Source: a virus
Strand: one strand, 5' to 3'
DNA: 64,000 nucleotides
IMG/VR virus record: IMGVR_UViG_3300027708_000012
Location: 186,001 to 250,000 of that record
Shown here: positions 1 to 64,000 of the stretch, one piece after another
Numbering within the stretch: the stretch's first letter is position 1
Layout of the letters: each line of letters opens with the position of its first letter
The notes under the pieces: generated by a model
Database searches by the model: none
What the model was told of the DNA's origin: nothing
The model's input: only the letters and a program-made list of their open reading frames with translations
Made by a program: the position numbers and the translations under genes

Positions 1-404
1 GCAACTTTACACTCTGAATCAATAACTTGTGTTTCTTTAACAATACGTTCTTTAACGGTAGTAATATACTCTGTACGAACTTTAGCTTTTTTCTTACGTT
101 CTTGATCTAGCTTGTTGTTAAATTCTTTACTTTCTTCTTCGGCCTTTGCTACTTTTGCTTGTGCTTCTTCTACCTTGGCTCTCCAACGCATTTCAGTATC
201 GTATCCGCCTCGCAACCAAACACCTAATACAAGTAAAACTACACCGATTGGTTTTAAAAATTTAACATAATTTCCGTAGAAAGGAATCCAACGACCGAGC
301 CAACTTGCCGCAATACCGCTAATACCTGCCGCAATAATTAACCAGTAGACCCAGTTGAGTATTGCGTCTGGTATCAGACTAAGCATCCAGGTAATTTGCC
401 CCAT
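1..404 (-). CDS. Spanin/Rz-like membrane protein with coiled coil (partial, C-terminus off window)
   Basis: Reading leftward from an ATG at 402-404 the frame stays open to the window edge, giving at least 134 residues. The N-terminus has two hydrophobic stretches (around residues 15-35 and 50-63), followed by a charged, Lys/Glu/Ala-rich helix (about residues 70-110) that looks like a coiled coil. It starts 3 bases after the stop of the endolysin gene, the usual place for a holin or Rz-type spanin. The one-or-two TM segment plus long periplasmic-type helix fits an inner-membrane spanin best, but a holin-like role is possible. The missing C-terminus prevents a firm call. Confidence 0.6.
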   Translation of the reverse strand, partial: MGQITWMLSLIPDAILNWVYWLIIAAGISGIAASWLGRWIPFYGNYVKFLKPIGVVLLVLGVWLRGGYDTEMRWRAKVEEAQAKVAKAEEESKEFNNKLDQERKKKAKVRTEYITTVKERIVKETQVIDSECKV

Positions 405-407
405 GGC

Positions 408-1034
408 TTATCCTTGTAGAACGTGAATAGCGTGATTGTAATGCTTGATGCGGTCTTCTAATCCAAGTGTTCCGCCATTGATACGTTTAGTCAATGTTAG
501 CATGTCGCCTGCATCTGCCCACTGGTTTAAGTTGTTAGCTTCCCAGAACCAAGCGGCACTTTGTACACAACCTTCAAATGTTGTTAAATGTTCGCTAGCT
601 TCGTCTAGACTAATTTCTAAACTTTGTGCATAACGTGAATAGTTGTCTTTACCAGTTAACTGAATAAGTCCACGTCCACAAAACTTCCAACCATCACCCG
701 ACTCTTCTGGTCCGTTACCCATACGGTTTGCGTATGCTCTGTTGGCAATCTTTTCTGGTTGTTGTGCGTAAGCGTTAGCAACATCTATATTGGGGAAATA
801 ACGTGGCCATACTTTGCATAAACTTGCGGCTTTATAGTTTAAGTTTTCTTTAATTGCTTTATAACCACCACTTTCGTGTGCTGTTTGCGCTAAGAAAGCC
901 GCAACACGTGGCACTGTATTAATATCGTAGTCTGGTAATATTTCGCATAGTGCTTCAAACCAATGATCCGCATAGGGATTTTTTCCAATAATTTCTTCAA
1001 ACTTTGCTTGTGTAAAATTAAATTCAAAACTCAT
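408..1034 (-). CDS. Endolysin, glycoside hydrolase family 19-like
   Basis: A 208-aa protein expected to cut peptidoglycan at the end of infection. It has the GH19 chitinase/lysozyme signature: HESGGYKAIKENLNY at residues 53-67, with catalytic Glu candidates E54 and E63, and the conserved GRGLIQLTGKDNY segment near residues 118-130. Length matches single-domain phage GH19 endolysins. There is no signal peptide or membrane segment, so export would need a holin. The start abuts the stop of the upstream 244-aa gene, and the membrane/coiled-coil gene follows directly, making a lysis cassette. Confidence 0.9.
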   Translation of the reverse strand: MSFEFNFTQAKFEEIIGKNPYADHWFEALCEILPDYDINTVPRVAAFLAQTAHESGGYKAIKENLNYKAASLCKVWPRYFPNIDVANAYAQQPEKIANRAYANRMGNGPEESGDGWKFCGRGLIQLTGKDNYSRYAQSLEISLDEASEHLTTFEGCVQSAAWFWEANNLNQWADAGDMLTLTKRINGGTLGLEDRIKHYNHAIHVLQG

Positions 1035-1768
1035 TATAGTTTCCTTTCAAGGGCAACTGCCCAGTTTCCGTTCTCAAATATAAATGTACTACCTATTTTT
1101 GTAATATTATAGTTACCAATAACTTTGGTTAAAAACATAACCTCTGCCATGTCCTTACCTTCTAATACTATTGGACCTTTAATGCTATTGTATATTTCGG
1201 TTTTATTTCCGCTATTAATAATATCAAAAGTAACAGTGCCACTATAAGGTCTTGTAAATGAAATACTTTCGTTGATTACATTTAATTTGTCAGCATAGCT
1301 ATTACTGAAAAAATTGCTAAAATTATTTAAATTATTTTGTTGAGTGGCAATGTTATAATCGTCTGCACTTTTTGGTATTGTTAATTCTAAATTTTCTAAC
1401 GAAGCTACTTTACTTTTAAAACTTTTAAAATATCGAAATCTCAATTCTTCTAAACCAGTAACTTTCTTAATACCTTCAACAAGCTCAAATACTTGTTCAG
1501 CAACTTTACGTCCTCGTTCTAATTCTACATAAACTCGATATTGTCCGTCGTCCAGTTCCCCAGGAGTACAATCTGCATCAAGTACAAAATTATAACCCAT
1601 CTCAAAGAAGTTTTCTAAATCTTTAGCTGGATCTTCTTGGTCAACGGTAAAACTTAATACAACAACATCTTCATCATTGCCAACTTTACTTTTAAAACTA
1701 TCAATTTCAAAAACTTTTTTAACTAAATTTTGCAGATCATTAGCTCTTAAACTTTCTGTTATGTTCAT
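1034..1768 (-). CDS. Conserved phage protein of unknown function (244 aa)
   Basis: A complete 244-aa acidic protein with no signal peptide or membrane segment. The first half is alpha/beta with many Asp/Glu (DEDVVVLSF, DADCTPGELDDGQYRV); the second half is Asn/Ser-rich and beta-like. It shares its last base with the endolysin start and overlaps the preceding gene by 4 bases, so the three are translationally coupled. I do not recognise the family with certainty. Position next to lysis genes and a Pro/Ala-rich neighbour is compatible with a virion-associated protein, but this is only inference. Confidence 0.75.
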   Translation of the reverse strand: MNITESLRANDLQNLVKKVFEIDSFKSKVGNDEDVVVLSFTVDQEDPAKDLENFFEMGYNFVLDADCTPGELDDGQYRVYVELERGRKVAEQVFELVEGIKKVTGLEELRFRYFKSFKSKVASLENLELTIPKSADDYNIATQQNNLNNFSNFFSNSYADKLNVINESISFTRPYSGTVTFDIINSGNKTEIYNSIKGPIVLEGKDMAEVMFLTKVIGNYNITKIGSTFIFENGNWAVALERKL

Positions 1769-2343
1769 ACAGGTGCTCCTCCGCCCGATGGCGCAGCTGG
1801 TGCCCCACCTGCCGGTGCTGCTGGAGCTGCTGGTGCAGCTGGTGCCCCACCTGCCGGTGCTGCTGGAGCACCTGGAGGCGCCGCTTCGGTAGGTTTGCTA
1901 TCTTTATAATCGTTTTTCATTTTGTCCATGTAGCCTTTGTAGATATCAAAGGCTACTTTCTTAGGCATTTGTATTTCTACAATCCAAATAGGTTTGCGAT
2001 CTAGTTTGCCTTTCTTACTATTAGGACGAATGTCTTCGGGAGTACGTATTTTACGTGGTTCTATTAACTGACTTTTTTGATACTTAACTTTACAACCTAA
2101 TTCTGTTAATCGTTTAGCAGCTGTAGGATTAGGCATCTTACTATGCTCCCACATAAATCCAGCTGTAATCCAGTGACGATCTACTTTAGGGCCGTAAGCT
2201 AATTCACCCTCGTCCCAGTTTTCATAAACATACATATCTGTTTCTTCTAACACACGTTCAAAATCTTTCAATACAGCAAGGCTGCTGTTGTTTTCATACA
2301 GATCTTGTATGTTTCGTATAACGTCTAAAATATCGTGGTACAT
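1765..2343 (-). CDS. Unknown phage protein with Ala/Pro/Gly-rich repetitive C-terminus
   Basis: A 192-aa protein. Residues 1-145 form a normal globular, charged domain (for example ENWDEGELAYGPKVDRHW and a basic KKGKLDRKPIW segment). Residues 150-192 are a low-complexity tail of PAAP and GGAP units, encoded by a 42-nt tandem DNA repeat. Such tails are common as flexible linkers in phage structural proteins. It is the first gene of the minus-strand lysis operon and lies divergent to phoH across a 161-nt spacer. Function not recognised. Confidence 0.75.
   Translation of the reverse strand: MYHDILDVIRNIQDLYENNSSLAVLKDFERVLEETDMYVYENWDEGELAYGPKVDRHWITAGFMWEHSKMPNPTAAKRLTELGCKVKYQKSQLIEPRKIRTPEDIRPNSKKGKLDRKPIWIVEIQMPKKVAFDIYKGYMDKMKNDYKDSKPTEAAPPGAPAAPAGGAPAAPAAPAAPAGGAPAAPSGGGAPV
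1793..1869. repeat. 42-nt direct repeat (about two copies) encoding the Ala/Pro/Gly tail
   Basis: A 35-nt block beginning GCAGCTGGTGCCCC at 1793 recurs identically at 1835, a period of 42 nt (14 codons). It encodes the repeated GAPAAPAGG-type peptide. It is probably prone to slippage or copy-number change. Confidence 0.85.
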
Positions 2344-2360
2344 TTGGTGTCCTAGGTGAT

Positions 2361-2376
2361 CTTATACTTATTTAGC
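2361..2376 (-). promoter_or_regulatory. Candidate late-type promoter element upstream of the lysis operon
   Basis: On the minus strand this reads GCTAAATAAGTATAAG, 18 nt before the start codon of the 192-aa gene at 2343. A nearly identical CTAAATAAGTATA block sits before the TRAP-like gene at 57929-57941. It resembles the AT-rich late elements elsewhere in the window but is not a perfect TATAAATA. Confidence 0.35.
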
Positions 2377-2504
2377 TGGTTCGAAATCATAACATATCAG
2401 TTTATTATTCTGTGTATTGTGTAAATAATAGTGTAGGACCTCTGTAGTTATCAGGGCGGTCACTACAAGTCTTACTTTAACCAGTAAAGTAGGAGCACAA
2501 CTAG

Positions 2505-3224
2505 ATGAGTAAACAACGAGTGAAAAAGCGTTTTACATCAGAAGTTAACATAATTGATTTTGAGCCATATCTTCCGGCAAAAAAGCAACGTGTGAGTATT
2601 CAAGCACGTAATGCTAATCAGAAATCTTATCTCAGCAAATTGTATTCAGAATCCACTAGCATAGTACTTGCTATTGGTCCAGCAGGCACGGGTAAAACCA
2701 TGTTGGCTGTACAGTATGGGATTAAGTTATTTCAGGAAGGTATTGTTGACAAGATCGTTGTGACAAGACCCGCCGTTAGTGTAGACGAAGATTTAGGATT
2801 TTTACCAGGTACGCTTAATGAAAAGATGGCGCCTTGGACAAGACCTATTTTTGATGTCTTTTCAGAGTATTATCAAACAAAAGATATAGCAAAAATGTTA
2901 GAGGATGGAACTATCGAAATAAGCCCACTTGCCTACATGCGAGGTAGAACCTTTAAAAATGCATATATTATTGCAGATGAGTGCCAAAACACTACTGTTA
3001 ATCAGATGAAGATGCTGTTAACCCGCTTGGGAGAAGGCTCTAAGATGGTGGTTACAGGAGATTTAGCACAAGCAGACCGATTGAGCGATAATGGTCTGAT
3101 TGATTTTTGCAACCTACTTGAACAAAAGGAATATTTGGAACATATTGATATTATACGATTTGACCACAAGGACATCGAACGCCATAATGCCGTGAAGGAG
3201 GTGTTAGCGGTTTATGGAGAATAA
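2505..3224 (+). CDS. phoH: PhoH-like ATPase
   Basis: A 239-aa P-loop ATPase of the PhoH family, common in marine phages and linked in bacteria to phosphate starvation and RNA metabolism. Walker A is GPAGTGKT at residues 58-65; Walker B lies in AYIIADECQNTT at about 153-164; the family segment VTRPAVSVDEDLGFLPG is present. The start ATG follows a GTAGGAGCAC Shine-Dalgarno region. It is the only plus-strand gene in the first 27 kb and ends just before a bidirectional terminator. Its exact role in phage infection is not known; the family call is secure. Confidence 0.95.
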   Translation: MSKQRVKKRFTSEVNIIDFEPYLPAKKQRVSIQARNANQKSYLSKLYSESTSIVLAIGPAGTGKTMLAVQYGIKLFQEGIVDKIVVTRPAVSVDEDLGFLPGTLNEKMAPWTRPIFDVFSEYYQTKDIAKMLEDGTIEISPLAYMRGRTFKNAYIIADECQNTTVNQMKMLLTRLGEGSKMVVTGDLAQADRLSDNGLIDFCNLLEQKEYLEHIDIIRFDHKDIERHNAVKEVLAVYGE

Positions 3225-3252
3225 AATGGCCTAGCTATTTTAGATAGTCAAC

Positions 3253-3279
3253 AAAAAAGGGCCCTAGTGGCCCTTTTTT
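3253..3279. terminator. Bidirectional rho-independent terminator between phoH and the kinase fusion gene
   Basis: Perfect 11-bp hairpin, AAAAAAGGGCC / GGCCCTTTTTT with loop CTAGT. The A-run and T-run make it work in both directions. It separates convergent phoH and the minus-strand gene, and overlaps the stop codon of the latter. Confidence 0.92.
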
Positions 3280-4072
3280 ATTTAAGTCCTAATTCTTTAC
3301 GTATGCCGGTAGCACTGATATTAGTTACACTTTCGTCAAATGTTTCTTCGCCTGCGGTATAACCTACACCTCGTCCCCACCCAATGTGTACAATATTAGG
3401 AACAACTTGTATTTCGTATTGTCCTTGATATAATGGATCTAAGTCACGTCGAATAAAACCTTTAACTTTTTCCACTTCAAACGGATTACTTCCTTGCCAA
3501 CCTTGTACATCACGTACCTGGATAATAACTTGTCCAGTCTTGGATAGTAGTCGCTCAAATAGAGCACGATGGCCATCATGCCATGGTTGCCAACGTCCTA
3601 GCATCTGTACAGTTTCTTTCTTCCAATCAAATACAGGACGTCTACGATTATCTAAAATATGCCCTGCAATAAACTCGCCCCATGTTTCTGCTTTTTGTAC
3701 AGTGACGCGGAAATCATAAACTTCTGGTTCAATAAACATAGCGTTAGTATCGGCATAACGACCTTCACGGATAGTGTCTACCCAAATGGTCCAATCTGCT
3801 TTAAAATTATTACGCATTTCAACCAAGGGAGCAACAAAGTCACAGATAACATAATCCATATTGGTCATGCTATCGGCTAGTTCTCGCATACGCAAACTTT
3901 GACGAATACGTCCTTCGTGACTAAAATCCCAATCGTTATATTTCTTACGTACATCGTCGGCGTTGAGCCAGCCCACTTTTTTCTTATCTGCTTGTAAATG
4001 ATCTACAATGTGTTGTGCTAGATAAGTTTTACCAGCACCAGGCAACCCCATTACTAAAATTCTTTTTGTCAT
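3278..4072 (-). CDS. Fused P-loop kinase (APS-kinase-like) and nucleotidylyltransferase
   Basis: A 264-aa two-domain protein. Residues 1-130 are a P-loop kinase resembling adenylylsulfate kinases (GLPGAGKT at 9-16, then WLNADDVRKKYNDWDFS). Residues 155-264 are a HIGH-type nucleotidylyltransferase: LGRWQPWHDGHRALF with HDGH at 165-168 and a C-terminal ISATGIRKEL like the ISxTxIR motif of NMN/pantetheine adenylyltransferases. Substrates are not evident; phosphorylation followed by nucleotidyl transfer on the same small molecule is a reasonable inference. It overlaps the dCMP deaminase gene by 4 bases, which favours nucleotide or cofactor metabolism. Confidence 0.82.
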   Translation of the reverse strand: MTKRILVMGLPGAGKTYLAQHIVDHLQADKKKVGWLNADDVRKKYNDWDFSHEGRIRQSLRMRELADSMTNMDYVICDFVAPLVEMRNNFKADWTIWVDTIREGRYADTNAMFIEPEVYDFRVTVQKAETWGEFIAGHILDNRRRPVFDWKKETVQMLGRWQPWHDGHRALFERLLSKTGQVIIQVRDVQGWQGSNPFEVEKVKGFIRRDLDPLYQGQYEIQVVPNIVHIGWGRGVGYTAGEETFDESVTNISATGIRKELGLK

Positions 4073-4518
4073 TTTAATTCTCCTAGTTGTTCTACTTTAA
4101 CACCTGATTTTGTGAGAAATTGTATTCCATCTTCGCTACGATAAGCATCACGGAAAAACACACTGCTAATACCAGACTGAAAAATAAGTTTGGCACAATC
4201 CAAACAAGGAGCATGAGTGATAAACATACTAGCATTAAAGCCAGACTCAGTACTCTTAGCCAACTTGGCAATTGCGTTTGTTTCTGCATGTAACACCTCC
4301 GGTTTTGATTTTAAAACAGTTTCGTAGTCATCTTCAACTTCTATAGTTACTTCGTTTTCACAGTTATTGTCCCAACCAGCCGGCATACCATTGTAGCCAA
4401 TACTAATAATTCTATCATCCTTAACTACAATAGCGCCAACATGTAATCTTCGTGCATGACTTAACTCTGCAAACGTCTCTGCGGTTTTCATGTAGGCGTC
4501 TTTTAACTTCTGTTTCAT
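4069..4518 (-). CDS. dCMP deaminase
   Basis: A 149-aa zinc-dependent deoxycytidylate deaminase, supplying dUMP for thymidylate synthesis. The zinc site is HAE at 77-79 plus PCLDC at 104-108; Glu79 is the proton shuttle. The N-terminal HVGAIVVKDDRIISIGYNG segment and the NNCENE motif are typical of phage and bacterial dCMP deaminases. The start overlaps the clamp-loader stop by 4 bases and its own stop overlaps the next gene, so it belongs to a coupled nucleotide/replication operon. Confidence 0.95.
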   Translation of the reverse strand: MKQKLKDAYMKTAETFAELSHARRLHVGAIVVKDDRIISIGYNGMPAGWDNNCENEVTIEVEDDYETVLKSKPEVLHAETNAIAKLAKSTESGFNASMFITHAPCLDCAKLIFQSGISSVFFRDAYRSEDGIQFLTKSGVKVEQLGELK

Positions 4519-5429
4519 AGATGGCTCAAGCGAATTAATGTAGCCGCAAGATTAATCTCTGGATCTATAACTAATGTGTGATCAACTAATCCTTGTTTGA
4601 TAATAAGAATTGCTTTATCCTGCAGAGCTTCTTCTCCAAAGATTTCAATATTATCATATAGCCAGCGGTAGATATCACCCATTTCTTCTGGTCGAGCTTG
4701 TCCGCATACTAGCTTACGTGCTTCTCCAATCTTACCAGCTTTAAACAATTCTACCATGCGGATTTTATAATCTGCAGCTCCAGTATCTCCTTGCTCAGGA
4801 GTATGTAATGTACCGTCAAGACTATTCATCTGTACGGTATTGATGCATTTACGCAAGTCTGGATATGTAGCTTTAACAAACGTATCTAGTGTATCAAGAT
4901 CAAATTCTACATTCTCCTCCATGAGAATGGTAGCCACACGAGCAGTAAACTCAGCAACATCAACTCGCTCAATGTGGAATCCTTGACATCTACTGTGCAA
5001 AGCAGGGATAATTTTATTAGGATAATTGCAAGTAAGTATAAAACGAGCGGTCGTATGATATTCTTCCATGACCCCACGTAAGGCGGCTTGTGCGTTAGGT
5101 GATAAGTAATCTGCTTCATCTAGTAGTACTACCTTAAAATCTCCAAACGGAATCATCTGTACAAAGTTAATAATTTTGTCACGTACATCGTCAACACTGT
5201 TTGTTCGACTAGCGTTAATCTCTAATATATCTAAATCGTTGAGATCTAGTTCTTTAAAAAGAATTTTTGCTAGGGTAGTTTTGCCAATGCCGGCATTACC
5301 GCTAAACAATAAATGTGGTATGGATTTTTGTTTAATCCAAGTTTCAACTTGTTCTTTTTGGTGATTGTCTCTAAACACGTACCCGTCAACGGTACTTGGA
5401 CGGTATTTTTCAACCCATAGTTCTTTCAT
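4515..5429 (-). CDS. Sliding-clamp loader ATPase subunit (RFC small-subunit/gp44-like)
   Basis: AAA+ ATPase that opens and loads the sliding clamp for the replicative polymerase. Residue numbers here are for the 304-aa protein: LWVEKYRPSTVDGY near the N-terminus, Walker A GNAGIGKT at about 46-53, Walker B VVLLDEADYL, and SRCQGF, the SRC motif of clamp loaders. An upstream in-frame ATG at 5474 exists, but the ATG at 5427-5429 is preceded by AGAGGA at proper spacing and fits the family N-terminus, so it is preferred. That start overlaps the TGA of the 55-aa membrane gene (ATGA coupling). Confidence 0.93.
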   Translation of the reverse strand: MKELWVEKYRPSTVDGYVFRDNHQKEQVETWIKQKSIPHLLFSGNAGIGKTTLAKILFKELDLNDLDILEINASRTNSVDDVRDKIINFVQMIPFGDFKVVLLDEADYLSPNAQAALRGVMEEYHTTARFILTCNYPNKIIPALHSRCQGFHIERVDVAEFTARVATILMEENVEFDLDTLDTFVKATYPDLRKCINTVQMNSLDGTLHTPEQGDTGAADYKIRMVELFKAGKIGEARKLVCGQARPEEMGDIYRWLYDNIEIFGEEALQDKAILIIKQGLVDHTLVIDPEINLAATLIRLSHL

Positions 5430-5593
5430 ACTAATTCCTCTACAATTCCTAATACTTCTGCCATTATAAAACAAACACCCGCCATTAGCAAATTACCGGT
5501 AATCAAACATCCGCCTGCTACAATACGGATAGCACTTTTTGCAAGGCTAACATAAAAATGTCCCTTGCTTGTATCTTTAGGTTGAATTTCCAT
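5426..5593 (-). CDS. Small membrane protein (55 aa)
   Basis: ATG at 5591-5593, TGA overlapping the clamp-loader start. Sequence begins MEIQPKDTSKGHFYVSLAKS and then has a hydrophobic helix covering about residues 22-50 (IVAGGCLITGNLLMAGVCF). Too short for most gene callers, but the exact 4-base stop/start overlap on one side and the 1-base gap to the 48-aa gene on the other support it as real. Function unknown. Confidence 0.7.
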   Translation of the reverse strand: MEIQPKDTSKGHFYVSLAKSAIRIVAGGCLITGNLLMAGVCFIMAEVLGIVEELV

Positions 5594-5594
5594 T

Positions 5595-5741
5595 TTATTT
5601 TAATCCGTAGTAGGCTAACACATGTAAGTCCCATCCAATTAACGCCGCCCAGAACATTGCCATACCAATACGACCATCGTCGTATTCTTTTTTAGCAAAA
5701 TAAACAGCAACCAACGTAACAATAATGCTAAGTCCGTCCAT
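5595..5741 (-). CDS. Small membrane protein (48 aa)
   Basis: ATG at 5739-5741 preceded by a good AAAGGAG Shine-Dalgarno. It encodes MDGLSIIVTLVAVYFAKKEY, then a second hydrophobic segment with MAMFWAALIGWDLHVLAYYG. It is the first gene after the terminator at 5775-5797, ahead of the 55-aa gene and clamp loader. Two adjacent tiny membrane proteins at the head of a replication operon is curious; role unknown. Confidence 0.72.
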   Translation of the reverse strand: MDGLSIIVTLVAVYFAKKEYDDGRIGMAMFWAALIGWDLHVLAYYGLK

Positions 5742-5769
5742 AGATTTCTCCTTTAATGTATTGTACAGG

Positions 5770-5797
5770 TGAAAACAGGGCTAGTCAATAGCCCTGT
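5770..5797 (-). terminator. Rho-independent terminator after the GroES-like operon
   Basis: Perfect 9-bp stem ACAGGGCTA / TAGCCCTGT with loop GTCAA at 5775-5797. On the minus strand the hairpin is followed by TTTT. It ends leftward transcription 17 nt past the GroES-like gene stop. Confidence 0.85.
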
Positions 5798-5813
5798 TAC
5801 TCGAACAAATTAA

Positions 5814-6212
5814 TTATTGTTCAAAACTTGGTCTTGAGAATGTTGCCGGATCAAATGTTGCATGCTCTACTTTACTGTGCTTTCCTAATTCAAGACCGTC
5901 AGGTTTCTCATCAGACACCATTAAAATTCCGTTTACATCTGCTCGACGAATTGTAATTTCAGTACCGTCTTGTTCTACTACAGTGACACCCCGAGTCCAT
6001 CGTCCGTGCTCAAGAAGTATCCATTCACCGATGCTAACGTCTTTTTGTTCGGGCCCAATTGCCCATACACGACCCCAACGGTGTTTAACGCCTTCACTTT
6101 TCCCATCGTCGCTTGGAATAAAAATACCACCTTTTGATATTTGTTCACCAAAATTCATGTCCGTAATAAGAATATTATCACGGACTGGAATAAGTTTTCC
6201 TGTTACTTTCAT
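5814..6212 (-). CDS. GroES-like co-chaperonin (gp31 type)
   Basis: A 132-aa protein with the GroES fold pattern. LIPVRDNILITDM near residue 7 is the first strand; GEQISKGGIFIPSDD at about 22-36 is the mobile loop that binds GroEL; the rest follows the GRVWAIGPEQ...VSIGEWILLEHG roof/barrel pattern. T4 gp31 replaces host GroES so GroEL can fold the large capsid protein; a similar job is likely here. No GroEL gene is in the window. The C-terminal 30 residues are an unfamiliar extension. It overlaps the 98-aa upstream gene by 4 bases. Confidence 0.88.
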   Translation of the reverse strand: MKVTGKLIPVRDNILITDMNFGEQISKGGIFIPSDDGKSEGVKHRWGRVWAIGPEQKDVSIGEWILLEHGRWTRGVTVVEQDGTEITIRRADVNGILMVSDEKPDGLELGKHSKVEHATFDPATFSRPSFEQ

Positions 6213-6505
6213 TCGTTGCCTTCCGGATCCATATCAGATACATCTTTTTTACTTGTGACAGCAACTGGTGCAGGTACGGGTGTTGCCACAGGTACAGGTG
6301 CTGGAGCAGGTGCTGGCCTACTTAAATTTATTTGACTTGGAATTCCTGAAGATATAATTTTGCCGCCGGGACCTAACTTATCTCCCCTAGCATTTACCTT
6401 CATATTTCCCACAGCTGGCTGTAACTCGTTTTGGTTAATTAGTTTGCCCATGTCTACTTCTCGACCTTTAGCCGTTCTGTAAATACCTGTTTTTTGATTA
6501 GCCAT
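6209..6505 (-). CDS. Small phage protein with Pro/Ala-rich linker (98 aa)
   Basis: Begins MANQKTGIYRTAKGREVDMG and contains NARGDKLGPGGKII, features I associate with a short conserved protein in T4-like marine phages. Residues 60-82 are a PAPAPVPVATPVPAP-type linker, followed by an acidic end. ATG follows AAGGAGATTACA. It is coupled to the GroES-like gene. Function unknown. Confidence 0.75.
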   Translation of the reverse strand: MANQKTGIYRTAKGREVDMGKLINQNELQPAVGNMKVNARGDKLGPGGKIISSGIPSQINLSRPAPAPAPVPVATPVPAPVAVTSKKDVSDMDPEGNE

Positions 6506-6531
6506 TGTAATCTCCTTAATTATACTACTAC

Positions 6532-7041
6532 TTATCTCAAGAATTCTTGCCAGTCTAAATTATATTTGACAGAATCTATTTGGTGTACACCTAGTAAATA
6601 TAGCACAAAACTAGCCACCGAACTGCCTCTACCTACTCCCCAAACAATACCATTTTCGTTACAAGTGTCCACAAAATGTTTAGTCCATTGTAGCAATGGA
6701 ATCATTTTACGACTACGATATTCTTCCATTTCGTCGTAAACACGTTCTTTTTGTTGGTTAGTTGTGCAACGTTTAATACACCATTCTTCTACATCAAAGT
6801 CTTTATACTCAGGCGGCATAAACCAATCACTTTGAAGTGCTTGATCAAAATCCTCAATGCTGATAGAGTCTAACTGATCGTTAAATCTTTGAAATGTAAA
6901 CCCAGCAGTTTTTTCCAACTGCTCCATGTCTTCCGTATAGTCTACAGTTAGATCTTTGAGGTTGGTTAGTTTTCCTTGATAAAGGAACTTAAATATATCT
7001 TGTGTATTAAAAATAGGATTACCAAATTTGTCTAGGCGCAT
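6532..7041 (-). CDS. DNA polymerase III alpha-like stub (C-family polymerase fragment)
   Basis: A 169-aa protein whose C-terminal 40 residues match the palm/finger start of bacterial DnaE: GIVWGVGRGSSVASFVLYLL, then IDSVKYNLDWQEFLR, aligning with the DnaE GxGRGSAAGS...DPLKYNLLFERFL block. It stops immediately before the catalytic Asp motif, so it cannot be a polymerase by itself. The N-terminal 100 residues are helical and unfamiliar. An ATG start and a clean stop argue for a stable short gene rather than recent decay. It could be a polymerase-derived structural or regulatory protein. Confidence 0.75.
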   Translation of the reverse strand: MRLDKFGNPIFNTQDIFKFLYQGKLTNLKDLTVDYTEDMEQLEKTAGFTFQRFNDQLDSISIEDFDQALQSDWFMPPEYKDFDVEEWCIKRCTTNQQKERVYDEMEEYRSRKMIPLLQWTKHFVDTCNENGIVWGVGRGSSVASFVLYLLGVHQIDSVKYNLDWQEFLR

Positions 7042-7051
7042 AGCCTACATT

Positions 7052-7282
7052 TTAACTGACTTTAATTAAGCTGTCAAGTTTTTTATCCCGGTTTTCCATC
7101 ATTTTTTCTAGAGTCGCTTGTCGGCGTTTGCCCAATTCTTCATTATATGTATCCAACATCAAACTTATTTGTTGTTTGACTCCGGGATTGCTGGTCATAA
7201 AATATTTTTTGGTAAGATCAAAGATCTTAGTTTCAAGATCTCCGTCTTTAATTTCTGACAAATTTCCAGAAAGTGGGTGCAT
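7052..7282 (-). CDS. Small helical phage protein (76 aa)
   Basis: All-helical, charged protein beginning MHPLSGNLSEIKDGDLETKI and ending in a Lys/Glu-rich stretch (MMENRDKKLDSL). It shares one base with the stop of the fibre gene upstream and ends 10 nt before the polymerase stub. I associate this family with T4-like marine phages but know of no function. Confidence 0.72.
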   Translation of the reverse strand: MHPLSGNLSEIKDGDLETKIFDLTKKYFMTSNPGVKQQISLMLDTYNEELGKRRQATLEKMMENRDKKLDSLIKVS

Positions 7283-7857
7283 TAGTATTCGCCTAGATTT
7301 TTTATGTATACAGTGGACCCACCGTCAACAGTCCACACTTCAAATACTTCTACTTTTCCGGTAGTAGGAAGGGATACAGTAACAGGATTATTACCGTATG
7401 GCCACCCGGTAGCTGTTTTTAAAACTCCGTTATTTGTTGTAGACAGTGTTGCAGTTCTTGGACTTCCGTTATTGGTTAATATAAGTCTAACAGTACTCCA
7501 CATTCCAGCATCGGGCCAATTTTCAAAAGTTAAAGTTGCATTAGCTGAAAGTGTTACTTGTTGGATAGGACCGTTATCTACGTTAATTAATGCGCCGCCC
7601 GCACCAACAGTGCCTGCATTATAGAATACACCATTGAATTGTGAATACAATCCGTTATTAAATATTGTACCCTGCAATTGATTAACAGGCTGTGTAACAT
7701 CTAATCCATTAGTCTGTAACAGTGTAATTTCTGCAGATGCTTCTGCAAGTCCAGCTTGGATTGCTGTGAAATTATCCCTAAAACCTTGGCTATCGTTATC
7801 TTGTCCTGCTACCGGGTATGCTACATTGATTGCTGAGTAATTTATTTGGCTTGTCAT
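7282..7857 (-). CDS. Tail-fibre-like structural protein (191 aa)
   Basis: Residues 20-40 contain NDSQGFRDNFTAIQAGLAEA, a variant of the D-x-R-x-x-F-x-x-x-N-x-N-F motif found at the N-termini of three other fibre genes here. The remainder is beta-rich and Asn/Thr/Gly-rich (VTLSANATLTFENWPDAGMW, then a strand-turn pattern to the end), typical of phage adhesin heads. It overlaps the 959-aa gene by 4 bases, the last of five tail genes in a row. Confidence 0.75.
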   Translation of the reverse strand: MTSQINYSAINVAYPVAGQDNDSQGFRDNFTAIQAGLAEASAEITLLQTNGLDVTQPVNQLQGTIFNNGLYSQFNGVFYNAGTVGAGGALINVDNGPIQQVTLSANATLTFENWPDAGMWSTVRLILTNNGSPRTATLSTTNNGVLKTATGWPYGNNPVTVSLPTTGKVEVFEVWTVDGGSTVYIKNLGEY

Positions 7858-10733
7858 ACTGTTATCCTGTTATTCTTAAATATTAGATATTTATCGTCGG
7901 TATATCCTGCCGCCGAAGTTATTGTATATCTATCAATTGTGTAATCTATTTTGGTAAAATCAAAACCGCTATGTTTGATATTTAATAAAATAGTATCTGC
8001 TGTTCCAACCTTACAGAAACATAGTGGTATAGCTAGTATGTATCCTAGTTGTTGTTTTTGTCCTGCTGGAATGGACCGCATCCATAGCGGCAAATAGTTT
8101 CTTTCAGTTTTTGCCAATATAGGAGTTCCATCTACAGTATAGCTATTAATAGCTGTGCTAATTCTTTCTTGCCAATTTGTAATACTACTAGGGAAATATG
8201 TATTAGGCTCGGGCGTATTGGTTTGATATCCTGTGCTGTCTACTGTGATATTATAATCAGGCCGATTAACAAACGGAGCATTAACTTTTAAAGAGTCTAA
8301 TTCAAATTGTTCAAAAGTTGTAGGATTTCTTACTTGCTCGAACGTGTGCGGATCTAATACAATTTTTCCATGTTCGTCTAGTACTTTATGAACTTCAAAT
8401 CCTTTTTGCCAAATTGAGTTGCTTATATCTGCAGTAATGTTTTCTGAAGAATTATTGGACCTAATTGATAATGGTAAATGTTTTCCATTAGGTTCTAGAG
8501 GATCAACCATTTGTATATAAACTACTTCATATACTGATTCATTAGATACTGGATCTACAGCTATTGATTTTTGTATACTTTTAAATTGAAATCGTTTACG
8601 CTTAGTGTTTAAGCCCATAGCCCCAACAATAGATGCAGCTGATTGCGCTTCTATTCCAGCATATACCAACATTGTTAGTGATGTCTGCATACCAAAATTT
8701 GTATCTGTTGGTCTGTATATACTTGATGGTGTAAATACGGTTGGATTATTAATAAAACTTTTAAATAAATCTCTTTGTTCAGGAATCAAATATGGTCTTA
8801 CTGTGATGTTGTTATAAACAATATCGTTAGGGCTACTAATTGTAATTGTAAATTCTTTAGTAATTGCACTGTACCCATATTGATCTGCAGACTCGACACT
8901 GAATGTATAGGTTCTATCTACTGTGGTAGTATTTCTATCAAATGTAGTAGTTCTAGAATCAAATGTTATTAGTCCTAGTGTATCTGTATTTGCATTATAA
9001 AATTGATTCGGTATGCCAACTAGCTCGCCATCTAATTTTAAATGTATTCCTGGCGGCAAACTTCCTTTAACTACTGTATACGTAACTTTTGCACCTGCCA
9101 CAGATGTTTCAGCCAATAGACGAAGTGTGCAAATATAATCTGCAGGAATAGTTCCTAAATTACGTGGACTAATCCAAGTAATTTGACTATGGATACTTCC
9201 TAATATAGTTAAATTAAACTCTTTGCTACTACTAACTAATTCTTCACTACTATCGCCGATTCGGGTTGCTGTAATTGTAAATGTAAACTTTTCTGTAACA
9301 CTGGGTTGATATGGAACCATTCCATATAAATCTCCTGTTAGCGGGTCAAAATCAACTCCGGTAGGAAATTTACATAGTGTTCCTATATAAAATGCTGTAT
9401 TATTTGGAATACTAATTAATAGATTAGATGTTAGTGTTAATCTATATCGCGTGTTACTTAATTTATCAACTTGTATTATTTGATATAAATGGTCATACGC
9501 ACCCTCAACATAATTATTAAGAGTAAACCACTGACCAATTTTTGGAGCAACTGACACATTATCTACTGTAACATGATTGCTTGTAATAATATTATCAAGG
9601 CCATTTATTTGATAAGCTACAGCATATGTTTCGTGGTTAGTTGGTTCTTTTCTAAAAGTTACACCGGTATTATCATATAATGCTACAGGTACTGTAAGGT
9701 AATTATTAGATCTAAATGTTCCTAAATTACTATTTGTTAACCACTGGGGGTTTCTTACATAGGTACTATCTGCGGTAAACGCATCGGCTTGACCATCTAA
9801 AATAGTTGCATCGGCTCTGAATTCGTCTGTTCCTGCAACAAATATTTTAAAAATTCGTTGTGCGTTACTAACACCATCTGTTACAGTTACTTTAAACTGA
9901 TAATTTAAACTTAATGAATGATTTATTGATGCCGGGATATTGTAATCAAACATTACGGTATCGTACTGATAGCTATTAAAACTATTAGTATCACCGCTAA
10001 CGTCAGCAACATTCATTAAACTATTAGTTCCAGTTATCTTTGGTATGGGCAAGATATATCCACTGATAAGTCCAGAATTACTTAAAGTTAGCCCTGGCGG
10101 TAAACTTCCATCTCCGCTGGCTATAAAAAAACGTAATTCTCTATTTGTGGCAATACTTAAATCTATAACTTCTAATTGATATTCTATGTAGGTTTGATCT
10201 GTAGTATAAAATTGTTTGTTTGGACCAACAGGCAAATTTCCAGCAGATGTAATAAATGTTGGACGATGATTACTATTGATTGACATAAAGAATGTTCTGT
10301 CCGCAAAACCGGATGCAGTAACATTAACAGAATTGATGTTTTCTGTAGTGCTAACTCCAAATGTTCCGTTGTGATGGTCGGATGTAATATATGTCCCAGC
10401 AGGAATACCAGTTCCTGACAATTTCATACCAACTAAAAATGTTCCAGAAACAACTGTTCTTGGAATAAATGCACCTCCAGAAAAGGTACTATTTTTACTA
10501 CTAGCACTTGCTGACGCTCTTATACAAAATTCAAATTTAGTAAAATACGCAACAATGTACGGGCTACCAAGAATATGATTTCCTTTGATATATAACCCTC
10601 CTGGCAATTTACCAGAGATTACATTATAATTTACTCCCGAATCATTTGTTACCGGCAATGGAATATTTACGGTGCGTTCTTCTGTGAGAACTCCAAAATT
10701 ATAACCCGATTCTTTATTCCAAATTTTTAGCAT
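7854..10733 (-). CDS. Large tail protein with putative Ig-like repeats (959 aa)
   Basis: Several segments carry the GSLPPGLTLSNSGLISG type motif of putative Ig (He_PIG) domains: about residues 50-60 (GKLPGGLYIKGN), 210-225 and 560-575 (GSLPPGIHLKLDGELVGIP). Between them lie strand-rich stretches and Ser/Thr/Asn-rich loops. These domains mediate adhesion in surface proteins and occur in phage tails. The last 250 residues change character (MDPLEPNGKHLPLSIRSNNS) and may be the receptor-proximal or assembly part. No signal peptide, as expected for a virion protein. Confidence 0.8.
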   Translation of the reverse strand: MLKIWNKESGYNFGVLTEERTVNIPLPVTNDSGVNYNVISGKLPGGLYIKGNHILGSPYIVAYFTKFEFCIRASASASSKNSTFSGGAFIPRTVVSGTFLVGMKLSGTGIPAGTYITSDHHNGTFGVSTTENINSVNVTASGFADRTFFMSINSNHRPTFITSAGNLPVGPNKQFYTTDQTYIEYQLEVIDLSIATNRELRFFIASGDGSLPPGLTLSNSGLISGYILPIPKITGTNSLMNVADVSGDTNSFNSYQYDTVMFDYNIPASINHSLSLNYQFKVTVTDGVSNAQRIFKIFVAGTDEFRADATILDGQADAFTADSTYVRNPQWLTNSNLGTFRSNNYLTVPVALYDNTGVTFRKEPTNHETYAVAYQINGLDNIITSNHVTVDNVSVAPKIGQWFTLNNYVEGAYDHLYQIIQVDKLSNTRYRLTLTSNLLISIPNNTAFYIGTLCKFPTGVDFDPLTGDLYGMVPYQPSVTEKFTFTITATRIGDSSEELVSSSKEFNLTILGSIHSQITWISPRNLGTIPADYICTLRLLAETSVAGAKVTYTVVKGSLPPGIHLKLDGELVGIPNQFYNANTDTLGLITFDSRTTTFDRNTTTVDRTYTFSVESADQYGYSAITKEFTITISSPNDIVYNNITVRPYLIPEQRDLFKSFINNPTVFTPSSIYRPTDTNFGMQTSLTMLVYAGIEAQSAASIVGAMGLNTKRKRFQFKSIQKSIAVDPVSNESVYEVVYIQMVDPLEPNGKHLPLSIRSNNSSENITADISNSIWQKGFEVHKVLDEHGKIVLDPHTFEQVRNPTTFEQFELDSLKVNAPFVNRPDYNITVDSTGYQTNTPEPNTYFPSSITNWQERISTAINSYTVDGTPILAKTERNYLPLWMRSIPAGQKQQLGYILAIPLCFCKVGTADTILLNIKHSGFDFTKIDYTIDRYTITSAAGYTDDKYLIFKNNRITV

Positions 10734-10742
10734 GAATGAACC

Positions 10743-11741
10743 TTACTTGATTAAAACAGCAGAAAAAACAGTTCCGGCATTTGCTTGTAAAACTTGTCCT
10801 GAACTAGAACTTGTAAAAGCTGCCAAAGATACATAATCGTTGATACCATTTAGATAAACTGGAAAAGACATTGGTACTGTTCTATTAACATTTGTATTAA
10901 CTTGATTTTCATTTAAATGAACAGAACTAGTATTTTTTAAAATTTTTACATACATTGAACCTGTTCCTAACCCAGATGCAAATGTTACAGAATAAGATAT
11001 ATTATACCAACCTGGCATGTTTGGGCGAAACTTATTATTTGAAAACCAAACGTTTACATCTGACTGTGCAGATAATGTTATAACTGTTTCACTGTTAGTT
11101 GGTATAGTTTGTACTGAAGTTAAACTAGCAGTTGTTACTGTGGTACTAACTGGCACAACTTCGGTACGAGCTAGCTCTCCAAAATCGTAATCGTTTTCTA
11201 GCGGATTATTGAATCCACTAAGAACTCCAGTGCCATTTAAATCGATAGTATAGCCTTTAGGATAATTTTGAAATCCTGTAGGATATGTAATTGTTCCTAG
11301 ATCTAAATCTAAACGATTGCTAGATAGTAGTGTTGATAAAATATTATTTGAGACAGGAAAATCTAAACCATATATCGTACTATGTGTGTCACCGCCGTAG
11401 GTATAATTTCCGTTAAGATTTAAATTACCTGAAAGTTTAGGAGTACTGTCATTTTCTAATTTTGTAACTGATGATAAATGTATATGATTACTATTACTTG
11501 TATCTACAATTATAGTGGTATCAGTTGTTATTGTTTTAAATTCTAAATTTAAATTAGATGTATTTTTTCCAGTAAGTATGGCCGCGCCATTTCCAAGATT
11601 AGTTCCATTAAGTACGGCACCTTCATCAAATAAGGTTTTGAAATTATCATTAACTTTAAGAAATGCCGTACGTAAATCATCTCCAGTACCGTCGTTTGGA
11701 TAAGTTCCTAACTTTATTTCTTTTAATGTTGGTATTGTCAT
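10743..11741 (-). CDS. Tail fibre with C1q/TNF-like C-terminal domain (332 aa)
   Basis: The N-terminus has the shared module GTYPNDGTGDDLRTAFLKVN followed by DNFKTLF. The middle is beta-rich with Asn-rich turns. Residues 205-332 look like a C1q/TNF-type jelly-roll: SETVITLSAQSDVNVWFSNN, then FRPNMPGWYNISYSVTF and a closing GQVLQANAGTVFSAVLIK strand. Such trimeric heads bind receptors in several phage fibres. A 75-nt gap with a late-type promoter element separates it from the upstream 1054-aa gene, so it may start its own transcript. Confidence 0.8.
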   Translation of the reverse strand: MTIPTLKEIKLGTYPNDGTGDDLRTAFLKVNDNFKTLFDEGAVLNGTNLGNGAAILTGKNTSNLNLEFKTITTDTTIIVDTSNSNHIHLSSVTKLENDSTPKLSGNLNLNGNYTYGGDTHSTIYGLDFPVSNNILSTLLSSNRLDLDLGTITYPTGFQNYPKGYTIDLNGTGVLSGFNNPLENDYDFGELARTEVVPVSTTVTTASLTSVQTIPTNSETVITLSAQSDVNVWFSNNKFRPNMPGWYNISYSVTFASGLGTGSMYVKILKNTSSVHLNENQVNTNVNRTVPMSFPVYLNGINDYVSLAAFTSSSSGQVLQANAGTVFSAVLIK

Positions 11742-11759
11742 AATCCGCTCTCTTTAGTA

Positions 11760-11767
11760 TATTTACC
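11760..11767 (-). promoter_or_regulatory. Candidate late-type promoter element (GGTAAATA)
   Basis: Minus strand reads GGTAAATATACTAAAGAGAG before the ATG at 11741. It shares TAAATA and the AAAGAGAG ribosome-binding segment with the leader of the fibre gene at 32467. It lies in a 75-nt gap between fibre genes. Confidence 0.4.
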
Positions 11768-11816
11768 CGTTTTTAAACATTGAATCTGTTGCGTAACGCT
11801 GTGTAGTTTTGTCTCA

Positions 11817-14800
11817 TTATACCAATCTCTCAATTGAAATCATATTGTTGTTGTAAGCGCCACCAATCATCACAGTAATGCGATAGGCTTTGGTGTAGGC
11901 GTAATTCAGTACATAGGTTGCAACGTCACCTTCGCCGGGAAAGTTCCATGAAAAAATTGATGCGCTTGGGGCTGTTGTCATTGAAAAACCAGCAGATGCT
12001 CCGCCAGAACCGACACCCGAGCCATAAGTACCACCTATATAACAAGTTGCTGTTCCGGATACTGTGGCCAAACTCAATCCACGCTGACCGCCGGTTGTCA
12101 CTGTGGCTTTGATATTGTCCATTGTGACAAATGTACCAGCATTGACAAAAGCACTTACACGATTGTTTAGCAGTGTTCCTACACCGGCCGCTGCTTGTGA
12201 AAGATCAATATAAGCGCCGCGAGTTGTGCCACCAGCTTCAAAGAATCTAATTCTATCGATATACTGGTCAATAACAACTTGACTGCCGCTTAGACTAGAA
12301 TTTGGTGATTTTGCTAGATCGACTTCTCCACCTTCGTCACCACTGGCATTTGTTGATACCAAAATACTGCCAGTGGCATTACCAGCAGGTCCTTGTGGGC
12401 CTGTAGCGCCTGTGTCGCCTTTATCGCCTTTTGGTCCTGTAGTTAAAGTTGGTTTGTTAGTCAAGTCATCGTAATTGCCACTGAATGGAGCGGCTACACT
12501 GATAGTACCATCCAATGTCACACTGATATTAGAGCCAACCTTAACACCGCCTAATACACTTGATGTAGCTGCTGGTAGTGTGTATGTGGTGCCACCATAT
12601 GTGCTACCATCACTATTTTTAATAACACCGCTTGCGGGCAATGTCAAATTACCACCCACGCCAAAGATCCAACCTCGTGAATTGTCCACATCTGTCATTA
12701 TCACTATGTCAGCATTGTCTGATTTGAGTGAGAATGCACCCCAGGTTTGTGTTCTAATAATACTTTGATCCGGCAACTTTGTTGTACCATCTGTGCCAAA
12801 GGTCCAAGTTTCTTGACCAGCTTTTAATACCAAATCTTCACTGTTAGAAATATCTCCAGCAACAGTTAGTCCAAATGGCAAGTATGTTTGTCCGCTACCA
12901 GCATCAAAACTCCAGTGTTTCCCATTAAGGTCCACATTAAAATCAGTGTCGCCAGTTGCAAAAAATCCACCACTACTACCGGATATGTTTATGGCGGAAG
13001 TTTCTGGTAATGTTAGCGAGCCATCTGTGCCAAAGGTCCATGTTTTCTTGCCACCGCCAATATTATCAGTAAATGAATTTAATTCAAATCCGCCAACTGC
13101 GTCGGCCTGGAATATTCCATCTCCGTATATATTAGTGCCATTGGGCAGGCTCAGTGTGCCATCTGTGCCAAACTCCCAGTAGTTTCCAACTTCAGTGTCT
13201 ATGTTGCCTGTAAAAATGTTCAAACCGTTGCCGGCTATAACACCACCTGGTGGCATGATAAATCTGCCAACTGTATCGGTATCAAACACAAAGGTATGAC
13301 CTTTAGATTCAATATTGACATTGTTAGTGGCAAACAGGTTAAGATTACCAGAGGCTGATTTAATAGTTGAGTCGGCTGGTACGGTCAAAGTGCCATCAGT
13401 TCCAAAAGTCCAATCGTTACTATTAGATGTAAGTTTAATAGCGTTGAGTGAATTGATAGTTGAAGGACTTACAGGAGGCGCACTACACTCGACATTTGCG
13501 GTCCATCCAGCAAAGCCAGGATATTCTACATTGTTTAATACAATAGTAAGAGTATATCCAGCTATGCCGTGAGCGGTTTCAGTAAAGGTATAAGTATCAC
13601 CAGTTTTATAACCTGGATTGTTTTGTATAGGGAATATCTGTGCCACTGTGGTGGATACCACATCATGGGCATCTGCGGTAAAGGTCACATCCAAGGTCCA
13701 AGCATCGCCGCCATATGGTCCAATGTCTGGTGCAAACCCGTACACTGGCAACAGTACCGCAGAAAATGTTTTGCTCCATGTTTTGGTCGGAACTGTTAAT
13801 GAGCCGTTATTATCAAATGTCCAAGTGTAAGCAGTATCAAGCGCATTAGTTGTTAGTTCAACATTATATCCAATCCTAACATTTGTCTTTGGTCCATTGC
13901 CTACAACATCTAAACTGTATAAATTCAAAGTGCTTTCCGAAGAGGAAATGCTGGCCCAGTTATATCCTTCCCAGTTGAAATTGATAGCACCGTTACCACC
14001 AAGACTGCCGTCTGGCATTGTCAATACACCATCTGTGCCAAAGGTCCACGCCTGATAAGAACCTGTGTTATCAAAGCGAGTATTGATTAAAAAATCTGTT
14101 CCGTTTGGACCAAAGATACCAGCAGAGCCTTCTAGAGATCCAATCAATGTACCATTAGGGAATGTTAGATAACCATCTGTGCCAAAGGTCCAAATGCTTG
14201 GATCCATAACATCATTGGAATTTAGTGTTGCTATTTCTACAGTAGCATCTGTTTGAGTTGGTTGTAGTCTAGTGTTATTGCTATAAGCACCTATTTCAAA
14301 ATTGCCGTTGAGAGTTAGTCTATCGTTAGAATTACCAATAACAAGCCCTCCCGGCAATGTTGTAGTACCATCTGTGCCAAAAGTCCAAAAATTTTGATTA
14401 CTGTTAATTCTTATAGGGCTAGCACTTTGTAGTAATGCTCCAAGACCATCCGATCCGTTAGGAAGGTTTAGGTATCCATCTACGCCGAGACTTACTGTAT
14501 AATCACCATTTACTAAGGTTGATCCATTTCCAACACTAGGTGTATTCCAACTCAATGTGCCTGTACCATTGTTGTACAAGTAACCAGCTGTGCTGGTAGG
14601 TAACACAGCAAAGTTAGGTGCATTTGTGATGTTGTTCCATGTTAAGGAAGTACTGGTAATATAATTGGCATCGTTGGTAAAAGTACTCACATTGGTGGGC
14701 TTGTTTTTAATATAGTCAATGTGTGTTGAATCAGTTTCATTCCAATCAGCTTGTGTTTGATTGGGAATACTGATAACACCATTTAAGTCCACATTGATAT

Positions 14801-14981
14801 TTGTACCAACAGTAACACCGCCCAATCTGCTATTGCTAGCCGGAGGAAGTATGTAACCAATGCTACCAGCTTGCGCACCCTCTACAGTCCACTTCTCTCC
14901 ATCCCAGGTGTAGGTAATTCCGTTTTGTGCAAAAAAAGTTTGCCCTTGGTATGTAGGTGTTGGAAAACTTAGTATAGTCAT
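11817..14981 (-). CDS. Long tail fibre with WTFGTDG repeats and collagen-like segment (1054 aa)
   Basis: The protein starts with a fibre-type module (QGQTFFAQNGITYTWDGEKW). About ten copies of a short beta unit, W-T-F-G-T-D-G followed by x-L-T-x-P-x-G, are spaced irregularly between about residues 165 and 785; each is probably one strand pair of a trimeric stalk. A collagen-like GPKGDKGDTGATGPQGPAG lies near residue 850. The final 170 residues form a distinct beta-rich head. At DNA level the repeats are almost identical (CCATCTGTGCCAAAGGTCCA on the plus strand), which favours recombination or copy-number change. Confidence 0.85.
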   Translation of the reverse strand: MTILSFPTPTYQGQTFFAQNGITYTWDGEKWTVEGAQAGSIGYILPPASNSRLGGVTVGTNINVDLNGVISIPNQTQADWNETDSTHIDYIKNKPTNVSTFTNDANYITSTSLTWNNITNAPNFAVLPTSTAGYLYNNGTGTLSWNTPSVGNGSTLVNGDYTVSLGVDGYLNLPNGSDGLGALLQSASPIRINSNQNFWTFGTDGTTTLPGGLVIGNSNDRLTLNGNFEIGAYSNNTRLQPTQTDATVEIATLNSNDVMDPSIWTFGTDGYLTFPNGTLIGSLEGSAGIFGPNGTDFLINTRFDNTGSYQAWTFGTDGVLTMPDGSLGGNGAINFNWEGYNWASISSSESTLNLYSLDVVGNGPKTNVRIGYNVELTTNALDTAYTWTFDNNGSLTVPTKTWSKTFSAVLLPVYGFAPDIGPYGGDAWTLDVTFTADAHDVVSTTVAQIFPIQNNPGYKTGDTYTFTETAHGIAGYTLTIVLNNVEYPGFAGWTANVECSAPPVSPSTINSLNAIKLTSNSNDWTFGTDGTLTVPADSTIKSASGNLNLFATNNVNIESKGHTFVFDTDTVGRFIMPPGGVIAGNGLNIFTGNIDTEVGNYWEFGTDGTLSLPNGTNIYGDGIFQADAVGGFELNSFTDNIGGGKKTWTFGTDGSLTLPETSAINISGSSGGFFATGDTDFNVDLNGKHWSFDAGSGQTYLPFGLTVAGDISNSEDLVLKAGQETWTFGTDGTTKLPDQSIIRTQTWGAFSLKSDNADIVIMTDVDNSRGWIFGVGGNLTLPASGVIKNSDGSTYGGTTYTLPAATSSVLGGVKVGSNISVTLDGTISVAAPFSGNYDDLTNKPTLTTGPKGDKGDTGATGPQGPAGNATGSILVSTNASGDEGGEVDLAKSPNSSLSGSQVVIDQYIDRIRFFEAGGTTRGAYIDLSQAAAGVGTLLNNRVSAFVNAGTFVTMDNIKATVTTGGQRGLSLATVSGTATCYIGGTYGSGVGSGGASAGFSMTTAPSASIFSWNFPGEGDVATYVLNYAYTKAYRITVMIGGAYNNNMISIERLV

Positions 14982-14993
14982 TATAGGTCCTTA

Positions 14994-15505
14994 TTACCAA
15001 TTATTGTTATTATCAAATGCTATTCTGCGCCAAATTGGTGTGCCCAGGCCTTGCCAAGTTGCTGTACAGAAATAATAATAGTTGTCATCTGCACTCCATT
15101 CGCCTTGTGTATCGCCACTAGCACCTTCTGCATGCTCGGGAGGAATTGCCTTCCATTGGCTTAGAGGAGGACTAGCTTCGACCCAGTGATTTTGATAGTA
15201 CACAAATAACCTACCACTTTGATCATCATACCATATATTATTTTGACTAGGATTACCAGGAGGACTAGCATCTAATGTAATTACAGCATTACCAAACGCA
15301 TCAGGAATCAGTAAGTAACCAGTTCCCGATCCGTTAACAGCTAATAATTTATTAGCGTCCCCTATTCCAGGAGCTGGCACTACACCAGTTCCTAAACTGG
15401 CGTATAACTCATCAAAGTTATTATTGCATTTTATAAAAGCGGTTCGTATAGCATCCCCGGCTTTGTCATTTGCACTTGCACCAACTAGTATATTTTGTTT
15501 AGACA

Positions 15506-15506
<1 letters not shown>
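14994..15506 (-). CDS. Short tail-fibre-like protein (170 aa)
   Basis: It starts with the shared fibre module: MSKQNILVGASANDKAGDAI followed by RTAFIKCNNNFDELYASLG. The centre has SPPGNPSQNNIWYDDQSGRL, a Gly/Pro-rich turn as in phage fibre caps, and the C-terminus is Trp/Tyr-rich (DDNYYYFCTATWQGLG), suggesting a carbohydrate-facing surface. It shares one base with the stop of the 4009-codon gene upstream. Likely a small adhesin or a fibre connector. Confidence 0.7.
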
Positions 15507-27535
<12,029 letters not shown>

Positions 27536-27539
27536 TTAT

Positions 27540-27866
27540 TTAAACTCCAAAGCTAGAACCACATCCGCAAGTTGTAGTTGCGTTAGGATTCTTTATGCTG
27601 AATGTGCTACCCATTAATTCTTCTTTATAGTCTATTTCTGCACCTGTGAGGTATTGCATGCTCATTGCATCTACAAGTACTTTAAAACTGCCTGTTAGCG
27701 GAATTTCAAAATCGTCTTCATTTACTATTTCGTCAAAAGTGAATCCGTAACTAAATCCACTACACCCGCCGCCTTGGACAAATGTACGTAAAAATAAATT
27801 GGGATTGTTTTCTTCTGCTAAAAGATCTAGTATTTTTAGCTTGGCTGAATTGGAAATAGTGATCAT
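27540..27866 (-). CDS. A-type Fe-S carrier protein (IscA/ErpA/SufA family)
   Basis: A 108-aa HesB/IscA-type protein that holds Fe-S clusters for transfer to targets. The three ligand cysteines are present: C35 in [12 protein letters not shown] and C100/C102 in the C-terminal CGCGSSFGV. The ATG at 27864-27866 is chosen over the upstream ATG at 27893 because GAGGGCAATC precedes it and a GATAAATACTC promoter element lies between the two. It may help load the phage radical-SAM and Rieske proteins in this window, though that link is inference. Confidence 0.93.
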
Positions 27867-27883
27867 GATTGCCCTCGATAGAG

Positions 27884-27891
27884 TATTTATC
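27884..27891 (-). promoter_or_regulatory. T4-late-like promoter element GATAAATA
   Basis: Minus strand GATAAATACTC at 27881-27891, 18 nt before the Fe-S carrier start at 27866 with GAGGG in between. The same GATAAATACTC occurs before the fibre gene at 32467. It matches the TATAAATA late-promoter consensus of T4 at 7 of 8 positions. Confidence 0.6.
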
Positions 27892-27921
27892 AAAAGATTT
27901 TTATAATCTTAATGTAAATAC

Positions 27922-28212
27922 ATGATGTTCATAGGCACTGAATTTCGTCAAACACAACACGTGAGAACTAGTAAACGTGGTAAACATCACACTTATAGTC
28001 GTAATAAGACTGTATTGGTACTTCAGTGTGATTGTTGCGGAGAAGTGTTTAACCGAGATAAAGGATCTATGGATCCTAATCGATTAACAAATAATGTTTA
28101 CCATGTATGCAGCAAATGCGATATTAAAAAATTTGCACAAAGTAAAGGCGTTGAAAGTAGGAATGTATGGAGTATTCCTGCCAGTAGCCTTAAGACCGTA
28201 GACCAACTCTAG
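27922..28212 (+). CDS. Small zinc-finger-like protein (96 aa)
   Basis: It has two CxxC pairs, CDCCGEVF and HVCSKC, that should bind one zinc (treble-clef or ribbon type), after a basic N-terminus (VRTSKRGKHHTYSRNKT). This pattern suggests nucleic-acid binding. A second ATG follows at once (27925), so the exact start is uncertain. It overlaps the SOD-like gene convergently by 23 bases. Related small proteins occur in T4-like marine phages as far as I recall; function unknown. Confidence 0.75.
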   Translation: MMFIGTEFRQTQHVRTSKRGKHHTYSRNKTVLVLQCDCCGEVFNRDKGSMDPNRLTNNVYHVCSKCDIKKFAQSKGVESRNVWSIPASSLKTVDQL

Positions 28213-28750
28213 AGCTGACAATATTCCAGTTGATAATTTTCCATTGGTTATTTAGGTAGCTTTTTTTATCAGCCTGGTAATCTAATGCCCAGGCATGTTC
28301 CCACCAATCAATTAACAATACAATATCTAGTTTTATTTGATGATTTTTAATTGTTTTGATAGTACCATCACTTGCCAAATATATCCAACCGCTACCTTGT
28401 ATTTTCATTGCTTCTTTTTGGAAATCATCCTTGAATTTATCAAAACTTTTAAAATATTTGTTGATAAAATTTTCAGCAATATTTGTGGGTTGATTGGATG
28501 CCTGTGGTGCTTGGTATTGTGTGAACAAAATATGGTGTAAAAACGCACCCGCTTCATTGAAGTCTGCATCGCCTTCGCCGTTGTTAAAACGGTCAACATA
28601 GCCCTTGTACAGTTTTCCATAATGATATTTCATAGTATCTTCGGATATAGCAGGCTCCAATTCGTCCTTTTTGTAGGGAAGAATTGCTTGCTCTAGTGTC
28701 TTAGGAGCATGGCCTTCATTTAAACTAACATAACGAATAAAGTTGTACAT
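28190..28750 (-). CDS. Fe/Mn superoxide dismutase-like protein
   Basis: A 186-aa protein matching the Fe/Mn SOD pattern. LPYKKDELEPAISEDTMKYH carries the first ligand His43; FLHHILF gives His73; IDWWEHAWALDYQ gives Asp148 and His152 in the D-W-W-E-H order. GSGWIYLASDG and YLNNQWKIINW are also family segments. All four metal ligands are in place, so activity is plausible. The loop around the second ligand is shortened compared with host SodB. No signal peptide, so cytoplasmic. It could protect infected cells from superoxide; a structural role is an alternative. Confidence 0.85.
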   Translation of the reverse strand: MYNFIRYVSLNEGHAPKTLEQAILPYKKDELEPAISEDTMKYHYGKLYKGYVDRFNNGEGDADFNEAGAFLHHILFTQYQAPQASNQPTNIAENFINKYFKSFDKFKDDFQKEAMKIQGSGWIYLASDGTIKTIKNHQIKLDIVLLIDWWEHAWALDYQADKKSYLNNQWKIINWNIVSSRVGLRS

Positions 28751-28755
28751 AATGA

Positions 28756-28763
28756 TATTTATC
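28756..28763 (-). promoter_or_regulatory. T4-late-like element GATAAATA near SOD-like gene start
   Basis: Minus strand CTGATAAATATC lies only 5 nt before the ATG at 28750, which is very close for a promoter with a leader. It overlaps head-to-head with the plus-strand TATAAATA at 28766-28773. It may be chance or drive a near-leaderless transcript. Confidence 0.3.
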
Positions 28764-28765
28764 AG

Positions 28766-28773
28766 TATAAATA
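28766..28773 (+). promoter_or_regulatory. T4-late-like promoter TATAAATA for the H1-like gene
   Basis: A perfect TATAAATA lies 21 nt before the ATG at 28795, with AAGGAGGAAC as ribosome-binding site between. The spacing matches T4 late promoters. Confidence 0.7.
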
Positions 28774-28794
28774 ATCCACAAGGAGGAACATATT

Positions 28795-29085
28795 ATGTTC
28801 AAAAAAATCAAAGAGTTTTTCGTAGGAAAACCAAAAGAAGTTGCTGTTGAAGCACCTTATAAAACTGAATCTGCCAATGAATCAGTTTTAACAGTTGTGC
28901 CAGCAGGTACTGAGGCTTCTGTTGCTGCTCCAACGCAAGTTGCTCCAGTTACTCTAGCTGTAGAAGGTGCCGGTGCAGTCGAAGCTCCAGCTGAAAAGCC
29001 AGTTAAAGCCAAAAAGACACCAGCAGCTAAAAAAGCACCTGCGGCTAAGAAGCCACGTGCGCCTAAAAAGCCTAAAGCAGAGTAA
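28795..29085 (+). CDS. Histone H1-like Lys/Ala/Pro-rich protein (96 aa)
   Basis: The N-terminus is a short folded-looking stretch (MFKKIKEFFVGKPKEVAVEA), the middle is Ala/Val-rich, and residues 66-96 are a very basic tail of KKTPAAKKAPAAKKPRAPKK type, like the C-terminal tail of histone H1 and bacterial H1-like proteins. It probably binds DNA, in the virion or during late packaging. It has its own late-type promoter and strong Shine-Dalgarno, so high late expression is likely. Confidence 0.82.
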   Translation: MFKKIKEFFVGKPKEVAVEAPYKTESANESVLTVVPAGTEASVAAPTQVAPVTLAVEGAGAVEAPAEKPVKAKKTPAAKKAPAAKKPRAPKKPKAE

Positions 29086-29316
29086 TTAAAACTTAGATAA
29101 TTGGCTAGAATAGTTAGCCATATCTTCTTGAATCCTAACCCTTCGTTTTTCGTCGAGGTTAGGATTTTCTTCTAGCTCTTCCCTAAGAGTTTCCAACCTG
29201 TGTATTAGTTGTTCTCGAGATAGCTTTTGGCTTGATTGTACAGTTCCATGCTGGCGAGATTTTTTCCCTTGCTCTCGCACATTATGTCGAACTGGTTTAG
29301 AAAAGTTATTGCCCAT
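29086..29316 (-). CDS. Small charged helical protein (76 aa), overlaps uvsE
   Basis: Basic N-terminus (MGNNFSKPVRHNVREQGKKS) then a helical, Glu/Leu-rich region (LIHRLETLREELEENPNL). Its first 112 bases lie inside the 3' end of the UV-endonuclease gene in another frame of the same strand, an unusually long overlap. No internal ATG would shorten this sensibly. Composition looks protein-like, but the overlap lowers certainty. Confidence 0.5.
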   Translation of the reverse strand: MGNNFSKPVRHNVREQGKKSRQHGTVQSSQKLSREQLIHRLETLREELEENPNLDEKRRVRIQEDMANYSSQLSKF

Positions 29317-30233
29317 TCGTTAGTTTTGTGATTCCAATAAAAGTCACTGTGTGCCCTTAGTTTTTGTTTCTTGTAGCCATCTACAAGTAACTGTGCGTGA
29401 TCAGGTGCTAGATTAGTGTCATGATTGACGAGATAATCTTCACGAGATACAGAATAATGAAGTGTAGGGCGGAGACCACGCCAACTATCCACGACACGCT
29501 TAACACGATCGTCTGTCGAAGAGATATACTCCCCTTCGCGAATCCAATGATGGTGAATATCGAGCACAATAGGAACGATATCGCTAATATCAAGACAGTC
29601 ATTTAGTCCCCATGCGTTTTCTTCGTTTTCAATTGTAATGCAATTTCTTGCTTCTGGACTGAGCCGGGCATATGCTCTGCGTATGCCTTCAGGGCCTTGC
29701 TTGCCTGAAATGTGGACATTAATTTTAAAGTCTTGGAACGATTTTCCAAAACCCATATAGCGGGCCATATCTGTGTGATATTCAAATTCATCTATGCTTC
29801 GTCCGACAATGCCTTCGTTAATGCTAGCCAGAACAACAAACTGACCAGGATGCATACTAAGACGGGTATTGCTTGCACGAGCACTATCACCAATAAGGAT
29901 AAAATTGCGTTCAAGATATTGAACCACATCGGGTCGTTGCCAAAAATAACTCCATGTTGGCTCGGTATAAGCAGGAAGAATGTCGCTACTAAGACGAACC
30001 ATCCTAAGATTTTCATTAAGTTCTCCTACACGGTCTACAAGTTTTTTTGTAGCCGCCAGATTCTGGACCATTAGATCCCAGAGCTTTTGCTCTGCAACGT
30101 CCTTCGACTGTCTATTTAACCAACTTATGGTAGTTGTACCGGTGTTGTATTGTTTAGCATCGTCGGTTGCTTTAATACCGTTGACTTGTTCAGGAGTGTC
30201 GATCCATTTACATGCAAAGCCTATACGTTTCAT
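29205..30233 (-). CDS. uvsE: UV damage endonuclease (UvsE/UVDE family)
   Basis: A 342-aa TIM-barrel repair endonuclease that nicks 5' of UV photoproducts. Family features: MKRIGFACKWIDTPEQ at the N-terminus, LRMVRLSSDILPAYT, RLSMHPGQFVVL (metal-site strand), INVHISGKQGPEGIRRAYAR, ITIENEENAWGLND, and VLDIHHHWI. These carry the His/Glu/Asp metal ligands. The ATG at 30231-30233 is preferred because the family starts there and it overlaps the stop of the 56-aa gene (TAATG). It sits in a sigma70-type operon with the QueD-like gene, probably an early repair function for a surface-water phage. Confidence 0.93.
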   Translation of the reverse strand: MKRIGFACKWIDTPEQVNGIKATDDAKQYNTGTTTISWLNRQSKDVAEQKLWDLMVQNLAATKKLVDRVGELNENLRMVRLSSDILPAYTEPTWSYFWQRPDVVQYLERNFILIGDSARASNTRLSMHPGQFVVLASINEGIVGRSIDEFEYHTDMARYMGFGKSFQDFKINVHISGKQGPEGIRRAYARLSPEARNCITIENEENAWGLNDCLDISDIVPIVLDIHHHWIREGEYISSTDDRVKRVVDSWRGLRPTLHYSVSREDYLVNHDTNLAPDHAQLLVDGYKKQKLRAHSDFYWNHKTNEWAITFLNQFDIMCESKGKNLASMELYNQAKSYLENN

Positions 30234-30403
30234 TACCAATGCCTTATGACGCCTGAGATTATAAAAATGTTTGTAAGTATGTATGATAACACAATTACAG
30301 TACGAATGCAAGCAATTCGATCCGCTTCTGCGTCCGAACTGCCTGCTTTTTCACCTAATGCTTTGGCCCAACTACGCCAAAAATTATGAAAGAAGATCCT
30401 CAT
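30233..30403 (-). CDS. Small single-TM protein (56 aa)
   Basis: ATG at 30401-30403 lies inside the end of the QueD-like gene and TAA overlaps the uvsE ATG. It begins MRIFFHNFWRSWAKALGEKA, then an acidic patch SSDAEADR, and a TM helix TVIVLSYILTNIFIISGVI ending in RHW. The tight coupling on both sides and the clean amphipathic-plus-TM layout make it convincing. I recall similar tiny proteins in T4-like marine phages; function unknown. Confidence 0.78.
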   Translation of the reverse strand: MRIFFHNFWRSWAKALGEKAGSSDAEADRIACIRTVIVLSYILTNIFIISGVIRHW

Positions 30404-30890
30404 TCCACTCACGATGCCCTTCTCTAAAAGCCATATTAGCCTGTGTCTCGCGAACTTCTACACGATAGCACCACAAACGTGCTGCCTCGCCCGGGCCCCA
30501 CATCTCTGGAATATAAACTCCATTGACATACTTGTAGAGCATATCACTAAGGCCTTCACAGCCTAAACGTGGTAGTACTACTACTTTTGCCATTTTCTTT
30601 TCTTGTAGCAACTTGTATGTTTCCATTTCTGGATCATCTTCTGCTACAATAAGAGTGTGATCAAATTGATCTTCTAAAATCTTTTTGAGTTCTTTCAGCC
30701 CACCATAATCAGCCGCCCAATTACGAACGTCTAAATCATTGGTACCAAAATAGAACTTCATTGAAAAACTGTAGCCATGAATTAGGTTACAGTGACTATC
30801 GCTTCGCCATTGTCTGTAAGCACACGGAAATGCGTCCACATATTCTTTTGTGCTTTGATACTTGTATACTACCGGTTGTAGTGTTGCCAT
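30384..30890 (-). CDS. 6-pyruvoyl-tetrahydropterin synthase/QueD-like protein
   Basis: A 168-aa member of the 6-PTPS/QueD fold. SHCNLIHGYSF gives two zinc His; DYGGLKELKKILEDQFDHTL is the family centre with the third-region His; the C-terminal YRVEVRETQANMAF carries the conserved Glu. QueD makes 6-carboxy-tetrahydropterin, a step toward 7-deazaguanine bases of tRNA or phage DNA. No queC, queE or folE homologue is seen in the window, so a complete pathway would depend on genes elsewhere or on the host. Confidence 0.85.
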   Translation of the reverse strand: MATLQPVVYKYQSTKEYVDAFPCAYRQWRSDSHCNLIHGYSFSMKFYFGTNDLDVRNWAADYGGLKELKKILEDQFDHTLIVAEDDPEMETYKLLQEKKMAKVVVLPRLGCEGLSDMLYKYVNGVYIPEMWGPGEAARLWCYRVEVRETQANMAFREGHREWNEDLLS

Positions 30891-30963
30891 TGTTATGTCT
30901 CCTTGTTAACAATGACATGCAGAATTTATATTGCGGGATGAATGCCTAAGGCCGCATATACTA

Positions 30964-30992
30964 ATTATATAGGTTTATGATTACAAGGTCAA
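30964..30992 (-). promoter_or_regulatory. sigma70-type promoter for queD-like/56-aa/uvsE operon
   Basis: Minus strand TTGACC at 30987-30992, a 17-nt spacer, and TATAAT at 30964-30969. It lies 74 nt before the ATG at 30890, immediately past the fibre gene stop. Confidence 0.8.
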
Positions 30993-30994
30993 GT

Positions 30995-32467
30995 TTATTG
31001 ATTAGAAATCATTCCAAAGCCTAGCCATTGACCAGGAGTTCCAGGAGTTATGCAAACCCAACCAATGTAGCTACTTGCTTTTGGCTCAGAATTCCAACAC
31101 ATATCTCCAGCATTGAATATGCCAGATGTTGGAGCAGTTTTTCCTGATGTAAATCTACGCCCTCCTAAACTAACATCTCCGTTAACACTAAATTGTAATG
31201 TAGGATCTGGATTATTAATGTTAATGCTCAAAGGTCCGAAAACTTTAACTGGTTTAGCTTGTATAAGTTTATCACCAATATTGATTTCGTTGATATCGCC
31301 GTAAAGCACTTCACTATTTTGACTAGTTAATTTAATTTGATTTTCAGAATTGATACCATTTTGAACTAATTTGATTCCTTCACCGATGGTTATTTGATTT
31401 GCTGTTAAATCATTTAATGTAGTTGTGCCGTCTACTGACAATGTTTTCAATGTTCCCAGTGTAGTTAAACTACTAGTTGTAACTCCGGCGCCCAAGGCTG
31501 TTGAACTTAAGACAGGTCTTGAATCGATATAATAAAATTTACCTGCGGCTATATCAAAACTTTCTGTAGAATGTAATCTATCTGGAGAATTAGACATTAT
31601 TAGCTGTCTTGGCGCACCCGCTCCTGCCCAAACTAAACCAAGACCATATATGCTATTATCCTTTGTTGCTAAGAATTGCAATGCATGTGTACGATCAATT
31701 CTGCTATCAGTAACTACACTAGTGGCGTTTAACGTTCCATAGACGTTTAATACCGCGCCTCCGTTCGCTGGGTTGCCTATATTAACTTCGCCACCTTTTG
31801 TAACAGTAATACGCTCTAGTCCGTCAGAAATGATAGCAATATCGTCGCTACTGTTTGTTCCAAAGTGTGCTATTCCGTTATTAGGACTACCAATAACAAT
31901 GTTAACATTATTGTCTAATATATCAATTGTAAAGTTTGGTTCTTCTGTGCCTATACCTAGTCGATTAAATGTACTATTAACAAACATAAAATCGCCTAGA
32001 GTAGTATCTCCAGCGACTGACAGTTTATTCAGTGTTCCAAGACTAGTTAAATTACTCTTTGTAATAGTTCCGCCTAGTGCTGTTGCACTAATCACTGGAA
32101 TATTATCAATATTGTAGGTGTTAGAAGAGCCAATATCTAAATTGGCATTGGCCCATAATCTTCCACCAGATCTATATATTAGCTGAGTTTGCCCTGTTGC
32201 ATGAGACCAACTAAAACCTTTGCCATTTAATTCAGAATCTACGGTAGAAACCCAACTACCTAAGTCTGTGGAATTATTATCTGCAATTAAATTCTTAACT
32301 TTAAGTGTTCCTACATTAAGGGTACCACCAATAGTTGCATCATTTGCTATGCTAACATTGCCGGTAATACTGTAATTGCCGGTATGTGTTACTAACCCTT
32401 GAGTCGCACTCAGTGTTAGACTACTAATAAAAACGGTATTGTCTTCAATATGAAATATTTGGGCCAT
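30995..32467 (-). CDS. Tail-fibre-like protein with duplicated segment (490 aa)
   Basis: Beta-rich and Asn/Thr/Gly-rich, with the layout of phage fibres. A segment of about 45 residues is duplicated: YNIDNIPVISATALGGTITK...LSVAGDTTL near residue 115, and YYIDSRPVLSSTALGAGVTT...LSVDGTTTL near residue 310. The C-terminus ends in a Gly/Trp-rich cap (YIGWVCITPGTPGQWLGFGM). It is separated from the main fibre cluster by 3.5 kb and has its own late-type promoter/hairpin leader. Confidence 0.8.
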   Translation of the reverse strand: MAQIFHIEDNTVFISSLTLSATQGLVTHTGNYSITGNVSIANDATIGGTLNVGTLKVKNLIADNNSTDLGSWVSTVDSELNGKGFSWSHATGQTQLIYRSGGRLWANANLDIGSSNTYNIDNIPVISATALGGTITKSNLTSLGTLNKLSVAGDTTLGDFMFVNSTFNRLGIGTEEPNFTIDILDNNVNIVIGSPNNGIAHFGTNSSDDIAIISDGLERITVTKGGEVNIGNPANGGAVLNVYGTLNATSVVTDSRIDRTHALQFLATKDNSIYGLGLVWAGAGAPRQLIMSNSPDRLHSTESFDIAAGKFYYIDSRPVLSSTALGAGVTTSSLTTLGTLKTLSVDGTTTLNDLTANQITIGEGIKLVQNGINSENQIKLTSQNSEVLYGDINEINIGDKLIQAKPVKVFGPLSININNPDPTLQFSVNGDVSLGGRRFTSGKTAPTSGIFNAGDMCWNSEPKASSYIGWVCITPGTPGQWLGFGMISNQ

Positions 32468-32499
32468 GGATAAACACTCTCTTTCGAGTATTTATCCAT
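32466..32499. repeat. 14-bp inverted repeat spanning the start codon of the fibre gene
   Basis: Minus strand ATGGATAAATACTC, 6-nt loop, GAGTGTTTATCCAT, 13 of 14 pairs Watson-Crick and one G-U. One arm contains the GATAAATA promoter element and the other contains most of the ATG at 32467. There is no U-run, so it is not a standard terminator. It may be operator-like or form an RNA hairpin if transcribed from upstream. Confidence 0.7.
32489..32496 (-). promoter_or_regulatory. T4-late-like promoter GATAAATA for the 490-aa fibre gene
   Basis: Minus strand GATAAATACTCGAAAGAGAG, 21 nt before the ATG at 32467; AAAGAGAG probably serves as the ribosome-binding site. Confidence 0.55.
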
Positions 32500-32512
32500 G
32501 TTTTGCCTTAGA

Positions 32513-33700
32513 TTACTGAACTTTAAGAAGAATAGTATCTTCGTTAATGCGTCCGTTCATTTTAGTGTCTGTAGCATTGATCTCTTCTAGGAATTTGCGC
32601 AGAGCAATCTTACCTGCAGACTTAAACTCTTTGAGTTTTTCTTCAGGTTTACGCACAGTCTTTTGTACACTCTTAAACTCATCAAAGCCCGTAATTGTAG
32701 TACCTTTAACACTTAATGTATTAAACTCTGCAGCCACATACTTGCCCAACTTACGAGATTTAGTGTTAAACACCCAAAGTTCGCCAGACCCAATAATATC
32801 CTTTGGATTAATACTTACAAGTTTTAGAGGTTCGTTAGACTTCATAAACTTGAGTTTAGCAACCAGCTTTTCAACGGGCACTGATTTCTTAGCACGAGGA
32901 GCACGATTAACTTTGGCTTCTTGTGCCAACATATCACACGCACTCGCAATTTCTTGATAAAATGCAATCAGATTGCGGATTTGCTTTTTAGTACGATGAC
33001 TATATGCTTCCTTCAATTGTTCATCGCCTTTACCGCTAGCAAGTTCCTCAAGTTCTGCCAAATCTCGTGCATACAACTCTTTAATAATTCGAGCATGCGC
33101 AGCCTTAACTTCTTTGCCTTTTAGCAAGTTGAGCATTTTAAATGCTTTAGGATCAAAATTCTCAGGATCTGTTTGGAAATTTTCAATGGCATCTTCAATT
33201 TCTTCGGTCATGCGATACGATGCTTCACGCACACGTTCTTGAATGGTAGGCTGTGCTACTACAGGTTTAGTATCGACAACTTCATCTTCCTTGTCGTTTT
33301 TGCCTGCTTCAATTACTTCGACAATTGCTTTACGCAACCAAGCACTTGTATCTCGACCATCATTAAAATCTTCACGAACGGCAGGCATGCCGCGATTCAA
33401 ACAACTAGCAATAGCACCCATTGTGACATTGCATCGATTATCTTTAGTTTTCTTAAAGGCAGCAATGTCTTCTTTTGTACAACCAACATTAGTCATCCAT
33501 TTGATAATAGCTGGCTTCAAATCTTTGCCGCTAAATTCCAAACGGTAATATTCCATAGCACCATGCCAATGGCGCAAAAATTGGTTAGCATCCATGGACT
33601 CTACATTATCCCATACGGGACTATAATCTTTAGCCGCTTTGGTGCGATGTGCTGTAACTTGTTTTTTAGTTACACGGGTTTTGGTTGCTACTTTAGCCAT
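32513..33700 (-). CDS. Basic/charged phage protein of unknown function (395 aa)
   Basis: The N-terminus is very basic (MAKVATKTRVTKKQVTAHRT), the centre helical and acidic, with a Lys/Arg-rich stretch RAPRAKKSVPVEKLVAKLKF around residue 260, and the C-terminal part beta-like (SGELWVFNTKSRKLGKYVAA). This suggests nucleic-acid contact but no known domain is recognised. The ATG at 33698-33700 follows GCAGGAGC and lies 33 nt after a perfect sigma70 -10 box, so it is chosen over an upstream ATG at 33730. Strong early expression is likely. Confidence 0.78.
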   Translation of the reverse strand: MAKVATKTRVTKKQVTAHRTKAAKDYSPVWDNVESMDANQFLRHWHGAMEYYRLEFSGKDLKPAIIKWMTNVGCTKEDIAAFKKTKDNRCNVTMGAIASCLNRGMPAVREDFNDGRDTSAWLRKAIVEVIEAGKNDKEDEVVDTKPVVAQPTIQERVREASYRMTEEIEDAIENFQTDPENFDPKAFKMLNLLKGKEVKAAHARIIKELYARDLAELEELASGKGDEQLKEAYSHRTKKQIRNLIAFYQEIASACDMLAQEAKVNRAPRAKKSVPVEKLVAKLKFMKSNEPLKLVSINPKDIIGSGELWVFNTKSRKLGKYVAAEFNTLSVKGTTITGFDEFKSVQKTVRKPEEKLKEFKSAGKIALRKFLEEINATDTKMNGRINEDTILLKVQ

Positions 33701-33732
33701 TTTTTGCTCCTGCTTTGTTAAACAATACACAT

Positions 33733-33761
33733 ATTATATACTCAAACAAAACAAATGTCAA
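33733..33761 (-). promoter_or_regulatory. Perfect-consensus sigma70 promoter
   Basis: Minus strand TTGACA at 33756-33761, a 17-nt spacer and TATAAT at 33733-33738, a full match to the Escherichia coli consensus. It drives the 395-aa gene starting at 33700. Confidence 0.92.
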
Positions 33762-33766
33762 CCTTT

Positions 33767-34633
33767 TCAAAATAATATTTCCCTTGCCTCACTGGACGAT
33801 GCTACGTTACCACCCAATAGCTTTATAATATCTGCAGCCATTTTAACTAATTCGGCGTTAGTCTTTGCCAAAACACCTTTACTAGTATAGATATTATCTT
33901 CCATACCAACACGTACATGCCCGCCTAATATCATAGTTTGGGCTACCATTGGCATTTCTTGTTTACCTATACCAAATGCGCTCCATACACTTCCTTTTGG
34001 TAGTTCATTGTAAGCATACATCAGTGCATTAGGAGTTGCATTCCATCCATATTTGATACCCATAGCAAATTGCCAAAATGGAGTTCCTTTGATTGTTCCG
34101 TCTGCCACAAATTCCTGTGCTATACGAAAATCTCCGCTATCAAAAATTTCTAATTCACACTTTGTTCCTGCCTGCTGTACAAGATCTACCATCCTCCTAG
34201 TTATTAACTTATGATTAATACGTATACCATTTTCGGCTTGATGCATAGTATTAAAATCTATGCTGCACAAGTCAGGTTTAATTAATTCAATATGCTTAAC
34301 TCTGTCAATAGCATGAAGCAATACCGTCCCCGGTGCTCCGTGTGATAAGTTATCTTTGCTTGGAATATACAATGCTCCAGGACCTGTTGTTAAATTAATC
34401 AACACATTGGTATTATGTTTTTTAATTCTATCAACAGTATCTCGGTATAAATCTACATCCATACTAGGCCGAGTTGTTTCTGGATTACGTACATGGATAT
34501 GTACAATGGCTGCTCCCGCTTCTGCAGCCTCTAATGCACTTATAGCAATCTCTTCAGGTGTTACTGGCAGATAGGGAGTTTGTTCTCTATTAGTAACAGC
34601 ACCGGTGATGGCACAAGTGATAATAGTTTTCAT
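33767..34633 (-). CDS. Beta-keto acid cleavage enzyme (BKACE/Kce, DUF849 family)
   Basis: A 288-aa TIM-barrel zinc enzyme. The family condenses a beta-keto acid with acetyl-CoA to give acetoacetate and a new acyl-CoA (3-keto-5-aminohexanoate and dehydrocarnitine cleavage are known examples). Visible: MKTIITCAITGA start, AAIVHIHVRNPE with zinc ligands H45 and H47, INLTTGPG, SIDFNTMH, and GGHVRVGMEDNIY with the third ligand Glu. The ATG at 34631-34633 overlaps the SDR stop (ATGA); the longer frame upstream is not needed. Substrate unknown. It forms an operon with an SDR and an acyl-AMP ligase. Confidence 0.9.
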   Translation of the reverse strand: MKTIITCAITGAVTNREQTPYLPVTPEEIAISALEAAEAGAAIVHIHVRNPETTRPSMDVDLYRDTVDRIKKHNTNVLINLTTGPGALYIPSKDNLSHGAPGTVLLHAIDRVKHIELIKPDLCSIDFNTMHQAENGIRINHKLITRRMVDLVQQAGTKCELEIFDSGDFRIAQEFVADGTIKGTPFWQFAMGIKYGWNATPNALMYAYNELPKGSVWSAFGIGKQEMPMVAQTMILGGHVRVGMEDNIYTSKGVLAKTNAELVKMAADIIKLLGGNVASSSEAREILF

Positions 34634-35379
34634 ACAGTTCTTCCACCGTCCACTAAAAATATACTGCCTGTGGCAAATCGTATGTGTGTACAACACGCTT
34701 CAATAGTACTAGCAATATCATCTGCATACCCAATACGCTTTAACGGACTGGATTCTGCCATCTTTTCGTTAACACCTGGACCTTTAACAGCACCACTAGT
34801 TGGCTCTACCATAAAACCGGGAGACACCGCTACAATACGAATTTCAGGAGCAAGTGCTTTTGCCAAAGTTTTAGTCAGTTGATTGATTCCAGCTTTGCTA
34901 CAACCGTATGCTATATTGCTATTACTTGCACCTTCAGCACTGGTACTGGAAATATTAACTATTAATCCATCTTTGGTTTCTTTAAGCATAGGAGCAAATG
35001 CACGTATTGTAGCAAATACTCCACGCAGGTTAGTTGTTACAATACTATCAAATATTTCATCTGTGAGCGCATCCAAATTTGAAGGCAACACATTTTTTGT
35101 AATGCTTGCACTGTTAACTAAAATATCACAACGACCAAACTGTTTTTTGATCATTGCAGCCGCCAATGTCAAATCAGCTGAATTGGTAATATCTGCTAAA
35201 ATTGCTGTGCCAGATAGTGCTTGCATTTTTTGCATGGCACTATCTATATCTTTTCGAACCAGTGCTACTACTGTGGCTCCTTGCTGTGACAATCGTTGGG
35301 CGGTAGCATAACCCACTTGTCCGCATCCGCCTGTTATGACAGCAACTTGACCTTGGAGATTATTCAATCGTTGGAACAT
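34630..35379 (-). CDS. Short-chain dehydrogenase/reductase (FabG-like)
   Basis: A 249-aa classical SDR. NAD(P) site TGGCGQVGYA at 17-26; ADITN for the adenine pocket; NSAS replacing the usual NNAG; catalytic Ser in NISSTSAEG and YxxxK in AYGCSKAG; PGFMVEPTSG after the active site. An Arg just after strand 2 (ALVRKDID) favours NADPH, but this is uncertain. In the operon it could oxidise a beta-hydroxy acid or reduce a beta-keto product around the cleavage enzyme. It lies 30 nt after the ligase stop. Confidence 0.9.
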   Translation of the reverse strand: MFQRLNNLQGQVAVITGGCGQVGYATAQRLSQQGATVVALVRKDIDSAMQKMQALSGTAILADITNSADLTLAAAMIKKQFGRCDILVNSASITKNVLPSNLDALTDEIFDSIVTTNLRGVFATIRAFAPMLKETKDGLIVNISSTSAEGASNSNIAYGCSKAGINQLTKTLAKALAPEIRIVAVSPGFMVEPTSGAVKGPGVNEKMAESSPLKRIGYADDIASTIEACCTHIRFATGSIFLVDGGRTV

Positions 35380-35409
35380 ATTACAAGTCCGTTAAATTAA
35401 TATTTTTAT

Positions 35410-36741
35410 TCACAATGTATATATCCGCGCTTGTTCGATCAGTTTATTTTTATCAATCTTATTAACGCCAGTAAGAGGCATAGAATCTAAAATCCAAATT
35501 TTACGCGGACATTCATTGTAAGACAATGTTTTCAAAATATGTGTTTTGATTTCATCTTCTGTTGTATTATTTTTAATAGTTACAAATGCATAAGGTTTAA
35601 CACCTTTTATATCGTCCTCTAAAGGAATAACCGCCGACTCTACTATACAAGGGTGTGTTTCTAATATAGTTTCAATCTTCCTAGGATATATGTTATTGCC
35701 ACCGCTGACAAACATATCATCGGCACGTCCCACAAAATAATAAAAACCTGCGGCATCTGTTTCAAATATATCATTAGTGATAAAATATCCATCTTTTGTA
35801 AATCTAGTGTCCCCATTACTATAACTAGTCATCATAGACGGACTTTTGATTTCTAATATTCCATTGTCTAGTCTATAATCTATTCCTGTAGCCGGATACC
35901 CTACACTCATTTCAGGAGTGGGTAACCACGGATGTTTACTAAACAACCCAGGACCTGCTTCTGTACTACCATATGCTATTGATATGGATATACTAGGAAA
36001 TTTTTGTTTAATAAAACTATATAAAGTTTTGCTAACTGGAGCACTAGCCATGGCAATATGTCTAATGGTCGTAAGTTTAGAAACGTCTTCTTGTAATAAC
36101 AAAGCAATCATAGTAGGAACTGAAGTTATAAAATTGACCTTGTGTTGTTTAATAACTTCTACAGCAGATTTAGCTTCAAATTGACTCATTAGTATTATTG
36201 TAGCATTGCCAGCTAGTCCTACTTCTAGATTAGATAACCCATTCATGTGATAGCAAGGAGCTGCTATTAGCATACGTTTTTTAGGCATTAATGGATCCTT
36301 AGCTTTTTGACTTATAGTCCATAGACGTTTATGAGGTATTACTACGCCCTTTGGCATTTTTGTAGAGCCAGATGTGTAAAGTATAATAGCAGGAGAATTT
36401 TCATCCATGCTAATTTTATCTGGGGTACCTATTTTAAAAAAATTAAAAAAGTTGTCTTCTGTTAGTACGAGTTCACATTGACTATCTTTTATAATGTACT
36501 CACGAACTGTTTGAGGTAGTTTAGTGCTGATTAAAACTGCAGTTGCACCTGCCCGTAGTATACCTAAATAGGCCGCCACAAAATTAATAGAATTATTTGC
36601 TAGTATTCCAACACGTTTATACCCAGAAAGTCCTACAGTAAAGCCGTTGGCTAAGTTGTCGAGCTCAGTATAGCTATACTCTCTATCGGTTATTATTGCT
36701 GTTTTTTCTGACGGTTTAAAAAGATAACCTAAATTATACAT
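35410..36741 (-). CDS. Acyl-AMP ligase (ANL family, acyl-CoA synthetase-like)
   Basis: A 443-aa adenylate-forming enzyme. Motif A3 ILYTSGSTKMPKGVV near 125-140; A5 YGSTEAGPG; A7/A8 FVGRADDMFVSGGNNIYPRK; and the C-terminal catalytic Lys in LTGVNKIDKNKL. All parts needed for acid activation are there, though the enzyme is shorter than the usual 500-550 aa. It probably activates a carboxylic acid to acyl-AMP/acyl-CoA. It is first in the three-gene operon and lies divergent from the radical-SAM gene. Acid specificity cannot be read. Confidence 0.88.
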   Translation of the reverse strand: MYNLGYLFKPSEKTAIITDREYSYTELDNLANGFTVGLSGYKRVGILANNSINFVAAYLGILRAGATAVLISTKLPQTVREYIIKDSQCELVLTEDNFFNFFKIGTPDKISMDENSPAIILYTSGSTKMPKGVVIPHKRLWTISQKAKDPLMPKKRMLIAAPCYHMNGLSNLEVGLAGNATIILMSQFEAKSAVEVIKQHKVNFITSVPTMIALLLQEDVSKLTTIRHIAMASAPVSKTLYSFIKQKFPSISISIAYGSTEAGPGLFSKHPWLPTPEMSVGYPATGIDYRLDNGILEIKSPSMMTSYSNGDTRFTKDGYFITNDIFETDAAGFYYFVGRADDMFVSGGNNIYPRKIETILETHPCIVESAVIPLEDDIKGVKPYAFVTIKNNTTEDEIKTHILKTLSYNECPRKIWILDSMPLTGVNKIDKNKLIEQARIYTL

Positions 36742-36762
36742 TCAATGATCCTGTTTAAGTAT

Positions 36763-36789
36763 GTTATATATTCAAATAAGAAAAGTCAA
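36763..36789 (-). promoter_or_regulatory. Possible sigma70 promoter for the ligase/SDR/BKACE operon
   Basis: Minus strand TTGACT at 36784-36789 and TATAAC at 36763-36768 with only a 15-nt spacer; a 17-nt spacer would give TAACAT. It is upstream of the ATG at 36741. Weaker than the other promoters listed. Confidence 0.4.
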
Positions 36790-36815
36790 TAATTTTTTTA
36801 AGAAATATGCAACCC

Positions 36816-36823
36816 TATAAATA
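36816..36823 (+). promoter_or_regulatory. T4-late-like promoter TATAAATA for the radical-SAM gene
   Basis: A perfect TATAAATA, 17 nt before the ATG at 36840, with AAGGAAAATT as ribosome-binding site. It decides the start: an upstream ATG at 36807 would precede the promoter. Confidence 0.7.
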
Positions 36824-36839
36824 TGTCACAAGGAAAATT

Positions 36840-37883
36840 ATGGACTTTACACCTGGAAAACCAATTAGAACTTATGCAGAAAATGGTGCATGGCGTGATT
36901 GGAGTACTGATGAATTGGTTGGGGACAAGCTAAACTTCTTACCAAATTGGAAATGTGGCGCAGGCGTTGACAGTCTATATGTTGATATGGATGGATACGT
37001 TTGGACAGCCAGTTGTCGTGTAGGCGGCAAATTAGGAAATGTATTTGAAGACTTTCGTGTGCCCGATGATTGGATTGATTGCAAACGTAATGTTTGTAGT
37101 TGCGGCGCCGACCTCTTTATTCCAAAAGTTAATAAAATTGAATTTAAACCATTACTTCGTAGAGGTGCTGGGTTAGAAACTGAAATTGAGCTACGTGATG
37201 ATACCCTAACTGATTTTGTTGCTATGGAAAGAACTCATGCAAGTAATCAAAAACAAGTTTATTGGGAAATAGGTCGTCGTTGCAATTATGATTGTAGTTA
37301 TTGCTGGCCGTGGATACACAATAATACCGATCCGCACAAATCGCTAGAAGAACTAATGAAAGCTACAGCACTGATAGAAGAGAAATTCACCAAAGGTGAA
37401 GCAGCTAACTTTATCATTAGCGGCGGCGAGCCAACGGTTAATAAAGATTTCTTAGACTGGTTGCGTTATCTAAACGCCATGGGACATCATGTTAGTTTGC
37501 ATAGTAACGGAAGTCGTTTACCGGACTACTACAGAGAAATCATACACTATGGTGATTTAAATTTAAGTGTACATTTTGAATTTTATGATCGTGCAAAGTT
37601 CGTTCGTGTAGTAGAAGCTATTGCAGACGAAAAAGCCAATAACGGTGGGTTAGGTCATCTGGAAATAAAATTCATGATGGCACCACATAATAGAGAAGAA
37701 ACATTAAGTTTAGAAGAAGAACTCAAAACTCTTCCGAATTTTATAGACTTTTGTACTTGGGCAGTAGTACCTATCCGTGGCGGCTTAGATAATAAAAATA
37801 GTAAGCCAAATTCAACTAGCGGAAGCGAAGTTATGGAGGGTTACACAAAGGAAGACTATATTTTGTTTGGAGACAGAAAGTGA
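36840..37883 (+). CDS. Radical SAM enzyme with N-terminal SPASM/twitch-like domain
   Basis: A 347-aa protein. The radical-SAM core follows GRRCNYDCSYC at about 155-165 (CxxxCxxC for the SAM-binding 4Fe-4S), with FIISGGEPTVN as the GGEP motif and LHSNGSR later. The auxiliary cysteine domain is at the N-terminus: WKCGAGVDSLYVDMDG, then ASCRVGG, IDCKRNVCSCG. In the gene at 40112 the same domain is C-terminal. Such auxiliary clusters occur in enzymes modifying peptides, glycans or nucleosides. It is coupled to the next gene by a GTGA overlap. Substrate unknown. Confidence 0.87.
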   Translation: MDFTPGKPIRTYAENGAWRDWSTDELVGDKLNFLPNWKCGAGVDSLYVDMDGYVWTASCRVGGKLGNVFEDFRVPDDWIDCKRNVCSCGADLFIPKVNKIEFKPLLRRGAGLETEIELRDDTLTDFVAMERTHASNQKQVYWEIGRRCNYDCSYCWPWIHNNTDPHKSLEELMKATALIEEKFTKGEAANFIISGGEPTVNKDFLDWLRYLNAMGHHVSLHSNGSRLPDYYREIIHYGDLNLSVHFEFYDRAKFVRVVEAIADEKANNGGLGHLEIKFMMAPHNREETLSLEEELKTLPNFIDFCTWAVVPIRGGLDNKNSKPNSTSGSEVMEGYTKEDYILFGDRK

Positions 37884-38788
37884 ATCACATTGTAACAGTT
37901 ACTTGTGACAGAGACTTTGACATGATGTTGATGCAAGCACAGAGTATTGATAAATTTTTATTAGATAGATCCACACACTGGGTTGTAATACAAACTTCTA
38001 GTAAACCAATACAAGAATGGGTCGATGCATTAAGTCCGTATTATACCGGGCCTTGCCAGTTGCGGTTTTTTGATACACGCTCTTATAAGAAGACACTGAG
38101 TGAAAATCTACTAACACCCGGGCATAAAAATTGGATTGATCAGCAGATGTTAAAATTATTAATTGTTGATCGCATTGATAGTGATTCCTACTTGGTATTG
38201 GATACTAAAAATTTCTTCATCAAGCCAACTAGGTTATCTGAATCTCCTCAACATGAGGGGAATGCTTTTATAGATGAGAGACAGAAACAATATCGATACT
38301 GGCCCGATTGGATAGAATTATTAGAAAATATAACTGGTAAAAAACCAACACATTTTTGGGAACCAACAACTCCCTTTCGAATGAAAACATCAATCGTAAA
38401 AGAAATACTAAACAATCATCCTAAGCTAGAATTACTTTTTGATTATGTTCACAATGGACTTACAATTCCAGCAGGAATAAGTGAATTTATATTGTATAGA
38501 TTTTATAGTAATTTTGATTTTAATACATCTGTTAAATCTTTTTCATTTACTTTTTGGGGAAATTATACAATAGAAATGTTTAGATCGTGCCTTACTGACA
38601 ATAACATTAAAATCATAGGATTTCATAGATTTTTTATACGAGATCAATCTGATGACTGTATTTCTGAAATTCAAAAATCTTTAATAGAAATAGGATTTGA
38701 CAATAATATTGTTAACAGAGTATTTGATAAAAAGTATTGGGCAATAAATGTAAACAATCACAGTAAATTAAACCAGCCTCAGCATTAA
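37880..38788 (+). CDS. Glycosyltransferase-like protein (DUF6492-like)
   Basis: A 302-aa protein beginning with GTG that overlaps the radical-SAM stop (GTGA), after GGAGACAGAAA. NHIVTVTCDRDFDMMLMQAQ and ILY-type strands start a Rossmann-like fold; DSDSYLVLDTKNFFIKP resembles the DxD region of GT-A-type glycosyltransferases. WIDQQMLKLLIVDRI precedes it as in that family. The fold call is moderate; activity is not proven by motifs. Its stop overlaps the stop of the convergent methyltransferase by 4 bases. Confidence 0.65.
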   Translation: MNHIVTVTCDRDFDMMLMQAQSIDKFLLDRSTHWVVIQTSSKPIQEWVDALSPYYTGPCQLRFFDTRSYKKTLSENLLTPGHKNWIDQQMLKLLIVDRIDSDSYLVLDTKNFFIKPTRLSESPQHEGNAFIDERQKQYRYWPDWIELLENITGKKPTHFWEPTTPFRMKTSIVKEILNNHPKLELLFDYVHNGLTIPAGISEFILYRFYSNFDFNTSVKSFSFTFWGNYTIEMFRSCLTDNNIKIIGFHRFFIRDQSDDCISEIQKSLIEIGFDNNIVNRVFDKKYWAINVNNHSKLNQPQH

Positions 38789-39399
38789 ATTTTTTCTAAC
38801 ATTACATCACAATACATTTCGTTTTGTAATGCCATACCAGTTATCTTCCAACCCTCTTTTACACACAACCAATTTACTACTTCTACGGTCCCGTAATCTT
38901 CTTTATTTCTATGATCGTACATCATATAATCGTTATAAATTAGTTTTCCTCCGGGCGATAGCTTTGCTTGGGCAGCTTTGGTATCTTTCCAAATACCTTT
39001 TAATGAATGATCCCCGTCTATATAGATCAAATCATAAGTGCCTTTGTATTTGTGTAAATTAGTAGAACTATCTCCTTCAAATATCTGCAAATCTACGGTG
39101 TCACCAAATTTATTTTTTAGTCGATTGTAATAAAAATCACTGTGTGTTGACCCATTAAATTTTTCAATGGCAGGTATTCCATTAAATGAAACATTTGCAT
39201 TATGTAGTTTAAATATATCATATGCTCCGAATATTTTAGGTGTCAATGTTTCTATCATATATTCGGAAAAATCACCATAAGCAACACCTAACTCGGCAAT
39301 AGATTTTATGCCAGATCCTACTAGGTTATCAATAAGGTTACGCCTGTGAGCAAAAAGTTTAGCATCTTTCAAATGTTCTGGTTGTAATGGTAAGGGCAT
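38785..39399 (-). CDS. SAM-dependent methyltransferase (class I)
   Basis: A 204-aa class I methyltransferase. SIAELGVAYGDFSEYMI is the SAM-binding GxG-type motif I (with a GVAYG variant); LIYIDGDHSLKGIWKDTKAA is the Methyltransf_24-type segment with acidic metal/SAM residues; GGKLIYNDYMMYDH is the following strand. This subtype often O-methylates sugars. It is the last gene of a minus-strand operon after the sulfotransferase and radical-SAM genes, which suggests joint modification of one substrate. Confidence 0.85.
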   Translation of the reverse strand: MPLPLQPEHLKDAKLFAHRRNLIDNLVGSGIKSIAELGVAYGDFSEYMIETLTPKIFGAYDIFKLHNANVSFNGIPAIEKFNGSTHSDFYYNRLKNKFGDTVDLQIFEGDSSTNLHKYKGTYDLIYIDGDHSLKGIWKDTKAAQAKLSPGGKLIYNDYMMYDHRNKEDYGTVEVVNWLCVKEGWKITGMALQNEMYCDVMLEKI

Positions 39400-39401
39400 G
39401 A

Positions 39402-40112
39402 TTATCTAATATAAGTGTCATCTTTTAATGATTGTATAAAACTTTTAAGCTCTACAGCGTTAGCTACTTTATCCCATAGCTGTTCAGTTTTTCTCTTTTT
39501 TAGTTGATCATTTATTTTCCCGCGATATATTGGACGTTGTATGTATTCAAATAGTTCTGCTACTATATTTTCATAGTGTATAGTAGTGTAAGTTATATCT
39601 AGCGATTTCAACCAATTATCAAAATTCTTATTTTGTTCGTATAACCAAGCCATTTCTTCAAAGTGATGTATTTCTAAATCATCGGGTAAGTCAGATGCTG
39701 TAAATTCGTGCCACACACCTGTGGATAATGCTAGTCCGTAACTTAGTATTTGAGCTTCTATATCTTGTCTTTTTAACACTACAAATTCTATATTACATTT
39801 TTCTATTCTTTTAATAATTTCTTTATGATTAGGGATATTACTGTAAGGAAAAAATCTTACCACAAGTGATTGATTTTTGTCACCATTCTCTAATGCTAAT
39901 AGCACATTTTCAACACGTTCTTCTATAGAAATTGAGCTAGTATCATCGTAATAGTTAAGAGTGTTATCATCGTTTATTTTTACTCTAGTTTCTAAATTAT
40001 GAGTAAATGGCTCGTATAGGTTTGCCATGTTACGAGTTGAACTTTCAAGCAGTGTGGCCAGTAATTGACTACCACTACGCGGTAACCCTAAAATGCAAAA
40101 TCTCTTTTTCAT
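39402..40112 (-). CDS. Sulfotransferase family protein
   Basis: A 236-aa protein. The N-terminal ILGLPRSGSQLLATLL matches the PAPS 5'-phosphosulfate loop of sulfotransferases (GxPRSGST-like), and FVVLKRQDIEAQILSYGLAL matches the 3'-phosphate region. Probably transfers sulfate from PAPS to a hydroxyl of a glycan or small molecule. Its start overlaps the stop of the radical-SAM gene by one base, and the methyltransferase follows after 2 nt, so they are co-transcribed. Some families with this loop lack sulfotransferase activity. Confidence 0.82.
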   Translation of the reverse strand: MKKRFCILGLPRSGSQLLATLLESSTRNMANLYEPFTHNLETRVKINDDNTLNYYDDTSSISIEERVENVLLALENGDKNQSLVVRFFPYSNIPNHKEIIKRIEKCNIEFVVLKRQDIEAQILSYGLALSTGVWHEFTASDLPDDLEIHHFEEMAWLYEQNKNFDNWLKSLDITYTTIHYENIVAELFEYIQRPIYRGKINDQLKKRKTEQLWDKVANAVELKSFIQSLKDDTYIR

Positions 40113-41059
40113 TACTTTTCCTTAGTACTCATAATATCAAAATTACAATGACACATATTTTTGCTACACACTATTGGCTCAGTTGGGAGAGTTAAATCTA
40201 CGTCGTTTATTTTACCAACAGCACCACCCTCTTTACACCATCCTCGATAAATTGAACCATCCATATCAACAATCAATTGCTCAATACCAGCATAGCATTT
40301 CCAGCCAGACCAGTCATTGATTTTTTCGCTAATGAACCTATGCGCACTTGATACTTGGCTAGTACCGTCAGGATATACTACACGCATAGCACCTCTGTAA
40401 TAATCAAATGTCTTGGTAAATTTAATATGTTTACTGATTAATTCGTGTTGCTTATCAAATATTCTCTTTTGAAAATCATTATAATCATAGAGTGTATCAC
40501 CAAAGTCGTGGATCAATGGCTGCAAGGCCATACTAATATTGCCTAAATTTTTAATTTTATTTGCTACAGCATAACAATGATCAAACTTTTCAGGACTCAT
40601 CATTATGTTAACGTGAGTGCGTACATCGTTGTTTAATAATTTAACTACGTCAATAAAGTGTTTATCGTCAGCATGCTCTGGATGAAAGCTAAGACATACA
40701 TGATCAAAGTATTGTTTATTTTCTTCCCAGTATCTTAGTGTGCGTGATCCATTACTGATTAAACCAACTTTGACACCCATCTCAGAACAAAATTGACAAA
40801 TTTCAATAAAATGTTTATACATTGTGACTTCACCACCAGTGAATTCAAAATATATTTTTTTATGAAAATATTGATCTTTTACACGAGCAATGAAATTTTT
40901 AATTACGCTAGGATCAGGCCAATACTTTGATCCATCGTGCAGTGCTGAAGGACAATACGAGCAACTATAGTTACAGGTATTGCCCAAGCACCAATTGACT
41001 ACAAACCAATCTTCGTGCGAATTGTTTGAATGTTCTAACCGTATATATTTGTGTTCCAT
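40112..41059 (-). CDS. Radical SAM enzyme with C-terminal SPASM/twitch-like domain
   Basis: A 315-aa protein. CLGNTCNYSCSYCPSALHDG near residues 24-43 holds the CxxxCxxC cluster; EFTGGEVTMYKHF is the GGE motif; LISNGSRTLRYW follows. The auxiliary cluster domain is C-terminal: WKCYAGIEQLIVDMDG, RGWCKEGGAVG, IVCSKNMCHC. It shares clear identity with the N-terminal domain of the protein encoded at 36840, so the two enzymes are permuted relatives. It probably acts with the sulfotransferase and methyltransferase downstream. Confidence 0.87.
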   Translation of the reverse strand: MEHKYIRLEHSNNSHEDWFVVNWCLGNTCNYSCSYCPSALHDGSKYWPDPSVIKNFIARVKDQYFHKKIYFEFTGGEVTMYKHFIEICQFCSEMGVKVGLISNGSRTLRYWEENKQYFDHVCLSFHPEHADDKHFIDVVKLLNNDVRTHVNIMMSPEKFDHCYAVANKIKNLGNISMALQPLIHDFGDTLYDYNDFQKRIFDKQHELISKHIKFTKTFDYYRGAMRVVYPDGTSQVSSAHRFISEKINDWSGWKCYAGIEQLIVDMDGSIYRGWCKEGGAVGKINDVDLTLPTEPIVCSKNMCHCNFDIMSTKEK

Positions 41060-41086
41060 GGAAAACCTTATAATATACTAGTTATC

Positions 41087-41926
41087 TCAAGTCCATAGTG
41101 CGTCTCTAATTTTAATAAGTCGAATCATCATATCGGTATCTTCTTTTTCATATGCCGCTTCAATCTTTTGAAGCAACTTATGCGCCTTGTCGCTAGCCTT
41201 TTTAACAGCAGGATCTTTTTCCTGCCCCCAATTTAGCTTGCCACCATTGGCAATACGACTTGCTTCACAGGCCGCAGTCCAACCACTGGCTTCGTATGGA
41301 TCGGGTCGGTTACGATAGGTCACAGTCCACCAATTGTAAAGTTCTTTGATTTCCTTGGCACGTAGTGCTTGACCAGTTGGTTTGCCATAGTCAGGATGTT
41401 CGGGCCCACACCAGTCGTTATTAGTTAGTGTCATGGCCCAGTCTAAGTGATCAAGGCCTGCTTGCGGACAACGCCATGTACGCCAGCGGAACCAACCTGT
41501 GGCCCAGAATGGTGCATTATATTTGGCTTTATCTTTTTCATCACCCCAGGCAATGTGACTCCATGCTTGTTCTACTTCAACAAAGTCAACAAGTTCATTA
41601 AACAAACATGGCAAGAATCGATTCCCAACATCGCACCAGTTGCCAGGACGAATATCGCGAACATGAGCAGTAAGACTATGAGTCCGAGTAACCCACCGAT
41701 TATTAATATAATACTTGATATCATAGAGTTTCCTTACAGGCCAAGTTACAAAATCTTGTAGATGGCCGAGCCCTTCTTCTGCTAGCCAGTAACGGAAATT
41801 GTGTTTCATTTGAGCTGTGGTTGTCCAGTCGTCCCATTCTTCGGCTGTTCCTGCACTCAATTTCTTAGTACCTCGGATCCAGTCTGCGAAAGGAGTACAA
41901 CTCCAGTAGTTAGTGTGATGTGCCAT
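41087..41926 (-). CDS. Conserved phage protein of unknown function (about 279 aa)
   Basis: A soluble, Trp-rich protein (NYWSCTPFADWIRGTKKL, ATGWFRWRTW, NWWTVTYRNR). I associate proteins of this layout with T4-like marine phages but know no function. The C-terminus is helical. An ATG at 41944 would extend it by 6 residues into the previous gene; the ATG at 41924-41926 is preferred because it lies 2 nt after the preceding stop. The high Trp content and Cys residues (C in RPGNWCDVG, FLPCL, WRCPQ) are notable. Confidence 0.7.
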   Translation of the reverse strand: MAHHTNYWSCTPFADWIRGTKKLSAGTAEEWDDWTTTAQMKHNFRYWLAEEGLGHLQDFVTWPVRKLYDIKYYINNRWVTRTHSLTAHVRDIRPGNWCDVGNRFLPCLFNELVDFVEVEQAWSHIAWGDEKDKAKYNAPFWATGWFRWRTWRCPQAGLDHLDWAMTLTNNDWCGPEHPDYGKPTGQALRAKEIKELYNWWTVTYRNRPDPYEASGWTAACEASRIANGGKLNWGQEKDPAVKKASDKAHKLLQKIEAAYEKEDTDMMIRLIKIRDALWT

Positions 41927-41927
41927 T

Positions 41928-42674
41928 TTATTTTTTAAACCCAAACGGGCATTTACTTTCGTATTTGTTTATGAGATTCTTTGTCGTTCCGTACTTATTA
42001 AGAAACGACGTAGGAATTAAACGCTCTCTTTTGTTCATAAACTCTTCTTCGCTGAGTTTATGCACATGTACTTTTACACTCCTATCATCCATTGGTACAA
42101 TATTAACCATAGGAGTTCCTTCTTTAATCAAAAGATTTTCTCGAAGATTTTGAAAACTAAAAAACATGTTAATATCAGTTGTGGAATTATATTTGTAATT
42201 AACTACACCTGGGGGTATGATAAAATTTCCCGGATTTCTAAATCCCCATGTATTCTGAACCCACATCCAGTTGATATTTTCCTTGCATTCAATTAACCAC
42301 GGAGTTTGAATTTTTAAATGTGAATATTCATTCGGGTTTAAATAGCCTTCCATCTGTCTAAAGGCATGATGGCCAGCGGCTGATATACCATCAGCAAACT
42401 GTAAACCAAACTGGCGATTAACCGTCAATCCAATCGCCATCTCACTCCATAAAGGAATGGTAATTCCGTTGTTAAAAAACTGATTAAATCCTGTACAACC
42501 TTTAATAGTTGACTGTGGGAATATACCCGACTCATCTGGATAGCTTTTATCCAACACCTTCCACCAATCGGGGAAAAATTTGTTAGTATTATCAATCGGA
42601 TAAAAGTCGTGAACATACTGTCTGCCGGTAAAGCAGTCTACATTAATAGTATTAGACTTAAACCAAAACATCAT
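41928..42674 (-). CDS. Conserved phage protein of unknown function (248 aa)
   Basis: Begins MMFWFKSNTINVDCFTGRQY; contains FFPDWWKVLDK, GFRNPGNFIIPPGVVNYKY and a C-terminal basic Cys-containing end. Two ATGs occur in tandem at the start, the first overlapping the MazG-like stop (ATGA). The beta-rich middle (PPGVVNYKYNSTTDINMFFS) looks cupin-like, but no His-box is seen. Function unknown. Confidence 0.68.
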   Translation of the reverse strand: MMFWFKSNTINVDCFTGRQYVHDFYPIDNTNKFFPDWWKVLDKSYPDESGIFPQSTIKGCTGFNQFFNNGITIPLWSEMAIGLTVNRQFGLQFADGISAAGHHAFRQMEGYLNPNEYSHLKIQTPWLIECKENINWMWVQNTWGFRNPGNFIIPPGVVNYKYNSTTDINMFFSFQNLRENLLIKEGTPMVNIVPMDDRSVKVHVHKLSEEEFMNKRERLIPTSFLNKYGTTKNLINKYESKCPFGFKK

Positions 42675-43036
42675 TTAACAAACGATTTTAAATCAGGCGG
42701 AGTCCAGCCTACAGGTTTTAATACCTTACCGTCCTCACGTTTACGAACTTTACCAGTATCTTTATCAATCTTGGCAAAATTTGTTTTCATAACTTCTTTC
42801 CAAGCACCTTCGGCATCAAAACCCGCACTATGTATAGCACCAATAGTAACGACTAAAATATCAATAAGTGCATCTAATTCTTCTACAGCATCGCGAGTTG
42901 CAAATGCAACACTATGCTCTTCCATTTCTTCTTTAATTAAATTAAGATACAATTTGTATTGATCTTCGTTGTGTGTGCCTACTGTCTGATCGCAGGCCCG
43001 CATAAATTTTTCTTGATCTCTAAAAGGGTTTGTCAT
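42671..43036 (-). CDS. MazG/PRA-PH-like nucleotide pyrophosphohydrolase
   Basis: A 121-aa all-alpha NTP pyrophosphatase-like protein. LIKEEMEEHSVAF gives the EExxE metal motif and AVEELDALIDILVVTIGA the second acidic ExxxD helix. Phage MazG homologues are thought to alter nucleotide or alarmone pools in infected cells. Overlaps neighbours by 4 bases on both sides, within the DNA ligase operon. Confidence 0.85.
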   Translation of the reverse strand: MTNPFRDQEKFMRACDQTVGTHNEDQYKLYLNLIKEEMEEHSVAFATRDAVEELDALIDILVVTIGAIHSAGFDAEGAWKEVMKTNFAKIDKDTGKVRKREDGKVLKPVGWTPPDLKSFVK

Positions 43037-43257
43037 CTCATTGCATCCATTGTTAGTTCTTTTCCATATACATGGGCCACTGGTTTAATCCAACCATGAT
43101 TAATACATTCTAAAATAAGATCTTTATAATTTTCTGGACAGCGATTACTTATTTCAAATCCTGCTCTTGGACAAGTTACAAATCCATCAGTTAGTGTAAA
43201 CTTAGGATCACTTTGTCGTATAGTTCTAATATTGGTTGTTTTGCTAGTTATTTGCAT
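43033..43257 (-). CDS. Small phage protein (74 aa)
   Basis: Begins MQITSKTTNIRTIRQSDPKF; contains two Cys (VTCPRAGF, ISNRCPENY) and a C-terminal helix. Directly downstream of the 67-aa gene with no gap and overlapping the MazG-like gene by 4 bases, so translation is coupled. No recognised domain. Confidence 0.68.
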   Translation of the reverse strand: MQITSKTTNIRTIRQSDPKFTLTDGFVTCPRAGFEISNRCPENYKDLILECINHGWIKPVAHVYGKELTMDAMR

Positions 43258-43461
43258 TCAGGCCATCCTGTCTATATTTTGTCCTACGGCACAGTTCATT
43301 CGTCGTGCCATCTCAATGCGCTTTTGTTCGTTAACTTCTTTGTCGTACTTGATTCGTCGTTCTTCTAAAACTAATTCTTCGTGACGCTTGTCTATTTTTC
43401 TAATTTCAGATTGCTGATACAATTTGAGATTTTGTGCTGTAACACTAGTAATTGCTGTCAT
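43258..43461 (-). CDS. Small helical charged protein (67 aa)
   Basis: Almost entirely helical, rich in Arg/Lys/Glu (IRKIDKRHEELVLEERRIKY), probably a coiled coil. The start overlaps the ligase stop by 4 bases. Function unknown. Confidence 0.68.
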   Translation of the reverse strand: MTAITSVTAQNLKLYQQSEIRKIDKRHEELVLEERRIKYDKEVNEQKRIEMARRMNCAVGQNIDRMA

Positions 43462-44783
43462 AACTTTTCTCCAATTTCAAAACCTCTAAAACCCTTAAAT
43501 CTTGGAAAACGTAAACTATATGTACCGTCTTGGTTTTGTGTAATAGCATCCGCTCTTACTTCGACAATGTTTCCAAGCACGTTTGCACGGTTATTCCAAT
43601 AATCATCACGATTACTATCAGTAAAACCGGATCCAACGTTGACACGTATTGCTTTACCGTCATCAACACCTTCGCACACAAATGCACCAAGTTTACCAAT
43701 ATTTTTTCCTGTACCTTCTTCAACATTTACAACCTCCAATGATACTTCAATGAAAGGCTTCAACTTCAGCCATGCAACACTACGTTTACATTCATAAGGA
43801 GCTTCTGGATCTTTAATCATAATGCCTTCGTACCCACCAAGTACAGCTTGTTGATTAATTTCTTTAAATCTTGCATATCCTTCTGGTGTTTCCAAATCAA
43901 CAAGTTCGTTGGCAACATAAGTTACATTAGGCAACATGTCTTGATTCTGCTCAACCCAAAACTTAACCATGCTACTGCGAGTAGTTTGATCTTTGTTGTA
44001 GATACCTTTCTCAAAATCTTCTAATGGCAACACATCAAACAAGTTAAGCACGGCATCTCCTGCTTCTATATTGTCCTTACGGTGTACTTGCTTCATCAAA
44101 TCTTGAAAACTACTAGACATAATTTCTCCATCTAGCACTAAGTCCATACTTTTACTGGAGCCTTTTAGTTGGACCACGTTTGAAATTTGTTGTGCTATGT
44201 GAGGGAAATTAGCAAGTTCTTTACCATTGCGACTGAACATGTCCACCCGACCATCAGCACGAACGATAGTGATAACACGGACACCGTCAAGTTTAACTTC
44301 GATAAGTTTCTTGCCGGCGACTTTAGTTTCATGATTAGCACTATCATGAGCAAGCTGACAACCAAATACGGGAATAGCATAGTCAGCATATTTCTTCTCC
44401 ACTACTTTGTTAATTGTTTTTTCGCTTACACCACAGCGCAAGTCTTTGATTAAAATTCTACGATACCAACCATTCCATTCTTTTTTGGTAGCTGACTTCA
44501 TCATGGCCTGAATCATATCACGTGCTGTATTGCCGGTGACATTGCGAGTAACAAGGCCAGTAAGAGCGAGAGTAAAACTATCCCAAGGTAAGCCAGGGCC
44601 ATCTTCATCTGTTTTCTCCGGAATTTGTTTAAGTCCAAACGTAATCATTGGATCAAGTGCAAGACGACAACCGTGAAAGAATTCGTCATTTCCTTCTTGG
44701 GCAATAGCTTCAATAATTGCTTCTTTGTTCAAACGACTTGGATGACTTTCTAAAGCCCAGATATGACTTGCGCAAACACTCAT
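43458..44783 (-). CDS. ATP-dependent DNA ligase
   Basis: A 441-aa ligase of the T4/archaeal type that seals nicks using ATP. The nucleotidyl-Lys motif is EVKLDGVR with K164; later nucleotidyltransferase motifs are MFSRNGKEL, LVLDGEIM, GYEGIMIKD and WLKLKPF. The N-terminal helical DNA-binding domain (residues 1-130) and an OB-fold at the C-terminus are present. Length is close to T4 gp30. It is the first gene after a strong sigma70 promoter and heads a long operon that runs into the radical-SAM/sulfotransferase genes. Confidence 0.95.
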   Translation of the reverse strand: MSVCASHIWALESHPSRLNKEAIIEAIAQEGNDEFFHGCRLALDPMITFGLKQIPEKTDEDGPGLPWDSFTLALTGLVTRNVTGNTARDMIQAMMKSATKKEWNGWYRRILIKDLRCGVSEKTINKVVEKKYADYAIPVFGCQLAHDSANHETKVAGKKLIEVKLDGVRVITIVRADGRVDMFSRNGKELANFPHIAQQISNVVQLKGSSKSMDLVLDGEIMSSSFQDLMKQVHRKDNIEAGDAVLNLFDVLPLEDFEKGIYNKDQTTRSSMVKFWVEQNQDMLPNVTYVANELVDLETPEGYARFKEINQQAVLGGYEGIMIKDPEAPYECKRSVAWLKLKPFIEVSLEVVNVEEGTGKNIGKLGAFVCEGVDDGKAIRVNVGSGFTDSNRDDYWNNRANVLGNIVEVRADAITQNQDGTYSLRFPRFKGFRGFEIGEKL

Positions 44784-44815
44784 TTTAACTCCAATGATTA
44801 ACTGTACAAGTGTAT

Positions 44816-44844
44816 ATTGTACAGTGTAATTATCAGTATGTCAA
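44816..44844 (-). promoter_or_regulatory. sigma70-type promoter for the DNA ligase operon
   Basis: Minus strand TTGACA at 44839-44844, 17-nt spacer, TACAAT at 44816-44821, 33 nt before the ligase ATG. It overlaps the 3' end of the upstream metallopeptidase gene. Confidence 0.88.
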
Positions 44845-45558
44845 GTGGTTTGTGGTCTTAAATGGCTTGCCGTAGTAGGCATTTTCCAAATTACGCATGA
44901 TCAAATTTCTCATTCTGCGTATGATTGGATGATTGTGATTCCAATCAAATGCTTTCAAATAATCGTTCCAAGTGGAATTTTTATGTCGTCGACATTGATT
45001 TGAATCTAGATAGTAACCTATTGCTGTGGGGTCGTAACCAAATCGATCAATCAACTCGCAGGCACAATTGAAAGCATGGGCACCCATTTCGTCTCGATCC
45101 CCATAGTACTCTTGTTTTTTGCGTTCTTTGGCATATTCAGCTGTGCTTTGGTATCCAGGAATATTTTTGAAATTTCGGCTACGGAACTGACGTTGATGCA
45201 CAATCTCATGTAGTACCACATCGGCAAATCTCACAGCCATGCGCTTAAATCGATGTTGGGTAAGTTTAAGTTTCTTGTCAGCAGGATTGTAATTAAAATT
45301 GACTTCTATAGCAGGCAATTTTTTTCGATCCAAATCGCTGTAATATACTCCTCCCATAAAAACAAAACCTGGAGTGGTAGGTGCATAAATGCACTTTTTC
45401 AGTTTGAGAGGTATATGCGCTTTGACATGTCTAATAATGCGTTTTTGTATTTGGCTGGGGCTCAACTCTTTGCCCACTATTTCACTATTGAGTGAATAGA
45501 ACATAGAGTACAGATTACTGCGGGTTAATTCCGACCAATCAAATGGTAGCTGAGTCAT
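44833..45558 (-). CDS. Putative zinc metallopeptidase (HExxH), paralogue of the gene at 54383
   Basis: A 241-aa protein. FADVVLHEIVHQRQFRSRNF holds HExxH, and RDEMGAHAFNCACELI holds a downstream Glu that could be the third zinc ligand. The same layout (HEFRHQYQ, DELDAYAF) occurs in the protein at 54383. SprT-like or predicted phage metallopeptidases share this arrangement. No signal peptide, so cytoplasmic or virion-borne. It has a perfect TATAAATA late-type promoter, so may act late, for example in processing a virion protein; substrate unknown. Confidence 0.75.
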   Translation of the reverse strand: MTQLPFDWSELTRSNLYSMFYSLNSEIVGKELSPSQIQKRIIRHVKAHIPLKLKKCIYAPTTPGFVFMGGVYYSDLDRKKLPAIEVNFNYNPADKKLKLTQHRFKRMAVRFADVVLHEIVHQRQFRSRNFKNIPGYQSTAEYAKERKKQEYYGDRDEMGAHAFNCACELIDRFGYDPTAIGYYLDSNQCRRHKNSTWNDYLKAFDWNHNHPIIRRMRNLIMRNLENAYYGKPFKTTNHLTY

Positions 45559-45577
45559 GGCACACTCCTAGTAAGTA

Positions 45578-45585
45578 TATTTATA
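45578..45585 (-). promoter_or_regulatory. T4-late-like promoter TATAAATA for the metallopeptidase gene
   Basis: Minus strand TACTATAAATATACTTAC, 20 nt before the ATG at 45558; TAGGAGTG follows as ribosome-binding site. Confidence 0.65.
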
Positions 45586-45616
45586 GTATACTAGGGCGTA
45601 CCGTTATATACGCATA

Positions 45617-46207
45617 TTATGGACGTTTTGTTATGATTTCGTCAATCAACCCGTATTCCAAGGCTTCCTGCGCACTCATGTATTTGTCTCGTTCCATGTC
45701 GTATTTGAATTGCTCGTAGGTTTTGCCCTTGCTGTTATGGTTAACATAGATCTGTGTCAAATTCTTCTTCATTTTAAGAATCTCTTCGACTTGGATTTCC
45801 ATGTCTGTAGCCTGCCCACCTGCACCGCCCGAGGGCTGATGAATCATGTGTCGAGCGTTTGGTAGCATTTTACGCTTGCCAGGAGCACCAGCAGTAGCAA
45901 GCAGACTTCCCATACTACAGGCTTGGCCCATGACGACTGTGCAAACATCAGGCTTAATGAATTGCATAGTATCGTAAATAGCCATGCCAGCTGTAACCAC
46001 TCCGCCCGGACTATTGATAAAAAAGGTAATGTCTTCATTTCCTTGACTTTCTAAAAAAAGTAATTGTGCCACTAACAAACTGGAACTATGTTCGTTAACA
46101 TCGGTGTCTAGCATGACAATTCGATCTTTTAGTAAGCGACTGTAAATGTCGTAACTACGTTCTCCGCGAGCTTCTTGCTCAATAACCATTGGTACTAAAT
46201 TTGGCAT
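45617..46207 (-). CDS. clpP: ClpP-like serine protease
   Basis: A 196-aa ClpP peptidase subunit. Catalytic Ser98 in [15 protein letters not shown], His123 in [10 protein letters not shown], and Asp in [15 protein letters not shown]. The handle [17 protein letters not shown] and [10 protein letters not shown] are typical. Expected to form a tetradecamer that degrades proteins with a host Clp ATPase; no ClpX/A is seen in the window. Phage ClpP may redirect host proteolysis or process virion proteins. Confidence 0.95.
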
Positions 46208-46209
46208 CT

Positions 46210-46662
46210 TTATCCTTTAAAATTTGATGTATCGTATGTTTGAGCAAAGATGTCTTTTTTAACTACACCGTAGTCATTTGTACCGTGACGAACAATAACA
46301 TCTTCGCCTGTATTATAGTGTAGCTTCTCTCCCCAGCTGGTGTCAACACTTCCGGAATGATCTGCAAGTTTAGCAATCTTCATAATCTTTTTAGGAGTAC
46401 AAACACCGTGGCCGTGATCATCTTTAAGTTCTTGGAACTTGTGCGGAGGGATTGGGTACTGTTCACCTTTTGGTCCTGTTAAGATATAATAGCCTGCCTT
46501 ATAGTTTACAGGACCTTCGAGTGTTTCAATTTGCCCATCTGAATCAGCAATTTCGTACTTTTCTTTGGCAGGCTTTTTGTAAGTTTCAAAGCCATCATGT
46601 TTGAACCAATTGTCGGTAATACCTTCAATTGATTCTACAATTTTAATAAATTCTCTAATCAT
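46210..46662 (-). CDS. Phage protein of unknown function (150 aa)
   Basis: Begins [20 protein letters not shown]; has a [20 protein letters not shown] segment and ends in a Gly/Asp-rich part ([14 protein letters not shown]). The middle resembles PGDYG-type small domains of unknown function. Two nt before clpP, so probably co-translated with it; a role as substrate adaptor would be speculation. Confidence 0.68.
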
Positions 46663-46663
46663 A

Positions 46664-47461
46664 TTAATTACTAATAGTCACCTGGCCAACTACAGCACCA
46701 GGTTTTTGTAGTGCAGCTTCCCGCTTGGCTCGATACTCAGCATTATCTACTGGAAGTAGATTTAGTGTGCCGTTTCCAGTTGGAGTAACTACGCTAACCT
46801 TATCTGACTTAGCGGGAGCAATTTGCTCACTAGGGGATAGTGTTTGCGGTGCAGGAATTGGTGTTACTGTAACTTGGTCTCGATCGAGTTCTTTAAATGC
46901 TTGTTCTTCTCGAGTCAATGCAACTTCTTTTTGTCGTTGTACTTCTTTACCAATTTTCAATACATTGGCATCACCTGTTGGCAACACAATCAATACATAC
47001 GACCGAAAACGATTTCCTTCCGCAATATGTTTGACTTCTCGAACTTCTACGCCAAGTAAGCTGACTTCACGACAGGCTGTGCGAACAGCAAGTTCTGTAT
47101 TGTCGGTACTGGCTTTTTCAGTATCAGTTTTAAAAATCTTAGTACTTTGGCTAGCTGTTCCGCCAGCTGTCATACAAATTTTACCATAAGCATCGGATTT
47201 AGCTTTATGATCGGCCATGGCCATATCGTAGCTTACACCGGTACCGGATGCGTAAACAGCATTGTTGCTTGAAGGCAATTTATACATCCATTCAGGAGCC
47301 TTGCTAATAGCATTATCTACATATTTTTCTTGACGCTGGCGTTCAGCATCTGCTCGGCGTTCGTATGCGTCCGAAGTAGATCCAAAAATCTGTGCGCTAG
47401 CATTGGTGCCAAGAAGTGCAAGGGTTGAAGTCAATACTAGTGTCTTAAAATTATTTTTCAT
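46664..47461 (-). CDS. Secreted LPP20-like protein (265 aa)
   Basis: It has a clear signal peptide (MKNNFKTLVLTSTLALLGTN then ASA cleavage site). Residues 50-170 (APEWMYKLPSSNNAVYASGT, AMADHKAKSDAYGKIC, RSYVLIVLPTG) match the LPP20/FlgT-N type of small outer-membrane-associated lipoprotein domain. The C-terminal third is Pro/Gln-rich and disordered. It follows two tiny envelope proteins in the same sigma70 operon. Probably located in the periplasm and involved in altering the host envelope. Confidence 0.78.
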   Translation of the reverse strand: MKNNFKTLVLTSTLALLGTNASAQIFGSTSDAYERRADAERQRQEKYVDNAISKAPEWMYKLPSSNNAVYASGTGVSYDMAMADHKAKSDAYGKICMTAGGTASQSTKIFKTDTEKASTDNTELAVRTACREVSLLGVEVREVKHIAEGNRFRSYVLIVLPTGDANVLKIGKEVQRQKEVALTREEQAFKELDRDQVTVTPIPAPQTLSPSEQIAPAKSDKVSVVTPTGNGTLNLLPVDNAEYRAKREAALQKPGAVVGQVTISN

Positions 47462-47462
47462 T

Positions 47463-47609
47463 TTAATTTCCTTTGTTAAGATCCACGGATGGCTTTGAAA
47501 TCTTTTCTTTAGTCCATTCTGCAGACGATTGGAGATCCTTACCTACACCTGCTACTGTTGAGCAAGCGGCAAGACTTGTTACTAAAATCAATGCTACTAC
47601 TGTTTTCAT
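47463..47609 (-). CDS. Entericidin-like small lipoprotein (48 aa)
   Basis: ATG at 47607-47609 after CGGAGTTGGC. MKTVVALILVTSLAACSTVA is a lipoprotein signal with lipobox LAAC; the mature part GVGKDLQSSAEWTKEKI closely follows the entericidin pattern (G-x-G-x-D-I/L-x3-A). Host entericidins form an antidote/toxin pair of small lipoproteins. Its start overlaps the stop of the 42-aa membrane gene (ATGA). It could interfere with the host envelope or serve as outer-membrane spanin-like lipoprotein. Too short for most annotation cut-offs. Confidence 0.75.
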   Translation of the reverse strand: MKTVVALILVTSLAACSTVAGVGKDLQSSAEWTKEKISKPSVDLNKGN

Positions 47610-47734
47610 TTTGCCAACTCCGTACTTTGTGTCTTAACTGTGTCTACACCCTTGTCCAACATTTTAGCAATGCCGGAAAATCCAACTGTTGCTAGAACTA
47701 GTCCAAAGACTGTGCCTAAAATAAATGCCTTCAT
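47606..47734 (-). CDS. Small membrane protein (42 aa)
   Basis: ATG at 47732-47734 after GAGAGGGTTAT. One TM helix (FILGTVFGLVLATVGFSG) and a short polar tail ending STELAK. The TGA overlaps the lipoprotein ATG. It is the first gene after the sigma70 promoter at 47762-47790. It may partner with the lipoprotein in the envelope; no known domain. Confidence 0.68.
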   Translation of the reverse strand: MKAFILGTVFGLVLATVGFSGIAKMLDKGVDTVKTQSTELAK

Positions 47735-47761
47735 ATAACCCTCTCTGTGTGTTAAAATTTA

Positions 47762-47790
47762 ATTATAACGTAATGGTACGTTAAAGTCAA
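47762..47790 (-). promoter_or_regulatory. sigma70-type promoter for the envelope-protein operon
   Basis: Minus strand TTGACT at 47785-47790, 17-nt spacer, TATAAT at 47762-47767, 28 nt before the ATG at 47734. Drives the 42-aa, entericidin-like and LPP20-like genes and possibly clpP. Confidence 0.88.
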
Positions 47791-47791
47791 C

Positions 47792-48328
47792 CTACCATTT
47801 ATCCACAATTAGCCAATTTGTATCTGAATTATCAACTTGGCAAATTACACCGTTGAAGACTTTTAATTGCCTATCTACAACTAAGTGTTCTTGGAACATA
47901 CGGCAACGACTATTGCGATATGTAAAGTATTTTTTATTTGATCCAAACGGTGCTTCTGTTTCTAAAATTGTATTACCTTTTTTAAGGGTTGCAGGTACCG
48001 TTTCACCTTCTCTACAACTAGTAACACTTTCGGTTTTGAACCGTCCGGGCATATCCATAAGAAGATTCTTACGTGCTCGTTCTCGGGCATAGTAACAAAG
48101 GCTTTCGGGATTTTCCCAACCTTTTTCAGTTTCTCTCAAATGGTATGTTTTACCGTCTACATCCATATCAAATTCTACAGTACATTGGCCCATAATTTTA
48201 GTATCTTTTACTAAATTAGTAATTGGTCCTACTTGGCGTTCGTTTGTCAGTTGACTGGCTACTTTTACATTACATTCTGCCATGGCAAAACTACTAACCA
48301 AACAAGACAATAGTATTAGTGTTTTCAT
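47792..48328 (-). CDS. Secreted Cys-rich periplasmic protein (178 aa)
   Basis: The ATG at 48326-48328 is chosen because it begins a clean signal peptide (MKTLILLSCLVSSFAMA) and overlaps the stop of the 117-aa gene (ATGA). The mature part has eight Cys (for example ECNV, GQCTVEF, ESLCYY, SVTSCREG, NSRCRMF, VICQVD), so disulfides are likely in the periplasm. No family recognised. It is the second gene of a sigma70-promoted pair. Confidence 0.78.
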   Translation of the reverse strand: MKTLILLSCLVSSFAMAECNVKVASQLTNERQVGPITNLVKDTKIMGQCTVEFDMDVDGKTYHLRETEKGWENPESLCYYARERARKNLLMDMPGRFKTESVTSCREGETVPATLKKGNTILETEAPFGSNKKYFTYRNSRCRMFQEHLVVDRQLKVFNGVICQVDNSDTNWLIVDKW

Positions 48329-48678
48329 GATTGCACACAACTATAGGTATACCACCAAATAGTAGCCTTGAGCCTGCTATTAAAAATACGATCCGATTCT
48401 TCTAATTTTTCAGGATCGGGATTAAAATTCTTTGAACGCTGTAATTTTGTTAGCTCAGCTAATTGTTGATCTTTTTTATCACAACTTACTGGATATTTTT
48501 TTAGATCTTCGTAAGAAATTTCACGAAAATATTCAGTAGTCGGAACTACAGTTGCCGCAGAGTTACTATGATCGAACAATGAGAAAAATGTCCAAATAAT
48601 TAGTAAACCTATCAGGAACCTTAGTACCGGCAAAAATATTGCTAGTATGACACCTGCTGTAATAATAAGTAAAAACAT
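48325..48678 (-). CDS. Membrane-anchored small protein (117 aa)
   Basis: Two adjacent hydrophobic stretches at residues 1-34 (MFLLIITAGVILAIFLPVLR, then FLIGLLIIWTFFSLF), followed by a soluble part with two Cys (PVSCDKKDQ and the C-terminal SCVQS). Probably an inner-membrane protein with a periplasmic or cytoplasmic tail. Coupled to the secreted Cys-rich protein. Confidence 0.72.
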   Translation of the reverse strand: MFLLIITAGVILAIFLPVLRFLIGLLIIWTFFSLFDHSNSAATVVPTTEYFREISYEDLKKYPVSCDKKDQQLAELTKLQRSKNFNPDPEKLEESDRIFNSRLKATIWWYTYSCVQS

Positions 48679-48709
48679 ATTTGCCTATCAATGAAGTTTC
48701 ATTAATAGT

Positions 48710-48738
48710 ATTATATGCTCATTACTGATACTTGTCAT
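48710..48738 (-). promoter_or_regulatory. sigma70-type promoter for the 117-aa/secreted protein pair
   Basis: Minus strand ATGACA at 48733-48738, 17-nt spacer, TATAAT at 48710-48715, 32 nt before the ATG at 48678. It lies over the 3' end of the 141-aa gene. Confidence 0.72.
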
Positions 48739-49147
48739 CCAATTCGACGCTCGAAAGTGATGCAATAGTTTGGAACTTTTCCCAAGCCATTTTAGCGGCT
48801 GGATTGGTCTCTAGCTCACTGTTTGGTAAAACTGCTTCTAACCAAATTTCTGGTCGGCGGCGTGGATGCGCACCAAATTGTCGAGGCTGATGCATCTTGC
48901 CATCTTCGTAGATCATAATGCTTACGCTACGAAATTTATCTTCGTCGTCTTTACTATGGTAATCATAGTTTCCCCATTCAGGGTTGCTTAATCCGCCGAG
49001 GCAGTAACCTGACCAAATTCCGGCCCATTGGTCGTCATCTCGAGGATCAAAGTCTGTACGAGTAATTAATACCAATACATCGTCTATGTTTACCCGTCCT
49101 TCCACAATGTCTAAAATACAACGGCTGTAACTTAACCCAATTTTCAT
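48722..49147 (-). CDS. Phage protein of unknown function (141 aa)
   Basis: Soluble, acidic protein (MKIGLSYSRCILDIVEGRVN, TDFDPRDDDQWAGIWSGYC, then RQFGAHPRRRPEIWLE). Trp and Asp-rich in the middle. Overlaps the SGNH gene by 4 bases. I associate it with small conserved proteins of T4-like phages; function unknown. Confidence 0.7.
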   Translation of the reverse strand: MKIGLSYSRCILDIVEGRVNIDDVLVLITRTDFDPRDDDQWAGIWSGYCLGGLSNPEWGNYDYHSKDDEDKFRSVSIMIYEDGKMHQPRQFGAHPRRRPEIWLEAVLPNSELETNPAAKMAWEKFQTIASLSSVELDDKYQ

Positions 49148-49551
49148 TTTGCCTTCTCTCCTAATTCTTTATAGCCTGCCCAACTTGGATGAATGCCGTC
49201 CGGTTGTAGGCGTGTAATTGGTAATACTGTATCTCCAAATCCTCCTGCAACTTCACGCACAATTGCTTGGACTTCTGGTTTGATTGCCGGTAGAATCCAA
49301 TAGACACGCTTGGCCAATACCTTTGAACGGATAGCGGAAATTTCTTCTCGTGTGTTAACACCTTTGTGATCGTTTGATCCGAGACTAATGATTAATGTCT
49401 CAGCAAGTGGCAATGCACCTTTATCACCTTCAAGGTATTGTTTGCGCCATTGCCAACTATTAATTCCGCCCTTGGCAACAGCAACACAATCGGGTCTAAA
49501 TTGTTTAGTACCAACAGCAATACTATCCCCAATAATTAAACAGTCAATCAC
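49144..49551 (-). CDS. SGNH/GDSL-type hydrolase
   Basis: A 135-aa minimal SGNH hydrolase. Block I IIGDSIAVGTKQF with Ser10; block III LGSNDHKG; block V PDGIHPSWAGY with the Asp-His pair. The block II Gly is in AKGGINSW. Shorter than usual (about 180-200 aa) but all four blocks are visible. It probably deacylates a lipid or sugar ester, perhaps of the host envelope; no signal peptide, so cytoplasmic action is likely. Confidence 0.85.
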   Translation of the reverse strand: MIDCLIIGDSIAVGTKQFRPDCVAVAKGGINSWQWRKQYLEGDKGALPLAETLIISLGSNDHKGVNTREEISAIRSKVLAKRVYWILPAIKPEVQAIVREVAGGFGDTVLPITRLQPDGIHPSWAGYKELGEKAK

Positions 49552-49552
49552 A

Positions 49553-49792
49553 TTAACCTCTTGATGCGGTTTTAGTGCGTATTACAGCCGGTCCGTCGCT
49601 TTCAAAATCCATTCCAGCATTTCGTCCTTCATAACATTTACCATTCCATTTCATACTAATTTTAACTGCTTTGTTGACAATTACATTGAGTAAGACTTTG
49701 TCCTCAAAATCTTGCACAACCGCTTCGGTCATCTTAGCACTCTTTGCCATTTTGATTTGACAAGTATCACTGTGCCTCAGTACTGTAGCCAT
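49553..49792 (-). CDS. Small phage protein (79 aa)
   Basis: The ATG at 49790-49792 is preferred to the one at 49804 because GTGGAGATAAA precedes it. Begins MATVLRHSDTCQIKMAKSAK; mixed alpha/beta with a basic centre (VKISMKWNGKCYEGRN). Unknown function; lies one nt before the SGNH gene. Confidence 0.65.
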   Translation of the reverse strand: MATVLRHSDTCQIKMAKSAKMTEAVVQDFEDKVLLNVIVNKAVKISMKWNGKCYEGRNAGMDFESDGPAVIRTKTASRG

Positions 49793-50087
49793 TTTTATCT
49801 CCACGATTAAATGTAAAAGTTACATTTTTAATACTGTCCCAACGAAAGCTTCTCCAAGCGTTGGCATCTAAATCAAACACAGGCATTACATCGTCATTTA
49901 CTTTACGTTCTGATTTAGATTCTACACTAGCAGGATCTTTAAACATAATAAATGTTGGATTAGTAGTACACCGCATGACACGTTCACTACCATCTTTTTT
50001 AGTAAATGTAACCGATACATTTTCCTGTTTTAATACGTTTTTAAGCCAAAGTTTAAAACGTTTCATATTGGATTCACTTAGCGGCAT
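49767..50087 (-). CDS. WYL_2/Sm-like SH3-barrel domain protein (106 aa)
   Basis: VSVTFTKKDGSERVMRCTTN and a later NAWRSFRWDSIKNVTF match the short phage domain (DUF2693, described as Sm-like SH3 barrel) that carries the V-T-F-T-K...D-G-x-x-R-x-M-x-C-T pattern. Possibly nucleic-acid binding. The ATG at 50087 overlaps the upstream coiled-coil gene by 14 bases; an ATG at 50066 (MKRFKLWLKN) is an alternative start, and neither has a strong Shine-Dalgarno. Confidence 0.72.
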   Translation of the reverse strand: MPLSESNMKRFKLWLKNVLKQENVSVTFTKKDGSERVMRCTTNPTFIMFKDPASVESKSERKVNDDVMPVFDLDANAWRSFRWDSIKNVTFTFNRGDKNGYSTEAQ

Positions 50088-50238
50088 TTTCTAATTCAAC
50101 AATACGTTCTTGTAACATAGAAATTCTATTTTCTAATTCATCAACATGTTCGGCAACTCGTTTCATAAAGTCAGCGGTATTTTCACCAGTTGTACGAAGC
50201 ATTTGCGGTACGCTTAGTTCTTTAGTTTCTTCACTCAT
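50074..50238 (-). CDS. Small coiled-coil protein (54 aa)
   Basis: ATG at 50236-50238 after TTGGAGATTTAA. Begins MSEETKELSVPQMLRTTGEN, then a heptad-like helix MKRVAEHVDELENRISMLQE up to the end. A short coiled coil, probably oligomeric. Starts one base after the stop of the phosphoesterase gene. Function unknown. Confidence 0.7.
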   Translation of the reverse strand: MSEETKELSVPQMLRTTGENTADFMKRVAEHVDELENRISMLQERIVELENAAK

Positions 50239-51123
50239 TTAAATCTCCAATAAAATATCGGGGTTCCAGCCACTGTTTTCACTGTAGCCGTCGTTTTCAT
50301 AACCACGGGGGTTGCATACAATTCGTGTTTCACCAATCACATAATCAGACGGCTGATGCATGTGACCATGTGTCCACAGCACAATCTGTGGGTGATCCAA
50401 AATGAACTCACTTAGGTCACTGGCATAACCACCGTTCATAAGTGTCTGACTTGCGTATTGCTCATGCACACTTTTAAAACTGGGAGCATGATGGCCTACC
50501 ACCACACACTTCTTGTCCTTGTGTTCTTGAACAATGTGTTTGATATAGCCCAGCGTCTTGTCGTGTCTAATAGCAACATCCAGCGGACTCATAGCCGCAT
50601 ACTCACGCTTTTCATTACGAATAATTTTAAAGTCGTTCATCATATCTTTGATAGCATGCATGGTCAAAGAATCTCGACGATTCATGTCAGTCCATAATGT
50701 TCCACCCACAAACACAACATCAGTTACTTCACCTGTTTCTTTATTCCTATCTTGAATAATGTAAGTATCTTGTTCCAACATATGAATGTTGGGATACTTG
50801 GCACACTCGTCACGCATGTAATCAATGGCACTGTAAAACTTACCGTGATAGAATTCGTGATTGCCCATGATGTAGATCACATGAGGAAACTGAAAACTAC
50901 AACGCTTAAAGAAGTCGCGAAAACGAGCGACCCGTTGCATCTTACGGCTAAGATCTGCCAATGCTCCACTGCTATATGGATTAAAGTCAGCGGCATGATG
51001 ATCGTGCAGATCCTGGGCGATGCAAATATCACCACCTAGGATCAGTACATCATAGTCCTGATCATTAACAATATTAATGTCGCTGAACTCCAAGTGGAGA
51101 TCAGATACAAGTTTAATCCTCAT
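50239..51123 (-). CDS. Calcineurin-like metallophosphoesterase
   Basis: A 294-aa binuclear metallophosphatase. Motifs in order: KLVSDLHLEF (DxH), LILGGDICIA (GD), IMGNHEFYHG (GNHE), VVVGHHAPS, and LWTHGHMHQPSDY (GHxH). All metal ligands are present. The ATG at 51121-51123 overlaps the preceding stop region and fits the family start better than the ATG at 51144. Substrate could be phosphodiester, nucleotide or protein phosphate; context in a block of small regulatory-type genes does not decide. Confidence 0.92.
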   Translation of the reverse strand: MRIKLVSDLHLEFSDINIVNDQDYDVLILGGDICIAQDLHDHHAADFNPYSSGALADLSRKMQRVARFRDFFKRCSFQFPHVIYIMGNHEFYHGKFYSAIDYMRDECAKYPNIHMLEQDTYIIQDRNKETGEVTDVVFVGGTLWTDMNRRDSLTMHAIKDMMNDFKIIRNEKREYAAMSPLDVAIRHDKTLGYIKHIVQEHKDKKCVVVGHHAPSFKSVHEQYASQTLMNGGYASDLSEFILDHPQIVLWTHGHMHQPSDYVIGETRIVCNPRGYENDGYSENSGWNPDILLEI

Positions 51124-51718
51124 GGTCTTCTTTCTCTGTTTCAAACGGCCAAGCCGTTTTGCTTTCTAATACAAATTTTTGAGCATCTTCTTTGGTAAGA
51201 CGCCCTGCTTTATGTTCTTCAATAGCAAACCGTAACGCTTCTTCAACAAACGCATTAAAGGTCATATCACGCTCGTGTGCTAGTTTCATGTATTGTAACA
51301 GTTCTTCATCTGAAAAGTCAACTGGAACTGATATTCGTGTATCATAATCTTCGCCTGCTCGAATAGCAAGTGCTTTTCGGATAAAATCATCCGCCACTTC
51401 CAAATCAATATAGTCCACATCGTCCCAAGCTTCGTTTAAATTCACATCGCGAGCCTTGGCTTCTTTGCTGTGCTTTTCAACATTTTTTGGATTGATCATG
51501 CGATAGGCACGATCATTGGTATAATCGCACATACTGACTTCATATACCTTTTGGCTCTTGGTGCTGAACACAATACTGAAACTGTATCCACCTTTACCGT
51601 GAACGCCATTCCAGCTATCTAGCGTATAGCTATTCGGACCATAACATCCCCAACCATAATCACCGCCTTCGGTAATTTTATAGTCAACTAGTTCCATCCA
51701 TTCTTTCATCGAGATCAT
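51113..51718 (-). CDS. Conserved phage protein of unknown function (201 aa)
   Basis: Begins MISMKEWMELVDYKITEGGD; WGCYGPNSYTLDSWNGVHGK follows, a pattern I associate with a conserved T4-like phage protein. The second half contains ISVPVDFSDEELLQYMKLAH, which looks like a ribbon-helix-helix or short helical DNA-binding-like segment. Ends in an acidic tail. Shares one base with the next gene. Confidence 0.72.
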   Translation of the reverse strand: MISMKEWMELVDYKITEGGDYGWGCYGPNSYTLDSWNGVHGKGGYSFSIVFSTKSQKVYEVSMCDYTNDRAYRMINPKNVEKHSKEAKARDVNLNEAWDDVDYIDLEVADDFIRKALAIRAGEDYDTRISVPVDFSDEELLQYMKLAHERDMTFNAFVEEALRFAIEEHKAGRLTKEDAQKFVLESKTAWPFETEKEDHED

Positions 51719-52200
51719 TATTCGTTTCCTTCTTCGTTATAAACAATATTTCTTTCTGTGGCATGTTCTTCACATAGTGTAGTAACCCATCCGCCTCCAA
51801 CACGCTTGCCATGTTTGCCACAAGTTTCGCAAGTTACTCCTGACATTGATTCTGCCATCGTTACCATACCGCTGATATAGTCATCGCCACCGGTGTAATA
51901 AAAACGCAGTGTGCCAAACTTTTCTTTGACTTGGTCTAGCGTTACTTGTGGAATAGCATCCGGAACTGGCCGCATGTCTTCCGGCGAAGCTGTACTATTA
52001 AAAGTAATTGCCCAGTTACGTTGTTTCTCTTTCCAGTCAATGTGATGTTGAATATTGCCCATGAGTTGATCCAAGATATCAAACCAACCATCGCCACAGC
52101 TGAACCCCCAACACATGCAAGTTTCAGTCATAGGCTTGTCACGGTTCACCATCATCTTTGGATACCGTTCACATAGCAATGTATCTAGTTCTTGTTTCAT
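51718..52200 (-). CDS. Conserved phage protein with Cys pairs (160 aa)
   Basis: CMCWGFSCGDGWFDILDQLM near residue 28 and SGVTCETCGKHGKR with LCEEH near residue 125 give clusters of Cys/His that could bind zinc. NIQHHIDWKEKQRNWAITFN and LDQVKEKFGTLRFYYTGGDD are recurring features of this phage family. Function unknown. Confidence 0.75.
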   Translation of the reverse strand: MKQELDTLLCERYPKMMVNRDKPMTETCMCWGFSCGDGWFDILDQLMGNIQHHIDWKEKQRNWAITFNSTASPEDMRPVPDAIPQVTLDQVKEKFGTLRFYYTGGDDYISGMVTMAESMSGVTCETCGKHGKRVGGGWVTTLCEEHATERNIVYNEEGNE

Positions 52201-52448
52201 TTTTCATCCTCTGTTACTACAAAGTGATCAATAATCAAATCCAGTGCGGCAATGGTTTGCATATTGAGTCCAACATCTTCAGGATGTAGCCAATAGCCGT
52301 CTGGGTTAGTATCTGACTTTGGATTCTTCTTCCATTGCTTTAGTTCTTTCTTGAGATACGCACGATAATCTTTTAGGTTAAGACTGGTGATACGATCAGC
52401 GGTCTCACCGTCAATCCATTGGTGAGGTTTATGTTTTGCTTTGCTCAT
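52197..52448 (-). CDS. Small phage protein (83 aa)
   Basis: Helical, charged and Trp-containing (MSKAKHKPHQWIDGETADRI, RAYLKKELKQWKKNPKSD). Overlaps both neighbours by 4 and 20 bases. Unknown function. Confidence 0.68.
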   Translation of the reverse strand: MSKAKHKPHQWIDGETADRITSLNLKDYRAYLKKELKQWKKNPKSDTNPDGYWLHPEDVGLNMQTIAALDLIIDHFVVTEDEK

Positions 52449-52899
52449 TATGATCTCTCGTTAATTCTGCTACAAATAAAAACTTTTCGTATGCCTTACG
52501 TACAGTTGGGTTAGACAATAACTTGTCAGCTTCCAACATCATGGCTTTAACTCCTGCCTCAGCACAGTCATGCACACTGAGCCCGGTTAGTGTACAAAGT
52601 TCGTCACCAAATTCTTTGGCTAACTTTTCCCAAGCCTTCTTCTGTCCTAGTGTAATAGGGGTCTTCTGTGGTCTAAGCTCGCTGGCCTTTGATATAGCCC
52701 GGCAGATAGCATCTTCTGCTACACGCCCAGCGGCAATCATTGCGGCATAGTTAGGGTCGATGTTGTACCTGCGACTAGTACCACCAGGGTAGCTCATAAC
52801 CAAATGAGTACCCTTAGTAAAGCCGTCCATGAAGTCGTTATCATACTCAGCAACAGGCACATACTTGCGTCCAATCTTTTCGTAATATATCTTTTTCAT
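52429..52899 (-). CDS. Phage protein of unknown function (156 aa)
   Basis: Begins MKKIYYEKIGRKYVPVAEYD, a YDNDFMDGFTKGTHLVMSYP strand region, then a long helical C-terminus (GQKKAWEKLAKEFGDELCTL). It overlaps the next gene by 20 bases. No domain recognised. Confidence 0.7.
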   Translation of the reverse strand: MKKIYYEKIGRKYVPVAEYDNDFMDGFTKGTHLVMSYPGGTSRRYNIDPNYAAMIAAGRVAEDAICRAISKASELRPQKTPITLGQKKAWEKLAKEFGDELCTLTGLSVHDCAEAGVKAMMLEADKLLSNPTVRKAYEKFLFVAELTRDHNEQSKT

Positions 52900-53252
52900 T
52901 CTACTACACCTTCCACACGCTTGCCTTCTTTAAGTGTACGCATCAATTGTCGATTACGTTCCTTTTGTTCAGCCGCCGAGCGTTTCTTGTCATCGCTCAA
53001 CTTGAGCATCATGTCGTATTCACGTGCCCATCGAACACCAGCTAGCCAATCTTCAAGACGTTCAACACTACCAATAAACAATTCAGCATCACGACTGTAA
53101 ATTGGCAATGCGTCAGGATCTTTTGGCTTGAGGCTTAGGGCACCGTGATCATCAGACCAATCACTGTGTTTGCTCTTGGCAAACTTAAATCCTAGCTTGT
53201 CGATTTGTTCTTCAAGACGACGAATTCGTTCAATTGTATTCCAACCAGCCAT
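52896..53252 (-). CDS. Phage protein of unknown function (118 aa)
   Basis: Starts with a coiled-coil-like helix (WNTIERIRRLEEQIDKLGFK); ends with a Lys/Arg-rich helix (DDKKRSAAEQKERNRQLMR). Coupled by 4-base overlap to the 156-aa gene. Function unknown. Confidence 0.7.
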   Translation of the reverse strand: MAGWNTIERIRRLEEQIDKLGFKFAKSKHSDWSDDHGALSLKPKDPDALPIYSRDAELFIGSVERLEDWLAGVRWAREYDMMLKLSDDKKRSAAEQKERNRQLMRTLKEGKRVEGVVE

Positions 53253-53253
53253 A

Positions 53254-53445
53254 TCAATCCTTATCTATAGGCACACAAAATTTAGGGAACATTCCAACTT
53301 GTATCCACATGTCATCATGCTGTTCCATAATGACTCCACCTAAACACATAATAGGTCTAGGCTTAGTAATTACTAACATAACTAGCTGTGCAATGATAAC
53401 TATGCCTAAGATAGTCATCAATGTTCTAAATGTCCATGTACTCAT
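53254..53445 (-). CDS. Single-TM small protein (63 aa)
   Basis: The ATG at 53443-53445 overlaps the preceding TGA (ATGA) and starts directly into a TM helix (FRTLMTILGIVIIAQLVMLV). A soluble part with Met/Gln/Asp (GGVIMEQHDDMWIQVGMFP) follows. Chosen over the ATG at 53469. Function unknown. Confidence 0.65.
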   Translation of the reverse strand: MSTWTFRTLMTILGIVIIAQLVMLVITKPRPIMCLGGVIMEQHDDMWIQVGMFPKFCVPIDKD

Positions 53446-53663
53446 ATAATTTTTCCTAGCCCTAGCCAAATTAATTGATCTAGTTCTTGTTGATAGTCTT
53501 GTCCAATTCTACGTTTTTCGTAGATGGCTTGCAACACTTCCTTACCATCGCCATAGTCCATAACACCAGAACCGCGAGACTCTAATTCTTCAATAAGATC
53601 ATCTGTTTCAAATTCTGACAAGTCGACATCTACTTCAACTTCTGTGTAAATTGTTTTATACAT
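53442..53663 (-). CDS. Small acidic phage protein (73 aa)
   Basis: Very acidic N-terminus (TEVEVDVDLSEFETDDLIEE) then a basic/helical part (YEKRRIGQDYQQELDQLIW). Overlaps neighbours by 1 and 4 bases. The acidic stretch resembles DNA-mimic or regulatory phage peptides but nothing specific supports a role. Confidence 0.7.
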   Translation of the reverse strand: MYKTIYTEVEVDVDLSEFETDDLIEELESRGSGVMDYGDGKEVLQAIYEKRRIGQDYQQELDQLIWLGLGKII

Positions 53664-54349
53664 TATTGTACTGCCTTAACGTAATTTAATCTAGTCACAT
53701 CATTTTGATGCTTCCAGTGTTTGCTGTGATCTTTAACTTTGGCTTTGACAATTACACACGGGCCAAGAGTCAGTGCTGTTTTGTTTAACCACGAAACCAT
53801 CCTGTTGTTTATTATAGCAGAAATATTGTAGCCTTCAAAGTTTTTTGACTTAACTGATTCAAGTATTTCACAATCTAAATCTTTTAGCTGGCTACCAATT
53901 TCTCCAAGATAACCTTCTTCAACTTGTCGTGCAACTTTTTTGATTTTGTTCTGAACTTTGTCCCTAGCATAGACACTTGGCAAGCAGGCAATGTATCCGA
54001 AGTTTTTAAGTTCAATTGCATCGTCACTTAAAAAACTATTGATATTAGTTTGAAATTCGTTTTCACCTTCGATGGCTGCAAACAATAGTCGTTTAAAATA
54101 TGTTTTAATTTCTTCTGCTAATACAGCATCTTCGGGTAGTACACGAAGTGGCATAGGAGCGTCTTTTGGATCAGCTGTCCAGTTATTAGGATTTACTGTA
54201 CACAACATCATCATTTTATTAGTTTGTTTTGAGTACAAATACTTGCCATCAGAAGCATATACTCCTTCGGCTTCTTTAAGATATGCACCGTTAACTCGCT
54301 GTGCGGCACAAGACAGTTCTAAAACTTGTTGCGTAGGAAACGTTTTCAT
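53663..54349 (-). CDS. Phage protein of unknown function (228 aa)
   Basis: Begins MKTFPTQQVLELSCAAQRVN from an ATG at 54347-54349; a GTG at 54358 gives three more residues and is a valid alternative. Mixed fold with EGVYASDGKYLYSKQTNKMM at the N-terminus and a basic C-terminus (KVKDHSKHWKHQND). It lies 31 nt after a sigma70 -10 box, so is the first gene of the long small-gene operon down to 48722. Unknown function. Confidence 0.72.
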   Translation of the reverse strand: MKTFPTQQVLELSCAAQRVNGAYLKEAEGVYASDGKYLYSKQTNKMMMLCTVNPNNWTADPKDAPMPLRVLPEDAVLAEEIKTYFKRLLFAAIEGENEFQTNINSFLSDDAIELKNFGYIACLPSVYARDKVQNKIKKVARQVEEGYLGEIGSQLKDLDCEILESVKSKNFEGYNISAIINNRMVSWLNKTALTLGPCVIVKAKVKDHSKHWKHQNDVTRLNYVKAVQ

Positions 54350-54379
54350 ATCGCTCACTTTGTTAGTTTCTATACGTGT

Positions 54380-54408
54380 ATTTTACATGAAAACGTATCT
54401 CTTGTCAA
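54380..54408 (-). promoter_or_regulatory. sigma70-type promoter for the 54349-48722 small-gene operon
   Basis: Minus strand TTGACA at 54403-54408, 17-nt spacer, TAAAAT at 54380-54385. It overlaps the 3' end of the metallopeptidase gene at 54383, as promoters do at other operon joints here. Confidence 0.85.
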
Positions 54409-55045
54409 CTGTTTCTAAATGATGATATATCTTTTTGGATAACCTTTTGGTAAGAGTGTTTAAACCAAAATGTCCAATGTAAGCCCTGAGCTGTGGGCTT
54501 GAAAATTGGCTACCTGTGCGCATCTTGCTCAAAACACTAATCCTGCCCATGCGCTTTTTGGCACGAGTTGCATCCATTGTTCGTAACAGTTCAATTGCTA
54601 TGCTGAACGCATACGCATCTAATTCGTCATCGTCTGCCAAGTAACGCTCATATGGAGTATCAAAATGCTCGCCATATTGATTATGGTCGCGTCGCATACT
54701 TTGATATTGATGTCTAAACTCATGCACAGTGGCATCAAAGATTTCTGTAAGAAAACTAGTTATTTGATGTGGCCCGAATGGTTCGTCGCCTTTTAAATTA
54801 TGATAGACGATGACTTCTATAGCGGTATCCATATTGAAATCATTTTCGCTGTCATAGTAAGCCATGACATACCACTTGTCAGGATCTAGTGTTTTATCTT
54901 TTTTAGTCTTAATAGCAATATCAAAATCGTGTAATTTGAAAGTATTGCGGGTACGACCTATTAATTTTTTGAAAGTTGTTTGCTCAGAACTTTGCTCTCG
55001 AACTTGTTTACAAACTTTATATACACGTTCAAGAATTATGTTCAT
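54383..55045 (-). CDS. Putative zinc metallopeptidase (HExxH), paralogue of the gene at 44833
   Basis: A 220-aa protein with DATVHEFRHQYQSMRRDHNQ (HExxH) and DDDELDAYAFSIAIELLR (acidic third-ligand candidate), the same architecture as the 241-aa protein at 44833. Both share a C-terminal helical part ending near IxxHLE/RNLE. No signal peptide. It sits 3 nt after the IF-1 gene in an operon that also carries a secreted HExxH protein. Confidence 0.75.
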   Translation of the reverse strand: MNIILERVYKVCKQVREQSSEQTTFKKLIGRTRNTFKLHDFDIAIKTKKDKTLDPDKWYVMAYYDSENDFNMDTAIEVIVYHNLKGDEPFGPHQITSFLTEIFDATVHEFRHQYQSMRRDHNQYGEHFDTPYERYLADDDELDAYAFSIAIELLRTMDATRAKKRMGRISVLSKMRTGSQFSSPQLRAYIGHFGLNTLTKRLSKKIYHHLETVDKRYVFM

Positions 55046-55047
55046 GA

Positions 55048-55266
55048 TTACAACCTATAAGTTACTCTACCTTTTGAGAGATCGTATGTACTAACTTCTA
55101 ATCTTACATTATCGCCTAGAATAATTCTAATTTTATTTTGTTTAAGTTTTCCGCCTAAATAGCAAAGAAGCAAATTAGGCATATTATCAACTTTTACTCT
55201 AAACATATTTCCGGGCAACACTTCTTCAACTTGACCGGTTAATTCAATTACATCATCTTTGCTCAT
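55048..55266 (-). CDS. infA: Translation initiation factor IF-1 homologue
   Basis: A 72-aa protein, the same length as Escherichia coli IF-1, covering the full S1-type OB fold. Match points: IELTGQVEEVLPGNMFRVKV, the GGKLKQNKIRIILGD centre (bacterial GKMRKNYIRILTGD) and STYDLSKGRVTYRL end (TPYDLSKGRIVFR). IF-1 binds the ribosomal A site during initiation. A phage copy could favour phage mRNA or a phage-specific initiation mode. Its ATG overlaps the TGA of the AbrB-like gene (ATGA). The identity call is strong; the function in infection is inferred. Confidence 0.93.
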   Translation of the reverse strand: MSKDDVIELTGQVEEVLPGNMFRVKVDNMPNLLLCYLGGKLKQNKIRIILGDNVRLEVSTYDLSKGRVTYRL

Positions 55267-55433
55267 ACTTTACTAATCACAATAGAACCATCCTCAATTT
55301 CAATGTTCAACGTGTCTCCGTCTTTCCAGCCGGTATTCTCTAAAAGCTCGGGCGGAAGTTTCATAATAACATTATCCGGATCTCCAGGAATGTCTTCAAA
55401 TATATCTTCTGCGTTAAATGTTAGTTTGTCCAT
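55263..55433 (-). CDS. AbrB/MazE-like small DNA-binding protein (56 aa)
   Basis: ATG at 55431-55433, TGA overlapping the IF-1 start. MKLPPELLENTGWKDGDTLN is the swapped-hairpin SpoVT-AbrB pattern (I/L-P-x-x-L-L-x-x-x-G-W-x-x-G-D), and VIMKLP and IVISKV flank it. Such domains are antitoxins or transition-state regulators; no toxin gene is next to it. An acidic N-terminus (NAEDIFEDIPGDPDN) precedes the domain. It may regulate its own operon, including IF-1. Confidence 0.82.
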   Translation of the reverse strand: MDKLTFNAEDIFEDIPGDPDNVIMKLPPELLENTGWKDGDTLNIEIEDGSIVISKV

Positions 55434-55448
55434 TGTATATTTACTCTG

Positions 55449-56003
55449 TTATTCATCGTCACTCCAAGGAACTGGTCTCCAACCCAATCGATTTAAATCC
55501 AATTCAATTTCTTCAGTAACATGCCCTTCTGGTACATAGGTTCTGCCATCTGGATCTGTTTCAGGCATAACTGCGGTTAGTCCGTATCCTTTATCCCGGG
55601 TACCAATGCCGCTACAGTACCAATCAATATAGTCACCCTTTTCTTGCATATCGGCAATTATACCTCCGGCATGGCGCCAACTGCAACTCCAAACTTCGCC
55701 TTTCATTTCTTGCCAAAACTCTCTGCTTTGCCAAGTCATGTTGCACATTGCGGCATACAAGTTTTGAGCATAGATGTCCGACTGTTTAACTTTATCGCAA
55801 AGTTCTTTTGAACTGCGTAAGTCGTATTCCATATTGTTCTTTTGCCAAGCAGGATCTACGATTGCTTTGTCATCTTGTTCTTGCCAACTTTCGTACATGG
55901 CAATTAATTTAGAATCGGGCTCTTTGCCTTCATCTTGACACCGTTCAATATACCCGTCTCGTTGAAAAGTATGACGATCAGGGCTCTTATTTACTTTTAC
56001 CAT
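55449..56003 (-). CDS. Conserved phage protein of unknown function (184 aa)
   Basis: The ATG at 56001-56003 (MVKVNKSPDRHTFQRDGYIE) is chosen; a longer frame runs up to 56135 but would overlap the secreted-protein gene almost fully. Trp/Cys-rich middle (MTWQSREFWQEMKGEVWSCS, DYIDWYCSGIG) and acidic end (EIELDLNRLGWRPVPW). It overlaps the previous gene by 17 bases. Function unknown. Confidence 0.7.
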   Translation of the reverse strand: MVKVNKSPDRHTFQRDGYIERCQDEGKEPDSKLIAMYESWQEQDDKAIVDPAWQKNNMEYDLRSSKELCDKVKQSDIYAQNLYAAMCNMTWQSREFWQEMKGEVWSCSWRHAGGIIADMQEKGDYIDWYCSGIGTRDKGYGLTAVMPETDPDGRTYVPEGHVTEEIELDLNRLGWRPVPWSDDE

Positions 56004-56322
56004 TATGGAAATTACCTTGGATGCAATGGCGGACTTCGTGTCCAATTGTATGAAAATTTGCTGTAGGTCCTGTGATGATTGTACACTGAGTGCCTTCGTT
56101 ATTCCAAAAGCTGCAAGCATCGACACCAAATCCAAAGCCTTGTCCAGTTAATCGTTTGCTTTCTGCATCGCAAGCAGCCTGAACATTATTTACAGGTCTG
56201 AATGTAATAGTCGTTCGATTAGTCATGTTACGAGTCATAAGAAACTCTTCGTGCGGATCTTCTTGATAAGCAAACGAGTTAGCGGTTACTAACAAACTTA
56301 CAATTACTAATGCCTTTTTCAT
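55987..56322 (-). CDS. Secreted HExxH-containing small protein (111 aa)
   Basis: Signal peptide MKKALVIVSLLVTANSFA with cleavage near residue 18. The mature part has three Cys (VQAACDAESK, VDACSFWN, TQCTIITG) and C-terminal HTIGHEVRHCIQGNFH containing an HEVRH zinc-protease-like motif. No third ligand is obvious, so activity is uncertain; the motif may alternatively be chance. It probably acts in the periplasm. First protein gene after the tRNA-like RNA, with AGAGGCACAT as ribosome-binding site. Confidence 0.75.
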   Translation of the reverse strand: MKKALVIVSLLVTANSFAYQEDPHEEFLMTRNMTNRTTITFRPVNNVQAACDAESKRLTGQGFGFGVDACSFWNNEGTQCTIITGPTANFHTIGHEVRHCIQGNFHNGKSK

Positions 56323-56346
56323 ATGTGCCTCTGTGTGTTAATAAAA

Positions 56347-56457
56347 TGGTGTAGACGGTAGGATTCGAACCTACAAAGTCACCCTAAGGGCTAGACCCTT
56401 GCCCTCCGTTCGCCGAAGCTACTAGGAGGAGGTATACCAAGTTCCACTCACGTCCAC
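56347..56457 (-). tRNA. tRNA-like RNA gene with encoded CCA and expanded anticodon region (111 nt)
   Basis: Seen: acceptor stem GTGGACG / CGTCTAC (7 bp with one G-U), discriminator A and CCA at the 3' end, and a standard T arm GTAGG TTCGAAT CCTAC. D-arm-like GTGG...CCTC with a T-T mismatch and a GG-containing loop. Instead of a 7-nt anticodon loop, a 5-bp helix TCCTA / TAGGG encloses 36 nt that include a perfect hairpin AAGGG / CCCTT. Total length is about 25 nt over a standard tRNA. The G3-U70 pair and A73 are the main alanine-identity elements. It may be an intron-bearing tRNA-Ala, a reduced tmRNA-like RNA or a decoy. The amino acid is not assigned. Confidence 0.65.
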
Positions 56458-56463
56458 ATTTAT

Positions 56464-56492
56464 ATTATACAATCGATCTGCATTTAAGTCAA
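56464..56492 (-). promoter_or_regulatory. sigma70-type promoter placed directly at the tRNA-like gene
   Basis: Minus strand TTGACT at 56487-56492, 17-nt spacer, TATAAT at 56464-56469. The expected transcription start, about 7 nt on, coincides with the first base of the acceptor stem (56457), so little or no 5' leader would need removal. Confidence 0.88.
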
Positions 56493-56508
56493 CGCAGATT
56501 GGTTAAAA

Positions 56509-56871
56509 CTAGTCTGCTGATCTAGTTAGATAGTAATCACGTATTTTGGTACATCCAAAAGAAGATTTGATACTTTCTTTAACAATGTTGGTATCGAATT
56601 TCTTACAAGAAAATACATCTAAATAAATTTGTCCTAGATCATCAACAAAATGAGCAACAATACTAGAAGTAACAATAATTTGTACAACGGTGAAGCCAGC
56701 TTTATCTGGAAATTCGGATGCGGTGTATTCAATTACAGGGTTGCCAACTGGCGACATATCTATATCTTTTACTAACTTTTTAATCCATCTTTCAACATTA
56801 TCTCGATTTGACATCAACAACTGATTACCGCCTCCACAATCGAGTATTGATTGATAACCCCAGTAATCCAT
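56509..56871 (-). CDS. speD: S-adenosylmethionine decarboxylase proenzyme-like (SpeD)
   Basis: A 120-aa protein with the SpeD catalytic spacing: Ser69 (self-cleavage/pyruvoyl site), His74 and Cys89 in VTSSIVAH...LDVFSC, the same 5- and 20-residue offsets as Ser63/His68/Cys83 of bacterial SpeD. The usual Glu before the Ser is replaced by Thr, a noteworthy change. SpeD makes the aminopropyl donor for spermidine. Phage copies are known in marine myoviruses and may raise polyamine supply for DNA packaging. It has its own sigma70 promoter. Confidence 0.85.
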   Translation of the reverse strand: MDYWGYQSILDCGGGNQLLMSNRDNVERWIKKLVKDIDMSPVGNPVIEYTASEFPDKAGFTVVQIIVTSSIVAHFVDDLGQIYLDVFSCKKFDTNIVKESIKSSFGCTKIRDYYLTRSAD

Positions 56872-56895
56872 TTAATTTCCTTATTATATAGTAAC

Positions 56896-56924
56896 ATTGT
56901 ACAATTAATTTAAATTTAAGTCAA
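56896..56924 (-). promoter_or_regulatory. sigma70-type promoter for speD
   Basis: Minus strand TTGACT at 56919-56924, 17-nt spacer, TACAAT at 56896-56901, about 25 nt before the ATG at 56871. The TTGACTTAAAT start is shared with the promoter at 56464. Confidence 0.85.
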
Positions 56925-56925
56925 C

Positions 56926-56951
56926 AAAAAAGGCTCCGGAGAGCCTTTTTA
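56926..56951 (-). terminator. Rho-independent terminator after the TRAP-like operon
   Basis: Hairpin AAAAAGGCTC / GAGCCTTTTT with loop CGGA at 56927-56950. On the minus strand it is followed by a T-run. It ends the long island operon and stops read-through into the speD promoter region. Confidence 0.9.
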
Positions 56952-56962
56952 AATTTAATCAA

Positions 56963-57907
56963 TTATTTTGATTGAATCTTAGCTACTAAGCCAGCAGTAA
57001 AATAGTTCTCAAATTTCTCGTAAACTACTTTAGTTGCTTCTGCAAAGCGAACTTGCTCTTCTGTGCTCATACGAACAACTTCAATACCGTCAGCTTCTGC
57101 ACGAGCTTGTACAAGTGCGATGTCGTCGATACTTAGGCTACGCTCATAACGTGCGGCTTCTTTAGCGGCTTCGCTAACAACTGCCTGTAGTTCTGAACTT
57201 AGTGTGTTCCAGAAGTCAGTACCAATCAAAATGCTTGTTAAGAACAAGCTGTGTTCTGTGTGGTTGATAACTTTAGATACTTTGTCGTGTCCTAGTGCAT
57301 AAACACGAGGATATGTGCTTTCGCCAACTGTTACATTAGCTGAAGCCAAGTTCTCTGATAGTTCTTCCAATTCCATTGGAACTACATCAGCACCAAGGGT
57401 TTTGAATGTTTCGATAGCAACTGGGCTGAAACTTGTGCGCAACTTCATACCACGTAGGTCTTCAATCTTAGCTACTGCTTCATTACCAGGAATGATACGG
57501 AAACCGCCTGAGTATGTGAAAGCTAAACCTTTAACTTTCTTAGACTCTTGCAAGCTATCTAACAAACTAGCGCCGACTTCACCTTCGAATACGCGACTTG
57601 CGTGATCGTGGTCTTTAAACAAGAACGGTAGATCCAAAGCATAAAAGTCTTTGTTGATCTTACCTAGTGTAATTGTGTAAGTTTGACTCATTTCGATTGC
57701 GCCAGAATCTAGCAAATCTACTAAGCTGTGCTTGTCAACTACAACACCGTTATTGTACTTTTCAGCGTATTCGCTCATAGTCATAACTTCGATTTCAAGT
57801 TGTTCAGGTGCTCGTGCATTTACTTCTTGAGCAAATACTTTGGCGGCGCGAATAAACAACTCAATTGGCTCGTGTGCGAGTACCCATTTTATGTGTTTTT
57901 TGTTCAT
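56963..57907 (-). CDS. TRAP transporter DctP-like substrate-binding protein without signal peptide
   Basis: A 314-aa protein matching DctP-type binding proteins: GAIEMSQTYTITLG, FLFKDHDHASRVFEGEVG, LAFTYSGGFRIIPGN, and IEDLRGMKLRTSFSPVAIET with the ligand-binding Arg, then VTVGESTYPRVYALG. TRAP receptors act in the periplasm, but this one starts straight at the mature domain (MNKKHIKWVLAHEP) with no signal sequence. It may have been re-used in the cytoplasm or the virion, or exported another way. It is last in the island operon and followed by a terminator. Confidence 0.88.
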   Translation of the reverse strand: MNKKHIKWVLAHEPIELFIRAAKVFAQEVNARAPEQLEIEVMTMSEYAEKYNNGVVVDKHSLVDLLDSGAIEMSQTYTITLGKINKDFYALDLPFLFKDHDHASRVFEGEVGASLLDSLQESKKVKGLAFTYSGGFRIIPGNEAVAKIEDLRGMKLRTSFSPVAIETFKTLGADVVPMELEELSENLASANVTVGESTYPRVYALGHDKVSKVINHTEHSLFLTSILIGTDFWNTLSSELQAVVSEAAKEAARYERSLSIDDIALVQARAEADGIEVVRMSTEEQVRFAEATKVVYEKFENYFTAGLVAKIQSK

Positions 57908-57928
57908 TTCAAATCTCCAATGGACTAA

Positions 57929-57941
57929 TATACTTATTTAG
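57929..57941 (-). promoter_or_regulatory. Candidate late-type element before the TRAP-like gene
   Basis: Minus strand CTAAATAAGTATA, 22 nt before the ATG at 57907, nearly identical to the element at 2361-2376. It overlaps the end of the DUF2061 gene. GGAGATTTGAA follows as ribosome-binding site. Confidence 0.35.
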
Positions 57942-58194
57942 TTGTTTTGGATTTTTCTGAGTTATCTGCTACTTTTTTACCCCAATCCGCTACGTTCCAA
58001 GCACGTTCGTGAAAGAAATAAAGTATGCTGTTAACTACTAAGGCAAAGCTAACAACTCCTAGCCCTACCATCCAGCTACCGCTTGCTAACCATCCACCAA
58101 CAAAGTTTGTAATAGTTACTAGAATACGCCAAGTAATAACCTTAGCCAGTGAGCGCGGAATACGCTCTTGAAATTTAGTTTTTAAGTTTAACAT
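57934..58194 (-). CDS. DUF2061 family membrane protein (86 aa)
   Basis: RSLAKVITWRILVTITNFVG and a second hydrophobic segment VVSFALVVNSILYFFHERAW match DUF2061, a two-TM family of unknown function ending with a conserved HERAW. Probably in the inner membrane. It follows the asparagine-synthase-like gene by 8 nt. Role in infection unknown. Confidence 0.85.
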   Translation of the reverse strand: MLNLKTKFQERIPRSLAKVITWRILVTITNFVGGWLASGSWMVGLGVVSFALVVNSILYFFHERAWNVADWGKKVADNSEKSKTTK

Positions 58195-58202
58195 ATTTTT
58201 TT

Positions 58203-59450
58203 TTAATGTGGCCAGTCTATTTTATAGTTAACTATGTGATGTTTAAAGTATTCGTATACACCTGGATCGTCAACGCTTATCTTTTTATAGTCATTGATCA
58301 TACCTAAATTTGTAAGACCTTCTGGGGTTTTCTTACCGTTAATTGTTAAATTCCCTAAAGATTCAAGTTTAGTTTTGAAATAAAAATACCAATTGTTCTT
58401 ATCATAGTTACATATGTAATTCCTAGCTGTGTACTTATATGTTGCAATGGTATTGTGTATTTTTTCTCCGTTGTTATTATTGACCATACTCCATAACTGA
58501 TAATCGATTCCGTTAAACCAATTAATAGTAGAATCTATGCATTGTCGTACAGACACCACTGTATTAAAATATAATGCACCCCTCACCGAACAATTTAAAT
58601 ATTTTACATTAAAAATCAACCACCAAAAGAAATCGTGCAAGCTATGCACAGGAACCGATGATGTGTTTATATTATGCACATATTTTTGATATAATAATCT
58701 ACCGTGCTCCAGACCTTCGGGCGTTGTATTGTATGCAAAATGCCTAATAAGAAGATCTTTATAAGCACTGTAATGCACATCACCGGACGATATTTTATAT
58801 TTTAAAGGCCGTAAGTTTGCTTGTACTTCAGGACTAAGATGTCTAGTATATTCGTCATAGTTATTGTACATCTCTAATCCGATACTAGTTCCCATAATAC
58901 AATCGCCTTCGTCTGAAGTAATTGGCATGTAGCCCATGTTGATTATATCGTCGTACCAATAGTTCAATGAATCGAGTATTTTAAATTTACCGTGGATATA
59001 ATTTTCCCATATGTACGGGTTTTCAATTACGGCGTGCATACTCGAAGAAATAATCACCGATTTTAATTCTTCTTGATTTAAATTTTTAAGAAGAGAAACA
59101 AGAACAAGTGTGCTATCTATGCCGCCTGAATATAATAATGCAAATTTTTTCCCTTGTTGAATTAAGGCTTTAATTTCCAAAGCGCGACTATCTGTTACTT
59201 CCTCAAACGATTTATTAAAATTTGGATCGTAAGCAGGCATTGCAAAATCTGGAATGATTTCTTGCTTCCACGGAAGGCTCCACTCCCCTTCGTTGCGTGT
59301 AACAAATCGACTTAATGAAAATCTTTTTGCAATATCTAAATAAAATTTACCGCCGGGCCCAGATTCTTCTCTGATGCTGTTCCAAAAATCCCAAGGTGCA
59401 TATCTGTCACCTCGAATATTATGGAAATAAAGTGTGTCGTCTAAGTTCAT
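58203..59450 (-). CDS. Asparagine-synthase-like PP-loop protein (415 aa)
   Basis: FALLYSGGIDSTLVLVSLLK near residue 105-125 is the ATP-pyrophosphatase SGGxDS loop. The glutaminase domain of normal AsnB is absent; instead a 90-residue N-terminal part has unknown character. Such proteins adenylate a carboxylate and condense it with an amine. Overlaps the desaturase gene by 4 bases. A relative with the same loop is truncated at the right end of the window (63201-64000). The product is unknown; amide-bond formation on a small molecule is the best inference. Confidence 0.8.
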   Translation of the reverse strand: MNLDDTLYFHNIRGDRYAPWDFWNSIREESGPGGKFYLDIAKRFSLSRFVTRNEGEWSLPWKQEIIPDFAMPAYDPNFNKSFEEVTDSRALEIKALIQQGKKFALLYSGGIDSTLVLVSLLKNLNQEELKSVIISSSMHAVIENPYIWENYIHGKFKILDSLNYWYDDIINMGYMPITSDEGDCIMGTSIGLEMYNNYDEYTRHLSPEVQANLRPLKYKISSGDVHYSAYKDLLIRHFAYNTTPEGLEHGRLLYQKYVHNINTSSVPVHSLHDFFWWLIFNVKYLNCSVRGALYFNTVVSVRQCIDSTINWFNGIDYQLWSMVNNNNGEKIHNTIATYKYTARNYICNYDKNNWYFYFKTKLESLGNLTINGKKTPEGLTNLGMINDYKKISVDDPGVYEYFKHHIVNYKIDWPH

Positions 59451-60202
59451 CGTTTTTTAATTAAAGGTATTAATATTTTTGCGGAGCTGTCAAACTCCCA
59501 CCATTTTTCTCCAAAGTCTGCATTTCCAGCATTGTGATGATGATTGTTATGCCAACCTTGCCCCCATACAAATAGACCAGTAAACCAATTATTAACTGAA
59601 TTGTCATCTGTGTTATGATTTCGGTATCCCGCTGATGGAATATGGCCTACTACATTGACTAAATTATCTTGATGATGACTTAACAAAATTGCTGGAATTA
59701 AAACCCCTAGAGTAAATTGCCAAGAAACAATTGCAGAAATTAAAATGGTACTCCAAAATATTTTATTATGATTTTCATGTAGGTAAACAAGATAGGGGTC
59801 TTTCATAATATCTCTTGCTGACATTAAATTTACCTTTGCCGGATTAATTTTACGTTGCCATGTTATAAATGCACTTAGTTTTCCGTGTATGGGACTGTGC
59901 ATATCTTGCTCTTTGTCTGCATACCTATGATGTATTCCTCGATGTAAAGCTACCCAGAACGGTAAACTTCCATCGGCACTCATCATACCTAAGTAAGCTA
60001 ACACTTTAGCAATAATAGGATATGTCTCAAAACTTTTATGAGCAAAGTATCTATGGTATCCAACAGCAACACCAAACCCGCCAATTAATGTCCACATGAA
60101 TAAAATGCCAATCAGATTCCACCAAGTATAGTTTATAAAAAACAACGAGGCTAGAAAAATAACGTGTAAGGGATAACTTACTTTATATAAATGTTTATTC
60201 AT
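59447..60202 (-). CDS. Fatty acid desaturase (acyl-CoA delta-9-like)
   Basis: A 251-aa integral-membrane di-iron desaturase with the three His boxes: HRYFAH at 50-55, HRGIHHRYAD at 87-96, and GWHNNHHHNAG near 216-226. The hydrophobic segments around residues 10-48 and 140-170 fit the usual four-TM topology. It introduces a double bond into an acyl chain, altering host membrane or a special lipid. Overlaps both neighbours by 4-8 bases, so it is produced together with the GNAT-like and asparagine-synthase-like proteins. Confidence 0.92.
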   Translation of the reverse strand: MNKHLYKVSYPLHVIFLASLFFINYTWWNLIGILFMWTLIGGFGVAVGYHRYFAHKSFETYPIIAKVLAYLGMMSADGSLPFWVALHRGIHHRYADKEQDMHSPIHGKLSAFITWQRKINPAKVNLMSARDIMKDPYLVYLHENHNKIFWSTILISAIVSWQFTLGVLIPAILLSHHQDNLVNVVGHIPSAGYRNHNTDDNSVNNWFTGLFVWGQGWHNNHHHNAGNADFGEKWWEFDSSAKILIPLIKKR

Positions 60203-60728
60203 TTCGATAACACCATCTAACTACTTGATCAACCGGACTAATAGTATTTCCGACAAAACTGTTTATGAATGGATACGTTGTTTTTTTATTTTTTGGAATT
60301 TCATACATTGTAAAAACACTGTATCGTTGTAATTCAATAGAGTGTTGCCTAGTGTTAGCCGATTTAGTAAAACTAGAAGGTTGGACATATACAAAGTTGA
60401 AGAGTTCTTCTGATTCCCAATATTTAATAGCAGCATTATATAATTCTGCAATACCATTAGTAGCTGCATTGAACATTGGATTACCATGCTTGCAAACTAC
60501 CAGTATCATGTACCATGCTGGTACAGTGTGTAATTTTTTAGTTGCCATGAATGAAATTAGTTTTTTATTTTCAAAACAACCAAAAATTACAACATTAGGT
60601 CCTATGATACGGGTAACTTCTTCAATTGATAAACGAGTCCGTAATACTCTCCTGGCAAATTTTTTATGTTCTGCACATAGATGATATATTTCGGAATAAT
60701 CATCCGGTTCGCAAATTCTTATGTGCAT
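60195..60728 (-). CDS. GNAT-like N-acyltransferase (177 aa)
   Basis: MHIRICEPDDYSEIYHLCAE at the N-terminus is typical of GNAT proteins; NVVIFGCFENKKLISFMATK matches the central strands, and SFTKSANTRQHSIELQRYSV is in the place of the acetyl-CoA region, but the usual Q/RxxGxG/A loop is not clear. The fold is likely, the activity uncertain. It overlaps the oxygenase-like and desaturase genes. Confidence 0.6.
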   Translation of the reverse strand: MHIRICEPDDYSEIYHLCAEHKKFARRVLRTRLSIEEVTRIIGPNVVIFGCFENKKLISFMATKKLHTVPAWYMILVVCKHGNPMFNAATNGIAELYNAAIKYWESEELFNFVYVQPSSFTKSANTRQHSIELQRYSVFTMYEIPKNKKTTYPFINSFVGNTISPVDQVVRWCYRNE

Positions 60729-61291
60729 TGGTCTATCCTTTTATTTAATTCGTCCCAGCTTATGCTAGGAATGAATGTTGCAGAAATAGTTAATCGAGGT
60801 TGTGTATTTTTTGAAACATCAAGTACGTGCGGGAATTCTGTACGAATAAAAGCAGACGACATTGATAATATTTCTTGATGTAAAGGCTCGGTTGTTACAG
60901 GATATACAAATGCTCCAGAATGATCGGAAAAATCTTGATTGTCAATATCTGGTCTTTCGTACCAGGAAATAATTCCAGGTTCTCCTCCAACATAAAATGC
61001 TAGTCTCCAAATTAACGGGCCGTCAATTGTATTACCGTCAATATGATTACTAGTTACAGTTCCGGGCCTTGCAGTAAATGCATTTACTTTAGCAACTTTC
61101 AACCCCAATTTGTCTGCCAATGTAGTTAAGTCTTTTCCAAATTTACTTCTAAGTATTTTTCTTAAATTTAAATAACCGTGGTACTCTAGTTGTTTTGTAA
61201 TATCGTGTTCATGCAACATCGAAATTACCATTTCGATATCTTCTTTCGAAGGTTTAAAATTATCAAATGTCCTTACAAATTTATCTCTCAT
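60719..61291 (-). CDS. 2OG-Fe(II) oxygenase-like protein (190 aa)
   Basis: SNHIDGNTIDGPLIWRLAFY gives the HxD pair; EFPHVLDVSKN gives the distal His; QPRLTISATF the Arg for 2-oxoglutarate. The order and spacing match small 2OG-dependent dioxygenases. It likely hydroxylates a substrate made by the island enzymes. Overlaps the GNAT-like gene by 10 bases and is 7 nt after the 236-aa gene. Confidence 0.75.
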   Translation of the reverse strand: MRDKFVRTFDNFKPSKEDIEMVISMLHEHDITKQLEYHGYLNLRKILRSKFGKDLTTLADKLGLKVAKVNAFTARPGTVTSNHIDGNTIDGPLIWRLAFYVGGEPGIISWYERPDIDNQDFSDHSGAFVYPVTTEPLHQEILSMSSAFIRTEFPHVLDVSKNTQPRLTISATFIPSISWDELNKRIDQCT

Positions 61292-61298
61292 ATTAATT

Positions 61299-62009
61299 TT
61301 ATAAAATAGTCCCGCGTTTAAAACTATGAGTTTCGCCCATTAATTCGTAGTAATAATCTGCGACCCACCATGTTGTTTCATATTGCTGTTCCCACATTTT
61401 ATTAATTTTAAATTTAGCTTCTTTTAAAGTTTGACTAAAATATAGAATTTTTTTAATTTCTTGTATAATTCCGTTAGGATAAAATGAACGATCTGTATAA
61501 GAGCTAAGACCGTCCACCCATTCTTTAGGAAAAAATTCCTGAGAAATTGTGTAAGTATCGTAAAAATTTACGGTAATACTACATAATTTCCCGGCATACA
61601 TTGCTTTATGCACATAGTCGGCATACTCTTTAAGTGATGACAGCATACTGTTACTACTTTGTGCTTTAAAATCTTCCGGAGTTCCTTGGTAACTAATTTG
61701 AAGAGGATTGTCTATAATTTTTAATATAGGAGTTTGCCCATGTATTAAATCAGAAATTGTTCCTCTCTTTTGACGAGTCTTGTCAAATATCATAAACTCT
61801 AGGCAATTCGTATTATCCATTTTTCCGATATTATTAGGTAATACATATACCACCGATGCTATTTTTGATGATAACACTTTAGCAGTTTCGAGTGTTACCC
61901 AAAAGTCTTCATTATCGACAATTAACCAACGATCGAAGGAATGACAATAAATTCCGTTCTTTCTTCGATTGGAATCTTTGTCGTAGTAGTATTGCAAAGA
62001 CTGACTCAT
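61299..62009 (-). CDS. Unknown protein heading the second island operon (236 aa)
   Basis: The ATG at 62007-62009 (MSQSLQYYYDKDSNRRKNGI) is preferred over a longer frame that starts inside the divergent promoter region. Aromatic-rich (SFDRWLIVDNEDFWVTLETA, YFSQTLKEAKFKINKMWEQQ). No domain recognised. First gene before the 2OG-oxygenase-like gene, sharing its transcript. Confidence 0.68.
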   Translation of the reverse strand: MSQSLQYYYDKDSNRRKNGIYCHSFDRWLIVDNEDFWVTLETAKVLSSKIASVVYVLPNNIGKMDNTNCLEFMIFDKTRQKRGTISDLIHGQTPILKIIDNPLQISYQGTPEDFKAQSSNSMLSSLKEYADYVHKAMYAGKLCSITVNFYDTYTISQEFFPKEWVDGLSSYTDRSFYPNGIIQEIKKILYFSQTLKEAKFKINKMWEQQYETTWWVADYYYELMGETHSFKRGTIL

Positions 62010-62060
62010 TTTTAGTATCCTGTGTTGGTGGCAAATATTTAGCACCATACGGTTGCGGCT

Positions 62061-62068
62061 GATAAATA
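62061..62068 (+). promoter_or_regulatory. T4-late-like promoter GATAAATA for the plus-strand pair
   Basis: GATAAATATTG lies 28 nt before the ATG at 62097, with AATAAGGATATT as ribosome-binding site. A minus-strand CTAAATAT about 25 nt to the left may serve the divergent gene. Confidence 0.55.
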
Positions 62069-62096
62069 TTGTATATTATTAATAAGGATATTAAAT

Positions 62097-62420
62097 ATGA
62101 CCTATACTACTACGAGTACTTGTCTTAGACCCAGTTCTCAAGAGAAATTCTGGACTTTTGAATTACAAGACTCTATAGATAATATTCCGTACGAGTCCGG
62201 AGCCGATGCTTATATAAAAGCAAAATATATCGATACTAACAAACTTCTTTCTCTGGGTTTTAGTGGAGCAGCTTACCCTCATGGATTAGAAAAAATAGTT
62301 ACTAGAGAATGGGCGTCTGAAAATGATGCGATGGAGTTTTTTTCTGACGAGTTTTTAACGCCTTATTTTGTCAAAAGAGATTTTTATAATGAAACGCACG
62401 GACACGTTGTACGTGTATAA
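62097..62420 (+). CDS. Small phage protein of unknown function (107 aa)
   Basis: Begins MTYTTTSTCLRPSSQEKFWT; contains GFSGAAYPHGLEKIVTREWA and DEFLTPYFVKRDFYNETHGH. Possibly a small alpha/beta protein. It precedes the Rieske oxygenase by 11 nt and is co-transcribed with it. No family recognised. Confidence 0.7.
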   Translation: MTYTTTSTCLRPSSQEKFWTFELQDSIDNIPYESGADAYIKAKYIDTNKLLSLGFSGAAYPHGLEKIVTREWASENDAMEFFSDEFLTPYFVKRDFYNETHGHVVRV

Positions 62421-62431
62421 TATTTAAAATT

Positions 62432-63295
62432 ATGTTTAAAAATATACCTAAAGTATTTGCACATGTATCGTCTGTAAAAGATAGCAATTTTGTATTACCT
62501 GAATATATTTTAAACTATAGTAATGATACGGCAAATTTGTTTCACAAATATTGTCCGCACAGGATGTATCCGTTAGGTTTGACAGGGGAGCATGTTAACA
62601 ACATAACTTGCAAATTTCATAATTTTAAATGGAATAAAGACGGAACGCCTATTAATAATCCAAAAAAATTGCATTGTGGCAGTGCAGAAATAGGTCGCTC
62701 CGGATTAGTATTTAAAAATTTTAAAGAACCAAATCATCAATGGGTGGATGATTTAGCCGACGAAAAAAACTTAGTATACAGTCATTCTTGTCGCGGCGAA
62801 AGCAAAGGTAGTTGGTTATGGTTAATGGATGCCGAAGCAGATTACCTGCATATATATGGTGGGCAAGTACACCCTCGACTATCTTCTATCATTGATCTAG
62901 AAGAATCAATAATGGATCAAGGAGAAGGATGGATTTATCAAGAGCACACTCCGGGCTGGTGGTCAGTATATATCTATCCGTATACTTTTATAGAACATAC
63001 AGATGGGTGTTTATCTGTAAACTATGTGGTACCGTCTAATTCAATTGATGAGTATGGGTTTGAGTGGATCACACAATTTTATTACGACCCGACAGTATCG
63101 ACTGATCTTAGAGAAGAATTTGAAACTCTAGAAACTGTATTCAGAGAAGATGTAGCTGTTGCTGAATTGCAGAAAGGAAATTATTTTCCTTTAATGAAAG
63201 CTATGAATCGCTACGAAGATCACTGTGTTCATTTTGGTCAGTGGTTTCGGAACCACCGATTGCCGCCATCAATCGAGATTCAGAAAGTAGAATAG
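62432..63295 (+). CDS. Rieske non-heme iron oxygenase-like protein
   Basis: A 287-aa protein with the Rieske [2Fe-2S] motif: C41-P-H43 in KYCPHRMYPLG and C60-K-F-H63 in ITCKFHNFKW, 16 residues between pairs. A mononuclear-iron-like DYLHIYGGQVH (D137, H140, H147) follows, as in ring-hydroxylating oxygenases. The C-terminal part (YIYPYTFIEHTDGCLSVNYV) fits the catalytic domain, though the protein is shorter than the usual 350-450 aa. A reductase partner is not in the window. It overlaps the truncated PP-loop gene by 95 bases convergently. Confidence 0.88.
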   Translation: MFKNIPKVFAHVSSVKDSNFVLPEYILNYSNDTANLFHKYCPHRMYPLGLTGEHVNNITCKFHNFKWNKDGTPINNPKKLHCGSAEIGRSGLVFKNFKEPNHQWVDDLADEKNLVYSHSCRGESKGSWLWLMDAEADYLHIYGGQVHPRLSSIIDLEESIMDQGEGWIYQEHTPGWWSVYIYPYTFIEHTDGCLSVNYVVPSNSIDEYGFEWITQFYYDPTVSTDLREEFETLETVFREDVAVAELQKGNYFPLMKAMNRYEDHCVHFGQWFRNHRLPPSIEIQKVE

Positions 63296-64000
63296 TTTCT
63301 GTTCTAACTCTAGTAAGAATATTTTTCATACCAAATTCAAGCATGAATCGTGGTTTTGATAATGCACCCGGTTCAAGGTCTCCTTCAAATCCTACCATTT
63401 TTTGTCTTGTTTGAATAGAAGGCCACCATTCTTGATGTATCCGTGCCTTACTGCTGCTTATTGATAATTTTCCAGGAATCAAATCGTTTATTAAATTTTG
63501 AACTATTGGCAAACGTGTATGCGCTACAGTTAGCTCAGGTGAATATTCAAACCAATCTGGAATGGCCGGCCTTCCTATAGTTTTGTGGTAAACAGACCAG
63601 TGCCGTGGACCTTCTGCAAATTCAAAAACCCAAGGACGTTTATTTGTCATATCTCTACTAGTTCTACGCCAATACGGCTCCCCGCTACCCATAATTGGTA
63701 ACCCATCACAATATTCTGTCATTTTCATATGCGGTAACCAGCCAGTGCTATTACTATAGCATTTGGTCCAAATATCATATGCTTCTTGTTCAAAAAATTT
63801 CTGTAAATTAAAGTCAATAACTTTTGGAGTTATATTTAACTCCTCGCATATTTTAAATGCATATGCAAGCTCTTTCCAATTGTAGTCATTTTCATATTTA
63901 AAAATATAAACATTGATTGGTATTTTTAAATCATGGTGTATACGCAATATAATTTCACTATCGACTCCGCCGGAAAATAAAAGATCTAATTCACCGGTGA
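63201..64000 (-). CDS. Asparagine-synthase-like PP-loop protein (partial, N-terminus off window)
   Basis: Read leftward the frame is open from the window edge to a TAG at 63201. Near the edge, LDLLFSGGVDSEIILRI shows an SGGVDS ATP-pyrophosphatase loop, as in asparagine synthase and other amide-forming enzymes. The rest (KICEELNITPKVIDFNLQKF, WLPHMKMTEYCDGLPIMGSG) resembles the synthetase half. A TTG at 63947 could be mistaken for the start, but the PP-loop lies upstream of it. Overlaps the Rieske gene 3' end by 95 bases. Confidence 0.8.
   Translation of the reverse strand, partial: TGELDLLFSGGVDSEIILRIHHDLKIPINVYIFKYENDYNWKELAYAFKICEELNITPKVIDFNLQKFFEQEAYDIWTKCYSNSTGWLPHMKMTEYCDGLPIMGSGEPYWRRTSRDMTNKRPWVFEFAEGPRHWSVYHKTIGRPAIPDWFEYSPELTVAHTRLPIVQNLINDLIPGKLSISSSKARIHQEWWPSIQTRQKMVGFEGDLEPGALSKPRFMLEFGMKNILTRVRTETILLSESRLMAAIGGSETTDQNEHSDLRSDS

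Follow-up and report, generated by a model that had tools for sequence, protein, structure and literature searches.

The window analysed here is a 64,000-nt stretch (positions 186,001 to 250,000) of the 345-kb phage record IMGVR_UViG_3300027708_000012. On its minus strand lies a 111-nt tRNA-like RNA, of which the first nucleotide (G1) is 56457 and the CCA end is 56349-56347, preceded by a promoter and followed by protein genes. The features are, in the direction of transcription:

56487-56492, minus strand: -35 hexamer TTGACT of a sigma-70 promoter, with a 17-nt spacer; the promoter has 11 of 12 consensus matches
56464-56469, minus strand: -10 hexamer TATAAT, with exactly 6 nt between its end and G1, the predicted +1
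56347-56457, minus strand: anticodon-less leucine-type tRNA-like RNA of 111 nt (G1 = 56457, A76 = 56347), defined by family comparison
56451-56457, minus strand: 5' strand of the acceptor stem, partner of 56351-56357; 99.4% paired, five of its 7 pairs showing double changes (100 members)
56429-56449, minus strand: D arm with a GAG/CTC stem, the 13-22 pair and a loop containing A14 A15 and G18 G19 U20 A20a; nearest to phage tRNA-Leu
56404-56428, minus strand: hairpin replacing the anticodon arm, mostly small-looped in the family and with no anticodon loop; its helix covaries
56378-56396, minus strand: long variable-arm hairpin GTC-TA-GCCC-TTA-GGGT-GAC, with double changes at all 7 pairs
56358-56374, minus strand: T arm, 100% paired (100 members), directly preceded by U48 (56375; 143 of 143)
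56347-56357, minus strand: 3' strand of the acceptor stem, A73 (56350; 143 of 143) and the encoded CCA (141 of 143)
56323-56346, minus strand: A/T-rich trailer (TTTTATTAAC) and ribosome-binding site (GAGG, 56328-56331), from the CCA to the ATG
55987-56322, minus strand: gene (a), for an exported protein of 111 amino acids containing HExxHCxQGxxH; the mRNA behind the RNA begins with this gene
55449-56003, minus strand: gene (b), the next gene, with a predicted start at 56003

Read on the minus strand, the order of the RNA is GTGGACG T GAGTGGAACTTGGTATACCTC CTCCTAGTAGCTTCGGCGAACGGAG GGCAAGG GTCTAGCCCTTAGGGTGAC TTT GTAGG TTCGAAT CCTAC CGTCTAC A CCA. The acceptor stem of this member (GTGGACG/CGTCTAC) comprises 7 bp and includes a G3-U70 pair, and its T arm is GTAGG-TTCGAAT-CCTAC. 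An initial annotation, made from the sequence of the window, had recognized an acceptor stem, A73, a genomic CCA and a T arm, all of which are indeed present on the minus strand.

Standard searches did not settle what the element is. Across the whole window, no family of Rfam 15, the tmRNA families included, gave a match at gathering score, ARAGORN with default settings called no tRNA, and no ordinary tRNA gene was present. The Rfam tRNA model (RF00005) scored the RNA at 23.1 bits (E = 0.016), under the 29-bit gathering score and with an alignment that omits the true 5' half. The intron-bearing tRNA-Ala(AGC) put forward initially could be obtained from ARAGORN, as tRNA-Ala(agc), when introns were allowed and the threshold was lowered, but the same threshold printed more than 100 tRNAs in the window, and the intron and tmRNA modes at lowered thresholds were rejected for these false positives. 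The single-sequence fold of the RNA was no better than that of shuffled sequences (z = -0.43), showing that the element could not be settled by its own sequence and that relatives were needed. The plus strand was rejected as the RNA strand: it folds merely as the complement, again no better than shuffles.

Relatives were abundant among uncultivated viruses. An exact 28-nt pattern from the 3' half, which leaves the D arm free, matched at least 100 viral loci in IMG/VR, with the same unusual RNA in every one listed. A second 3' pattern, in which both the D arm and the acceptor were free, gave at least 59 further loci, of which 53 were judged to be members and four were ends of ordinary tRNAs; two of the 59 lacked the 5' part. 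A further IMG/VR scan used a D-arm pattern, and the abundance of the family is a lower bound. Taken over the pattern scans of IMG/VR viral contigs, the full-length RNAs collected numbered at least 143 distinct sequences, from 95 to 121 nt long, a count inflated by relatedness and drawn throughout from metagenomic contigs. The claim that a phage carries an unusual tRNA-like RNA in which a normal anticodon loop is missing is therefore backed by the RNA that these relatives share.

The RNA was not encountered in the cellular genomes and isolated phages searched. One genome from each of 84,980 species of bacteria and archaea was scanned with a pattern that would miss subtype-2 variants, and a single chance match (L186) with no T arm was returned. 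Alignments to 50,697 phage records yielded 3' halves of ordinary tRNAs only, with no family member among the isolates. The isolates nearest by clamp loader were Paride and PA5oct (Arenbergviridae; 57% identity), and in these, as well as in Phosso, Atu_ph07 and SCTP-2, the tRNA-like matches reached at most 38 bits and the RNA was not found. We read the carriers as large uncultivated phages, mostly of fresh water. A literature search that covered few subscription papers found no description of the RNA, and Rfam 15 contains none of the members; the family is apparently undescribed, and tRNA-like structures as such are an already known kind. In L235 and L256, the 5' half is swapped for unrelated sequence with the 3' half and downstream leader intact; these are either broken copies or assembly joints.

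The predicted fold is tRNA-like, with acceptor, D and T arms, a long variable hairpin, and a variable hairpin in place of the anticodon arm. In 39 members, whose alignment was not fitted to the structure, 96.8% of cells were paired, and 153 cells carried double changes compared with 39 in shuffles; in 100 members, whose alignment was fitted to the structure model and is biased towards it, the values were 96.9% and 403 compared with 114. When the helices of the fold were slid, pairing in the 100 members reached 54% at most. Compensatory changes occurred in both replacement and variable-arm hairpins as well as in the acceptor and the T stem. The acceptor formed all seven pairs in 138 of 143 members and six in the other five, whereas the T stem was complete (5 of 5 pairs) in all 143, with the loop TTCRA. 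The D stem has an unusual layout: GAG/CTC is nearly invariant, a T.C/G.A internal mismatch lies beside the 13-22 pair, and this pair alternates between G.U, U-A and C-G, with an additional non-pairing G.G class (non-standard in 31 of 100 members). The replacement hairpin differs in both sequence and length and is the chief source of the 95-121 nt range. Its loops are mostly of 3-6 nt, frequently TTCG, GCAA or CTTG; the only 7-nt loops (AGCCAGG and ACCCCCA, two of 143) lack U33, and neither is anticodon-like. Having no anticodon, the RNA cannot read codons.

These results recast the central part of the molecule. The anticodon helix TCCTA/TAGGG proposed initially paired in 62.0% of cells in the 39 relatives, compared with a shuffle mean of 60.2%; covariation among relatives, suggested as a check, thus upheld the tRNA-like fold but not this helix. 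Its bases pair instead in the CTCC/GGAG and variable-arm hairpins, which covary strongly, so that there is no 36-nt insertion: a normal anticodon loop is absent, as had been noted, but the stretch consists of the replacement hairpin and the long variable arm.

A degraded or intron-bearing ordinary tRNA, either tRNA-Ala(AGC) or Pro(ggg), is very improbable on this evidence. Its basis is the output of ARAGORN, which on default settings calls some members, short ones such as L005:145-240, tRNA-Pro(ggg), Arg(tcg), Ser(gct) or Gly(gcc). However, the identity so assigned disagrees among close relatives, the loops are not anticodon loops, and the hundreds of compensatory changes show selection. For tRNA-Ala(AGC) itself, the required helix lacks covariation, the putative AGC anticodon lies in the variable hairpin, and an ordinary tRNA-Ala(UGC) is encoded elsewhere: the tRNA cluster of the phage, approximately 16-34 kb further along the record, includes Ala(UGC) and two Leu. 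ARAGORN finds 28 ordinary tRNAs for nearly all amino acids at G000:C1:261025-275644 (L191), outside the window, so the genome holds a near-complete ordinary set.

Instead, the conserved nucleotides point to leucine. A73 and U48 were present in 143 of 143 members and CCA in 141. A14, A15, G18, G19 and A20a were constant also in the two scans whose patterns did not touch the D arm, on which the case for D-arm conservation rests because the D-arm pattern scan and the member regular expression fix part of that sequence; position 20 may be T, C, G or A and is variable in subtype 2, whereas A20a is fixed. The ordinary tRNAs that these phages encode show the D-loop signature GGAA(N)TGGTA(T/G/A)AC in 9 of 21 tRNA-Leu and in none of 139 others, and A15, U48 and A73 occurred together in all 21 tRNA-Leu. 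By similarity, the D region of the family ranked nearest to tRNA-Leu (Mann-Whitney p = 1e-11), with Leu accounting for 19 of the 25 best, and scored poorly against tRNA-Ala. The determinants of leucylation in E. coli are A73, A15-U48, G18G19, A20a and contacts between the D and T loops, and tRNA-Leu variants stripped of both anticodon arm and long variable arm stay active (PMC9976931). The family carries this set (A73, A15-U48, G18G19, A20a), whose rules come from E. coli and may differ in the hosts of these phages. In common with bacterial and phage tRNA-Leu, the RNA has the D-loop GGAA(N)TGGTA(T/G)AC, A14, A15-U48, G18G19, A20a, A73, CCA and long variable arm; it differs from them in lacking the anticodon arm and anticodon, in its shifted D-stem with a tandem mismatch, and in having its own promoter with a predicted start on G1 and an mRNA behind it. 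Thus, to judge from its sequence, the RNA appears to retain what leucyl-tRNA synthetase (LeuRS) reads and to discard what the ribosome reads, which would separate charging from decoding in nature.

Alanine identity, by comparison, has its footing in the G3-U70 pair of the window member, which is real; but the 3-70 pair is A-U in 90 of 143 members, G-C in 48 and G-U in only five, and the D region is leucine-like. The same pair, together with the missing anticodon that is also characteristic of the tRNA domain of tmRNA, could suggest a reduced tmRNA-like rescue RNA charged with alanine. Both are bacterial-type, anticodon-less and end in CCA. However, the segment that had been read as a resume codon and tag varies in length and sequence among members, so that neither a reading frame nor a resume codon is conserved, and the D arm is of leucine type. 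The small size and missing pseudoknots raised initially against a true tmRNA hold: the phage RNA measures 95-121 nt overall and has no pseudoknots or mRNA domain. It also lacks a conserved G3-U70 and has no Rfam tmRNA match at gathering. We regard a tmRNA-like RNA as scarcely credible, the weakest of the alternatives. Taken together, the rarity of G3-U70 and the unsupported helix mean that the alanine, tmRNA and intron-bearing tRNA-Ala readings all fail.

The surroundings of the RNA set it apart from ordinary tRNA genes. A -10 hexamer with at least five of six matches lies exactly 6 nt from G1 in 164 of 168 relatives, compared with 5 of 199 ordinary tRNAs at the same loci, and the -35/-10 spacer is 17 nt in 124 of 125. 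This sigma-70 geometry indicates that the transcript should begin at G1. An open reading frame starts within 75 nt downstream in 154 of 155 loci, compared with within 60 nt for 52 of 99 ordinary tRNAs at cluster ends; in most members the start codon is 13-45 nt past the CCA, and positions +1 to +4 of the trailer are 94-99% A/T (152 loci). In each of 20 records, covariance model R1 gave exactly one copy with a high score (87-120 bits), the window RNA scoring 117.8 bits in its genome record, whereas all other matches were at most 38 bits and nearly all of tRNA length. The conserved core, the promoter geometry, the position as leader and the single copy are thus established by sequence comparison among relatives.

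The gene behind the RNA varies: mostly protein (a), otherwise protein (b), an Hc1-like or a cupin-like protein. Protein (a) is an exported protein of about 105 amino acids with HExxHCxQGxxH, the HExxH being present in 97 of 97. It belongs to no Pfam family and has no relative in the PDB by sequence, and its AF2 model (pLDDT 88) gave no significant PDB fold match; it is possibly a minimal periplasmic metallopeptidase. Its HExxHCxxGxxH is invariant and accompanied by three more cysteines. Loci retrieved through protein (a) had the RNA immediately upstream in 10 of 10 cases. Where (a) is missing, the gene of protein (b) adjoins the RNA (e.g. L031, L053 and L064), and in subtype 2, with the acceptor GTGGTCG, an Hc1-like protein lies downstream. 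In several subtype-2 loci (L220, L222, L225, L257 and others), a possible small hairpin (TACTATTATAAGTAGTA) lies directly after the CCA, ahead of the Hc1-like gene's ribosome-binding site.

This constant place before an open reading frame favours a role in cis, which is the main rival: the fold would stay on the mRNA as a 5' leader and control the stability or translation of what follows, either as a helix capping the 5' end or through attachment of a tRNA-binding protein (LeuRS, RNase P or another). With a start on G1, the 5' end of the mRNA would be base-paired, and the regular linkage to the downstream frame and to protein (a) is consistent with such a leader. However, the downstream gene is not constant, there is only one copy per genome, and CCA, A73 and the T loop are kept, none of which a leader acting in cis would require. 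Sequestration of the Shine-Dalgarno sequence by the CCUCC stretch was rejected because it is not predicted: the ribosome site is not bound by the RNA (mean pairing probability 0.05) and the acceptor stem is retained in the mRNA context in 114 of 132 cases, which together make simple sequestration unlikely. On balance, we consider a cis-acting leader unlikely, though the most serious alternative.

The changing downstream gene, the single copy and the retained CCA and A73 favour instead a role in trans, as would be expected of an RNA unable to decode. Our preferred reading, to which we give slightly better than even chances, is that a leucine-type tRNA-like RNA that has lost its anticodon arm makes up the initial ~95-121 nt of a phage transcript, is charged and acts in trans. 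Host RNA polymerase would make 5'-pppG1...CCA-mRNA, the RNA being co-transcribed with the downstream gene and folding during transcription. Host tRNA 3' processing would then cut at the A/T-rich trailer and free the CCA end, host LeuRS (of which the E. coli enzyme needs neither the anticodon arm nor the variable arm) would add leucine, and the remaining transcript would meanwhile be translated. In trans, the product may serve as a leucyl-RNA or as a decoy for tRNA-binding enzymes such as LeuRS, EF-Tu or tRNA-targeting defence toxins. The D-stem mismatch and the non-standard 13-22 pair speak against charging, and LeuRS might refuse the RNA. Neither a Leu/Phe-tRNA-protein transferase nor a class-I aminoacyl-tRNA synthetase was found in eight phage records, so that no evident consumer of Leu-RNA can be linked to it. 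We read the RNA as non-decoding, probably leucylated and leading a phage mRNA. The stronger proposal, that it is a natural non-decoding leucyl-RNA, charged by host LeuRS and released from the mRNA 5' end to divert leucine, LeuRS or tRNA-binding factors for the benefit of the phage, is a tentative one and falls somewhat short of even chances.

The same cut after the CCA could have another purpose. If the RNA were a punctuation module, host tRNA 3' processing would simply set a short 5' UTR and the released piece would be waste. The A/T-rich trailer directly behind the CCA, the lack of a terminator between CCA and start codon, and the distance of 13-45 nt to that codon would all fit. It is nevertheless an improbable explanation, since it leaves the strict leucine set, the single copy and the start on G1 unexplained, and a short promoter-proximal 5' UTR would be a cheaper route to the same end.

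Viral imitations of tRNA are best known in RNA viruses and herpesviruses. The 3' tRNA-like structures of plant RNA viruses are viral RNAs that imitate tRNA and may be aminoacylated; the phage RNA differs in its 5' position on the transcript of a DNA phage, in its canonical T arm and CCA, in its leucine type and in being encoded once per genome. The TMER RNAs of the herpesvirus MHV68 also have a tRNA-like element 5' on a longer transcript, where it is made by pol III and leads pre-miRNA hairpins; the likeness is that of a viral tRNA-like 5' element and implies no relation. In the E. coli thrS mRNA operator, a 5' leader imitation of tRNA that copies the anticodon arm is bound by ThrRS. This is a model for a leader acting in cis, but the anticodon arm is precisely what the phage RNA lacks. 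An anticodon-less leucine-type tRNA-like RNA leading phage mRNAs appears to be new. For DNA phages it would represent a family of tRNA-like RNA that is widespread, single-copy and strongly covarying, and mostly missed by standard annotation, as ARAGORN is silent in the window and miscalls some relatives; phage database annotations may thus hold false tRNAs derived from it. If the proposal holds, a non-decoding leucyl-RNA would be a class of aminoacyl-RNA without earlier description, and the role of non-translating aminoacyl-tRNAs in phage infection becomes testable.

A radical-SAM gene lies divergently upstream of the RNA in 118 of 152 loci, in both subtypes, and an S-adenosylmethionine decarboxylase gene takes its place in the window. 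The divergent radical-SAM protein has about 325 amino acids (FCNYNCSYCWPYARSD; e.g. L010, L088 and L102), and a distant homologue (28% identity) is encoded elsewhere in the window. A ClpP-like protease (45617-46207, minus strand) and two radical-SAM proteins (36807-37883, plus strand, and 40112-41059, minus strand) form part of the phage's load of host-like genes for metabolism and protein turnover. In the tRNA cluster of an Hc1-associated subtype-2 relative, a GOLLD RNA (201.7 bits; L192:2928-3390) overlaps a tRNA-Asn gene.
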